Below, piece after piece: positions 1 through 64,000 of a DNA stretch of 64,000 nucleotides. A program made the translations under genes and the position numbers. The stretch covers positions 18,869,513 through 18,933,512 of the forward strand of contig CM057147.1 of assembly GCA_029964075.1 (NCBI GenBank), given 5' to 3'. How positions within the stretch are numbered: the first letter of the stretch is position 1; each line of letters starts with the position of its first letter. This DNA is from Patiria pectinifera (lineage: Eukaryota > Echinodermata > Asteroidea > Valvatida > Asterinidae). The notes beneath the pieces were generated by a model. That model ran no database searches. It had not been told where the DNA came from and was given only the letters and a program-made list of their open reading frames with translations.

Positions 1-424
1 GGTGTTGGTAGCTGAATGCATCAAAGTGCACCAGACTTTTCCACCTGATGCGCTGTGTTGCATCTGGCAGGGTTAGGATTAACCCTAAACCACCCTGACC
101 CGTTTGGCTTGGAACCATTCTCAATTCTGCAAAATCTTCCAATTGCCACCATGTGAAAATTGGATTTAGCTTAACTCCTCCAAAATCACCCGTTATTTCT
201 TGAATTTATTCAGCGGAGGGGCGACCACTGCCTCAATCCCTCAAAATCATCCGACTCGCTTAAACACATATGTTGGAGCAGTACTGTTGAAAAGCAAACT
301 TGGATTGAAGATTGTCCTTTTCCACAACATGTGAAATTATTCCGTCTGGCTTGCTGTCATTGAGAAGGGATCAAGAAATGTAGGTGATTTCTAATGACAA
401 GTTACTTGACTGATTTATTTATTT

Positions 425-695
425 GTTTATTACTTCTGGTAATGAAACCAGGGATTACCCAAATAGTGCCCTAGGCACTGTGAGCTCGAAAGCCTGAAGA
501 AACCTGTAGGAGAAGACATTGAGAAGAAATTACAGTTTTAGAGGTGGGAGGAAAAACCCAGAAGAAAATTCTGGGGAAAACCACCGAATCAGGTAGGGAC
601 TGAAAACCCAATCCACATATTGGCCCAGGCGGTATTCGAACCCGGGTCACAGCGGTGGAAGGCGAGGAAAGTACCGCTACGCCAAGGACCAGCGT
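425..695 (-). mobile_element. tRNA-derived SINE, reverse orientation
   Basis: Read on the minus strand, an RNA polymerase III B-box-like GGGTTCGAATACC (near 630-645) heads the element. It is followed by GGATTGGGTTTTCAGTCCCT and a tail ending near TGGTTTCATTACCAGAAG. A truncated second copy is at 5857-5982, and a short related stretch (GAATTGGGTTTTCAGTCCCT) is at about 48,877-48,905. Confidence 0.7.
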
Positions 696-699
696 CCTT

Positions 700-895
700 A
701 ATAATTTACTCAGCGCGCCGCGATCCGCTTCACTGCGCCGACTAGCGCCGGAGAGCGCCATGCTCACGGCCTCCCTCGCCCCGCCGATCCCCGACGCTGT
801 GCGGCGCTGGAGGAAAACACGCATAACAATAGGCGTCACGGCCGAACGCACTTCATACACCGTGGATACACACGGCCCGCCTCGGCGCGCCGGCA
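700..895. other. CpG-dense GC-rich patch
   Basis: A run of about 200 bp that is far richer in G+C and CpG than the AT-rich flanks, with many GCGCC and CGCCG words. It directly adjoins the tRNA-like head of the SINE. The short open frames through it show no recognisable protein. It may be a repeat head or a small CpG island. Confidence 0.4.
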
Positions 896-1765
896 GTGAG
901 TTCTTGAGTTAAAATTTATATTGTGCATGATCTTCGCTTTGTATTGGAATTCTACGAATGTACATGTATAAATTGTGAACAGCTGTTGACTGAAAAGCAT
1001 TTTCAGATTATCAGACACCGAGCTCAGTTTCCAAAATGAACATGATGATGAGAATACTTGCGGCAATTCGGCGATTGGTTCCGAGAACAGAAACAATTCC
1101 CTGACTCCCCATCAAAAAAATCAACCTGATTGTTTTTTTTAATAAAGAGCTGCAGTGACAAAATTGTGTTTCATGATCAAAAGGTTGGGCGTTGTTTTTC
1201 ACTGTTTTCTTGAACCGTGTACGTATCCACCGAGCTGAAACTTCAACAGCTTAGGTTTTAAACTTATTCTTCTTTGGATTTTGAGTGGTGCTTTTATTGG
1301 AAATGAACAAATTGCATCAAAAGCAAAGGATCCCATATGCCCTTAACTTTAAATAAATACTTAAAATAGAACTACACTTTCTGTTGTTTGTGACTGTGTG
1401 ACTCAGAATGAGTGGTATTTTGATGTTATCCCATCTGTTGAGTTAGTCTACCTGTATGTATCTATGATATGCGAGCAGATTCGGTAATTAATTGTGCAAC
1501 TACATGTAGACTGCATCTTGACCTCGTGATTCTGACCATTTAACCTGCGCCTTCTATATTGGGTCTTCAGTTACCAGTTGACATAGACATCTATGAAATA
1601 AAACCTGGACACGTCATCTTGCTTTTACGTCGTGAATTGAGCACAAATAGTCTGCGTCACGCGGCCTGTATACATGTACATGTATGTTACGATGTACATG
1701 TTTGTTACGATATACATTACGCGATGCGTCAACGTCCTGTGGCTTCAAATTATCATCACATATTT

Positions 1766-2035
1766 AGGCCATCAGCCTTGGGGTTTGACCGGTATCAAAT
1801 CAGGGCATAAATTATTAAAGTGCGCATGCCCAAGGTATACCGCCCTGAGAGTGGTAACAAGCATTTTGATGGACATTTTGAAAAAAAGGGTGACAGCACC
1901 CAAAAAGCTGCCACCACTACAATACTATCACATATTTTCCAACTCTGGAGGTGTATACCTTGCCAAAAATCGCTATGACGATTATTCCCCTCATTTGATA
2001 CCGGTGGCCAAAATTTTGGACCGAGGCTGATGGCC
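1766..2035. mobile_element. Inverted-repeat element (MITE)
   Basis: The left end AGGCCATCAGCCTTGG with GACCGGTATCAAAT is mirrored by ATTTGATACCGG and CCGAGGCTGATGGCCT on the right, about 270 bp apart. The interior is non-coding. Confidence 0.65.
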
Positions 2036-2173
2036 TAATTTTAAATAATGTGTGTATAATGTGAATGCCCTCTTGCGCGACACACGTAGCATTTTGCTTA
2101 CAGTTTGAGAGCCAGTATCGTGTCTGGGTTTTATTATCTCTCTATGCCCATTGTTGTAAATACAACGCATCCA

Positions 2174-2302
2174 CATTGACCAATCAGCGTCTTAGTCCAA
2201 CTTTCGGAAAGAAATGACGTCACAATTTTAGTAAAGTCGACTCCGATTGGCTTGTGCGCGGGGTCGCATAAATTGCATGCTTAGATACATTAGACGCTGG
2301 AC
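2174..2302 (+). repeat. Dispersed repeat carrying a CRE palindrome and CCAAT boxes
   Basis: The sequence contains GACCAATCAG, TGACGTCA and CGATTGGC and ends in ATTAGACGCTGG. The same order occurs in reverse complement at 38,925-39,062. Confidence 0.6.
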
Positions 2303-2877
2303 CGGAGACAGAGAGGGGGCTCCGTTGGACAATGGGTGATACTCAGATTACTGTTGGCTCTTATGCTGCATTCAAATCGCGTCGTGTTCATCGTGAATTA
2401 CTCCTAGTTCACGAGTGGCTTGCATTCTAATACTAATCATGCACAATGCCTTCATGCACATTGCACAAGCTATTTTTGCCAAGTCGTGAATAGAGTGTTA
2501 CCCGGCCCCCTAAAAATATGGGTCCGAAGGACAATAGGGTCGGGGAACCAGACTAAGTCATAAACTGGAAAAGACAATTTCGCCTCCAGTTCACCACTGG
2601 TGAATAAGAGTTACCAGGTGAATAGAACGCCATAATATGACTAGTAAACTTGTGAACCCAATAAACACAACACAATTGGAACGTAGCATTATTCCAACAA
2701 AATCATAACAGATCAGAGCAACATGTTTGATTTGTAGAGTTTGTGTACTGTTCAGTGTAGGTACACAATCCTATTGAGAAAATTAGCGAAAATATCACCA
2801 TTGATGTGTACAGCAAGTTTGGAAGTTTATTCGGACAAGTGCACTTGTATGTATTTTTTTTTTTTTCATTTTTGCAG

Positions 2878-2934
2878 ACTCTAGGAAAGAAGGAGCACAG
2901 GGAAAGATGCAACAAATTGGAGGTGGAGGACAAG
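2878..2934 (+). CDS. MED15: MED15 exon, first in window (post-KIX linker)
   Basis: A polypyrimidine run and TTTTGCAG precede this 57-bp exon and GTAAAA follows it. It enters after one codon base and ends after one base (phase 1), and reads SRKEGAQGKMQQIGGGGQ. Joined to the next exon it gives GGGGQDPMAALQGL, which resembles the linker just after the KIX domain of animal MED15. Confidence 0.75.
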
Positions 2935-5900
2935 GTAAAACCCATGCACCACAAGGTGTTCAAGTGGTGTGTCCTGAAAGAGGATTGAAGTACATCGTAG
3001 GAAGGCTAATTCTATTAACCCCAACTCCCTAGGCCTTTTTACTAGGATGTAGCCTCAATCCTGCAAAATCCTCCAATTGGCTTCATGGAAAAATAGCATT
3101 ATAGCCTCAATCCTGCAAATTCCTCCATTATTTCTTGAATATGGTACGTAGAGGGGTGACCACTGCCTGAATCCTACAAAATCCTGCGGCAGTGAGTGTC
3201 AATATGTTGAGGCTTGGCCAGTGACATTCTGGACCAGTATGGAGGATTTCAAGCATAATCCAGACCTATATTTATGCATGGCTGAGCAAAAACAACACAA
3301 GGTCTGGCCCAAGACCTTGACAAAGTGCATCCTACGAAATCAGTAACACACTTTTGCCATGTAACCTCAATCCTCCAAATTCCTCCACTTAGGCAAAGAG
3401 GATTTTGAAGGCTTCAGGGCGGTTAGGGTTAACTATAAGGCCCTATGCCCTTGTTGCTAGGAACCATCCTCAATCATGTCAATCCTGCAAAATCTTCCAA
3501 CTGCCTCCATGTAAAGGAGACGGCCTCAATCCTCCAAAATCATCTGTTATTTCTTGAATATGGTCCTTGGAGGAGGGACCACTGCCTCAATCTTGCAAAA
3601 CACAACAGATATCAGGAAATAAAAGGTAGATAATAAGGCCCAAAAAAAAAAGTCTCCGGTTTCTGGTATGGAGCTTGCCCCAAAAGTGGTGCGACGACGC
3701 GGCTTTTTTTTTTTTTTTTTACCTGTTTTTGTTTTGTTTTTTTTGCTTCAAATGTCGGCTGATGACTACAAATGGTGCCCGACTAAACTTAGTGCAAATA
3801 TATGGGAGTCCAGAGAGGCCACATAAAGCTTATTCTCGATCATAACCCCATCTAAAAACATGTTAAAATTGTGCAGCAGCAGGATTCCAGTCAAACCAGT
3901 GAGTTTGGCGGTTTTGAGACATCATCTTGTATTGAAAAAAAAAACCTTTTTCATTTTGCCGACGCGCATGGCTACGGCGACGCGCGCGCATACCAGAAAC
4001 CGGAGACTTTTTTTTTTTGGCCTAATGGACACATACCTTTATATTTGAAAATCATTTATGTTTCTTTTTCCAACGACAGATCCAATGGCCGCGCTGCAGG
4101 GGCTGACGTCAATAACCATTCCAGGGGCCCGACCTGGTCAGCAAGGAACGCCTCCCCCAGGACAACAGCAGATGACGCAGATGATGGGTGCCAGGCAGAT
4201 ACATGGCACTACAGGTTGGTAGAAAGCAAACAAACACGTAGACTGACAGACAGAAAGACAGACAGAAACAGATAATAGGAGCTAGGCAGCAACATGGCAT
4301 TGCAGGTTGGTAGAATGCAAACTGTAGGTGCGCTGAAGCGCTCTAGGGGGCTGGTCATGAATGATGCAACGGATTCTTACTGATGATTACAGGCATTTAT
4401 TGAATCACCGTGAAAACTGAAAGAAGATAGATACAGATATAGAGTTCAATGAGCACCAATTAATTAGAGAATTACAATAAAATCAATTGACTATATAAAC
4501 AACCACTCGTATGAAATGAATAAATGTGAGCACATATACTCTCTTAACCAGTACGACGTGTCCGCGCTCTAACAAAATACTGAGATAGGCATTAATATAA
4601 AGTAGCTAATATAAAGTGATTGAAATAGCAAATATCACACCGTTTACGCCTTCAGACCAGCGTACATGTATATGAGGCTGTGGTAAATCGGCAGGATACT
4701 CTCTGTGGCCCAAGCTGAATGAGAATACAAATAACAAAACTCTTAAATGTCCTAGATCTATTATAATCGCAAAGGACTAAGAAATAATAAGAAATAACGT
4801 AAGGTATATGGCTCATTTGTATAACATAACAGAAAAGAGCATTTTCTTACCTAAAGCAGTCGATTGGATGAAGAAATAAGCAGCTAGCGATTATGTAACA
4901 CTCTTATGTAGGATTATGAAGTGAAAGTGAAAGTAACGTACATGAACGCGCATCATATAGAATGCTCAGTGTGCGCATCGTAAAACAACCTGCCCGCATA
5001 TTTGGAGACAAGCCCGCGCGCGCATGCTTAAAGGTAAGCCCGCGCGCACTCAACCTGTCACTTACACAAACAATCACAAATATGAAGACCGACCAACAGG
5101 CAAACGGAAAGAAACAGGTAATGGGAGCTGGGCAGCAATATGGCACTGCAAGTTGGTAAAAAACAAACAAACATGCAGTCTGTCAGACAGCCCGACAGAC
5201 AGACAGACAGATTGTCATTGAGAGAGGTACATGTAGGGTATAAAGCAGAGCTTGACATGCAAACACTAGACCGGGACAATAACACAGACCAGTCAATGCA
5301 CTTTACAATTGTTGACAAAGTAATGATGAAAATATGAAAATTAACAAGGAGTCAGAACTCGTGGGCGATTTACAGTTTGACCATTAACATTCCAATCCCT
5401 CGGGAATGTCCATAGCTAAAGCACTGTAACCGCAAGCCTGGACCATTCAATGCGTGACTGCGGAACGTGCAAAATCTGAGAGAAACAAAACCTAACGTAC
5501 AGAATTCCTTAGGGTTGTCGAAGGGGCGTGGCTAATTCGCAAATGGTGATAGGTCAATTTATCAGTTAGCGAATTCCACATTCTGGGTCCATCATATTTG
5601 ATAGTCTCTTGAGCTAAAACGGTATGGTCAACGGGAGATAAAAAATAATTGAATCTATTGTTCTTATCCTTCTATTGCAGCAAGCCAGCTAACATTGCAG
5701 CAGCAACGTCAGAAACAAATTCAGCTGCAGCTGGCCAAACAGCTGTCGGGAACAGCTAACTCGCCTCAACCGCAAACAGGATTCATGGCTGGTGGACCAC
5801 AACAGGTAATGTGTACTCCTTGCATGAACTCTGTTTTTGGATCATTATTATTATTATTATTAATCATTTCTGGTAATGAAACCAAGGATTCCTCAAAAGC

Positions 5901-8900
5901 GCCCTAGACACTGTAGCTCGCAAGCCTGAAGAAACCTGTGCATGGAGAGAAGACAATGAGAAGAAATTACAGTTTTAGATCGAACATATGCAAGAGTTCT
6001 TGCTTCCAAAATTATTCACCTGTATGTGTACATATCATGACAAACAGTATGAAGTGAAACCCCTTGTTTTCAGTTTGTGTCAGTCTAGTTTTTAATCATG
6101 ATATGCTTATAAATATGTGACACGGTTTACCCATTCCTATTGGACGAGAGCCGTCACGTGGGTGGTTTTAATTGGTGTCACATGAATTTGGACTCCTACA
6201 AAATCTGGTTCCTTTTATTGGTTGAACCCTCACAATATTTACTCGGGCATGTGCAATACTACCAATGACAACATGAGTCCGTATTTTATAGAGTCCTAAC
6301 TTCACACTACACCGGCACCGCCGTGTTCTGCGTCACATTGCGCAGTACGCACCACGCAGTACGCACTGCGCACACAATATTCTCCATATGAGGAGATTTT
6401 TTTAGTACTACTCCTTAGAGGCACATACCATAAACATACATGTACATGTAGCTAGAGGGGCATTTCACAAAACATGAAGTAAAGTTGTTGAACAAAATTG
6501 TTTGAAATTTATGATTTTTGACTTGTTTGGACTTTTTGACCGAAAGGTAGTTACGAATGGGAATAAAATGTGCTTGACCGGTATTAAACAATTACGTTTG
6601 GGCCTTGTCATCTCGCTTCGGCTCGGGCCATTATCAGCATCCAGGCCCCAAGCCGGTTTTGAATGTACTTGTTTAATGCTGGCTGAGCACGTAATTTATT
6701 CTCTTATTTATGGCATACAAGAAGGTGATTGTCATAAGTTAATACTTGGGTTAGAAAAATTATACTTCAAGCTGAAACCCTTACAAAAAAGTACATTGCA
6801 TGGGCAGTCAGCCACAAGTTATTACAACTCAATTACAAAGTCATTGAGTTGCAAATCAAGTCACAAATTCTCAAGTGACCTGTGTAAAAATCATTCCTCC
6901 GTCATTGTCCATCCCTTTTTCCTTGCGACCTGACTTGTGAGTTGGCTTTTGTTTGACTTGCGATTGACTCAGTTTACAACTCCGTTAAAATCTTGCTTGG
7001 TGTTCCCATCTACAGGGGATGAATTCTCCCCAGGTGGGGCAGCAGATGGGGTCCATGCAGCCTGGCCAGCAGGGCCAGATGATCCGCGGACAGCAACCAT
7101 TCAAGGTACAAGGCATCACTCCTTTTTTTTTTTAATCAGGGTTTTTTGAAAACCAGTTTTGACTTCAGGTTCAGTTTCAGCTTCAGAGTCATTTGGAAGC
7201 TTCAAACTTAGTAGAAATTGGCTTCTGATTTGACACTCGGGGAGAAACTTTGTTTCTCCAACCTAGTAAGAAAATATCTGCTTAGTCTTTGAACATAAAT
7301 GCCAAAAAGAATCTTGTTTGGCAACAGATGCCAACATTTTGCCATGCTGGTGTTCTGCCAAAAAATTTCCCCTCCATTTCTATGGGTAGGAGCTTGCTGC
7401 GCCATGTTGTTTCCCATCATGCCTTGCGCGATCTTAACCCCTGGAATTGCCTCATTTAAATGTGTCAAATATTGGCTCATTTAAATAAGGACTTCAGTCT
7501 GTGTATCTAACGCACGCCGCCAAGTTTAAAATATTCAAAGTTGTTTTTTTTTTAAGAATCAATCCTTTCAAATATAAGGTTTCGACGTTGCGTTATTTAG
7601 CAAGGATTTGTATTAAATATACGTACCTCTTGCGTCCCTTTACAATCGAAGATACAGGTTTTTTGCGGCAAAAAAACGATGCAACCATAATCCATATCGT
7701 ACAGGCATCGCACAGTTTTGAAAAAAAAAATGTTCGTATGTCACTTGATGTGCATAGCACGCGAGCGCATTATAGGGCATGCAGTCTTCGAAATGCATGG
7801 GCAGTACACTCTGAATAGCTGGTCAGCGTCGTTTACGTGTTCATCATGGCCAGAGGTAAAGTGATGGAACGCGCACGCACTCATGGAGTTGAGGCTGCTC
7901 CATGGCACACTCTTGAATCACACCTTTTGTTGCAAAGTGAAGCGGTATAATGCATTTTCGATAACATACGATCTATGACATGATTAGTTTAAAAACTCAA
8001 CCAATCTTATCTTCTTTATTGTACACCATACAGCAGCTGCAGTCTCAGCAGATGCAGCAGCAGCTGCAGCAGATGCAGGGACCTGGTGGCACACAGCATG
8101 TAAGAGGACAGCAAGGATTCAAGGTACCAGACCCAGTCATAATATGTGCAGTATGCCTTCATGCACATGCATGCATTGTGTTGTTCCTCGCATACTTTGT
8201 CTACCGGTAGGTTTGAAGTTCTAATTTAAAATCTTCCGAAGACAGTCGGAGCATACTGACCGGAACGTCGAGTTTATACCTCTGGGTCTTTTCAAAACCA
8301 TTTTCTTAGTTGAGAAGTTATTCGCACATGGTGTTTCCGCAAAGCTTTCATTTATTAGTATCTCCACCATGCCAAGCCTCAAATCTTACTTAATTTTAAA
8401 ATGCACAGGGTCACTTTGGCATCTTATGCTCAAGTCCCAGACGCTGATTTCGGGCGCAATTCAAAACATGACTCAGCAACTTTTAAATTGAAATTGAGAT
8501 CCTAGAATATTGTTTTCTCGGAATACACAGCATTCGCTGACCTAAAACTTCATCAGGTTAGTTGTTAAGCACCCTTCTTTAGATTTTGAGCACTTTTGTT
8601 GCTTCAAACGAAAAAAAAAAGTACAAATGACAAATGATGTACTCTACCAGTTGTGTATCTTTGGATTACGTTGAGCTTTTCTGTTGCACAACATGGGGGA
8701 GCCTTAACAATGTCACTTTTTTTTCTTTTTTTTTTCTCTTTTTAACAAGCTTGACGCATTACCATTGTAGACAATTCAAAGTACAAAAACTAGAAATGAT
8801 ATAAGAACTTCATTTCCCTTGCCACAGTTCATAGAAATTTGCCTTAAAAAAACTTGCTGGTTACCAGGGTTCCACTTTAGCGGTAGCCCGCTAACCAAAT

Positions 8901-11900
8901 GCTAGTCAAAACAGCGGCGGGCTAGTCAAAGTATTCTGTAAGTAGCGCGAATGGCGAGTAAAAAATTATTGGAATACGGCAAAGATGAAAGGACAGGAAG
9001 AAATAAATCATAAAATCCAGAAAGCAAACCTGTATCAAGTTGTGTCTACTTTTTGTGTCTAACTGTTTAGGGTTAAATTATTAGATCTGTTTATTAAAAA
9101 CACTGACAAGATTGCCTCAGGATACATGTTGTACAGGTATGCACATTGTTGTTCATGAGACACTCTATAAAAGCAAAAAATGCGGGCTAGTGAAAATGCC
9201 CGCGGGCTAGTTAAGAGTCTGTTTCAATAGCCTGGCTAGTGAGAAAAAGGTCAAAACCCTGCTGATCAGTACTACTGATTTCAAATAACAGGCATTTCAA
9301 CAACAGCAACAGCAGCTGCAACAGCAACAGATCCAACAGCAGCAACTGCAGCAGCAGCAACTACAACAGCAGCAGCTGCAACAGCAGCAACTGCAGCAAC
9401 AGCAGATTCAGCAGCAGCAACAGATGCAGCAGCAACGCCAACAGCAGAGCACGCAACAACAGGTACGGTAGATAGTGACTCAACCTTTGGCAAGCCTTTT
9501 GTTCTACAAAGCTTTTACAGTGTGTTCTCTCTGCATGTTTACGAAGATTATGCTCTATTCTGTGGCACTCTTTAACAGTAAGCAAGAAACTGCTGTTAGG
9601 TTGTGCTAAGTTTGAGTATGATTGCTTGAACGTGCATGCAGATGTCATTTTAATACGATATTCTGTTAAAGCAATTTTCTTTCATAAGTGGTTGCCTTTG
9701 CAGTGCTTATTCTATGGAGTGGGGATACTTTCATAATTGATTAATTTCATGGTGATTTTAGCATTAAGCATAGCAAAGAGATTACTAACCAGAAAAGGTT
9801 TTTCACCTGGAAAGGTTAAAAACAGTTAACATGTATATGCCTTGATACGTGCTTTAGGTTAGCACAATTTTCCTGTCATAGTAAGCACAGGCGTGGTTCT
9901 AGAACCAATATTTTGGGGGGCTAGCACGATGGATCAAGATTTTTTTTCAGGGAGGCGTGCTGAAATGTAGACCGGTTATTTTTTTCAGACACTTATGCCT
10001 CCGAAAATCAATGGGGGGGGGGGGGGGCCCATGCCATATTTTCAATGGGGAGCGCCAATAAAATCCTAAAAAAAAAATTTTGTCACGACTATTTCTTTAG
10101 GGGGTGACTGTTCGCATGTACATCACAATCCTTCTTTTTGCTAATGCAATTTTTTTTTTTTTACGGAATTTATTTTGGGGGGGCTAGACAAAATTTTGGG
10201 GGGACTACAGCCCCCCCTAGCCCCCCCATATAACCGCGCCTGAGTAAGCACATGTTTGCCGCCGTTATTTAGTTCCCTCAAATTGGGCCCATTTGTGTAA
10301 GCTGAAAATTGTGCCCTATTGGAAGCCCTATTGGTTGAAGGAGCCTGGAGTGCGTGCGTATTACCTGAGCGTGACTCCCGCTAGCCTGGTGCCATCTTGG
10401 AAAATGGCTGTCCCTGAATTAGTCTATACTTCATGATACAAGTATATCCAAAACTTCAAACTTGTCAACAAATCCTGATAGATTTTGTTGTAAATGTGCA
10501 TTTCATAATAACCATTTTGGTCGTAAGTTCCACCTTTGTCTTTGTCTCTTACGCAGCGGCCACCAGCCTCGCCATACGGTGGCTATAACTACATGATGTC
10601 CCCACAGGTTTGTAAACTCAGACAGATAAGCTACAGGGATTGCTCCTTCTTATCATTGGCTGTGGGGAAATTAAAGGTCACATGTCAGGGAGCATGCAGA
10701 CATCTTTGCTGAGCACAGAAAAAGTTGCTTAGCACAAAAACTGGTTACCATCCAAAGTGCCATTAGATGCATATAGGGTTTGTGACTGGTATTCTGCTGT
10801 TTTTTGGCTTACCATTTGAACTTGCTGTATGCTTAGCAGCTCGGTTAATTTGGACTTGGAAATAACTCGCTGAATGTTTAACTGATCAAGATTAGTTGAG
10901 ATCGTGGACTTCTACTCCAACGAAAGTTCAAAATTTTCCACCGTAAATATGCGGATAAAATGTCATCCTGTACCATATTTGACTAAAGCCCAATTCATAG
11001 CCAGTGATATGTTGGAGCAATACCTGTGCAGAGGTTGTTGTGTACCACTTTCATGCGCTTTTTAAAAGCTTCCCCCCCCCCTTGTAATTGAGCATGTTTT
11101 GTGGTACATTCGGTGAAGGTTATGTGTATCACAGATGTTAGGTTAGTTGAATTCCATTTCAGTGCTTCGGAAAACCCCTAGATGTGACTTTCTGTTTAAA
11201 AATGGAAATGGATATTTGGAAATGTGATTTTTAACTCAGTGCGTCTAAAAACCATCTGCAGACATTTGAGGAATACTGTGCTGTTGTCTCATATCGGCAT
11301 GGAACAAAAAAGTGTCCAGTGCACCATCATACTCCTACAATACTTATTTTGATGAGCTCTAAAATGTATTTTGGAACTCATCTGTTGAAAATCACGTCTG
11401 TCAAATTCTTCTTTTCATTTTGAAAACAAAAAATCACATACCAGTGATTCATAATGTGTTGCGCTGTAAATCACTCTATACATGTTAGTATTGCACCCAT
11501 GTGCATTATCAACTAGAACTTTCTTTCCTTAGTTACGTTTTGAGACACTTGCAAAATGCATTTTGCTCCAATTTTTGGGGAGAATTGACTGCAACATTGT
11601 TCCAGTGGAATATTATCATTCTAGTTCAAGTAGATTCATGAGTTTGTAGTCATTTTACATTCAGTTTTATTTGCGCAAAAATAAGTCCTCCAATAACCCC
11701 TACTGGTAACACCTCCTTTTAAGTTTGTCAAGAAGGTTATCTAACACTCATTGAAGACTGATGTTTCAAAGTCACACCTAACTAAGTAGTATTAGGAGAG
11801 ACTCGGGTCGACCTAAATAGATAATGTTTTCAGACAGGCAAACTTTATGTCTTCATTTTCCATTGACTAGACTAAGCACCATTGATATATCGATATTACT

Positions 11901-13214
11901 TGATTATTCAATATTATTTTGATATCTATATCGCCAATAGCAATTTTGTAATCATATCGAAAAAGCGACTTTTTCGATATTGTGGAATGAAATCAAAAAT
12001 ATCTAAAGTGCGTCATGTTATCGTCAAAATAAATCTCCCGTTTGTGCTTTTCCTTTGTGTTTATCATTTGCTGTATAATGAAATAAAAGTCGGTGCGGCC
12101 GCAAGTTGTGCTTGTGTCTCAAAATAGAAACATCGCAAAACGCCAAGCGGCATGGCTTTGTGCATAGCTGCCAACTGTTACGAATTTTTCGTAATTATTA
12201 CGAATTGTTTGTTAAATTACGAAAATACGATTTGCCACTAAAACATTACGAATTTCCCATTTTCTACCTAACGAAAAAAAAAAATACTTGTAAAGTATCG
12301 TTTTTGACCGAAAACTTCTGGCGAAATGTCGCGATAATGGATGGACTGGTGACAAGTCTAATAAGAATGCAGTCAAGCACCTGATAGACATCAATGCAGA
12401 TGCAGTGTGCGCAGTGGAGTACTTGAGGACCAGACTAAAACTATTTTTCAATGGTTTGTCATTTGTATGTATCTCGTGGATGTGTGGTTGTGTGTACTGT
12501 ATGTGAGTACTTTTCAGTGACGATCGTGAGCACATTTGGTCGCTTATTGCCGGGATGAGACCCATTAGTGCGAGATTTTAATCATGGAATTTAATAAGAG
12601 TATGGTTGGAATAATTGGTAATAGAGTTTGAGTTTGTCACAACGTCCAGAAAAGATAAATCAGCATGCGTTTGCAAGGTATGTTGGCGGGATATTTCTAT
12701 TGCATACACGGTGGTTCTTAAATTTACTACCTTACGGAGACATGAACACAATAGGGAACAAAAGATTGTATACGTCTCCAGAAGAACATTTCTATAGATG
12801 AATGCGTCTCCACAAGAATTTCACGAAATAGATATATGGATTTTACTCAAAAACTAGGAATTTCCAAGGTAGGTTGATGTGTCGCAAATGGAAGAGTTTT
12901 AGAAAAGGGATATTTAGTCCAAATTTCAGCCCAGGAAATTAATTCTGGTTAAAATAAGAGCATTTTGAAACTTCAATTTCACACTCGAAAACTTTACTAC
13001 ACGAGAACAAAGAAATGTCTCCACAGGAATACAAATTTCAGAATCTGGGCCCTATCATTGTGTGTAAAAACATTGATACGAACTCGAAACTCCACATTGA
13101 TAGCATGCATTTCAAAAAAAAATTAGGCGCACGTTATTATTGTTATTATTTATTTGGCTTCAACAAACAAATTCAGACATTAAAACGAAATTAATTTTAA
13201 AAAAATATCTAAAC

Positions 13215-13245
<31 letters not shown>

Positions 13246-16200
13246 TCTTTTGGCCTACAGTACATTATTATTCACAACAAGAAGGGTATGCACATGTATG
13301 TGTACATGTAAACCATGTACCTGTACTCGATGTTGGTAAGGCTTTTGATAAAAAGAGCAGTTGAAAATGACCGCGCGGGTTGATTACTAATTGGGATTTT
13401 GAAAAGTTGGCAGCTATATGTTTGTGGTATGCGTTTGCTGGAATTCGCAGTCTCCCCCGGTGTAAAACCTCAAAAGAAACCGACTGTTCTGGACAAAATG
13501 TCAGTGCTGACATTTGTTTTAAAAAGTTTGAGCAATATTCTCCATAGAAAGCCGTGGAAATTTGGGTCTTAGCGGGGTTTTTTTTAATGTGTCATTTTTG
13601 TGGTCTTTAGCTTTTACATGGGATAATCAGTGTATCAAATATTCTCGATATTGGATTTCTTATATATCGATAATTGAACATTCCTGATATCGACGGTGCT
13701 TAGACTAGACTCTAAAGTTGATCCTAGCAATTGTAACAATTGCGTCTTTTGACGCAGTGGTTCCTGTTTCAGACATCAAACTGTATATGTTCCTATTTCA
13801 AATCTTCAAAAAAACATTGTACAGCGCATCATCTTTTATCAGCTGTTCATAAAATTGTTCCTTCATATGCTTTTATGCTTTCCTCTCAAAAGCTGTGCAC
13901 ATTATTTTTCAATTTACTTGAAAATCGATAGGGATGTACACTGTTTTTAGACAAGTGTGGCATGTTACTGTCTTTGACAGGGTTTCTAGCTAAAATACCC
14001 TGGAGGGTTAGGGCTATAATGAGTTTGAACTGTCAACTGTGTTACCCTTGGAACTTTGTTGAGATTTTTTTGTTCTGAATTTGTTGTGTTCCTCACATGC
14101 ACATCCATATTAACTTGTGATTTTACATGTGTTATAACATTTGACTTGTTTATTCCAACTTGACATGGAAATTTTCTGTGGTGTGGGGAAGTTTACTGTT
14201 GCATGAGCTGATAGCATTTGCATAATTCATGATTGTAAATTCATAGCATGGTGAAATGCTATGACATAGTGCATGCTAGATGTGAATGGATGTTAAAATC
14301 ACGGTAAATTCCTATGGCATTGGGAATTGCTATGGTGTAATGAATCCTATAGCCCGGTGGATTCCTTTGGTAAGGGCACTTCTAGTAACATGGAGGATTC
14401 TAGTGGTATATGTAGCCCCTTGAAATCCAATGGCGTGATGAATTCCTATAGCATGGCAAATTCCTGTGACTTTGGAAATTCTTATCATGTGATGAGTTTC
14501 TATACTATAGGGATTTCTGATTCGACCGGGAATTCCTATACCATGGGGAATTCCTTTACCATAGGATTATCTGTACACTAGGAAATTCTTATACCATAGG
14601 GAATTCTTATACCATAGGGAATTCTTATACCATAGGGAATCCTTAAAGCATAGGGAATCCCTGTAATATGGGGATTCCCTGTACCATAGGGAATCCATGC
14701 ACCATTGGGAATCCCTGTACCATATAGAATCCCTGAACTAGGGGGAATCCCTGTACCATAGGGAATCCCTGTACCATAGGGAATTCCTGTACCATTGGGA
14801 ATCGCTGTATCATAGGGAATCCCTGTACCATACAAAATCCCTGTACCATAGGGAATCCATGCTCTATAGGGAATCCCTGTACCATAGGGAATTCCTGTAC
14901 CATTGGGAATCGCCGTATCATAGGGAATCCCTGTACCATACAAAATCCCTGTACCATAGGGAATCCATGCTCTATAGGGAATCCCTGTACTATAGGGAAT
15001 CACTGAACCATAGGGAATTCCTGCACCATAGGGATTTCCCATACCATAGGGATTTCAGTGTCTTAGTGAATTCCTATAGCATGACAAATTCCTGTTAACT
15101 AAATGTAGTTAATTTCTGTTATACGTATGTTGAATTTCCCTGTCCTGGTGAATCGTGGCTTCCTTTTTCTCGCTAGTTTCCTACTCTATACAGCACTTCA
15201 TTTTTGGCTTCCTTAATTCCTGCATCAAAAGCCTGGCAAATTCCCATTGCACCATTTCATTCCTTTTTTATGTGAAAGTTGTCCATTGTTTTGTGCAATC
15301 AATCCTAATAGCCATGTTATAATTTGTTTTAACCGCTAACCAAGTACTAACATCTAACACTGTCTCTCTCTCCACGAACTCTTCCATTTTGCTGCACAGG
15401 CGCCACCCATGTCCCCTTTTGGCGCCGGCCAGCCTTTTGTGATGTCCCCACAGGTCTGTATAGAGCCCCAAAACTTACATAATTGAAAAATTCGGACTTA
15501 TACCAGTTTTGGTCGAAAATTGAAAAATGTGGTGATGACATGGAAAAGAGCAGACAAGTGCATCAAGATTTTGTTGATTATTTATATAGATTTTAATTTC
15601 AATTTTTTTTGCCCTAATTGAGACTGAGCATCAGCCATATTCCCAGGGAACAGGATCGGTCTAAAGAATATGATCTCAATGAGCAGATGTAAAACACAGA
15701 TGATTCTGTTAGGACCAATATTCTTGGACATGCTCGCTTTGGTATCTACTTCATTTGGCCCAGCTTGACAAAACCTACATGTACAACAAAATTCTAAAAA
15801 ATAAAGGGAGGGTGGTCAGAAAATTCAAATCTGTGTCCCCATATGTTGGATCAAAGATTCAAAATACAGACTTGGACAAACTAGTTTTTACCATGTTTCT
15901 GTAAATGGCTGCCATTTCTTAACTTGAGCTTTACTTTTAACGCCGTTTTCACCATTTACCACCAAGATCTTGTAGTTTTGGAATATCTAAAAACACTTTC
16001 AACGTGTCTCCCCAAATTTGAGATATAACACTATAACACTCCACACTTTTACTAAATGTATCTCTTTACCAGAGTTGACCAAATGGCATTTCATCAATCC
16101 AGTAATGATCATGTGCTGATTTCCGTTTGCAGTGCTCTAAAACTAACTGCTTTTGTTTTATCTCACATTGCTTCTCTCCATTGCTGCTTACTGACCACTA

Positions 16201-19200
16201 GGGCCCACCAACGTCCCCGTATGGGGGCCAACACTTCCTGATGTCACCACAGGTCGGTAATACTTGCTTCTGTAACAAGTCAAGAACAAATCCACAATAA
16301 AGAAATTCAGTCATTTGTTCCAAATCCTTTGGTGTTATTTGCCCTTTTCTGATAATCTAACTTTTTTCCATATGCTAAGGCTTGCTCTACAAAAAATTGA
16401 AGTGCTTGCTCCACAAAGTGAAACCATGCTTTTAAAAAAAAATGTTTATTTCTAGACAGTCTCATCTTTACATTGATGTGTAGTGCCTGGCTTCATGGTC
16501 TGGAGCATTGAATTCATGATCTGCGGGTAGTTTTGCAGGTTGTGGGTTCGATTCCAGCCTGGGGTTATGGTGCGTGTGACCTGGGCAAGGCACTTTGTCA
16601 CTCATTGCTTCTCCCCACCAAGGAGTAAATGGGTACCTGTGAGGGCAGAGATGGTTATTGTGATAGATTTTAGCTGCTTTGTGCCAAAATGGCAGCATCC
16701 AGCTGTATACTCCCCTATGGTATTTGGAATGTTTCATTGGCCCAATGAGCGGGGTAATAATGATGTAGCACCTTGAGCACCAATACTGGTGGATATGGGC
16801 ACATAAATACACATTTTTATTGATAATGTACCATGAGCCTGGTTTCTTTATGCTTGCTTCATGTTCATGCCTTTTCTTGCATTTTTACAATAAAAATCAC
16901 ACAAAAGATAACACACGAAGATATGCTTTGCATGATCGATGATGGGTGTAATCGTTGCATGTAGCTCACTTGCATAATTTTTGCCGAAAAACAAAATATA
17001 TCATTCTTTTCCTCGATCATTCCCTACCTCTTTCAGATTCAGAATCCACAACAAATCCAAATTTAAACAACCCCCCCCCACCCTGCCAGTTCTACCTGAT
17101 TTGCAAAAACATGTTATAAATTTTAAATAATGAAGGGAAATCAGTCTTAAAACGTTTATTATTTTGGACTCCAATAAAAACCAGTGTTAGTGAAGCATCT
17201 GCTACAGAGTGCTCGAGGCTGTGACGAGCACATTTTCTCTTCTGTAATCTTCCTGTTGGATTTTTGTACATTTCTTTGAATTCTTACAGCTTTATAGGAA
17301 TGTTGGTTATAATGACAGCCACAAATTAAAGCCACCTTGTCTCGGCTTGGCCTCTGCAAAGTTTGATCGGAAAAAAAGAGGGCAGTTGTGAATGCTAGTT
17401 GTATTTCCAGTCGTAATTTGCCCAGTATCAATAGCGTGTTTATCTATCATCCATTCTGAATACCGCAAAACTTTTGCGTGTATACTCGGCCTCCGGCGCG
17501 AACTGGTTAAAAGTAAGTTGTGAAAAAATGGCATTTAAAAATCCCACTGTTTGTATTCCAGTGAATGAATAATGGCATAAAAACCGGGATGAAAGTAGGA
17601 TTTGAAAGATGTTTTATAGAACAACAGATGTTTAAAAGTAGAACAGGACTTAAACGATTGAATTTGACCTGAAAACAGGAAATCGACCAACCCTTCAAAT
17701 TTAGGCTTTGCCCCACTGTTCCGCAAAATGGTAATTTCTGCCTTTATGCTCATTTTGTGGTGACAAGTCACAATTGATTACGCAGCAAAAAGTGATAAAG
17801 TTGGGAGACTCTGAAGTTGGTTTTGGGCATGGATGTTTGCATTTGATGTTATCATGCCCCATTTATTTTGGTTCTGTGCTCTGTGCAGACAGTGTACTTG
17901 TGTGCATGTGGAATATTGATTTGCCGTGATTCAAGGGATTATACTCCTCAGAATTTGGTTTTTTGTTATTTTGAGAGAGTTCTGCAGTAATGTATTTTGA
18001 TCGAATGTCCAGAAGGTATTCAACTTTCGGTCAATTCTAAAATTCGTCAAAATTTTGTTAGAAACGTTTTATTTGGTCAAGAAATAAAGTACAAGCATAT
18101 TTTTTCCCCAAAATCTTTAAGATTTCATAACTGAAATGTACACGTATCTGAAAATCTGAGTTTTCTCCAGAGACAGATGAAATATGTCGAAAGGTTTTTA
18201 AAATACATGTAAGTTCAATTGCGTAAGGTTTATGTTATTGGCTAGTAACTGTTTTTAAGTAGATTTTGCAATAATGACCGCTAGTGTGTACACTCTTTTA
18301 CAGGAACTTTGTATAACTCCATGCTGAACTGTTGTACCTTTGTACACACAATAACTATGTGTTATGCCTGAGTTATGAGGATAGAAGAGGAAAGAATGTA
18401 GTATGCAGATGCTACTTCAGCAGTTGTGTACAAAGTCCATGGAGAGTCAAGAACATTTTAAAAGTATTTCCTAACAAAATCGGAAATGTTTCTCAGTCCC
18501 AGATTCATGTCTTTTCAACATTTTTGCAACAACTGACCTTCATTGAGATGATACATTATGAAAAAAAAGTGGTGTCAGTATGCAACATTCTTTCCATAGA
18601 AGATTCCAAACTAAGACAAATAACATTCATTGATTTTGGTTTGTAATTGGTTTATTAACAGCCGATTACCCAGCAGCCATCACCAGCCTCTCAGCCTGCA
18701 AGCCAGGGGTAAGCATCTGGGACGTATTAACAAACACCTCCTTCATTTTCAGTTAGCAATTTAGAACAATATTTGAGCCCGAACCCTTTGATTTTCCCAT
18801 TATTGATCTTTGATATGTGAGGCATTCTGACAAAATTGAGACGGAATTGGGCACAGGCCATCATGGAGAAAAATGAAACAAAATAAAAGGAACGGGGTTG
18901 ACTTTTTTTTGTGATTTTCAGATTTATTGATATTTGTAATCTTTGATATGCCAACTACACATGTTGTAAAGAAATAGTATAAATTCACACAGGAAAATAG
19001 TCAAAAGTTTAAAGGCCACTTTCTCAGTATTTTACTTTTTGATCTGTCGATAAATGCTGACTTTATTAACAACCATAACTTTTTTGGTAATTTTAGCATT
19101 GTTTCCAAATGAGCCGTATCCTCTGTGAGTGATCCCTGTTTGCCATTTCCCAGGTTTGCAGCATTGCTGATGTTGCTAGCATTGCTAATGTTGCTAGCAT

Positions 19201-22200
19201 CATGTCTTTGGGCATGATCCCTGGTTGCATGGAATAAACTGGTTTCTGGCTTCTGCCTAGCACCCTTTGAACAAAGACATTGACCAAATGGGGAGCTGCC
19301 AACATAGGGCTGGATAGCTCAATTGGTAGAGCACCGGAATGGCAATGCGGAGGTCAAAAGTTCAAACCCTGCTCCAGTCAACTTCTTTGTTCAACTTTAA
19401 AAAATCATTGTTTTCAAAATGTAGGTTCTTTCTTTGAGTTTCGTAGCCTGTACCACAAGCATTGTACATATTGTTCTGAAGTCATTTTCTGATTTACATA
19501 ATGTGATAGGTCCCAGCCCATGCCGTCTCCAGCCAGTTATCTTCAGCCCTCCCCGTCACCACAGCAGCCCTCCCCTGCCGGCTCTCAGCGCGGTCCACCC
19601 AGCGTCCCTTCCCCAAGTGGTCCCTTGAACACACCAGGTACAGTTATTTAAGGGGGGGGGGGGGATGGTTGTACATATTGCTGACAAATGTTGTTGTTTA
19701 AAAAGTAACTACGCAGAGAAAACTCTGTGGTCAAGTTTCGGGACATGGGCTTTAAACCCAAAAAAATGCACAATTGACAAATGATCAACCCTACCTTTAA
19801 TGTGATAGTGATGTATCATAAATGTTTCTCATTATTCATGTTTTTTTAAGTAGCGACGACCTTTTTTTTTTTACAGAACAGTCAAAGTATCGTCCAGTTC
19901 CTTTTGTTTCAGCATTCTGTGTTGTTGTTTTTTAATGCATTATTACCTTAGGTAACCCAGGCTCAGTTGGCCCCGTGCCGAGTCCCGGCAAGGCCCAAGC
20001 TGCAGGACAAGGCTACGATCAGCAGGCCTACGCCGAGAAACGTAAGCAGATGTCCAAGTACATCCAGCCCACGAAGAAAGCTAGCAAAGAGGAGGGTACG
20101 TTGCATACTCTGTATCTGCCAGTTTTTATGTTTCAAAAATACCTTCTTTTTTTTCCAAAAAAATATATTTGATCAGCTTTTGATTCTTTGTGTGCCTTGT
20201 GGATTGTTGTTGTTGTATGAATTGCGTTGTCTTTGATGAGTTTTGTAATTATTGCTGTATTTTTTATTAATAGACAAGATATTTACTTTTTGAGAGAGCA
20301 ATTGTAATGGTTGTCAAAAAGTCTGGTGCGCTCATATGCAGTCCCAAAAGTTACATGTTCTTGAGCAACTTCTCTGCCTGATTCTCACAAAAATGAGTCG
20401 ATTTTTTTGTACATATAGATAATAAATACTGAAATCATGCGTGTGAATAATAAAAATAATGAAAACATGAACTAAATAAAGAAATCAGCCATTTTTGCTG
20501 AATAGCCCAAAAGGCATACATTTGTTTTAGATATTTGTAGTGTTGTTCCCTGAATATTGTGTCCATTTTGCTTTGTAATTGAAAATAAAAGGATTATGCC
20601 ACTACTTCAAATTATACAAATGAACGTTAGTTTTCTCTCATGCATCCCCAGAATTCCGTAAAGACATGGGTGGTAATAAGACCAACAGCCTGGATCCTAA
20701 TAAAATGGTAAGTTATCTCAGTAATACTTCCCTTAGAGACTTGACAATCCAGGCATGCAACTTTTCCTCGGATCCACGGATTTCCTCGTTTTCTACTTCT
20801 CATGAATGCCATTACAAATTGAAAAATACTGTACAAAGTCTTGTGTGGTTTGGAATTTCGTCGTTTTGTTTCTAAATTCCAAGTTGCATGCCTGACAATG
20901 GGGTGAATTGGGATCCTTGTTTGTGCACTGTTTCCACCGCGAACATCCTGAAACATCACACCATTGCGTGAACAATGCACAACGCTTTTTTACCACTTTT
21001 AAAAGCTCACTGGACGGGACGCAGCGCGTTCGCATACTGGTTTGTATCCAATTTGTATCCCATTTTTACATGGCGGTAATTGGAGGACTTAAATGGATTG
21101 AAGATTTTAGACTTTAAACAGGGCCTACACGGGTAGGTTTAAAGAGGTTGTGGAATGCTCGAACGTGCAATTTGTGTAAAAGTCGTCGTTGGGGGCAGCA
21201 ATCAAACATAGTAAATCGTGACGTAATAAACAGGACTCGTTTATACTACGCTGCATCGGGAGTCATGTTTATTACGTCACGATTTACTATGTTTTGTTTG
21301 CTGCCCCCAACGACGACTTTTACACAAATTGCACGTTCGGGTTGAAACAGGACCTGAAAAACAGCTCTCAAAAGTACCTTCTGTACTCATTTCATGACAG
21401 ACACAATAGTCGTTTTATTTCATCCGACTTAGGCTACATACATCCGAAAAATGACGGAAATGTCTTCGAGCATTCCACAACCTCTTTAAGGCATCTATTT
21501 CCCCCAAGTAGTTCATCTGCATCCCACCAACTATTTGTCTGATTGAAAACAAGCAGTCACAACCATTCTGACGTGTATATTTTTTTATTCCACCAAACTT
21601 CTCAGTCGACGGTCCCTACTGCCCCTACCTCCATGCCCACAGCGCCTACCACAGTCAGCAAGTCCAGGAATATCTGCACACCGCTGTACGAAGCTATCAT
21701 GCTGAGCGTCAAATCACCCACACTGAATCACTCCCTGCAGAGGACGTTCGGCCCTGGAATGACGGCAATACATGGCCCACCAACCAAGTAAGAAATTAGA
21801 GGGCGATATTGGCCCAATTATGGCCGTGCTTTAATGGTGTGCATTTACGGGTAGTTCGGGAACCGGGTACCCTATTGAAGTAAGACACGGATATCCGGGT
21901 ACCCATAAACGAAACCCAACCCCAAAGTTCCAAAGCCGGAAATTGTCGGAAGGGCTTTATGGGGAAAGAATGTAGTATCCAGACGCCATTACAGCGGTTG
22001 TGTACAAAGTCTATGGAGAGTCAAGAAAATTGTTTCCTAACAAAATTGGAAATGTTTCTCAGTCCCAGATTTATGTCTTTTCGACATTTTTGCAATGACT
22101 GACCTTTATTGAGATGATATACATATATGAAGAAAAAAGTGGCGTCAGGTTGCAACATTCTTTCCCTTTATAGCATTACGGTGTAAAACTGCAACTTTCG

Positions 22201-25200
22201 TGTCCGTCATCTGTCGCGTGTTAAAATGCAAATACATAAAATCTGTTTTGGTTTTCCATGTAGATTGGTTTTCATTTTGAAATTTCCCCACAATTTTGGC
22301 ATTCAAAACCTTTCTTTTTCATCGTCTGGGAAGTTACGAAGTAGTTTTTCAAGTTGGTTATGGGTACCAGATCCCATAATCTGGAACCGGTTTCTAAAAT
22401 CAGACCCCTACGGTGCTTACCATAGAATTCTGTCCTAAGGATCTCCATTATGTGCTTATAGAACCAGCACAGATCTTTGCAAAATCTGTAAATTTTTAGT
22501 TCAATGACTGTAACTTTGAAAACAAATTCTATTGTGGCAAAGGTATGTATGAAGTTCATAGCGTACAGGGCGCCATCTTGCCATCCTTGGTACACCAGTG
22601 ATTGGATCCTGAATGATGCATGGTGTTTGTGATGCTTCACAGCAGTTTTACAATAATACTTTAAACCCTAACACCTTGAACACTTTTACTAGAACGTATC
22701 CTGAATCTCTCAAAATCCATCAATTTTGTTGTGCAAAAAAATGTTGGTGTCCTGAGTCCATCAGAATCCATCAGAATCCACCATCCTGAATCCATCAAAG
22801 TCTCCCAACTGCTCAATAGGGAGTCATCATGAATCCATCAAAATCCTGCAGTACCGCTAGGCTTACTGTCCTAAATCCATAAAAAATCCCCAACTTTTCA
22901 ATATGGAAGTATCCTGAATCTGCCAAAATTCTCCAAAACAGGGGTGTTGATTTTGATTGATTCAAGTACGTTAGGGTTAAGCAACCTTAATTCACAATCC
23001 GGATGAATTTGAAGGGATACAAGAATATATTGAAAGAGATCTACATGTGTAACAATGTTGCACTCGTCGAAGACGCCTGCAATATTGTTATGAAATGACT
23101 TTTTATAGACATGAACTTATTTTCAAGTTTTGAACAGAAATTTCAAATGGGATCTTATGACTGATCCTATTTAAAACCACCAGAGTTTATTCAACTAAGA
23201 GATTCTTACATCATTGTCACTTACAAAGTCCCCCCCCCCCCTTTTGTACCATTCTTTGTTGATACACATTCTTAAATGATTAATACCCACAGTTCTTGAC
23301 ACTCTTTGTAGAACAAAATAACTGTGAATTACTCGTTTTTTATTTGTCTTGCCCTTAGCTACCCTACCTCCACGCCCCCAGCCAAACGCCAGAAGACAGA
23401 GAGTGACCCCCAGACATTCACCGTGCCGAACATCGTGCAGGGAGAAGTGGCCAGGCTAGCCTCCAAGTTCAAAGTCAGCTTAGACGACGCGCATCACCTT
23501 GGCGGCAGTGATGTACACCTCATTTGTAAATTAGGTAATCCAGAATGATAAATTATTCCTTTGGATTTCATGCATGAGAATCAGATGGCGCTTCGTCACC
23601 ACTTAGCGGAGCTCCTATGGAAGGGACATATGGCATAGGGCTGGATAGCTCAGTTGGTACAGCACCGGAACGGCAATCTGGAGGTCACCGGTTCAAACCC
23701 CGCTCTCCAGTCAATTTCTTTGTTCAACGTTAAAATAACTATAAAGCACCTAGCAGTGTTGTAGTCGAGTACTTTTTTCCGAGTACCGAGTACTTAGATT
23801 ACCGAGTACGAGTACTTGTACTTCCTAGTACAAGTTCAGGTCTCCGAGTACGAGTACTTGTACTTACGAGTACGGGTACGAGTACTTGTATTGCAAGTAC
23901 GAGTACGAGTACTTTTATTTCCGAATACAGCCATACCGCAAATAGTTCATTGTGCGTAATCGGCCCAGGCCCAGTCAGACTGATATACAGACCCACTCAC
24001 GGCTAGCTGTTAAATGTGTTTGTCCGGACGTGCACAGAGGAAAATCAGGGAACTTTGATTTCTCTGCAAGCCAATCATCCATTTCCAACTGAAAATATCG
24101 ATAATAAAATAAGGCCGTGGTAAGTCAAACTATAGCATTTTTTTTTCGAGTACTGCTATTGGAGTACAAGTACTTTAATGATCGAGTAAAATTTCCACAC
24201 GTCGAGTACGAGTACTTTGCTGCCCGAGTACGAGTGCCGTCATTTCGAGTACGAGTACTTTGACATTCGAGTAGGAGTAGGAGTACGAGTACTCCAAAGT
24301 AGTACTTGAGTACGAGTACTACAACACTGGCACCTAGTCAGTTTCCCTTTGTGGTTTATTTGAAAAATAAATTATAAGAAATTGTTTTGAATCGATTGGA
24401 ATTTGGTTTAAAATTGTTGTTGTGTGGTTTTGGTTGTTTTCAGAGGATAAGAGGCTGCCGAGCGTACCACCCATAGCCGTGACCGTTCCCCACAGCTACC
24501 CCGACGTCAGCCCACATTGGGATACAAGTACGCGGGAATACAGTAAGCACTGACTATTGCCATCTTTCAGAACTGAGGAGAGCTAATGAAGATTAATTTG
24601 AAGATTTGCAATTAGTTCAAAACAAGAGAGATTTTCAAAACTTCCAACCACATTTGCATTGATAAGTAAGTTCTGTGGTCATCTAGTTTAGGTCTTAGAC
24701 TAAAACTGAGGGCCAGTAGTGGTTTCAAGATAGAGATATGGAAAGTGTGAACAATTCAGAAGTAAAATTTAGGATATTCTTGTAGAAGAAGAAAGGGAGA
24801 TAGTTATTAGGTACAAGATGTTTATGTAGAAGATCATTCATCTGTCCAGTTTTGTCCCCATTTTGTGTCCATTCATGGCAGTTTTTTCTTAAATTCCAAA
24901 TTTCTAACAAAGAGGCCATGTATTCTTTTCTTTGAATTTGTTCATTTTTTTTTTTAATATTGGAATTTTGCCCTTCACCGACTTGTTTTTATAAACACTG
25001 CATACTCAGTGTTGTCCAAGGCCTTCCAAGAAAAAAAATTCACAAGCTCACTCAGGTGGGACTGGAACCCACGACCTCCTGCTTACGGGTGCAGACATCT
25101 TACCACTCGACTACCAAGCTTGCCAGGGTCGGTGCTGGCTCGAATCTGATATAGCAGCGGGCACCGCAACCAAAGTATTTATAGGATGGAATTTGCATTG

Positions 25201-25515
25201 GGGAACTTATCCCCATATTTGGGTTTTGCCCTTCACCTATGCATTTTTATAAACACTGTATACTCATTTTGGGGTTTTTTTTATGGTTTATTTTGTTAAT
25301 AGCTGAGGATCCTATCAGTGCAAGCATCATTTTTTCTTGAGTAGAGTGTATTGATTTCTTCTCTGTCCACAGATCAAACACCGTTCCTCCAGTCTGTCCA
25401 GCAAACCCTCTCATCTCAGCTGAAGAGAATGCCAGACAGGTTCTCTCTGACGCAGATGCTGGACGTCTGGGAGATGTGCATACGCAAGTCTTGCCTCAAT
25501 GCCATCTCTGCATAA
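2878..25515 (+). CDS. MED15: Mediator complex subunit 15 (MED15/ARC105), 3' 17 exons, 5'-partial
   Basis: MED15 is a tail-module subunit of the Mediator coactivator in the nucleus; its KIX domain binds activators and its C-terminal part anchors it in Mediator. Exons read here: 2878-2934, 4080-4214, 5681-5805, 7016-7105, 8034-8123, 9292-9462, 10557-10607, 15400-15453, 16202-16252, 18662-18708, 19510-19637, 19952-20095, 20652-20707, 21606-21787, 23359-23534, 24444-24542, 25373-25515. All have AG/GT borders and phases that join, giving about 598 residues. Landmarks in order: DPMAALQGL after the missing KIX domain, a glutamine-rich middle, PSGPLNTP, SKYIQP, the SPTLNHSLQRTF...TAIHGPP block, VQGEVARL with VHLICKL, LPSVPP, and PFLQSVQQTLSSQLKRMPD near the C terminus. 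These match animal MED15. The KIX domain must lie upstream. The linker between SKYIQP and the C-terminal domain looks shortened. Confidence 0.93.
3001..3620. repeat. Interspersed/tandem repeat 'CCTCAATCCTGCAAAATCCT'
   Basis: Multiple imperfect copies of a unit built on CCTCAATCCTGCAAAATCCT, with recurring partner phrases such as TTATTTCTTGAATATGG and GACCACTGCCT. The same phrases occur at about 60-260 and, more diverged, at 22,660-22,960. All three clusters lie inside or next to MED15 introns. No coding potential is apparent. Confidence 0.7.
3636..4025. mobile_element. Non-autonomous inverted-repeat element (MITE)
   Basis: The ends are inverted copies of about 30 bp: AGGCCCAAAAAAAAAAGTCT and then CCGGTTTCTGGTATG on the left, and the reverse complement at 3992-4025 on the right. 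The right end lies about 55 bp before the acceptor of the next MED15 exon. It encodes no transposase. Confidence 0.7.
4080..4214 (+). CDS. MED15: MED15 exon 'PMAALQGL' (135 bp)
   Basis: The acceptor is CAACGACAG and the donor CTACAG|GTTGGT; both ends are phase 1. It encodes the PMAALQGLTSITIPGARPG linker and a Q/M-rich tail ending GARQIHGTT. The last ~30 bp together with the donor are copied twice in the following intron (4279-4305 and 5122-5151). Confidence 0.85.
4235..4275 (+). repeat. GACA-rich simple repeat between exon-tail copies
   Basis: A tract of GACAGACAGAAAGACAGACA type lies between the first two copies of the MED15 exon tail. A similar tract (5192-5213) follows the third copy, so it travelled with the duplicated unit. 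Confidence 0.6.
4279..4305 (+). CDS. MED15: Possible MED15 micro-exon, copy of the preceding exon's tail
   Basis: A 27-bp segment bordered by ATAATAG and GTTGGT would enter and leave in phase 1, exactly like the neighbouring exon junctions, and would insert GARQQHGIA. This mirrors GARQIHGTT at the end of the preceding exon, and the intron sequence after both copies is also alike (GTTGGTAGAA, then CAAAC). The acceptor has a poor pyrimidine tract, so use as an exon is uncertain. Confidence 0.35.
5122..5172 (+). pseudogene. Third copy of MED15 exon tail plus donor
   Basis: GGAGCTGGGCAGCAATATGG, then CACTGCAAGTTGGTAAAA, resembles the tail and donor of exon 4080-4214 and is followed by CAAACAAACA as in the first copy. 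There is no good acceptor directly before it, so it is more likely a relic than an exon. Confidence 0.5.
5681..5805 (+). CDS. MED15: MED15 exon, Q-rich (ASQLTLQQQ...)
   Basis: The acceptor CTATTGCAG and donor CAACAG|GTAATG frame a 125-bp exon that enters in phase 1 and leaves in phase 0. It encodes a Q/L/K-rich stretch followed by SGTANSPQPQTGFMAGGPQQ, the low-complexity type expected in the MED15 middle region. Confidence 0.8.
5857..5982 (-). mobile_element. 5'-truncated copy of the SINE at 425-695
   Basis: Shares GGTAATGAAACCA, GCCTGAAGAAACCTGTG and GAGAAGAAATTACAGTTTTAG with the 425-695 copy in the same order, without the tRNA-like head. It starts within 55 bp of a MED15 donor. Confidence 0.7.
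6172..6316 (+). mobile_element. Four-copy dispersed family, copy 1
   Basis: GGTGTCACATGAATTTGGACTC opens the unit in diverged form, TTTTATTGGTTGAACCCTC follows, and ATGAGTCCGTATTTTAT with CACCGG closes it. It shares this order with 32,320-32,610, 49,565-49,733 and 53,539-53,709 (the last reversed). Confidence 0.7.
7016..7105 (+). CDS. MED15: MED15 90-bp exon (…RGQQPFK)
   Basis: A phase 0-0 exon between CATCTACAG and GTACAA. It is rich in G, Q and M and ends IRGQQPFK. The next exon (8034-8123) has the same length and phases and ends VRGQQGFK before GTACCA, so the two may be an ancient duplicate pair. Confidence 0.8.
8034..8123 (+). CDS. MED15: MED15 90-bp exon (…RGQQGFK)
   Basis: A phase 0-0 exon after TACACCATACAG with donor AAG|GTACCA. 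It encodes alternating Q/L/M residues and then GPGGTQHVRGQQGFK. Its end resembles that of the preceding exon in protein and in donor sequence. Confidence 0.8.
8875..9261. mobile_element. Dispersed element, copy 1 (CGGGCTAG family)
   Basis: The ends are CAGGGTTCCACTTTAGCGG and, inverted, AAGGTCAAAACCCTG. The interior carries GCGGGCTAGTCAAAG, GGCAAAGATGAA, AGGAAGAAATAAATCAT and ATGCCCGCGGGCTAG. A second copy is at 58,232-58,598. The CAGGGTT ends are reminiscent of hAT elements, but I see no target duplication. Confidence 0.65.
9292..9462 (+). CDS. MED15: MED15 polyglutamine exon (171 bp)
   Basis: After AF, nearly every residue of this 57-codon phase 0-0 exon is glutamine, with scattered L, I, M and R. 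CAG and CAA are interspersed, which limits slippage. Acceptor AAATAACAG, donor CAACAG|GTACGG. Glutamine-rich middle segments are typical of MED15. The antisense frames seen here are only shadows of this repeat. Confidence 0.85.
9888..10242. mobile_element. hAT-type MITE with 8-bp target duplication
   Basis: The termini CAGGCGTGGTT and AACCGCGCCTG are inverted copies, flanked on both sides by AGTAAGCA (9880-9887 and 10243-10250). An 8-bp duplication and CAG-start ends are hallmarks of hAT elements. At 355 bp it has no transposase. It contains G and C homopolymer runs. Confidence 0.85.
10557..10607 (+). CDS. MED15: MED15 SPQ mini-exon 1 (51 bp)
   Basis: A phase 0-0 exon reading RPPASPYGGYNYMMSPQ between TACGCAG and CACAG|GTTTGT. 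It is the first of three similar mini-exons. Confidence 0.8.
11865..13710. mobile_element. 1.85-kb inverted-repeat transposon remnant with nested repeat
   Basis: GACTAGACTAAGCACC at the left is mirrored by GGTGCTTAGACTAGAC at the right, each followed inwards by AT-rich ATCGATA-type sequence. A 330-bp dispersed repeat (12,715-13,043) lies inside. No intact transposase frame is visible. Confidence 0.6.
12715..13043 (+). repeat. Dispersed repeat (GTCTCCACAGGAAT family), copy 1
   Basis: Almost the whole segment recurs in reverse complement at 55,465-55,793 with few differences, and part of it at 38,440-38,630 in a rearranged form. It begins TTACTACCTTACGGAGAC and ends ATGTCTCCACAGGAATAC. Confidence 0.8.
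14300..15080. repeat. Minisatellite, ~18-24 bp unit (ATAGGGAATCCCTGTACC)
   Basis: About 780 bp of imperfect tandem copies built on ATAGGGAATCCCTGTACC in a MED15 intron. A roughly 110-bp block (about 14,770-14,870) is repeated again at about 14,885-14,985, so there is higher-order structure. The unit is free of stops in several frames and so creates long repetitive open frames on both strands (reading YGTGIP on the minus strand). I regard these as artefacts. Confidence 0.85.
15400..15453 (+). CDS. MED15: MED15 SPQ mini-exon 2 (54 bp)
   Basis: A phase 0-0 exon reading APPMSPFGAGQPFVMSPQ between GCTGCACAG and CACAG|GTCTGT. It is one codon longer than its two relatives and is separated from the first by a 4.8-kb repeat-laden intron. 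Confidence 0.8.
16202..16252 (+). CDS. MED15: MED15 SPQ mini-exon 3 (51 bp)
   Basis: A phase 0-0 exon reading GPPTSPYGGQHFLMSPQ between ACCACTAG and CACAG|GTCGGT. All three copies share xPPxSP(Y/F)G...MSPQ and the CACAG|GTnnGT donor. Confidence 0.8.
16476..16815 (+). mobile_element. tRNA-derived SINE with long conserved-type body
   Basis: A B-box-like GGGTTCGATTCCA (about 16,544) is followed by CTGGGCAAGGCACTTTGTC and GGAGTAAATGGGTACCTG, phrases common in SINE bodies of marine invertebrates. It ends near ACATAAATACACATTTTTAT. It lies in the intron after the third SPQ mini-exon. Confidence 0.65.
18389..18595. mobile_element. MITE-like dispersed repeat, copy 1
   Basis: GGAAAGAATGTAGTATGCAG and the inverted ACATTCTTTCC bound the unit. 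The interior (GTTGTGTACAAAGTC, TATGGAGAGTCAAGAA, ATGTTTCTCAGTCCCAGATT) recurs at 21,963-22,165. Confidence 0.75.
18662..20707 (+). CDS. MED15: MED15 exons 10-13: PSP-rich linker and SKYIQP helix
   Basis: Four exons (18662-18708, 19510-19637, 19952-20095, 20652-20707) join in phases 2, 1, 1 and 0. They encode a proline/serine-rich linker (SPASQPASQ, QPSPSPQQPSPAG, VPSPSGPLNTP) and then YAEKRKQMSKYIQP, the conserved helix that opens the C-terminal Mediator-binding part, and a basic, polar FRKDMGGNKTNSLDPNKM. The expected leucine-rich segment after this helix is not seen. Confidence 0.85.
19303..19390 (+). mobile_element. tRNA-like SINE head, copy 1 (GGC anticodon position)
   Basis: GGCTGGATAGCTCAATTGGT begins a cloverleaf-like fold: the 7-bp acceptor GGCTGGA pairs with TCCAGTC, with a D-arm GCTC/GAGC. 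The B-box is degenerate (AGTTCAAACCC), the anticodon stem has a mismatch, and a TTTGTTCAAC tail is shared with the copy at 23,634. I therefore call it a SINE, not a working tRNA. Confidence 0.65.
21143..21485. mobile_element. TTAA-flanked palindromic MITE
   Basis: AGAGGTTGTGGAATGCTCGA starts the element and its exact inverse ends it. TTAA flanks both sides (21139-21142, 21486-21489), as with piggyBac-type insertion. Inside, a second inverted repeat of about 65 bp per arm (about 21,163-21,228 and 21,268-21,340) forms a long hairpin around a 40-base loop. Confidence 0.8.
21606..21787 (+). CDS. MED15: MED15 exon, conserved C-terminal block (SPTLNHSLQRTF)
   Basis: A 182-bp exon from CTTCTCAG to ACCAA|GTAAGA. 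A PTAPTSMPTAPTT linker leads into NICTPLYEAIMLSVKSPTLN and RTFGPGMTAIHGPP, among the most conserved stretches of animal MED15. Confidence 0.9.
21963..22165. mobile_element. MITE-like dispersed repeat, copy 2
   Basis: Same ends and interior as the copy at 18,389-18,595 and the same orientation; both are in MED15 introns. Confidence 0.75.
23359..23534 (+). CDS. MED15: MED15 exon (PAKRQKTE ... VQGEVARL ... VHLICKL)
   Basis: A 176-bp exon from GCCCTTAG to TTAG|GTAATC. It carries a short basic stretch PAKRQK that could act in nuclear import, then NIVQGEVARLASKFKVSLD and SDVHLICKL, matching the MED15 C-terminal domain. Confidence 0.9.
23634..23730 (+). mobile_element. tRNA-like SINE head, copy 2
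   Basis: GGGCTGGATAGCTCAGTTGG ... GGTTCAAACCCCGC ... TTTCTTTGTTCAAC matches the copy at 19,303 including the tail. It is also in a MED15 intron, about 20 bp before a hAT-type MITE and its target duplication. Confidence 0.65.
23754..24329. mobile_element. hAT-type MITE with perfect 8-bp duplication and GAGTAC-rich core
   Basis: The ends are CAGTGTTGTAGT and ACTACAACACTG. GCACCTAG flanks both sides (23746-23753, 24330-24337). The inner ends are arrays of the near-palindromic word CGAGTACGAGTACTTG. At 576 bp it has no coding capacity. It lies in a MED15 intron, with its right end about 110 bp upstream of the next exon. Confidence 0.9.
24444..24542 (+). CDS. MED15: MED15 exon (LPSVPP ... YPDVSPHW)
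   Basis: A 99-bp phase 1-1 exon after TTGTTTTCAG. The reading EDKRLPSVPPIAVTVPHSYP continues into DVSPHWDTSTREYN, matching the conserved C-terminal domain of MED15. Confidence 0.9.
25040..25145 (-). mobile_element. tRNA-like SINE, reverse orientation
   Basis: On the minus strand, GGTAGTCGAGTGGTAAGATG (A-box-like) and GTGGGTTCCAGTCCCACC (B-box-like arm) lie about 45 bp apart, then a tail. The flanks repeat TTTTGCCCTTCACC and TTTTTATAAACACTG at 24,965-25,010 and 25,226-25,271. Confidence 0.6.
25373..25515 (+). CDS. MED15: MED15 terminal coding exon and stop
   Basis: After CTGTCCACAG the frame reads TPFLQSVQQTLSSQLKRMPD and then RFSLTQMLDVWE...CLNAISA before TAA at 25,513-25,515. The family's C terminus has the same arrangement of an FLQSV helix, an R-MPD turn and a final leucine-rich helix with conserved C and L residues. 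Confidence 0.93.
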
Positions 25516-25619
25516 TTTATTATCAGCACACCCCCCCCCCCATCATGCATACCCCCACCCACGCCAATTTGTTTTGAAAATTACCAATTATCAACTTAAG
25601 CAAGAGTTACAATCAACTC

Positions 25620-26060
25620 CTCCATAGCTGATCAAAAGTAAATCACAATTCAAGTAACAGTCAATCAAAAGTCAATCACAAGTCAATCACAACTCAATCA
25701 AAAGTCAATTACATGTCAATCACAGGTCAGTCACAAGTCAGTCACAAGTTAATCACAAATCAATCACATTTCAATCACAAGTCAGTCACATGTCAATCAC
25801 ATGTCAGTCACATGTCAGTCACATGTCAGTCACATGTCAATCACAAGTTAGTCACAAGTCAATCACAATTCAATGATCCCAATTCAATCACAAAACAATC
25901 ACAACTCAATCACAAGTTAATCGAAAGTCAGTTACAACTCAATGACAAGTCAATCACAATTCAATCAAAAGTCAATCACAATTCAATCAAAATTCAATCA
26001 CAAGTCAATCACAAGTCAATTACAAGTCAATTACAAGTCAATCACAAGTCACCTGAAGTG
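25620..26060 (+). repeat. 10-bp-period satellite (TCAATCACAAG) in the MED15 3'UTR
   Basis: Some 40 copies of a decamer close to TCAATCACAAG with variants (TCAGTCACATG, TTAATCACAA) start about 105 bp after the MED15 stop and lie before the polyadenylation signal. Short related runs occur at 27,608-27,650 and 30,900-30,960. The open frame through it (SQVNHKS-like) is a by-product of the repeat. Confidence 0.85.
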
Positions 26061-26483
26061 TAGTGGCCGGCTATTCATATGAATTCTGACAAAGGGAATG
26101 CTTCAAGATTGAACATCAACTGTTACGTGTGACCTAACTTGCTAAATTGACTCGTAATTGAAAACATATTCAGTTGTGACTGTTTGCGATCTGCAACCAC
26201 AAAATAAAAGTCCAAATGATAATCTAAGCTATAACCTTTAATGATAGCCAGATATGGTAGATTTGTCAACCATTGAAAAACCTGTCTCAACCGTTCAAAA
26301 ACCTGTCATCATACCAGAATGTTGTTTACCATTGGAAGGCCGATTTTCCATCGACAGCTGAAATGACTTGACAAGACCATACATGTTTAATTGCCATGTA
26401 TTCTCTATGTATTTATTTCATAATTACATTACTTTGGATATTTAATTAATATACTGAAATGTACATCATATGTACAAGCTGTA

Positions 26484-26489
26484 AATAAA
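26484..26489 (+). terminator. Polyadenylation signal AATAAA for MED15
   Basis: AATAAA about 970 bp after the stop, followed within 25 bp by a T/G-rich stretch (TAATTGTGTTCC), is the first good signal downstream of MED15. Confidence 0.6.
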
Positions 26490-26669
26490 ATATCTCGGTA
26501 CATAATTGTGTTCCGCATTTCGTCTCTTGTCATTCCATTTTTTCCCCTACTGCATTCATTATGTTTTGTTCCTTGTTTTTCCCCTATGTCTCAGTTTCTC
26601 AGTTTGATAAGACTAGTATTGCAACCCCTTTAATGTGATTACATATCGTTAAAAAACCTCCCTGCAAGT

Positions 26670-27370
26670 ACTCTTTTATTTTGGTTCATGATGAGATTCT
26701 TATGCTGCTGGTTAAACTGGAGACATTACCTCATGACACACGTGTGTATATGAGGACAGGCAACGGCCTCATGCTTCATAATATCCAAGGCCGCCCTCAT
26801 GTCCGCTTTGCGACGACACAGAGCAGTCAGCGACTGGCTTTTCAGGATCGAGCTGGGCCTGAGCTACAACCGTCGGGAGCATATCAGTTTAACTGCGACG
26901 ATATTAAGACGATCGGCATCATTCGTGCGAACAAAAATCTACAGTTGCAATAGTAGAACAATTTCAACTTCTGCGCCGCAATGGGACGTGGTCTCGACAG
27001 GCAGGAATCGATCTCAGTCGACCTGTTTGAAGTTAGGACATAGTGTACGCATCCGGATCATCACATTTCATTGTGTAGCCAATCAGCGTGCGGCAAAAAC
27101 AGTCGAATGAACAGACATGGCCCTGGAAGATGGTTTCTTGATTGTTATCAACACCCGCAACGCCGTTTTGAAGACGTCACATGATCATGTCTATGCCAAG
27201 GAATTGGCGCGTCGTCGGCGACGTGAGCATGGTTACAATTATTTTGTGTCGAGATGCCACTTGTTGCACGCGAATCACACGATTTCTCAGTTTTATGGCC
27301 TGAGCATTACTTTCATGCTCGATGCTGAGGGTTTCGTCGCGGCGCAAGCAAATGGCAGGTCAACCTGAGG
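26670..27370 (+). other. Coding-like orphan island with broken frames
   Basis: This 700-bp stretch stands out from its AT-rich surroundings by balanced composition, many CpGs and three overlapping or adjacent open frames: 26681-26953, 26799-27110 and 27117-27368 (the last from an ATG at 27117, with a basic RRRRREHG-type patch and no low complexity). Frames switch and stops intervene, so if it was a gene it is now broken or spliced in a way I cannot resolve. No protein family is recognised on either strand. Confidence 0.4.
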
Positions 27371-28146
27371 TCGCCCTTACTGGTTGCAATGCGTCTTAGC
27401 TGTGCTACACTGTACCTCCCCTATAGTTTGATTGGCCACTTCTGTACACTCATGCCTCATGCTTAACGCAGCACCCTACTGGTAAGTTACACTGTCATAC
27501 AGTAACGTATACAGTCAGCTGATGGATAAAATAATGCTGTTCAATTTGGATATCAAGGGGTTTTTTGTTTTTTTTGACACCTGCATTGTTTATCTCAGGG
27601 ATATAATGGAGTCCATCACAAGTAAATCACAAGTCCAGTCACAAGTAACAGTGGATGAACAATAACAAAGGAATGCCTTTGTCAGAGCTCATGTGAATAG
27701 CTTGTGGGTTGAATTGGGACTGGAGGACTTGTGATGGACTTGCAGGGACTTGTGATGGACTCGACTACATCACTGGTTTTTCTTAGACTCACTCAGGAAC
27801 CCCTTTCTAGCTTTTGTTTTCTTTTTCCCACTTACTAAATTGTTACTCTACGTTTAAAAGCGCTTCTAAATCATCGCACTACTAATTATAAAGTATACCA
27901 AATAAAGGTTAAACTAACAATGTGCTAGCACAATGTACTAAACTAACCCTAACCCCTTTATACCAAACGAAACAAAATCATATCAGAACTACATGATTTG
28001 CTACAACCATAATATTAGAATAAGAATTGTTATCGGTGAACCATTGTCAAACTTCAAACTTTCCATGTATTTTGTTTCTTTTTTGTTCTTCTCTTTTTTT
28101 TCATTTAATTACACGCATACATAATTTATCTGCTTTCTTTTGCTAG

Positions 28147-28500
28147 GCCATGGCGGCAAATTTTAAGTAGCTAATTTTTCTGCTCGAGTACTAGAAGAGA
28201 AATTACTCGCGAGCAGTCGAGTACTCGTGGGTAGTTAACTAAATTCCTGCAAAAGCAGAAAAAATTACATGTACATATTATGATGTGAATTCTTCCAAAG
28301 TAACAAGGAAACTGCCTGCCAGTCACAGCACATTCTGCACTGAGTCATTTCTTGTTGACTCAGTCGATCAATACTCCTACAAAACAAATTGCTACTCATG
28401 AGTACCTGCTTCTGCTCGTGCCATGACGAGTACTCAAGCTGATTAAAAATCACCAGTAGAACAATGAGTAGCATAAACCACTCACGAATACTCTAGTAAT
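28147..28500. repeat. GAGTAC/AGTACTC-rich repeat region
   Basis: Dispersed CGAGTACT, GAGTACTCG and CATGAGTACC words in both orientations resemble the core of the hAT-type MITE at 23,754, suggesting a decayed relative. No clear ends were found. Confidence 0.4.
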
Positions 28501-28520
28501 CAAGGTGGCACGCGCAATTT

Positions 28521-28985
28521 TGGAATCTGGGCAAATTCGGAATTTGCCCAGGGCAAAGTGGGAATTCCAATACTATACTGCACGGCAAAGTGGGAATGCA
28601 GTTGTACATCTAACATTTAGTCCAGCAAAATCGCTATCTGAAATGTATCTGTGACAATTTGCGGGCAGCATTCCCACAGTGCGCTGTAGCAAAACTTCGG
28701 CAAAGTGGGAATCAAGTAGGAATGACAATATATTGGAAGGCTAGGCCCATTTCTTACCTACTTGACCCTAAGGGGGGGGTGTCTGAAGTGATCATCGGCA
28801 ACATTCTCACATCGCGCTATTACTGGACCTGGGCAAAGTAGGAATCATTTTTGAATTACAACTTTTATACGAATGGATTCATGTATCAGTTCTGGATTCA
28901 TTCCTACTTTGCCAGGCAGTATATTGGATTTCCCACTTTGCCCACCCAGGCAAATTGGGAATTCCAGCTTTGTGCAGATTCCCAC
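28521..28985. mobile_element. Inverted-repeat element built of GGCAAAGTGGGAAT words
   Basis: The left half contains repeated GGCAAAGTGGGAAT and the right half its reverse ATTCCCACTTTGCC. The two outer ~80 bp align as inverted copies (GGAATCTGGGCAAA ... GGCAAAGTGGGAATTCCAAT against the reverse of the right end). It lies between the orphan island and the last exon of the minus-strand gene. Confidence 0.6.
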
Positions 28986-29050
28986 TCTGTCCTCGACAAA
29001 AGGTCCCCGCCCAGCAGTAATGGCAATTAATCCCTGCCCAGACCCTGCAT

Positions 29051-29287
29051 TCAGTTCCCTAAAAAGATTCCTCCCCCATATAATTCTTGAAAATTTTGGC
29101 AGATGTTACCGGGGCTGTCATCTCCGTACTGACGTGCCGGCTGTTCCAGTCCAACCCCAAATTGTCCGTCCTCGGTCACGAGGGACTCGGGTGCATGCAG
29201 GGCGTGATCTTGGAGAAACTTGACGATTCGGTCTGCATCGACGTAAGGCAGGAGGAGTTTACACCCGTAGGTAAGTACCACAAATGG
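29051..29287 (-). CDS. TP53I13: TP53I13-like exon 3 (C-terminal part)
   Basis: The acceptor is TTCTTGATTACAG on the minus strand. The reading FVVLTYGCKLLLPYVD...APESLV is like the second half of DUF3105. A TGA ends the frame at 29,051-29,053. The plus strand also looks exon-like (AG at 29,101-29,102 and GTAAGT at 29,271), but its reading has no family match. Confidence 0.75.
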   Translation of the reverse strand, partial: PFVVLTYGCKLLLPYVDADRIVKFLQDHALHAPESLVTEDGQFGVGLEQPARQYGDDSPGNICQNFQELYGGGIFLGN

Positions 29288-32200
29288 CTGTAATCAAGAA
29301 AGGCATTAAGAATATGTCAGTCAGTTGCCCATTACTAATAAACCATATCAGTATAGAGTACCGAAGTGTGACGTCATTTAGAACCAGAAAGTGTAGTGCA
29401 AACGAATGGAGTATGCACGTGCGTGTTGGTTCACGGGCTGAATCACACGGCAACGTCTTTTACACACATAATTGTGCACGTGATGTATTCACTTCGGAAC
29501 TCTATTCCAACTGTATATGTGCATAACAAGTTTCAACAGTTTTAAGGGATTAAGTAAGTGCTTGGCCGGTTAAACAAGTGCTCTTAAACTGGCCAAGGGC
29601 CTGGACACTGATAATGGCCCAAGCCAAACCCATTCATAAATACCTTTTGGTCAAAAAGTCAAAACAAGTCAAAAATTATAAATTTCCAACGATTTTGTTC
29701 AACAAATTTACTTCATATTTTGTGCCTTATATGGAGATTGGTGCATACTGCCCGATGTGCTGTGTTTAAAACCAGTCATTGTTTTATCAACTGTTTAAAA
29801 ACCACTAACTTGACGGGCACTTGACCAATTGGAATGGATGAATAATGAATTAATGACAAAAATTCACCTCAAAGATTGCTGCTCAATGCAAAGGCTCTCT
29901 AATTATTGGAAAAATCTCACTACTTTTTCATTCTTGGAAAAACTTCTCGGGGTCATCCATTGCCAGGCATGTTGGGAGCTCTGCAACTTTACCTTCACGG
30001 CTTTGGAAAGTTATGACAAGGGTCTTTAGTGGTCTGCAATATCTTTCCTTAACTTTTTTTTCACCAGTGTTTTGGTTTGTTTTGTTTTAACACCTTGATT
30101 ATGTGGGGATGAAGTTGCAATTGGGGAGGATAATGATTTGTCCTCGATGTCAACTGAGGTCACGCTGCTAAAACTGTTTGCGAGATTAGATCGGTCAGAT
30201 TGATGCATTGTGCTAGCTTTTGTTCAGGCAACCTGCCACAGGGCAGTTGCTTTGTACAATAGCGTGCACAATGGTTCCTCCATTGAAGGGGGCCTCGTGA
30301 TTGTACTGTGATCGTGTGCCTGGATTTGTCAATACAGCGAACCACTGTTTTCGTATATGTAATACGTATACTGTCAACATGTATAAAGGATTCTCGACCT
30401 TACTCTAAGGGTGCACTCTCGGTCTGACCCGGAGTATACTCTTGCACCGAGAGTAACACGCTCGAAGGCACCTTAAGAAGAGGCTTGCCAATCTCCATAA
30501 AGCTAACGTGTTGTGTTTCATAAGTAAGCCACTTCCTTTCAAATGTCTTAGTATATCCCTGACATCATGCCACTATATATCTTACCGTTTCTCTGGACAG
30601 TTCCTTCAACGGAGTGATGATGTGTTTCCGCAGGCAGAGATCGGCAATGACTCGCATCTCTTGGACTTGCTGAGGATCGGCGCAAGGGTGGTACAGGAAC
30701 ACCGCGCAGCCGTGCTCCAGATTGTGCAGCCATCGCTGCTTCGGCAGGTACAGGTACTCGCCAAACTTGGCCCATAGGGGGCGATGTGCTCCCGATGTCG
30801 GGATTGGGTCGCGGTAGGTGATTGGCTCGGGCAAACATACGTGGGTCGGCTGTCGGTAGACATAATAACATTGTGGTAACTTCCTGCTATGTTTGTGAAG
30901 TTGATTACAAGTCATATTAAAGTCAATCGCAAGTCAAATCACAAGGCCGGTCACACGCAAGATGGGATGAACACTGCTTTTGTCAACTTGAATGACGTGT
31001 GAATTAATTTGTTATTGTCAACTCTTTTGTGTTGTGATTTGTGATTAACATGTGGTAAGCTTCAAAGCCAGTTTCCATACAACCATATTTCCAAGAACTG
31101 CCAAAAATGGGACATACACTGAATCAAAATTCAAAATAAATTTTACAGTATGCAATTTTAGTTTTAGAATTTGCAAACATATGTTTTGGTGTGTTTTTTA
31201 CCGGGGTTACTTACCGGGTCCAGAAGAGTAGTGCACTGCGCAGGTTGCAAAGTTGCCGGATCCTTCATCCAAAAATGAGACAAAAAGTAACCAGGCGATC
31301 ATCTTCAACTAAGGCTTCCTCAGTGTCATTGACCACAGGACCCCCCCCCCCCCCGAAAAGGAAACAAACCAGTAGACTTTATAGTGTATTGTGAGCATTT
31401 TGACCCCCGTTGAGGGGGGACGAGGCGAGGTTAGGTGCTAAGGTGGTATGGTGAGGTGTGAGGTGGTAAGGTGGAATTAGGTGGTACTTAAAAGCTGTGT
31501 TAAAGAAAAACAAGGTCATTTAACGTGCATTACACAACACACAGGACCTACAGCTTTACGTCCCATCCGAAGGACGAAGCAGTAAAAGTGCCTTGTTCCC
31601 CGTAAGGATTTGAACCCATATGTACCACGGCACATAAATCGAGCACAGTAACCATTGGACCACAGCACCCCACATCATTCCATCTCACAATGCATTCCGC
31701 CTCGCTGTCACCTCACCACCTCACCTCACCTCCACCTTACCTCCCACCTTACCAACTGGTTCGTCCCACCTCAGCTTAACGGGGGTCGAAATACTCACAG
31801 TACACTACTATCGATCAATCAGAATCAAGATGTCAAGTTCACACCTCCAACACTGCCCAATCACAATTGTTCCACTGGGCCTAATGACTGGTAACCGGAA
31901 AAACATTTGAAAATTATTTCTTATTCTTGTTTCTAGAGTGTAAAAGGTGAAATTTATTTACAAATATTTATTTCTTATATTCTATGCATTTTATAGGTGA
32001 ATCTGTGATCAATTAACCTTGGAAAAAATAGTAAAGAAAAAATATTTCAAAGCTTGACTGCATACCTCCATATGTTTGTTCATACTGCATTGCTTCTTTG
32101 ATATACATACCCATGATGCAATGCGAATGTCAATAAGGTATACCTGTATTATTTAATCTATGTGCATATATTCTTTACCATTTCGTTTGTGTAAGTTGAT

Positions 32201-32923
32201 CCCATGCATTCGTAGTCCTCTCTCGACTGATCCCAGTCGACCTCCAGATGATCCTGGAACGAAGGGAAATGCAAGCAGTCAGCCATTAGGACTTGAAATT
32301 GGCCTCCTTTTCTCAAGGAGCGGTATCATATGACATTTGGACTCCTACTAAATCTAGCTGGTCTCTTTTACCTTATATGGACTTATCCCTCACACGTGAC
32401 CTAACGTATGTCCACTAATGCATGCGCAATATGGGGTCTACCCGATGTTCCCCAATACCTATGTTCCCTAAAATCTTTAGGGTTAGGGTTGGGGATTGAG
32501 GGTTAGATGGTTAAGGTTAGAGGGTTAGATGGTTAAGGTTAGGGTTAGGGTTGGCGAACATAGGTATGCACCCCGCAATACAACCCATGAGTCCTTTTTT
32601 CATATCGTCGAACTACGTCGTTCAGAACGATTGCAACAGTCAGTCTTGGACTCAGTCGCTCCTGTTTGAAACCTCAAACTTTCAAAGATGTTTTGGAACA
32701 CCCAAAAAGAACGGACTTGAAATAGTATAGAACTTTAATTGATTTGTGTTACAGTCCTCACCCTGGCGTTATCGCACTGGTCGTTGGGGATACCCATCGG
32801 CACCCCTCCGTGCATGTCACCGTCGTCTTGCGTTCTATAGTGCCACTCGCCTTGTCCCTTGGTCTGTGTGACAGCCGCGACAACGACCACGACCATTACT
32901 TGATACGACAGCCACTTCATCAT
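29051..32923 (-). CDS. TP53I13: DUF3105 protein, TP53I13-like (3 exons)
   Basis: Three minus-strand exons join in phase 0: 32762-32923, 30586-30849 and 29051-29287, about 220 residues. The start is ATGATGAAG at 32,923; the leader WLSYQVMVVVVVAAV is a likely signal peptide. Mature landmarks: DQCDNAR, CLPEPITYRDPIPTSG, HRPLWAKFGEY, YLPKQRWLHNLEHG, VFLYHPC, and FVVLTYGCKLLLPYVD. The H-R-P-L-W, LEHG and YHPC motifs are those of the DUF3105 family, whose vertebrate member is TP53I13. Function is poorly known; a role in the secretory pathway or at the membrane is an inference from the leader. I see no membrane segment after the domain. The last exon may end at the TGA at 29,051 or splice at CCCCG|GTAACA (29,110). 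A small exon inside the first intron cannot be excluded. It lies tail-to-tail with MED15. Confidence 0.82.
30586..30849 (-). CDS. TP53I13: TP53I13-like exon 2 (DUF3105 core)
   Basis: 88 codons between CTACCGACAG and AACG|GTAAGA on the minus strand. It carries CLPEPITY, IPTSGAHRPLW, RWLHNLEHG and FLYHPC, the diagnostic core of the family. Confidence 0.88.
31382..31809. mobile_element. Inverted-repeat element with GGTGAGGTG minisatellite arms
   Basis: TAGTGTATTGTGAGCATTTT with GACCCCCGTT at the left is mirrored by AACGGGGGTC and AAATACTCACAGTACACTA at the right. Both arms carry GAGGTGGTAAGGTGG-type repeats in opposite orientation. A tRNA-like stretch lies between them (31,595-31,665, minus strand). 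It sits in intron 1 of the TP53I13-like gene. Confidence 0.65.
32320..32610 (+). mobile_element. Four-copy dispersed family, copy 2, interrupted by TTAGGG tract
   Basis: CGGTATCATATGACATTTGG, GACTCC, CTCACACGTGACC, TGCATGCGCAATA and, after about 140 bp of inserted telomere-like and unique sequence, CCCATGAGTCC with TTCATATCG. Confidence 0.6.
32477..32553 (+). repeat. Interstitial telomere-like TTAGGG tract
   Basis: TTAGGGTTAGGGTTGGGG and further GGTTAGATGGTTAAGG and TTAGGGTTAGGG runs, degenerate and about 75 bp long, inside a copy of the four-member dispersed family (32,320-32,610). Confidence 0.65.
32762..32923 (-). CDS. TP53I13: TP53I13-like exon 1 (signal peptide)
   Basis: 54 codons from ATG to CCAGG|GTGAGG. 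A run of valines and alanines forms the hydrophobic core of a signal peptide. TTGTACTCAG just upstream could be an acceptor for a 5'UTR intron. Confidence 0.7.
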
Positions 32924-33147
32924 GATGTAATCTGAGTACAAAATTCAATATCATCCTGGATTTTTTTACATTGGCTTATCTACACTCATTCAAAAAAGAA
33001 AGTCCCCCTTAATACTTTTTTGTCTAACTTTAAAACTACTGGGCACATCTTGCTCAAAATACGACTTATCAGTACAGAAATTCCTTAGCAATCCAGCCAC
33101 ACTCTTTGTTTGGCCCCAAAACAGTGATAATGTGTACAAAATTATGC

Positions 33148-33269
33148 AATTTATGACAAACGGTACCGAAAAAATGTTGCACTTTTGTGTATACGTGCAA
33201 GGTGAGTTTGAACCACAACTTGCACGTATACAAAAGTGCAACTGTTTTCTGTATCATTTGTCATAAATT
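33148..33269. repeat. Long near-perfect hairpin
   Basis: A left arm of about 54 bp (AATTTATGACAAACGG ... GTTGCACTTTTGTGTATACG) is mirrored by a right arm (CGTATACAAAAGTGCAAC ... TTTGTCATAAATT) around a 16-base loop. It may be a small palindromic element or a hairpin transcript. Confidence 0.7.
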
Positions 33270-33829
33270 AGTTAGTTTGATAGTTTTTCGACAAATTGTT
33301 GAAATGCACCGCCCCTCCCACTCCCGCAATTAAAAATTTTACGAGGTCAGAAAATGTTATGGTCCACTTTGGTAGTAAATTGGCAGTTGTATACCGCCTG
33401 CAAATAAAATCCCCAACGCTACTGGCCTGCTGAATAAATTAGACAATTAAATTTGTGTGTGTGTGTCCTACGAACCAATATTATCCGATAGTCACATTTG
33501 TGCTGAATTGTCATGCTGATTAATCTTGTCATTTTACGTAGTTTGATAGTGAAAATGACAGTAAAAATGTATTAAATCATAATACTGGTTTAGATCATCA
33601 ACAAAGGGGGTTATAGAAAGCGAAGCGCACGCGTGGCAGCTCGTAACCTCGCGTTTTTATTGAATTTTCCAAAGCGTTGCACTGACACGGATAAGCATGT
33701 AGGCCTGTACACAAACATTTGATACAATCAAATTAGAGAGATCGGTTCGATCTTGAGATTCGAAGGTACTCGGAGTTTGAATAATATTTGGCCCAATAGA
33801 GTAGACGTCTCGTTTCCCTTAAAGGTACG

Positions 33830-34026
33830 CTGTAAAAAAGTTGGGCAAAATGGGTTGATTATTCGACCATTGCTCGTCGAATTATCAACTGCATGCCAAC
33901 ACTCTTGGGCAAATTCTTCCCAATAGTTTGACAGTTTTTACCCAATTCAACCCAATATGAGGTAATTTCATACCAATGCTGGGTAAATGATATTGCCCAA
34001 CAATGTTTTATCCAACCTTTTTACAG
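33830..34026. mobile_element. Small palindromic MITE (CTGTAAAAAAGTTGG ends)
   Basis: CTGTAAAAAAGTTGGGCAAA at the left is mirrored by TGCCCAACAATG ... CCAACCTTTTTACAG at the right; about 200 bp. Confidence 0.65.
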
Positions 34027-34424
34027 TTTACACGCAGGATCATTTGCTATGTGTGACTTTTGTTTTCGCTCAAGCAACAAAACTGCTCAAATTTAAAGCC
34101 GCATAACAACCTTTTAAACGTTATATTTAGTGGATGTTGTATATAGTAGTTATAAGCACTGATTATCTTCTAATATACATTTGAGAAAACGAAGTAAACC
34201 CATGCATATTGTTTGCTTTCGTAAATGTATTTCGTTGCTGGCGCTAACTATTCAAAAAAAATGTTTATATTTTGAATTTCACCCTCAATCCTTCCATCAG
34301 CATTGGGGACATGATTCTCATTCAGCCGGATTGTGTATAGGGCTACGTGACTTCGAGGTCAATGCTTAATGGATGTCGTCAAATAAAAAGAAAAATGCCA
34401 GCGGGCACACTTTTTTAAACCACC

Positions 34425-34752
34425 CAGTGGTGCACCCGGGGGGGGGGGGGCTTGAACCCCCCAAGAGGTTGTCAGTTTGGTGTTTTTTGGGGGTAATTTT
34501 TTTTAGAATTAATGTCCGAGATTTGCCCTTGATGATATGTGGCCTATTTTCGAGTAGTATAATAGGGGTGCCAGTGGCGCCACCAACGTCAAAATAGTCC
34601 GGCCCCCCCCCCCCCCCAAAAAAACCATTTTTTTTCTGCGGCTAAAAATTTTGGGCAACATTTTTTTGAAAAAATATTAAATTTATATAAAAAATTTGAA
34701 GAAAAAAAATGTGAGGCCCCCCACCCCCAGTCAAATCCTGGGTGTGCCACTG
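34425..34752. mobile_element. hAT-type MITE with near-perfect 8-bp duplication
   Basis: CAGTGGTGCACCCGGG and CCTGGGTGTGCCACTG are inverted ends, flanked by AAACCACC (34417-34424) and AAACAACC (34753-34760). The interior has long G and C runs and no coding frame. Confidence 0.75.
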
Positions 34753-36589
34753 AAACAACCTTCAGTGATTGTTTTCTTCGAAATGATACAATTTCAAGTG
34801 GAATAATTTCACACAGTATTAATTGGTGCCAGTCCTGTCTTCACTTTGAGCATATGGCCCGTTTTTATTTTATATTTTGTTTTCTATAAATTATTGGTCG
34901 GGTATGTTTGCGAGTACCAACGTTTCTATACGTGCATTGAAAATGCGCATTGAGTTAAACCAGCCGGACCTCATGTCCTCAGTCACCCGTTATATAAAAT
35001 GATTATTTTATCTGACTGCAAACAAGAATGCATTTATTTAATTAACGGAAAAACATCACTTGCAAATCTGACGAAATGGCATTAAGATTACACAAAGCAA
35101 CTTGATTCTGTATAACACCGTTGGAAATAATGTAATTGAATGCATCATTGTTAAATTTCCGTGCTGGGGTTGTTTTAATTTAGAATGCGCGAGAGATGCT
35201 GGAAATAATCAGTTACACAGCACAATATGCCAAGTCAAGTTACTATCAAATTAGGGCATCAGCACCTGTCGGAAATACGTGGCATTTGTCATGTACAGCT
35301 GTCCATACGTGACTGCACTGACATCAAGAGTAATGTAATTTTGTTTGCCAGAGTGGGAACTTAACATGTGTGCGGTACAGAATTTTCCTTAACGCCACAT
35401 TACGTGTATGTGGTTCATGGGTATAGGCCTACTTGATTTTTTTAGAAGCCATATGTCAGTACACGTTTATAGGCCTATTACAATAACATGCACCTTTCGT
35501 GCTGCCCTATACACAATAGATTTTCGCTCTTACTTGATGCATAGTGAACATATTAAAATAAAGAAATAACAGTGTTTCAAAAAGCGAAATAAAATATAGC
35601 CTATTAGCCACGAATTAAATAAAGATGGGCTGTTTCTCCCAACCTCTGGTTTACAAAATGTTAATGTACAGAAATTATGTTCGTGCTGTACTCTGTGCGG
35701 TAATTTAACCGCATGAAATATTAAGTCTCACGATTTCAGTGAGAAACGTAAGATATCATTTAAGATACTGAATTTTAAACCTTGTCAATTTCTTCCCCCC
35801 CCCCCAATTAATTTAGTTAAGGGTCTGAACCCCATTGACAGGAGTCTTATACGAATTTGACATTTCTCTTTTATGAATCGTCGTTCGTATTTCTTGCCAG
35901 GTTATTTCTGATTTAATATTTGCGTTGATATTAAATATCCAAATGTAATTTATGAATTCGATGTAATATTGTTTGTGATTGATATTAACTTTTCGATGTG
36001 TATGCGGTTCTATGGTTATAAAATTACAATGGTTAGTGTATGGCTAGTTTTATTCTTGTAACGTCCGCATCCAAGCTTAAAGTTCATTCGGACCCCATAA
36101 AACGAAGTGAATAATTACTTCAATTACTATTAAGGGGCATACAATTAACGAGCAAACTGTGCAATATTGAATGAAATTTCTTTGTGAAAAAAAAAACATA
36201 ATTTGCGTAATTAACGAACACATGCATATGAGCAATCACGGTTGGCAAACATGGGCAAGAAATTTACAATTATAGGCAATATCAAGGGTGAGCGCTTACC
36301 GTAGCTATGCAGTCTTGTGCTTTATTCTAATGGCTGCGCGGCTGACGTGATGACATTACAAGACGACAACCATTAAAAACCGAGTGTCTTTTAATAGAGA
36401 ACAGCAGCCCCCGATGATTGTGTGAGTGGTTGCCAGGTGTTAATGATGACGATGAGGCGGCTATAGGCGCAGTCTTAGGTTCTTGGAGGATACATCAACA
36501 GTTACAGAGCCATCTGTATCTCCGTTTGCATTACACCTCCGCAATGGACGTATTATTAGCTGTGTTCTCAGCCATATGGTGAGCGGTCG

Positions 36590-37085
36590 GTGTTTGATTC
36601 CCTAATGTTTTCGTGGTCAGAAAACAGCCGTTTAACTCACTCTTTATCTCCCACATGGGCAGTTACGCATGCTTCGTTCTTGCCTCGGCATCGTTCTGCT
36701 CTGTGTGAGAATGCACATTTCATATCATGAATATTCATGTTCCTTATTACATTTTGTATTTAGTGTTCTGTTTCCTAATGATGTCGTGGTCAAAAAACAG
36801 CCGTTTAATTCACCGTTTATCTCCCAGACATGGTCAATTACGCACGCTCCTTGCCTGAGCATCGTTCTGCTCTGCGTGAGAAGGCATTTCATCTAATGAA
36901 TATTCATGTTCCTGATTATTTAGTGTTCGGTTTCCTAATGCTGTCGTCAGTAAACAGCCATTTTTCATCCTGTTTGACATGGTCAATAATTACGCATGCT
37001 TCTTGCTGAGCATCGGTTGTCTGTGCTGTGTGATAATACACGTGGATTTCATCTCATGAATATTCACATTTCTGATTATTTTATT
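36590..37085 (+). repeat. Three ~165-bp tandem repeats, each with an ATGAATATTCA palindrome
   Basis: Each unit runs CCTAATG(n)TGTCGT, AACAGCCGTTTAA, TTTATCTCCCA, ATGGTCAATTACGCA, GAGCATCGTTCTGCTCTG and ATGAATATTCATG (36727, 36896, 37056), with progressive divergence. The array is about 3 kb upstream of the DHRS12 TATA box. Confidence 0.75.
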
Positions 37086-38439
37086 TCGTTGTTACCTGTT
37101 CTATTAATATTTACCTTCAGTCGTGACGTCATCACTTGACATTTACCGCGACAGACATTGATTTTTGTTTAGCGCGTTGATTTTACTAACGTGCTCGGTA
37201 ATGTTGAGTGACAAAGAATAAGTTGTTTTCGTCGATTTGTGTTAAAATCACAGCAGTGGCGCGTGTGCTGGAATTAAAATGCCAAAACTGTTGATTCGGC
37301 ATGTACGTTTTGGAACTTTGTTAATACAGGTTTTCCCGGCCAATTTCCTAAAATGTTCATTTACTACTGAAATCGGGCATTCAGTTTCGTCTGAATTTGA
37401 GAATCGCTCTGGAACACGAGTTTCATTTTCGCTACCAGCGCATTCGAATCCATTTCAGCTCATCAATTAAGTGATTGAGCAGCACCTTTTGTTCATGTTC
37501 ATTCAGATTCGTTTACAAGACTTTTTTTCGCTTTTAGAGAGCAGTTTCAAACATTGACCATTCCATTTCACTTTTAGTTTCATGTTATGTGATCTAATCT
37601 GCTATTTTGAACGAGAAAAACGTACTTTTGATTGCACATTCACGAAATTGTATTCCAAAACTCTGCGCGAAAAGGTATGCTTGCGCAAATGAAAGCACAG
37701 GTAACGTAAGTGGCCGTCTGTTTCTCAAAACCGAATGCACGGACAATAAAAACGATTAAACTTTCGTTGAATTGAAATGGGAAAGACGTGCATTCATATT
37801 CAGACGAAAACGAATGACCGATTTTCAGAAATGAATGAACATTTCAGGAAATTGGCCGGGAAAACCTATACATGTACTAGATTTAAAAGAAATTCTGAAC
37901 GCGGCAACTCTCGTTTTTCAAGTTCACCATCGCGTAAGGGGGGGACGGGTACCCATTGTGTTCCTCCTCCTTCCACTCAGAATTTGGAGAAGGGAAAGTG
38001 CTTCGTATATTGCTTGATCCTTTGACCAAACTCAAGAATATCCCTCTGGGAATAAGGGACCTCACGTGCACCCTTTCCCTCCCGCCTTACCACTACAGGG
38101 TGAGTAAAAAAAAACCTGAAACCTAAATGTCGGGACCATTGTTTAAGTGAAGTTCTGCCTGTAGCACTTTCATTCAAAATCTAGGATATGAAAGCCCAAT
38201 TCATAAGCTTTCTTTTAGTACAAGAATCATTCAAATCACTCATGTAGACTACTTTTCAAGTTACAGAATTTTAAACACAACCACTGTGTTAAGGTTCTGT
38301 CCACAGATCACAAAAAAGTTAGTGTTCTTTCAGCAAAACGAAAACAAATCACATACGGATGTAATTAATTTAATATAGCTCTATGTCGCAAACCTACTTC
38401 CTACAAAACGCACGTGATATAATGTACTAACATTTTGAG

Positions 38440-38630
38440 TTTGAAAATCTAGTTTCAAAATGCTCCTGTTTTTAGTAAAGTCCATATATCTATTTCGTGA
38501 GACCATTGGGGAGCCCCGTGAAGACGTATGTAATCTTTTGTTCCCTATTATACACATGTCTCCACAGGGTACCGTGTATCAGATTACGAGAACAAAGAAA
38601 TGACTCCACAGGGATACGCATTTCAGTCTG
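38440..38630. repeat. Rearranged copy of the GTCTCCACAGGAAT repeat family
   Basis: TTTCAAAATGCTCCTG, AGTCCATATATCTATTTCGTG and AATCTTTTGTTCCCTATT match the 55,465 copy. Then GAGAACAAAGAAATGACTCC matches the opposite strand, so the copy is folded on itself. Confidence 0.6.
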
Positions 38631-38924
38631 AAAAGATGTGTTCACCGGCTGACGTAGGCCTAATGCTGCAAACTTACACACTCTACAAATTGACTCGTAA
38701 TCCGAGTCCTTTCGCCCTTTATGCTTTTTTACGGTCAAATATGACGCTTTTTCTTGTTAACGTGACACTTTTCTGTACAATAGTTTTTACACGAAAACCT
38801 TGGCAAAGTAATAAACATGTCAAATTTCGTCCTGAAATTAAGTGCTATAGGCGAATAGAACCTATTCTGCGTATCGCCTGTATCGTCACATGTCAGTCAA
38901 ACGGTGCCCTCTATGTAACCAACG

Positions 38925-39062
38925 TCTAATAGCATGCACATTTCATACGATCCCGCGCGCCAGGCAATCAGAGTCGACTTTGGAAATTGTGACGTCAGTT
39001 CGACTAGAAATGTGGACTAAAAAGATGTTGATTGGTCAATTTGGCTGCCAAGTTTTTGTAAA
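38925..39062 (-). repeat. Second copy of the CRE-bearing dispersed repeat
   Basis: The reverse complement matches 2174-2302: GACCAATCAACATC, TTAGTCCAC, TGACGTCACAATTT, AAGTCGACTC and TGCATGC ... TTAGACG. It sits about 600 bp upstream of the DHRS12 TATA box. Confidence 0.6.
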
Positions 39063-39633
39063 TTACAACATCGGGTTACCGAAGACCCGATAGAGGGCGC
39101 CCTCTGAATGGTCAGAATCTCGAAGTCGAGAGGCAGTCTTGTTTTGCATAATTAATCGCTGAATATGCTCGCATATCATAGGCACTTGCGGTGCAAGAGG
39201 ATATTCCATATAAAATAAAAACTGGGAACACAAAACCCGGTGAAGGACTTTTCACAATGAAAACTGCATTTTCCCGTATACGTCGTGTACACAGAGCAGA
39301 ATTATCATTTGTACATATGAATTACTTAGCCATAATTCCAAAACCCTTTGACCTATAGTCATGAATTTCTTGGGTATGTTAATGATGAGTTGCTCTATGC
39401 ATGTACCGAGTTTCAAAATTGTTCGTCACTCGATGGCCGAGAACTTAGGGGGGGGGGGCGGAATCCTTCGGCTGAGAGATGGTCAAAATAACCCGGCTCT
39501 TTTAGGATCAATGGCCCATAAGATACGTTTTATGTTACCAGCAATTTTCTTTGCTGGCAGCATATTTATGACTCGGAGTACATAATATATAAACTAGTAT
39601 AAATACATGTAGTATGAACGTGGTGTAGAGAAG

Positions 39634-39640
39634 TATAAAA
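39634..39640 (+). promoter_or_regulatory. DHRS12: TATA box of DHRS12
   Basis: TATAAAA lies about 85 bp before a consensus donor (CAAAG|GTAAGT at 39,726). A start site near 39,665 would give a roughly 60-base non-coding first exon that splices to the exon with the ATG. Confidence 0.55.
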
Positions 39641-39664
39641 TGCTGGTGCGTAGCTTCAGCGCAT

Positions 39665-39725
39665 AGTTTTGGTTGTGTCTTGTTGAGCGACTCCTGTGAG
39701 CTTTTGAACTGCTCGTACAGCAAAG
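39665..39725 (+). other. DHRS12: DHRS12 non-coding first exon (5'UTR)
   Basis: The segment between the predicted start and the donor CAGCAAAG|GTAAGTC contains no ATG. The matching acceptor is GTGTTTTAG at 40,492-40,500, 17 bp upstream of the DHRS12 ATG. Confidence 0.5.
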
Positions 39726-39991
39726 GTAAGTCTTCTATGCATTCGAATTGTTACTTCGTATACAATTCACATTTTACTCATAAGTCATCATTATGGGCTC
39801 GGCATGCTTGTATAGTTTAAGGCGATGTATTAGAATTACGAATTTTTTTTCCAGGAGAAGTTGGCATTTACTAGTTACAAAGATACGTAGGAACAGTTAT
39901 TTCATCTTCAGTTTCACAGGCCTACAAGCACCTCTTAAACATTCACGTGAATAAATACCATAGGAAACTGTGTGTATAAAATGTGTGTCGT

Positions 39992-40281
39992 GACTGAGGC
40001 TCGAACCTCAGTGTAATATAGCTCTGTTCACAAGACTCTGAGGCTCGAACCTCAGTGCAATATAGCTCTGTTCACAAGACTCTGAGGCTCGAACCTCAGT
40101 GCAATATAGCTCTGTTCACAAGACTCTGAGGCTCGAACCTCAATGCAATATAGCTCTGTTCACAAGACTGAGGCTCGAACCTTAGTGCAATACAGCTCTG
40201 TTCACAAGGCTCATGAGGCTCGAACCTCAGTGCAATATAGTTTTGTTCACAAAACTCTGAGGCCCGAACCTCAGTGCAATA
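39992..40281 (+). repeat. 44-bp tandem repeat x7 with hairpin core in DHRS12 intron 1
   Basis: Seven copies of a ~44-bp unit: CTGAGGCTCGAACCTCAG (a perfect short hairpin TGAGG/CCTCA), then TGCAATATAGCTCTG and TTCACAAGACT. Units range from 40 to 46 bp. Confidence 0.85.
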
Positions 40282-40517
40282 TCTGAAATCACGAGAGAAA
40301 TACAAAATTAGGAAAGAATATCAAGAAGACAAAATGTATTTCTTTTTATTCTAGCTCACGATCCTTCTGAGTATATCTGAAATGTTCTGCCTAAAGGATC
40401 ACTGAAAACAATAAAGAAATATATCGTGATAATATAGGAAACGCGACATATCTCATGATCATGGTTTGAGTGCGGGTTTTATTTTTATACTGTGTTTTAG
40501 ACTTAAGTTGTTGAGAC

Positions 40518-43500
40518 ATGAAGGATTTCAATAATCCAGAATTCGGCTTCCCAGGAGATGAATGCTTCAGGTGAGTTTCAGTTGATTACAATTATACCAA
40601 GGCTATATTTATTTTTGGCGATTGTAAAAAGAGAAAGCAAACATTAAGAATTTACCGGTCATAATTTTACTACACCGGGTTGGTAATTGTGAATTTGATT
40701 ATACAAAAAGAAAAGAACTCTCTAAATTCCAAAGAGTGAAATTAAGGACTAAACGTTTTAGAGTGAAAATCACTCTCATTTTCGATTGACAAAAAAAAAA
40801 CGAAAAATGAACCACTTCAGTCGAAGCTCGAGTGGAACCTCGATCTTTACGATTGAAGAAATTTCACTCTAAAACGGCTAGTCCCTAGTTTCCGACTGTG
40901 GGAGTGAATCTTCACTCGAACGGAGTAAATTTTCACTCTTTAGAATTTAAAGAGAACATTTTCTCCTCTTCTTAATTTAAGAACTCACATTTGTTGGCTT
41001 TCAAAAAGTCGTTTAGCCATTTCTGACTTTGATTCATCCGAGGTCTGAATTTGTACTTTCCTTTTTTCATACTTTCTTTCAAGGGTCGGGTTCGCGGAGG
41101 CTTCCAAGAGTTTTGACCCTGCAGCATTAGACGTAGACCTCACGGGAAAAGCATACATGGTGACTGGAGCCAATACGGGGATCGGGAAAAGCATCACCTT
41201 GGAACTCGCAAAAAGAGGTTTAAACCTGACCAAAAAAATGGCGTGCTTTTCATGCTTTCAGATTTTGTTGTTATTTAGGTCTTTGGCCTGTTGATGTTGG
41301 ACGTTAGCTCCAAGGCTCGGGCTAAGTTATATTTATAACACCGATTGCATTTCTTTTAAGGCGGTCGAGTCCACATGTTGACTTTGAACGAGGATCAGGC
41401 GACGCGTACGGAGATTGTGACTAGCAGCGGCAACGAGGTAGGATAACAGTTCTTGTTGATATCCATAACTTTAAGGAAGACTAATGGAGATCAATTGTAA
41501 TGCAGTATACCGGAGCATTATATATTGCGCACGTATCTACCAACAATAGGTACTCAAGGCGCTGGTAAATATGTCTATGTATTATGTCTAGGCAGGTAAG
41601 TGAAGTTTTATGAGAAATACGAGACCCATTATGTTGCACCTTTAACACCAGCAGTAGTATAGTACGTCGGGTGCCCGGTAGAAGGGCATATGAGCGTTAT
41701 GACGCAAAAATCATTTTCAAGAAAATTGCATTGAAAGGTTCCATTGTTCCCCTGCGCGCATTTTGAAATAAATGTTTAAATTTCATTAAAACGGATGCAG
41801 TTTTCTGCATATGCCCTTTTGCTGGGAACATTTTGGTCATTACGCGCTATTGCATAATATGCCCTTCTGCCGGGCACATGACGACTGTAGTAGTTTATGG
41901 GTTACAAAATGCTGGTAGCCTAGTGTCTGCGGTTGTGCGCATTATAACTACCATCTAAAATTGAAGGTCTACCAAGGAGTTACCTTCAACTGAAAGAGGC
42001 GGACGAAGAAGAACCCGCACAAAACCAAAGGGTGATGGGCACATCGCTGATGATGTGGTCTGGGCTTGCCAGGGCACTGTCTAACGACGTGAGAGAGAGA
42101 GAGAGAGAGAGATGGTAAGAGTATACCGTGGCTAGTACATACATACATTTTGTAGTTTTTAAGATTTACAATTACAGAAAGTTTGTAATGAAGATCAGTA
42201 TTTATAAGGTCGTTGAATGAGCCGTTTTCATGTTTGATCGTCACTGATAAAACTACATTCCCATTTTTGACATGTCGTTCAAAAACGGTACAGGTTTGAA
42301 ATATCATAAACTCGGTGACAAAAACAAATTGGCACGGGGGGAAAAACGCATCGGATATACGGCAAAGACCAAAGTAAGGATTTGCATCGCAGACTGATCT
42401 CCATGTTTAAAACTCTGGAAAGCTCATAGGCTATATATCGGACCTTAATCATGCTTCCACCATTTTAGTCATATTCCCTGTATCCAATAACAGTACTGAA
42501 TGATAATGTTTTTGTGCAAAAAGGAACCAGACTGTTTTTCCATCCAGCCTCGCTTTGGTTACTTTGATTTTGAGTGGGAAAAATCAAGATGGCCGCAACA
42601 TGATAATGATCTATTGCGAGCTGTACACGTACACTTTAAGCCAGGGGCGGCGGTACGCTTTTCAAACTCGGGGCAACACCAAAAAGGGGCACTTGCTCAG
42701 AAAAAGGGGCACCTTCTGTCTGTGTAAACGTGGAGGAAAAGAATATGGCCCCGTTCATTTAAACCTATATGACGAGGAACAATAATATTATGAATACGTT
42801 GTCCATATCTATATATATTTCTTTTACCTGGTCAGGCGCGGATCCAGAGGGGGAAAAATTCTCATACAAATTCCTAAAAAAATAAGTCCCCCCCCCCTGT
42901 GACACCCCCCACAAATTATACTGGTGTAATGTCCGCCTGTTCCAAATACGGTACACCACTCTGTAATGAGTGTTAATAATCGTCGAATTTGAACAGCACC
43001 CCCTATTGAAATCGGAACCAGAGGGACACTGTTGCCATTGATGGCCAATTCAGTGACCATTTTTTTTGATTCGCGTGAAGAGTACTTTTTTAGGGCCGGT
43101 TTTTCCATCTTGAGAGGGGGCACAAATTATTTTAATGTTGCGAGCTGGGCACTAATTGTGCTTTCGCTCGAGGGGTAGTTTTCCATCGTGAGAAGTTATC
43201 GCGAGAGGAGCACTATTATTTTTGATGGCCTCTTTTCCATCTCGAGAGGGCCACAATTTTTGCGAGAGGGGTATTTGTGCTTTCGAGGGGTAGCTTTCTA
43301 TCTCGAGAAGGTGCACAATCTTGTTAATTTGAGAGGGGTACTCGTGTTTTTGAGGGGCCGCAGTTTTCCATGCGCGATCATAATGCTTTCATACGTGTGC
43401 GTTTGAGGGGCAGTTTTGTTTTCATCTCGAGGGGGCACATTTATAACCGCGAGAGGGGCACTTTTGTTGGCCTGGGAAAATCCGGGGGTGGGGGTGGGCA

Positions 43501-46500
43501 AGTGACACCCCCCCCCCCCAAGTTCCGCCGTCCGTGCTTGAATCTACGCGATGGTTCCGATGATGCTTTTTATTCTTTAATATTATATATACGATGGGAG
43601 TGGTTAACAGTGGTTCCCGTACCATTATTAAACAATTTTTTTTTCTAACAGAATTTTTTATGAAATAATACTTAAGTCAAATAGTCATTTTTACAAATAT
43701 TAATTTAATAAAAATGCAAAGATTTGGGTTAAATTGGTATAGCTTTTTATACAATTCCATTGTTACGGGAGTGGTAATATGGCGGGCGGTTATTCCACTT
43801 CTAGCAGCAATGGGTTATCTGGATACGTTTTTTTAAGAGTTGGGATCCACCCGGCTTTTACAGTTTTTGTTTGTTTTGCTATTATTGACCACAGTAAAGC
43901 AGAGGTGTGATTTACAAATACCGTTTTATTCCTTGTAGTAATTATGTCCTTTGTATTCATAGAATGTTCACCTCCACGTGTTAGACTTGTCTCAGCCCAG
44001 ACGCGTGCACGACTTCGCCCGGAAGTTTGCGGAGACTTGGAAGACACTGGATGTACTGGTGAGTTTCCGATTTTTCGCTTGGAAATCTGAGGTTGTTTCG
44101 ATATAGGACAGGGGTGTGAAATCTCAGCTTTAAAGCTGATTTCAGCTTTTTTTGTTTTGGATTTCAGCTTTTTTGCCTCACTTGCTGTGTACAAAAGTAT
44201 AGGAGATTTCCAAAGTTAAGCTTTTTTGCACCTTTTCAAGCTGTTTTCAGCTATTTTTATTCGGTGGTCACTCACACCCCTGATAGGAGTACCTTGCTCT
44301 TGCAATTTCATTGAGTGGACAAAATGTGTCGAATGTGCAGAAATGATTTTGGCAAAAGCTACAACGGCTCATTCTAAGCACTTCAACTTTATTCCAACAG
44401 TTTACGCATGAGCTTTTTAGAAAGGACATACGCACACCAATGAATCGCCAAAGTTCCAAGAAATCTTTCGGATAAAAAGTCAACTTCCTGTAGGCCCTAC
44501 ATGAATCAATTTTTGTTCGTCTTGTTTATACCTTAAGTAGAGGACTGGCTGTAAAAAGAAAATAATTGTGATAAGAAATAATTGTTTTCTTTTCATGTTT
44601 TGTTATACCTATATTGTAATTGTGCATCTAGGTAAATTCCGTGTGTTTTTCGTCGATTGGACGTAGCAAATAAATGATAATAATTTCAAGAAAGTTTGGA
44701 TCCCAGACATAATTATCAGATCGTGGTTTGGTTAATCGTGTACTTTACTGAAGACCTGACTCTAAAAACAAAATCAATTATTTTTTAGGTAAAATAAATG
44801 CTTCTGTAAACATGCGGGGAAAACAATGTCTGTTTCTTATGGTATGACTCTAGAATACAGAAACAATACGTGTTGGGAAGTACCTCACTTGCCGTGTTCA
44901 CATGCAATTTTGTTTAACACCACAGACTGAATGGTGACACGTAAAGGTCTCCCCATAGGTTATACGGTTTCACTGCTAAATAGTGTGCTATGACGTCACA
45001 CATTTTGTGACGAATCGTGGTTCATTCCTGATTTCAATAATAATGCAGGATTGTTTTACCCTTTTACGCAGGTGAACTGCGCAGCGTGTGTACTGCCCGA
45101 GCGAAGGCTAACAGACGATGGGTATGAAACGAATTATGCCATGAACACCATGGGCGTGTACATTCTCTCGACAACACTGATACCACTGCTCCGTACAACC
45201 CCTGGATCCAGAGTTGTAAGTAGGAGTGGCTTGTGCGGTATTGGGATTTGGATTTTAAGAGTCCACGGCAGGCCACACAAAAATATCACGGTATTCAGTA
45301 TTATGTGATTTGCTGGACAGACTATTTTGTCATCAAAATAAATAAGACACGTTGTGTTAGGGAAACTGCAAACAGGCAGCATGATGAGCAGAACTATAAC
45401 CTTGCGTGATGACTTGCAAGCACAATTTTTACCTTTATATCAAGCTACCTTGACCATAAGGAATGTTAACCAATTTTCCATATACATGTATACACTGTGC
45501 ATCTTGCCAAGTCGTGTCTGTCACGTTTTTGTTGTACACCTCTGGCCACATTCAAGAGGGAAAATCGCGGTATTGATGCATGTCCATAGGTCGTGGGTAT
45601 TTCGGTATTTTGACAACATTATTCGGTATTACATTGTTCGGCATCAAAAGAATATTGTCAATATATGCAGTATTATTGAAAGAAATAGTCCAAATCTCGG
45701 TATCAGTTCTGTAGCTTTTTCACAATGCAGCACGCTACAGACTGAATTCAGAATTACTTCTGATGGGCATTCTGACGGCTTGCTATTGCAGGGTGTGCTT
45801 TATTTAAATGAATTCTCAATTTTGGTGGTATCACATCTAGACCGGGCCTATAGAAAAGGGAGGTTTACAGCATTATTCGGGTATCTACCTTGAAACACGT
45901 ACCATACCAAAGCCAAAGTGTTGCAATTAGGCCTGTGTTGTTTTTTGTATACCAATTTTACTCCTAGATAATAGTATCTACTCAAGGCGTGTTTACGGAA
46001 AGGCTTCGTCTGGAAAGCCTTGATGATCTCAGACAAGAAAAGTTGGAGCCATTCGACGGACACAAAGTCTATGCTCAAAGTAAAGTGAGTCGATATGGTA
46101 TACCAGAAAGAGAAGATAGTCTATGCTCAGAGTAAAGTAAGTCTATATGGTATACCAGAAAGAGAAGATAGTCTATGCTCAGAGTAAAGTAAGTCTATAT
46201 GGTATACCAGAAAGAGAAGATAGTCTATGTTCAGAGTAAAGTAAGTCTATATGGTATACCAGAAAGAGAAGATAGTCTATGTTCAGAGCAAAGTAAGTCT
46301 ATATGGTATACCAGAAAGAGAAGATAGTCTATGCTCAGAGTAAAGTAAGTCTATATGGTATACCAGAAAGAGAAGATAGTCTATGCTCAGAGCCTCAGAG
46401 TAAAGTAAGGCTATATGGTATACCAGAAAGAGAAGATAGTCGATGTTCAGAGTAAAGTAAGTCTATATGGTATACCAGAAAGAGAAGATAGTCTATGCTC

Positions 46501-48632
46501 AGAGCCTCAGAGTAAAGTAAGTCTATATGGTATACCAGAAAGAGAAGATAGTCTATGCTCAGAGTAAAGTAAGTCTATATGGTATACCAGAAAGAGAAGA
46601 TAGTCTATGTTCAGAGTAAAGTAAGTCTCTATGGTATACCAGAAAGAGAAGATAGTCTATGTTCAGAGTAAAGTAAGTCTCTATGGTATACCAGAAAGAC
46701 AAGATAGTCTATGCTCAGAGTAAAGTAAGTCTGCTACTAGAAAGAGAAGATAATTAGAACCAAAACAGTGCCAATGTAGATACATTTTATCGAATGTCAT
46801 ACCACGGTAAAAAAAAAAAAATCCCAAATGTAATACAGAGGCTACTTCGATATCTTATTAACCATTTTCGGGGAGTACTTTCGCAATTGTCAAAGATTCA
46901 GTCAATGAAAAATTACCAAAACCTGTAGCGGTCTACCCAAGCCTGAACTTGTCGACATGCAGAATAATATGCATTTTGGAAAGAAATAGTTATCCTTAAT
47001 ACAAACGTTGCGATCCATTTTTAACAGCGACCATGTAGGGTTAAACCACATTACACCAAATTCATTGTTTGAATCTCTTGTCAATACCTCACCAAGAAGA
47101 AAGCATGACATTATATAAGTAAACTCATCAGCCAGGGAGGTTTTCATTTGGATCCAGTGGGAACCTCCCTGACCACTCCCTGAAAGTGTGTAATAATTTG
47201 CACCCAAAAAAAGTTATTTCCACAATTCGTATGCACATTTTGTCACTTTGCTCGGACCCACCGCCCCGAAACAGGGCGCTTGGAAGGGCTAATTTCCTCG
47301 AGCTTTCATTGGACAGAATTTGTATGAACAATAACAGGGGTCAACCTTTCCGCCTGCACATAACGTGCGCACAAAATGTACGTCCATTGGATGAGGCAGT
47401 AAGCTGCCCACAATGCTTTGCGCGCCTGCGGTTTTTTTTCACACAAAAATTGTGAGGGAGATTAGCCCTTCCCAGCGCCCTAATTTAGGGCGGTGGGTAC
47501 GAGACTTTGAGACGCTTGGTGGCAGCAAACACAACGGTCCTCCTCAATTGTTACATCATTTTGAGCATGCGCACGTTGACTTGAACATGACAAACAAAAT
47601 GAAAAGGATCGTTGTGACCAAGTGTCTCGAAGTCTCGAAGTCTGGATGTTCACCATTTTCACTTGATCCTCCGAAAACAGCGTCAGCAGCTCATCATGCT
47701 GACCACGTGGGCTCGCACGCACCCAGCGATCCACTTCGCCGCAATGCATCCTGGGATAGTCGACACGCCCCTTTTGCAGACCTACCTGCCACCTCACCTG
47801 TACGAACAGGCAAAAAAGAAAGATCGGCTGAGGACGCCGGGCGAGGGGGCTGATACAGTCTTGTGGCTGGCTATCGCAGATGCCGCTGTTCAAGAAGAGA
47901 GTGGTCAGTTTTATTTGGGTAAGTGTTATTGCCACTTAGAGAAGATAAACACTAGAGGGCAAGTTTGCGAAAAAAAATTGTTGACCATTGGTTAACCATA
48001 GTTCGACTAAAGTTAGCCCGAACTCTGTCTAGTCGACGGTGGTTGACTATGCTAGTCGACTATTTGGAACCAGCCTACTGGGGCTGGTTGCAGCGCTGGT
48101 AACCAATAGCCACGTGCATTCATAACGTACAGCAGGGAACCAGGACCCAGAAGTTTGGCGATGACATTTTGACCAGCGTTTGACTAGAGACGTTCACACG
48201 TTGCTATTAGTGCGCAGACGTAAGGTACGTCACAAATCAACAACTAGTCGACTGATGGTCCTTGCCCGAACGTGGCCTTAGCTGCGAATCAGCTGGAGGA
48301 AAATAAAACTCTCCAAGGTGTCTGAGAAACATGTCAAAGTTTTATATGAATTCACCAACATTCACTTTGGCCTAAGTTAATTTGGTGGTTGTTTCATTGG
48401 CGTGGACTGTGCAAAGATTGCCAGCCTGAGAAACTGTTGCAGAGATTAAGGTACAGGTTTTCGGGGTAGATGCCATTAATGCTTATAATTCTATAACCTC
48501 AGATTCTATTTTGTTCTAGATCGAAAATCTATACCCTGTCACAAATACGAGTTGACCCGATCGACGGAGGCCGAGGAACAACAGTTGATGGAAAAATTAG
48601 AAGAACTAGCTGCCGACATCACTTCTGCCTAG
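40518..48632 (+). CDS. DHRS12: Dehydrogenase/reductase SDR family member 12
   Basis: An NAD(P)-dependent short-chain dehydrogenase with unknown physiological substrate. Coding exons: 40518-40570, 41084-41217, 41361-41437, 43963-44058, 45072-45215, 45968-46084, 47681-47918, 48520-48632; 323 residues, all junctions in phase. The Rossmann motif TGANTGIG is at residues 45-52, where the family consensus is TGxxxGIG. The catalytic triad is visible as Ser172 (VST), Tyr203 and Lys207 (YAQSK). HPGIVDTP, GADTVLWLA and the C-terminal E-rich helix (EEQQLMEKLEELA) match DHRS12 of other animals. Odd points: the usual NNAG motif reads NCAA (122-125). The N terminus is divergent, with no clear membrane segment. 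The exon ending in the catalytic YAQSK is followed by a 52-bp tandem array copied from its own end. Length agrees with the family (about 320). Confidence 0.92.
40718..40960. mobile_element. Inverted-repeat MITE in DHRS12 intron
   Basis: CTCTCTAAATTCCAAAGAGTG ends are mirrored by CACTCTTTAGAATTTAAAGAG, and GTTTTAGAGTGAAA by TTTCACTCTAAAAC further in; about 240 bp, non-coding. Confidence 0.65.
41084..41217 (+). CDS. DHRS12: DHRS12 exon 2 (cofactor-binding TGxxxGIG)
   Basis: 134 bp from CTTTCAAG to AGAG|GTTTAA. It encodes VDLTGKAYMVTGANTGIGKS and then a leucine-rich helix ending LAKRG. The dinucleotide-binding beta-alpha turn is complete. Confidence 0.88.
41665..41885. mobile_element. Inverted-repeat MITE (GTGCCCGG ends) in DHRS12 intron
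   Basis: GTCGGGTGCCCGGTAGAAGG and the reverse (GGGCATATTATGC ... CCTTCTGCCGGGCAC) bound about 220 bp. Confidence 0.65.
42088..42112 (+). repeat. GA dinucleotide microsatellite
   Basis: About twelve GA units in a DHRS12 intron. Confidence 0.8.
42640..43560. repeat. Repeat-rich block: decayed elements plus GAGAGGGGCAC minisatellite
   Basis: CAGGGGCGGCGG (42,642) and CAGGCGCGGATCC (42,836) look like left ends of hAT-type elements, but matching right ends were not found. From about 43,100 to 43,460 the words TCGAGAGGGGCAC, TTTTCCATC and GCGAGAGGGG recur irregularly. C-rich runs occur at 42,888 and 43,508. No gene is visible. Confidence 0.5.
44109..44282. mobile_element. Small hAT-like MITE (CAGGGGTGTGA ends)
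   Basis: CAGGGGTGTGA and TCACACCCCTG are inverted ends, and ATAGGA flanks both sides (44103-44108, 44283-44288). The interior repeats the word TTTCAGCTTTTTT. Confidence 0.65.
45968..46084 (+). CDS. DHRS12: DHRS12 exon 6 (catalytic Ser, Tyr, Lys)
   Basis: 117 bp from TACTCCTAG to AGTAAA|GTGAGT. It holds IIVSTQG (catalytic Ser172) and, at the very end, GHKVYAQSK with Tyr203 and Lys207. The last ~20 bp and the donor are the seed of the array that follows. Confidence 0.9.
46062..46735 (+). repeat. 52-bp tandem array of exon end plus 5' splice site
   Basis: About twelve units of ~52 bp: GTCTATGCTCAGAGTAAA, then GTAAGTCTATATGGTATACC and AGAAAGAGAAGATA. The first unit is the real exon end (GTCTATGCTCAAAGTAAA|GTGAGT). 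Each later unit repeats it with GTAAGT, a closer match to the donor consensus. Two units carry an extra GAGCCTCA. The last unit is truncated near 46,735. Confidence 0.92.
47273..47481. mobile_element. Inverted-repeat MITE (AGGGCGCTTGGAAGGGCTAA)
   Basis: AGGGCGCTTGGAAGGGCTAA and the inverse TTAGCCCTTCCCAGCGCCCT bound about 210 bp in the intron before DHRS12 exon 7. Confidence 0.7.
47501..47643. mobile_element. Short inverted-repeat element before DHRS12 exon 7
   Basis: GAGACTTTGAGACGCTTGGT with CACAACGGTCC is mirrored by GGATCGTTGTGACCAAG and TCTCGAAGTCTC. The right end is about 40 bp from the exon 7 acceptor. A related fragment (CTGCCACCAAGCGTTTCGA) is at about 53,986. Confidence 0.6.
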
Positions 48633-48831
48633 GCATTCAAGAATAATTTTATTGACTAAAGATATTCTGTTAAAATTAATGCAGGTTGTTGTTTTTATTT
48701 AAGAGTTTAGTTTTTTTAAGTGTTTTGCAAGAGGGCGGGGGTCTGCAGTAACAAATAGCCCAATTTCGTAGACATGTATAGCAGAAGTATTGTTGATTAT
48801 TCACGAAAAATCAACCGACACCTAGTCATAC

Positions 48832-48837
48832 GTAATA
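48832..48837 (+). terminator. Candidate polyadenylation signal for DHRS12
   Basis: AATAAA about 200 bp after the DHRS12 stop, in GTAATAAACAATGC. Confidence 0.45.
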
Positions 48838-49564
48838 AACAATGCAGGTACATTATTTTGACTGTTAAACTGTGAATTGGGTTTTCAGTCCCTATCCGAT
48901 TCGCTGAAATTTGGTACTCACAAAACCGAAAGCAGCTTTTTTTTTCCTGCAGTCAAGTAAAGTCACCGTCCACAACGCGAGTACGTCTTTGTCAACGGAA
49001 TGGATGTGGACTTCGCTTACTTTTGAGTACCTCTAAAAGTCATGTATCGCAAAGAATAGTAAAAATTCGGTGACCAAATCGGGTTGTAAAAAAATAATCA
49101 ATACCGGAACATAACTACTGTAGGTCCACCATCTTATTGTTATGGTATTAAAACAAAGCCACTTTAAGACTCCATTCTTTGTGGGTGTTGCATTTTTAGC
49201 ACTGCTCAACTCGGTGACTTAGCCGGATTTCTTTAAAAACTGAAAAATGAGAAGGTTGATTAAGTTATTTGGAAGGCAACCGATTTTTTAGGATCTTGTT
49301 AACATTTCTCGGTATGGTGTATGTGTATATGTAACTAACGTTAAATGGGAATTAATAAATTATATGCAAAATGCCCAAAATGTATGATATGGACTTTGTA
49401 GTTCTTTACAAAACCGAACAAATCTCGAGTCTTATACCTGGATCTTGATGAAGCTCTTAAATAAACTAATCTTGAGTTTACTTGGTAACCGGTTCGTAAT
49501 AAGTGTGACGTCATCTCAACTTAACCATGCTTACTGCACACGGTGTAGCATTGCACCAATGGAA

Positions 49565-49733
49565 GCGGTGTCATATGAAAATCGGACTCGTATGAAAATC
49601 GGACTCTTTTCCCCTTTTATTGGTTAAACCCTCTCACGTGACCGGTCCCTCTCCTAATTATCTATGCATGAGCATGCACAATACCACCAATGAGTCCGTA
49701 TTTCATAAAACCTAAATTCCTGCTATACACCGG
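49565..49733 (+). mobile_element. Four-copy dispersed family, copy 3
   Basis: CGGTGTCATATGAAAATCGG (the phrase then repeats once), TTTTATTGGTTAAACCCTC, ACGTGACCGG, CCACCAATGAGTCCGTATTT and ACACCGG. This is the best-preserved copy. Confidence 0.7.
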
Positions 49734-51254
49734 AAGTTAACGCAACTTAAGTGTTTAGCCATCGGGCGCTAGTAATCAGTGGTGCGCGCGCGTGAAAAAT
49801 ATGACGAACTTACGAACCGGATTGCGACATGCAATGATGCAACTCACTGTAAACCGTGGAACTACATGTTAAAGATATATGGCAAGATTTTTATTAGGGC
49901 GCCCCTTGTATTTCTATTGTTGGCTTCATAAGAAAAGAAAACCTTTTATTGTGCCGCCGACCGTCTGGAATTGCCTACAAGAAAAAAATACAAAGGAACC
50001 AAAACAAGGATAGATCGTTTCAATTTCGGGGGAAAAATGCTGAAAATGATGTATAATATCATTCATATGTTCGTATCGTCCTGTAGCATGATTACAGCCA
50101 TTAAGTTGATCAGCCGGTCCGTAGATTCAATTTTTTGTACCTGGTCTGGATGTACCTGTACGTAGATGTACATTCACAATTGGTTTTTTTTTGTGTACGA
50201 AATTTATAATGTGCGAAACTTTATAATAGTGATGTACCGTCCCTGCATACAGTGCACACACACTTGTTTTTTGCTTTGGTCCGCGGGAAACGCCTTTTGG
50301 AAGTTTTTTGTTTTGTTTTTCACGCTATGTTTCGACGACAGGTAATGAAGTACAAGTAAAATATAAGAATTCATAAAAGAAAATAAGAATTCCAACCAAT
50401 TTTTTTTTGTTATTTTATTTTGTTCATTGAAATGTCAAGGAATTAAAACTTAGAACAAGACACCGTCATATAATACATTGAGGGCGTTGCGTCATTTTAT
50501 ATAGCAATAGTGTGTGTCTGCATTCAACGGGGATTTTTTTATTCTGAGTATTTTTCCCCGACCGACCGACCCTCCTTCAAAGCCAAAAACATAGAATCAT
50601 ATTTGATGATGCCCTGAAGAGCATATGTGAGTGTATTTCTTATTTATGGAACCCGTAATTCACTCTTAACTCGAACAAAATTCAAGGTTTTAGTCTATAG
50701 GGGTTGAATTTTCCCTTAAAATTGAGATTTGCATTGTGCTTTAAAAAAAAAAAAGGAACTGAATTGCAACAGATCCATTACAGAGCATGATAAAAGACAT
50801 TTTATTTATTTCTCAAGAAAGGTCAAATGAATCATAAGTCCCACATGTATGAAGATGAAGCTTCGAAATGAGTTATTAACTCGGACAAAATTCAAGGCTT
50901 TGGTCCATTAAGGTTGATGATGATATTTTTCTCCCTTTGTGGCGAATCGATGAGATTGGGCGGTCGATGATTCGGGAGTTTTCTCCCAAGAGTAAACTAA
51001 CATGGAAAAAGTGTGTAATGAATGTGAAATTTATCGCACACAGTTTCGTTTTCCGCCATTTTTGTTGATAGTTGGTCCCCTCTGCACTATGCTATGGAAA
51101 TTGCTATTGATAACCAGCTATAAGTCGTTGTGCGACCAGCCGCGGGCGGTTTTTTTTTCTGTACCACATATTCGCTACTATGTGGAGAATTATGTTGGAG
51201 GGTCCTATACATGCAATAGAATAATGTTTAAAAACTACCACATCGATCGAGTTA

Positions 51255-51325
51255 CTGATGTAGTGTCATGGATACTACACTGGATTACAAATCCGATGGT
51301 GTGAGTTCGATTCCCATTGGATGCT
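51255..51325 (+). mobile_element. tRNA-like repeat head
   Basis: GTGTGAGTTCGATTCCCATT is B-box-like and follows GATACTACACTGG and ATTACAAATCC, with a T-run behind. The A-box is poor, so it is more likely a SINE fragment than a tRNA gene. Confidence 0.4.
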
Positions 51326-52604
51326 TTTTTTTATTTCTTATTCTTTACTTCTTTTTTTTCTCTTAAAAGGGTTTGCATCATTTTTCTTTTACCAATATGT
51401 GGTTAGGAGGATTTTTTTGTTTCAAGGGAAAATCAAGTCCGAGAACCTGACTTGCAACTCAACGTACTCGAAATACACCCATAACGAATGTATGTGTACG
51501 CAAAAAATATCGCTACCCGGAAACATAACGAGAAATCCTTATTCAAAGTGAAGTAGTACCAAATACCCTGAGAAATGATTCTGCATGAAATGGTATCATT
51601 TGGAAGGAAACAATCATTGAAGGTGGTTAAAGAAATGTGCCCGCGGGCACAGTTTCATTTTTTTGCGTGCGTTAGCAACGGAATCCAGTAACGAGACCCC
51701 CAGAAATTGTGCATCACATACGTTCCTCTGGTTTTCAAACTGTATAGTATCCACTGAGCTGAAACTGTCCTTCCCAAGGTTGTGATCATTTTTGTTTCTT
51801 CAAACGAAAAGAAATCCACAAAAAGCAAATGTTCCAATGTACCTTTGATAACTTCACATCCTATTTGTTAGCCGCCGTAGATGTGAAGTCAGTCAGAGGA
51901 CCCCAATTCGTTGCCATAGCGACTGCATCATCGGGCTTTTCGTTTCACAGACTAGCCATTGTATTGTACACTGAAAGCCTAATTACTTAACCTACATGTA
52001 TTCTTGGCTTCGGAAAGCGAATACATGCACAAAGTGCCGCGTTTACTCCCAAATTTGCCCTGATTTTTTAAGTTTGGCGAAATATTGTATCACTCTAATG
52101 TTTAGTATTTCCTGCTTCGTGTTCGCATAGGAAGTGTGAACACTGTTTAGAACGTGACATTGCAAAACGACAGAGAATTATGTATAGAACTCATTTGGGC
52201 GTTTCCTAAAATAATGCACAAATTTTGTCGTAAATATCAATAACACGTTTTACTGAAGGCCCTGTATCATTTGCACAATGGTTTCGAAATGAACTTACCT
52301 GATAATACAAGAGAATCCCGGACAAACACGTCTCGCTAACTTACTTTGAAAAACTTTCATCAAAGCTTTCCCAAACTGCAGACAGGACGTTTGGTTTTCA
52401 GTTTCTTGCACGCACCGTTTTTTAATTTATTATTTTCAAACAAGAGTTTATTTTGCAGCTAAAAATTAAAAACTTCATAGTGTTGTTGTATATACAATGT
52501 GCATCGGTTATCTGTGGTTTAGAGCTAAATAATTGAGAGGGAGCTATGTCGTTTATGGGTATTTTTTTGAGGAGGTGTCGGTTGGGGAGATATAATATAG
52601 TATA

Positions 52605-52767
52605 CAAATATTGAATGCTTCGAGTGGTGTAGTAAAACTAGCCTCCCGAGGTGATCCATGAAGCAGTTTATTTTTCCCGAGGCGAAGCAGAGGGAAAATA
52701 GAATGCTCCATGCATCACCGAGGGAGGATAGTTTTACTACACCATGAGATAAAGCAGTCAATATTTG
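52605..52767. repeat. Palindromic element, copy 1 (GTAGTAAAACTAGCCTCCC)
   Basis: CAAATATTGAATGCTTCG, GTGGTGTAGTAAAACTAGCC and GAGGTGATCCATGAAGCA are each mirrored on the right, closing with CAGTCAATATTTG. The centre is CCCGAGGCGAAGC. A second copy is at 59,382. Confidence 0.75.
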
Positions 52768-52770
52768 TTT

Positions 52771-53130
52771 TATAACACCTCTCCCACAGATTCTGCTTGA
52801 TTTTAAGCGATAACTGATTAATTTAATCTGAATACAATAAAAATTCACTTCTATTTGAAAAAGAAATTAGTTGAAAATCATCTTGCACTTTTTCTAACTA
52901 CACCTTCACGAAATGTTTGAACCCAGCTCTGTAGCGCTCGCGCTTGGAAACAATACGCGTAACGCAACACATACACCCCTATGCATTTTGCACACAGTGC
53001 GTATAGTACCTTGGTTGCTACGGGTAAAGTGCTTTTGGCCGTGCACTGAAAGACAGCAAAATTAGAAAGTACCATGTGACTCGCTCTCGGCCAATCAAGA
53101 CACAGAATCTGTGGGTGAGGTGTTGTAATA
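52771..53130. mobile_element. MITE with TATAACACCTC ends
   Basis: TATAACACCTCTCCCACAG with ATTCTG is mirrored by CAGAATCTGTGGGTGAGGTG and TTGTAATA, 360 bp apart. It directly adjoins the palindrome, and most of its body recurs at about 59,540-59,821. Confidence 0.7.
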
Positions 53131-53538
53131 GTTTCTACCTTTCCCCACTGTTTATATACTATGAACTGAATATGTACAATTTTCAATGGTCAACAGAAAT
53201 CTCGTGCAACTAGCCGTTACTCGAGGTGCACACAACATCGAACTAAACGCCCCATCGAGCGTGTACTTCACGCACGAATGAAGACCAACCAGAGCGGCGT
53301 AGGGTGACTTCCGAGCAACCGATGTAGTCTTGTCTCGTGCGTGCGTTGCTAAGTTTCCACCCTGCTGCCAGCTAGTGACAGCCTCGAGCCATTAAAAGTC
53401 GACAGTTGCACTCGAAGCTTAACAAATGCCTTTAACAGAATCTTTCATCCGCGAATCGATCAATTATTATCAAGTGATGCAGGCCCGTATACTAAAGTAC
53501 AAAGTTGTTTGGAATAAACCTTCACCTTGGTGCCGCGA

Positions 53539-53709
53539 CCGGTGTAGCGAGAATTTACGTTTCTATGAAATTCGGACTCATTGGTAATAACGCGCATGCG
53601 TAAGTTTGGTAATTAGGAAAGTGCATGACCGGTCACGTGAAAGGGATTAACCAATATTAGGGAAAAGGGGTCCGATTTTCATAGGAGTCGGATTTTTATG
53701 CGACACCGG
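53539..53709 (-). mobile_element. Four-copy dispersed family, copy 4 (reversed)
   Basis: Reads CCGGTGTAGCG, TTCGGACTCATTGGTAATAA, CCGGTCACGTGAAAGGG, GATTAACCAATA and GTCCGATTTTCATA, the reverse complement of the other copies. Confidence 0.7.
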
Positions 53710-54749
53710 CACCAAATATAGGCGTTTATCGTGATACGTGTACACGCGTGCACACACTCGGGTTTGTTTTACATACTCTATGTGGACATTGCTTTGTTTT
53801 CGTGTAGTTAAGAAAACTCGGTACAAAAAATAACTTTACTTAAACTGTGAAAACTCTTTCAACTCCAATTTTTTTTAGTTGAAAGGTTTCTTTCGTATTG
53901 GGGAAGTAAAGTCAGAAAAACAGCCCTTCATAACTGACCCATGTTCAAAATCGCACAAACAATAGAAAAATTACCAGTGTGTCTGCTGCCACCAAGCGTT
54001 TCGAAAAGGTGACCGTTGTGAGTGTCATTGACACAAGGCATGCTGATCTTGAAAAGATTTTTATATCAAGTCTCCATCAATTTGATACATTTCTCTGCAT
54101 TGTATAATATTGCTCGGGACTGTCAGTTTGATACTAGTAAATGGGCGTGGTCTATACGCGCGTCGCCGCGCCTGTCTTGAGGACGAGCCAATCAGAATTA
54201 GTGCATTTTTTTCAATCTTGGCAGGCTGTTGTATTAAAGACTGGTGACTTCAGTCTAGCCGTGCTTCACAATCGGGCAGCCTGAATGCCGAGCGCAGCAT
54301 CTGTTTGGATGGTTCTCACGCCTTCTGTGGCCGTCTTCTTCGTGTTCCGCATATGTAGGTCCTATGACATTTTAAGTGCTATCTTATGGATTTGGTAAGT
54401 GAAGTTTCGTGAGTTTTCGCCCCTCCCCCACCTTCTTGAATGCCTTTGTTTTGCCACTGCAATTTCTTTATCTCAAGTGGTGGGTTTTCGCGTATTTATA
54501 AGTGAAAGAAGCCAATTCCTTTTCTCGTTCTACATTATACTCTCTTTATATATACGCAGATCTAGGCCTAATATTCTCTCACCAACTTCAGTTGAGTTTT
54601 GCTTGATCACACAATTTTACCAAGTCGACAAAATGAACTCAGGATGACACCTTGCCGAGATGAATAATCCCGTGAGGTCAACTTATTGGTGGCAAGATAA
54701 GGGGTCGTAATTGTTATGTGTAAAAACCAGCAAATGCTGGAAGGTTTAA

Positions 54750-55275
54750 AGGGAATGTACATCTTTGGCTTTTGCTGTAATTTTCAGAAATGAGTTCTTG
54801 GGGGGGGGGGTTAGTATATTAGATCAAATATTGTTACACTGACATGTTTGAAGTTTTGCGTTCGAAAATGCTGGAAAAACCAAGAAAAACGAAAATGTTC
54901 AAGTAGTCTGGTTCCCGACTCCACTAAAGATGAAATGGATCAAAAATGCCGGAAAATTGTAAGGTGAGGTAACCAGTCTAGCTGGCCTGCACCCGTTCAT
55001 GAACATGGAACCAGTAGCAAACAAAATTTGGACTGAAAAAAAACTAATGGTAAATATGGAGCAGTAGTTGAAAAATAGCTAGCTTTTCCCAATGGTGGTC
55101 GGCCGACCACCGTTGGAAATGCATACAAAAATACCATTTTTGTTCAAAATGACTTCACACCAGGTGCCATAATCTTACAGGATGCTGGACTGTCATTTAC
55201 CAACATCCTAGTAATGTATTTCGTAACAACTTGGTAGTTTTATTTTCCGATGTTTGCAAATGTTGTATTTTCCCT
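54750..55275. mobile_element. TTAA-flanked element with AGGGAA ends
   Basis: AGGGAATGTACATCTTTGG and the inverted GCAAATGTTGTATTTTCCCT bound 526 bp, flanked by TTAA on both sides (54746-54749, 55276-55279). It contains a G-run and no transposase. Confidence 0.6.
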
Positions 55276-55464
55276 TTAAGCAAACAGCAAAAGCGTTTAC
55301 TATAAAGTAAAAGTATTATAAGGAAAAGCAATTGGTTGAATTCGTATGAATCAAAGTTCACTGTTGCTGTTTTGCGTTTTCTGATTGAAATGTTAATAAA
55401 TACTTCATAATTGTGGTTGAGTGCACGTCAAGTAGTGTATGGTTCTCTGTGTGTGCACCCACCT

Positions 55465-55793
55465 TCTGGAATTTGTATTCCTGTGGAGACATTTCTTTGT
55501 TCTCGTGTAGTAAAGTTTTCGAGTGTGAAATTGAAGTTTCAAAATGCTCTTATTTTAACCAGAATTAATTTCCTGGGCTGAAATTTGGACTAAATATCCC
55601 TTTTCTAAAACTCTTCCACTTGCGACAGATCAACCTACCTTGGAAATTCCTAGTTTTTGAGTAAAATCCATATATCTATTTCGTGAAATTCTTGTGGAGA
55701 CGTATTCATCTATAGAAATGTTCTTCTGGAGACGTATACAATCTTTTGTTCCCTATTGTGTTCATGTCTCCGTAAGGTAGTAAATTTAAGAAC
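55465..55793 (-). repeat. Dispersed repeat (GTCTCCACAGGAAT family), copy 2, reversed
   Basis: A near-identical reverse complement of 12,715-13,043 over about 325 bp, which suggests recent dispersal. Immediately followed by a CA microsatellite (55,799-55,821). Confidence 0.8.
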
Positions 55794-58231
55794 AGACATT
55801 CACACACACACACACACACACCCAAACCCGTAAGCCAAACATGCTTTATTTATTGATACGAACATCAAGTTGCTGCTTTGCAGTCGGTACTCCCCCTTTT
55901 CCCTACCCTGGATGTTCCATGCCATATTTCTTTCCTCAAACCGGTACAGCTTGTATTCTGATTTTAGACACTCTCTCCCCCGTGCATACATTACCTTTGC
56001 CTGCTGGACCACATTTTATTCAAGCTGCCACTCTGCATACTAGTATTTACTTCTCTCTTTTCAAGTTTGCCCCGACCCAGCCTTGAAAAACGACTAGTAA
56101 AAACACTCCAAATCTGAAGCATTTACTCATTCTGTTCGTACCAAACGAAGCAGATGCTAACAGTCTGGCAAAGGTAAATACTTTTAGTAAAAAGACAGTA
56201 CCGGTACCTTTAGCTTTTAGCAAATGCATTCCAATAACAGTATTTGCTTCATTTTTAATCGAACAGACGCATGTAAATGTTTTGGAAATTTGTAGTAAAA
56301 GCAAATGCTAACTTTTATACATACGTATGAATGATTTGTAAAAATACAATTATGTCATCGACTCAACTTAGGCCTACTAGTATCAGGACGAGACTTCCAA
56401 AGTTACGTGCTATCCAGCGTACGTGCGAGTGTATACCCGTAGATCGGTGTTTATGCACGGACCGAAAGTCGTCTGGTCATATTGACTTTAGTTCCCGTCG
56501 ACTTGACGAGATAATTTATCTCGGCACGTCATCATATCGAAACACAGTCACTTCGACTTCAGTAAGTCAATTTGCGAGATAATCTAATCCATTCCATCCT
56601 TTATTCTCTCCTTTAGTTCACATCGTCAACGATGCATGCCAGCTCTAATTATTTTATGCAACTTTCCTTCCTTGACAAAAACCCACCCGCTCTCCCCATA
56701 AAAAAAATCCTTTCAAATTTTTTTTTCGAAACCGATTTTGTATAAAGTCCCTTTGCTTCTTCTTCTTTCTTTTTTTCTTTTTTTAGGTTTTTAGTACAGT
56801 ATTCTGTTGAATAATTTGGATTTTTTTATTTCTGAAGTACGTGTTTTGCGATTTCAACTATTTTAATGACGCATAATTATTTTTGCGAATTACACGTCAT
56901 AATTTCGGCAGACGCGTATAAGTACACTTTCATCCGGAGATCGCCAAACTGTAGTGTTTCATATTGTTTGCTAGACATATACCTGTAAGGTCTGGGGCAC
57001 AGAAAATGTACACAATATCTTACTTTTGCGGAGACAATTTTCAAATCCGAAAAAAAGGCTTGTTTACATCCAGCACGCGCGGTATACAGATTTTGTCAGC
57101 AGTGAATTTGGGCAAATCTGTCAAAAGCCGCATAAAATGCATATCACGTACGTGACAGTGTCAGGATTGATATCAGCTCCCACACTCGTAACAGACTTAC
57201 ACTCGTGCCAATTCTGGCCCACGCGTTTGAGGCTTCTTTTGGATCAGAAGCATGACTGGAATTTCAAGTACAAGTACTCCAACGGCTTAATTTTTTTCAG
57301 CGAAAATGTTGTGTCCTGAAATTCTTTCACGCGATTAATACACGAAAATAACAATTTTTCAAGATGTAGTTCTGTTGTGAGACGTGAACATTCATATTTT
57401 ACTTTAAAAAAAATATCCCAACTAATATCAAATTCGTGGGAAACGCGACCCTGATGGGCGCTTTCGTGATAACCTAAGCTGGTCCAGTGCCTAACCATTT
57501 TTTGAAGAACTCCATTATAAAACGCGGTATCGTAAAAAGTGTCACATAATTATATCATGTTCGTGTACGTATATTGCCTAATTGTACCAACAGTTTAGGC
57601 AAGTATAACGTTTGGCAACACGCCTAGTTGTGTTGTTTAACTTGTTTTGGAGCAAGGTCTGAAAGCCGCGGTTGTCACGTTCGTGGTGTATATTGTGCCG
57701 CCGCAACAAGACCTGACACGTGTGACTCGAGTTCGTGACTTCGTATCGTAAGTGTGTGCTTGAGTTTGTTGTTGGTGTACATCGAGGACACACACGTGCA
57801 ACATCATCGGTGAATCGAGGACAGGAACCAAATCGAGGACGACCTCGATTAGAAAACGTGTACAAAACCAATGAGAGCTGTTGCGAACAAGTTGAAAGTA
57901 CAAAGGAAAAAAAAATCCCCGATTTACACCATAAACAAACGTGCATGTGATTCCAAAACTGCTACCCTGTGGAGACCCGGGTAAAATACGGAACAAAAAA
58001 ATGTAAAGGTATCCACAATGACATTTCTAAAGGTGGAAGCACACTGCACGTACATGTACGATAATCATATACAAATTCTTACAAAATCCCTTCAAAATGC
58101 ACTGTAATTAAAATTCCTTATAATATTATCTGATTGACAGCCCACATCCCTCCATTCCCTCCACAATTCCTCCCCACAACCTTCATATAGAACGTGTTTT
58201 TAAAAAAAGGTGAGGTACTACCTATATTGAC

Positions 58232-58598
58232 GGGGTTCGAAATTAGCGGTAGCCCGCTAGCCAAATGCAGCGGCGGGCTAGTCAAAGTTACTAACTAGCC
58301 CGGCTGGCGAGTGAAATATTATTGGGCTACGGCAAAGATGAACGTACAGGAAGAAATAAATCATTAAATTTAGAAAGAAAACCCCATCAATCTGTGTCTA
58401 ATTTTATCAACTGTTTTAAAGGGTTAAATTATTAGATCTGTTAATCAAAAATACTGACAAAATTGCCTCAGAATTGAGCCTGAAAATACGCCATTTTGTA
58501 TTTGAGATAAGGAAAAAAAATGCGGGCTAGTGAGAATGCCCGCGGGCTAGTTAAGAGTATACCGGCTGGCTAGTGAACAAAAAAGTTAAGGTCGAACC
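58232..58598. mobile_element. Dispersed element, copy 2 (CGGGCTAG family)
   Basis: GGTTCGAAATTAGCGGTAGC to AAGGTCGAACC, with the interior in the same order as 8875-9261 (GCGGCGGGCTAGTCAAAG, AGGAAGAAATAAATCAT, ATTATTAGATCTGTT, ATGCCCGCGGGCTAG). Confidence 0.65.
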
Positions 58599-59381
58599 AA
58601 TTTATTTGATCCACTTCACTACAACCCCCCCCCCCCCCACGCCAAAATAATGGGGGGGGGACGAAAGAAAAAAACAGAAAGGAAACTAACTTAATGCCAT
58701 TTTCTATTCCTTTTCTTTTTAAACACAATGAATGCCACACTTTCAGTCCAATAATAAAAACCTTTCTGCGGGAATGCGAATTGAAAAAAAATTGAATTTA
58801 CTAATACACAATGCGGTGCGGTGAATTACTTCCTCCAGCTTTATAGAAAACATTGCTATTGTTGGTACCAGACCAACAGTCTAAAATTCAGTGTTCGTGC
58901 CTCTACCGTACTTACATCCAGTCTAGACTTCAGCACGCTGTATGTAAGGCATGTCGTCGAATAGCCCAGGTTGCTATGGACGACGTCTTCATTGCATTAC
59001 GAATTTGAAAGTACTACCTGACGCCATAGCAAAAACATCATTTTGCAAACGAGCGAAATGTGTAGTCTGTGAAGAGCTATTGCCGTAATTAAAAGTCGTT
59101 AGACAGTCGTTTTTGTCCGTTGACGCCACCGATATCCACGGTGCTGTGTAATTGTGTTATAACAACCTGCTGGGTTTCATGTCTAATGAGAGACAAAGTA
59201 CACGTTTATTGGGGTCGAGGAAGTTAAGAACAACCATTCCCGTGCTGGAGTGCTATAGGACGCACGTGGCGCGACGCGGCGGTCGGCAAATATGTCTCTT
59301 CTACATGCTACTTTGCTTGTAAAATCAGTAACATATCACGTGATTGAATAATCATGTGATTTGAAATTACATCATAAGTAT

Positions 59382-59821
59382 ACAAATATTGACTGCTTCA
59401 AGTGGTGTAGTAAAACTAGCGTTCCGAGGTGATCCATGAAGCATTCTATTTGTCCCGAGGCGAAGCCGAGGGAAAATACAATGCTCCATGGATCACCGAG
59501 GGAGGCTAGTTTTACTTCACTATGATATAAAGCAGTCAATTTAATCTAAATACAACAAAAGTCATTTAATCTAAATACAACAAAAGTGTATATCAATTTG
59601 AATATGAAATTACTTGAAAATTTACTTGCACTTTTAAACACTACCCCTTCACGAAATGTTTGAACCCTGCTCTATAGCACTCAGGTTGCTAAAGGGATAG
59701 TACTTTGGTTGCTATGAGTATAGTACTTTTGCCGTGCACAGCAATAACAAAAATAGCGAATGCCATGTGACTCGCTCTAGGCCAATCAAGATACAGAATC
59801 TGTGGGTGAGGTGTTATAATT
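59382..59821. mobile_element. Composite palindrome plus MITE body, copy 2
   Basis: Repeats the palindrome of 52,605-52,767 (GTGGTGTAGTAAAACTAGCG ... GGCTAGTTTTACTTCACTA), then the MITE body of 52,771-53,130 (CTTCACGAAATGTTTGAACC, CCATGTGACTCGCTC, CAGAATCTGTGGGTGAGG) without the MITE's left end. Confidence 0.7.
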
Positions 59822-59828
59822 TAGAATA

Positions 59829-59950
59829 CATGGCGAAAAGCGTGCATCATGGTGGCCTGCTGCGCGCTAGGTCGGTGGCCACAATGCTGCAGGTTGCGGG
59901 TTCGAGCTCCAATTTTACGACAACCAACACGCGAACGGTGTTCCCGAGCA
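59829..59950 (+). mobile_element. tRNA-like repeat head
   Basis: GTGGCCTGCTGCGCGCTAGG and, 35 bp on, GGTTGCGGGTTCGAGCTCC look like decayed A- and B-boxes. Only one copy is seen in the window. Confidence 0.35.
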
Positions 59951-62730
59951 GGATTTCCACTCCCCGCTTATTGGGGAGTAGATGAAGAACGTCAAGAACA
60001 ATGATGGCGGACTTCCCACAACTTGCGTTAATGTTTTGTGCATGATATAATTGAAAACGCTCGTTCAGTGCTGGAGTAGTAAGGCGAAATTATTTTTTGA
60101 TTGTACGTGAACACAGAAAGGGGGCCGTGTCTGTGCAAAATAAAACAACAAAGCTGTTCCGGTATTTGAATTATTTTCATAAGATCATTAGTTTTTACCT
60201 TTCTGTTTTTATTCGGCGTTTAAATATGGCGGCTGTCATCTTATTAGTTGCGCGGCCAGCTCCACGTACTCCCCATGCACTGGAGTGTTTGTGATGGGCA
60301 AGCCGAGAACACTGTTCGCGGATCAGTAGAGAACGGGGTTTGCAATAAGCCCCGTGATTCCGGACAGCCGGGTTACTTATCCGAGTGGCAAATCCATGAA
60401 TTTTTTTTCAAGGTTTGGGTATAGTTGAGGCGTTGTAGACAACAAACTATGGAACACAACGGATTCGTGTTCATGCATGAGTCACGTGATTGCGCCATGT
60501 AATTTCTGGAAGGAGTAGTGTTTTGAGTTAAAAAAAAAAACAAAATCAGTTTTTTTACCCTAGTGACCCCATGATGACCTTTGACCCCAGTTTGGTCATG
60601 TGACATATTTTTGGGGCTTGGCTGCTGATACTTTTGACAAAGTTTGGTTGATGATCGGTCAAAATATGTAGGAGCAATAGACAATGTCGACGTTTGTTAC
60701 TAACTAACTAACTAACCAACTAACGTGCGGACCGTCTAACGGAGAGACATGATTAGAAGAGCTGCTACCCGCAGCTATAAAAAAAAAAAAAAAAGCACCG
60801 TGGCATTTAGTTAGATAATGTGTTGAATGGGGAGGTAGACATGTTGAAGATGTTGGAGTATAAATATCATGTTTCATGATTAAGTAAATCATATCAATAA
60901 TTTTCTTTATATAGGCCTATTCGTTAAAATTACAACTACCCGATGCCAAAATGTACTCAAGCATAGCCTGGGCATCAGCCGAACTTCGCAAGGTTTCGGC
61001 AGTGCCCATAGGAAGTGATGTTTCCAAGCATTGTGACTTGGAATAGATCATTGGAGATGATGGAAATAAATTTGAAATGATTAATGTACACCCGGGGAAC
61101 AACATAATAATGATGCAGGCCTACCATTTTGTGCACTAACACATCCACAATTACTCCCGTTTCAATGCAATGTCCAAAGCGACAGCGAATCTTTGGACAG
61201 CTTAACTCACTTGGAAAACGAGGTTTTCTGGCCTTCGCTTTAAAATTAATGGCACTCTGTCATCCTTGAATGCGGAGATGCAAATAAAGTATCAATGGCA
61301 AGCTAATGATTCATCCTTTAAGACGAAACCACTTTGACAGTGTTCAAGTTCATAACTTTTACATACAAATCCATTATTTTTGGATTACGTTTTTGATACA
61401 CCCTGTACAGGCCAAAGGTTTGTGACCCGCAGAGTAAAAAGGAGATGATATTAACTCTCGGCCAAAACGTCGAAGAAACAAGTTCCAGTCTTAAAAAAAT
61501 GACCACATACATACATGTATACCTGCATAATGGTCCGGACCACACACGGATCTTAAATGTGGGTGTGGCCAACGCGAGACGTTGCCTTATTGATGACCAA
61601 ATGAAAAGTAACTTTCGTTATTCCTTAGAGACATAACCACAGATGTTTCGTGCCTAGCTTGCCTAATTGCAATGGACTTGTATTAAGGAACTGAGCGTGG
61701 GTAGATAATGGGGAAAAGTGATCCTTGAAATCCTGAAGATCTATCGTAATTGATGGCTATCTCGGATTGAAGGTGAACACTTGCAAACAAAAAAAATAAT
61801 CCCATCGCGAATGCAATATCTGGAAAACACCTGCACTTAAATATTTTACTTAACATTGTGTTTTCTCCTCTTTAATTTCAAGGAGTCTTTGCCGAGGACT
61901 ACTGTTGCCACGGTCACCAAATCCTATCTTTCGGTCCATCGCACGGAGATCGCGTGACGGTAGCAGAGGACGTGTAATTGTGTTTAGGAGCTTCTGCTAC
62001 GTGCCCCTTCTTTCGAGGGTCAGATGAGAGTAATTGAGTGAACAAACGGTCAAATTTTAAACCGAGTTTGAGATAAACAAGTTCGGCCTGTATATGTTGA
62101 ACTTCGTCATTAGACTCTGAAGTTCTCTGTTCTACGACCTTTGTTACCCCGGAAGTCTCGCTGCTCGCTAAAATTGTCTGAGAACTCTAGCAGACAATGG
62201 CATCAGCTCTGGCCTCGATTACAGTCAGCATCCCGCAGTCGGTTTTCCAGTGGCTATACCAAAGATTTCACTGTGTGACGCTTTCACTAGAAGCTTGAAC
62301 ACGTCAAGAAAGATTTCACAGGCCTTTAATAAGGAAAGCGTGCATGGTTCATTCCGTAAGGCAAACAAAGACGAGGTTTGCTTAATAGAGCTGGATCTGA
62401 AAGTCTCAGTTTATCCCGAGTGACTCAGTCGGTCAGTCGGCCCATGTCAGTCAGTCAGTAAGTCAGAGACTCACATTTAGAGGACAATCGGCCTCGGGTA
62501 CAGCAAACAAACAAAAATTCAAACGTTCTTTATCTTGTGACGAAAACAATTTATGGACAACACATTGTCATTGCCAGAAAGTTACCAAAAAGTCAAGCGT
62601 CACACTTGAAGCGATTGTATCACTTTCATATTCGATGTACCTGAACTTGCGTTCAGACGAACACTGAGCAAAGGGCCACCGAAGCAAATTCTTCACTTAA
62701 CCTCTTTCTTCAATTGAGTTGCAGTTAGTT

Positions 62731-63894
62731 ATGGAAAATCAACCGACGATCTACGTGACTGACTCTGTCACGTCAGGCCAGCCGTTGCTGCAGAGTTTTA
62801 CCGCATCGAGCACTGCAACAGCTCTCGGTGGCAAAGTTGACTTCGGGTTGCTCTTCTCTGTCATCCTGAGCTCCATGGGCATGCTCGGCAACGCTCTGGT
62901 TTGCTTTGTCATGTTGCGCCACAGGAAGGTGTTCCACTCACCGACCAACAAGCTGATCATCCACCAGTCCTTTGTTGACCTCGTGGCTTCCACCATCTTT
63001 TTTGTCCGTAGATTTGCGCTCGCGGTACCCCCAATCCCTGACGGTTTCATTGGGGGCTTTTACTGCCGTGTCTGGTGGTCCGAGTGGCCAATGTACGGTA
63101 TGTTCGTCACCTCTACCTACAATCTGGTGGCCATATCTACGGAGCGTTACGTGGCTACCTGCCATCCCATTAAGCATCGTAACGCTTTCTCCCCGTTCCG
63201 TCTGAAACTCGTCATGGCCGCCGCCTGGCTCGCGGGCTGGCTCCCGGCTGCCCACCTCACTTTGATCTGCTACTACGACGCCGAGGTGCGCGACTGCGGC
63301 GCCTCCTGGCCAAACTTTGAGGTGCAGGCCGTGGCCGGCACCCTCATCTTCGTTCACGAGATCATCGTCCCTATCACAGTCATGTTCTTCGCTTACTCCC
63401 GGATAATCTGGTCCCTCCGTCAACGCTCCAGAGTTCGAGAGGGAGAGAACAACGACGCTGCCAGGGAGATGTTCTCCAAAGCCAATCGCAACGTGACCAT
63501 CACCCTGGTGGTGGTCGCTGCCTTCTTCGCCATCTGTTGGCTTCCAACTGACATTTACTACCTTCTCTACAATCTCCACGTACACAACAACTTCGTGGAG
63601 CACCCGGTCTACCAGGTGGTTTCGGTCATTGTCGTGCTCAACCTGTGCATCAACCCTCTCATTTACTGTTTCGCTTACGATCGTTTTCGTAAGAAACTCA
63701 AGCAGGAGTTTTGCGGGAACCGCTGGCTTGCCCGCCGGGTCGGCATTGCTGAGGACGGTACAAGCAATGACACAGGTACCCACATTACCGTAGCTGCGGG
63801 TCGCGGAGCAACTGCCGGGAATGACAAGACTCTCACCACCACTGTTCACAAGGCTGGCTGCTCCTCTCAGACTGAAACGGTGGTCGCTAGCTAA
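62731..63894 (+). CDS. Rhodopsin-class (class A) G protein-coupled receptor, orphan
   Basis: An uninterrupted 387-residue frame with seven membrane segments at the cell surface. Landmarks: GN with N54 in TM1, HQSFVDLVAS with D83 in TM2, C112 before TM3 and C189 in loop 2 (disulphide pair), E138-R139-Y140 at the end of TM3, W166 in TM4, P214 in TM5, CWLP at 269-272 in TM6 and NPLIY at 308-312 in TM7, then an amphipathic FRKKLKQEF helix and Cys328 as a possible palmitoylation site. The Ser/Thr-rich tail suits receptor-kinase and arrestin regulation. The N terminus is short (about 35 residues) and has no N-x-S/T site. Codon use is GC-rich compared with its surroundings. The general look is that of peptide-type receptors in expanded invertebrate deuterostome families, but ligand and subfamily cannot be assigned. 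I chose the ATG at 62,731; TTGCAG just before it could be a splice acceptor. Confidence 0.9.
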   Translation: MENQPTIYVTDSVTSGQPLLQSFTASSTATALGGKVDFGLLFSVILSSMGMLGNALVCFVMLRHRKVFHSPTNKLIIHQSFVDLVASTIFFVRRFALAVPPIPDGFIGGFYCRVWWSEWPMYGMFVTSTYNLVAISTERYVATCHPIKHRNAFSPFRLKLVMAAAWLAGWLPAAHLTLICYYDAEVRDCGASWPNFEVQAVAGTLIFVHEIIVPITVMFFAYSRIIWSLRQRSRVREGENNDAAREMFSKANRNVTITLVVVAAFFAICWLPTDIYYLLYNLHVHNNFVEHPVYQVVSVIVVLNLCINPLIYCFAYDRFRKKLKQEFCGNRWLARRVGIAEDGTSNDTGTHITVAAGRGATAGNDKTLTTTVHKAGCSSQTETVVAS

Positions 63895-64000
63895 ACTTAA
63901 TCTGAACCCACGAAGTAGAAACTGTGCGCACTCGTGGTCTAATTACAAAAGGTCAATGTCTTTGAAACCGGTAGAAGGGGCATAATATTAACCAAGTTGG

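Follow-up and report, generated by a model that had tools for sequence, protein, structure and literature searches.

The window analysed here, a stretch of 64,000 nucleotides from the starfish Patiria pectinifera (contig CM057147.1, positions 18,869,513 to 18,933,512), carries on its plus strand a gene that the initial annotation, made from the letters alone, had named as a DHRS12-like SDR. This identity is borne out: a tblastn search with human DHRS12 gave seven plus-strand matches, ordered as in the gene and spread over 41079-48611 (E 4e-20 to 1.2), the resulting model of eight exons with GT-AG introns joins into an open frame of 323 aa that Pfam adh_short matches at E 6.9e-21, and a search of the sequences of solved structures gave, at E up to 1e-10, two SDR-type relatives. 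The first coding exon, with a putative ATG (40518-40570), is placed by frame alone, through an in-frame join to exon 2, and has no match by homology. Exon 2 (41084-41217; tblastn E 3.6e-10, frame and splice sites) encodes the cofactor-binding motif TGANTGIG, exon 3 (41361-41437) follows from frame and splice sites with a tblastn E of only 1.2, and exon 4 (43963-44058) from the frame and splice model with E 0.023. The gene model further comprises exon 5 (45072-45215; E 2e-12), exon 6 (45968-46084; E 7.5e-4), which ends in phase 0 with VYAQSK and thus with the YxxxK catalytic motif, exon 7 (47681-47918; E 3.9e-20), which follows the acceptor AG at 47679-47680 and encodes RQQLIMLTTWA and the MHPG stretch, and exon 8 with the stop codon (48520-48632; E 0.049). 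TGxxxGxG, YxxxK and NNAG are motifs of SDRs; the first two occur in the DHRS12-like CDS as TGANTGIG and YAQSK, together with MHPG, whereas exon 5 reads NCAA in place of NNAG. The donor of exon 2 is very weak (GAG/GTTTAA, the slash marking the splice junction; matrix score -4.69, 41217-41223).

Two further tandem arrays and a second gene were seen in the same window. TRF reports a 44-bp array of 6.6 copies (39994-40282), which lies about 240 bp before the exon with the putative ATG, and an 18-bp array of 29 copies (14528-15052) has long open frames on both strands, with one weak proline-rich-type Pfam match below the cut-off. One long open frame at 62701-63894 encodes a rhodopsin-family GPCR (7tm_1, E 2.6e-34). 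In the assembly, contigs C1-C22 measure 15 to 55 Mb and together make up about 579 of 613.5 Mb, and C23-C28 measure 16-41 kb. When the assembly was searched with a degenerate pattern modelled on S1, a neuropeptide of starfish described as GFNSALMFamide (PMC3594158), there was one match, and none for the reversed control; the frame reads ERRGFNSALMFGKRLHSALPFGKRGYHNALPFGKR, and SALMFamide-type peptides neighbour the match in frame, which we take as the sign of a starfish genome. A COX1 search had no match, and a search for the GFP family, a check for amphioxus run without a positive control, came back empty.

The border between exon 6 and intron 6 of the DHRS12-like gene forms the first unit of a 52-bp tandem array. 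A script split the plus strand between 46066 and 46751 into 13 units, which start at 46066, 46118, 46170, 46222, 46274, 46326, 46378, 46438, 46490, 46550, 46602, 46654 and 46706; those at 46378 and 46490 are 60 bp long, each through an 8-bp insertion, and the last is degenerate and ends near 46751. The split and the alignment of the units agree with TRF, which reports 46066-46732 at period 52 with 12.5 copies, 92% matches and a score of 1092, far above chance. Unit 1 (46066-46117) contains the genuine exon/intron boundary at 46084/46085, and joins 19 bp of exon (AGTCTATGCTCAAAGTAAA, coding for the final residues of VYAQSK) to 33 bp of intron, as expected from the earlier proposal that the array was seeded by an exon end plus its donor. 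Beyond this boundary lie 12 copies, and 13 GT donors stand in register. The initial annotation had counted about twelve copies at a 52-bp period, with which both TRF and the split concur; it had put the end of the array at 46740 rather than near 46751, and its period does not hold for the two 60-bp units. When positions 46051-46200 were used for a DNA search of the 613.5-Mb assembly, in which one candidate region was scored, all six matches fell within this array, a lower bound. The array is thus confirmed as real.

The genuine 5' splice site, AAA/GTGAGT with its GTGAGT at 46085-46090, is fixed by the frame and by homology to the phase-0 exon ends of two paralogues. The 12 decoy donors, located between 46137 and 46730 from the unit split and translation, have their GTs at 46137, 46189, 46241, 46293, 46345, 46405, 46457, 46517, 46569, 46621, 46673 and 46725. 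All of them keep AAA/GTAAG, and 11 read AAA/GTAAGT, not every copy as first described: that at 46405 reads AAA/GTAAGG. A better match of the decoys to consensus had also been pointed out, which holds to the extent of a single base, A for G at +3. It does not make them a row of stronger decoys: on a donor matrix of human frequencies, they score 5.12 bits against 5.00 for the genuine site (3.92 for the copy at 46405), and pairing of positions +1 to +6 with U1, computed for unmodified bases and leaving out the 46405 copy, gives -5.3 kcal/mol for a decoy and -5.4 kcal/mol for the genuine donor. Among five U1 loci, three contain ACTTACCTG; in the other two, both minus-strand matches, it was not found in the orientation read. 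The scores of decoys and genuine donor are near-equal. The genuine donor is itself weak, with A at -1, so that by sequence alone it has no advantage over the decoys.

What the choice of donor would do to the protein follows from the frame. From the genuine donor exon 6 measures 117 nt, against 169-757 nt from the decoys, and translation of all 12 decoy products gives the same result: 16 added codons and a stop, or 223 aa instead of 323. The stop is the TAA of GAG TAA at 46133-46135 on the plus strand, which a retained intron meets as well, in agreement with the truncation that the initial annotation had predicted. A stop well upstream of an exon-exon junction leads to nonsense-mediated decay, and because the junction of exons 7 and 8 is well downstream of 46133-46135, decoy transcripts would be expected to be degraded.

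The assembly contains two paralogues of the gene, one on contig C16, with NNAG and VYAQNK, which by eye is nearer to human DHRS12 than the array-bearing gene, and one on C10. Each terminates its homologous exon at the codon of the lysine, likewise in phase 0 (AACAAG/GTTGGT on C16, ACCAAG/GTTTTC on C10), and neither has an array at this border; the array is thus not common to these paralogues. At some distance from the border, about 200 bp into its intron, the C10 paralogue has a 55-bp repeat in two copies.

Something of how the array grew is preserved in its units. No substitutions separate units 2, 3, 6, 9 and 10, and from these unit 1 differs at three positions (a synonymous CAA/CAG difference, the base at +3 and one further base of the intron), unit 12 at three, and unit 13 at three plus a gap. 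Summed over all other units, distances are largest at the edges (50 and 48 for units 1 and 13), followed by unit 12 with 39; the contrast between centre and edges is modest, because three substitutions set unit 12 apart from the common unit, just as many as for unit 1. Flanks and unit ends have at most a base or so in common, which indicates that the first duplication needed little homology. This duplication was probably a single tandem copying of 52 bp, made up of the 19 bp at the end of exon 6 and the 33 bp that open intron 6, after which unequal exchange or slippage would have amplified and homogenised the array to 13 units.

Arrays of similar build occur at other places in the genome. We searched the assembly for exact donor-like 8-mers repeated three times in tandem, for which raw counts refer to overlapping triples and not to loci, and judged by eye whether an array began at an exon end, taken as a frame open from an AG into the first unit with a donor in place. 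Mostly by eye, an apparent exon-end start was found at nine of the 20 donor-motif array loci inspected, including the array described above (eight of 19 others). All five loci of AAGTAAGT lie at apparent exon ends, on C8 (C8:2930120), C15 (C15:22633582), C18 (C18:18993035), C21 (C21:10104890) and, with the array in the DHRS12-like gene, C19. The same holds for both inspected loci of AGGTGAGT (C10:7260392 and C1:15615129) among the matches listed, 100 of 253; outside these two, the matches listed all belong to a dispersed 22-bp repeat and were left out. The tandem repeat in question, AGGTGAGTAACAATTAATAGCT, occurs on many contigs (e.g., C11:5764459) and has a donor-like GTGAGT in each unit. Of 15 clusters of AAGTGAGT, 12 were inspected, leaving out C7:13111466, C7:20121197 and C19:13394670, which have one dispersed sequence in common: two start at apparent exon ends by eye (C20:17781499 and C629:15520, the latter at an SH2 exon), two more start about 50 bp after a donor, and at eight none was seen. 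The single locus of AGGTAAGT is not a donor array. At C1, C20 and C629 the unit includes just the last two or three exon bases.

Beside the DHRS12-like gene, good independent support for an exon at the border exists at two of these loci only, where the C10 exon matches NUP188 (E 1.1e-6) and the C629 exon matches SH2 (E 0.00013 and E 3.9e-6). An amphiphysin-like locus has a weak match in its upstream exon (E 0.056), and a PDZ-like locus has a weak one (E 0.04) when joined across the array, the exon alone being without a match and the joined exon without a PDB match. The C8 exon has no supporting match, the C21 exon has weak matches below the cut-off only and none in PDB, the C1 exon matches nothing in Pfam and has in PDB a single weak match taken as chance (E 0.0086), and the C20 exon has no Pfam match. 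The two arrays with donor-like motifs that start some 50 bp beyond a donor follow a myosin-head exon (C18:21028917; E 2.5e-8) and an exon that by eye is GTPase-like, without a Pfam match (C3:625143). At the AGGTAAGT locus (C5:16778742-16778921), a 21-bp array, pyrimidine-rich on the strand of the gene, adjoins the 3' splice site of a dynactin exon of the DCTN1 type (Pfam Dynactin, E 9e-7).

These counts have to be read against reversed motifs. Raw matches for motif and reversed motif number 6 and 59 for AGGTAAGT, 32 and 201 for AAGTAAGT, 253 and 75 for AGGTGAGT, where the dispersed repeat dominates, and 43 and 35 for AAGTGAGT; since the reversed controls are commoner for two of the four motifs and about equal for one, donor-like arrays are not in general excess. 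As a rough base rate, AAGTAAGT occurs seven times in 148,016 bases, donor or not. Three single-locus arrays of reversed motifs were inspected, among the matches listed (100 of 201), and those on C1 and C10 have no exon at the border by eye. The third, a 60-bp array on the minus strand (C3:1332900-1334176), has units with an acceptor-like TTGACAG and runs into a possible exon whose peptide has no Pfam match; judging from these features, it may be an acceptor-side boundary array. With two of four motifs rarer than their reversed controls, preferential birth of arrays at donors is not claimed.

We consider it likely that the array is a minisatellite of the kind known in amphioxus as a mirage, born by tandem duplication, homogenised by repeat turnover, and crossed by a spliceosome that mainly uses the genuine donor. 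The first donor, at 46085, would be preferred because it yields the shortest exon 6 and because the decoys are no stronger, in line with exon definition; the array would then be spliced out within the 1,596-nt intron and be close to neutral, and any use of a decoy would lead through the 223-aa truncated frame to decay. With the first donor in use, the array is most likely tolerated, and it is probably harmless. Against this, a run of near-equal donors can shift splicing in mini-gene experiments towards the sites closer to the 3' splice site. The precedents diverge: that amphioxus mirages are reported to splice normally favours splicing that ignores the decoys, whereas human IFI6, in which downstream repeat units are used as donors, points the opposite way and makes decoy use possible.

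If decoys were used by a fraction of transcripts, which would then be degraded, copy number could set the amount of enzyme, and the array would act as a splicing rheostat. The early stop is shared by all 12 decoys, which are about as strong as the genuine site, copy number of amphioxus mirages is described as unstable (PMC3087553), and IFI6 repeat units are reported to serve as donors (PMC4526556); but amphioxus mirages are also reported without disturbance of splicing (PMC3087553, PMC3902484), and the bare borders of the C16 and C10 paralogues argue against a control element that the family has long conserved, so that we regard a rheostat as unlikely. That the decoys instead serve to make a functional short isoform, whose 223 aa would retain both TGANTGIG and YAQSK and hence the cofactor site and the catalytic Tyr/Lys, is very improbable: exons 7 and 8 would be lost, including the MHPG stretch, which completes the SDR fold, the 16-aa tail is derived from the repeat, and the stop should trigger decay.

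Even less credence is due to a ladder of micro-exons, in which the CAG/AGTAAA/GTAAG of most units would supply a 6-nt exon that adds Ser-Lys (YAQSK-SK-RQQ). The insertion would be neutral to the frame, the motif occurs in 11 of 12 copies, and the genuine exon has CAA rather than CAG at that point; yet pyrimidines take up 6-9 of the 15 positions before the CAG, compared with 8-13 of 15 for the gene model's seven acceptors, and the units would be separated by introns of about 46 nt. Collapse or expansion of copies by the assembler has a precedent in one globin mirage reported as misassembled in the amphioxus draft genome (PMC3087553). Such an artefact is highly unlikely for the present array, whose units differ by substitutions and two 8-bp insertions, whose length of about 690 bp is short relative to long reads, and whose structure has counterparts at other loci of the same assembly.

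The array provides a natural test of how a spliceosome chooses among 13 near-identical, near-equal donors of which the first alone gives an intact protein. The roughly nine loci at apparent exon ends, among those inspected in one assembly, suggest that mirages exist in an echinoderm, and the new element appears to be that the anatomy recurs at other genes of the starfish. This makes it possible to ask if boundary minisatellites date far back in deuterostomes or emerge anywhere that tandem duplication and polymorphism run high. It is doubtful, if worth stating, that donor-multiplying minisatellites at exon ends form a recurrent, unreported class in starfish, extending mirages beyond cephalochordates, and that in some genes, this one included, unstable copy number is a heritable dial on productive splicing; if so, the dial would work through the decay of every decoy product. 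Our literature search, which covered few subscription papers and is weak evidence of absence, found no boundary minisatellite in a starfish or other echinoderm.

The initial annotation knew of no described case of such a minisatellite, a claim that fails in view of amphioxus mirages (PMC3087553, PMC3902484), human IFI6 (PMC4526556) and boundary minisatellites in human duplicated genes (PMC2812944). The last, which are described as lying at exon-intron boundaries and able to alter splicing, resemble the starfish array in both position and potential effect, but were found through comparison of paralogues in segmental duplications, in an account that stresses formation of novel introns and not donor-only arrays. 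Likewise, intron gain through tandem duplication of AGGT sites, as reported in PMC4974935 and PMC3443670, multiplies splice signals by the same means; here the boundary pre-existed and a new intron is not evident.

In IFI6 as in the starfish gene, a repeat that follows an exon supplies a series of splice donors. The IFI6 isoforms made from repeat donors are longer and in-frame, whereas every predicted decoy product here meets an early stop, all 12 ending at 223 aa. Two downstream repeat units of IFI6 (6-16, G1P3) are described as used donors from which isoforms result (PMC4526556), and Turri et al. (1995) is cited as the source for its multiple-donor minisatellite in PMC4526556 and PMC2572611.

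The closest likeness is to amphioxus mirages, with which the starfish array has in common a first unit at the genuine exon-intron boundary, splice signals in many copies, and a unit size of 52 or 60 bp compared with 10-72 bp in Adh3. Retinol dehydrogenase is another SDR. The references on amphioxus loci in the PMC3902484/PMC3087553 group include, by its title, a paper on a retinol dehydrogenase gene. Mirages are defined there as minisatellites that span exon-intron boundaries, and are described from Adh3 and the globins BflGb6 and BflGb9 (PMC3087553) as well as from PGBD5 and troponin C (PMC3902484), with regular splicing reported as undisturbed in both papers. The homogenised centre and diverged edges reported for the BflGb6 mirage (PMC3087553) are likewise present, in modest form, in the starfish array. 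The hosts differ, being cephalochordates there and a starfish here, and copy-number and somatic polymorphism were demonstrated in amphioxus, while the starfish array is known from one assembly. Its kind is thus already known, and the array is a good example of a boundary minisatellite rather than the first, extending mirages taxonomically to what seems to be a new phylum.
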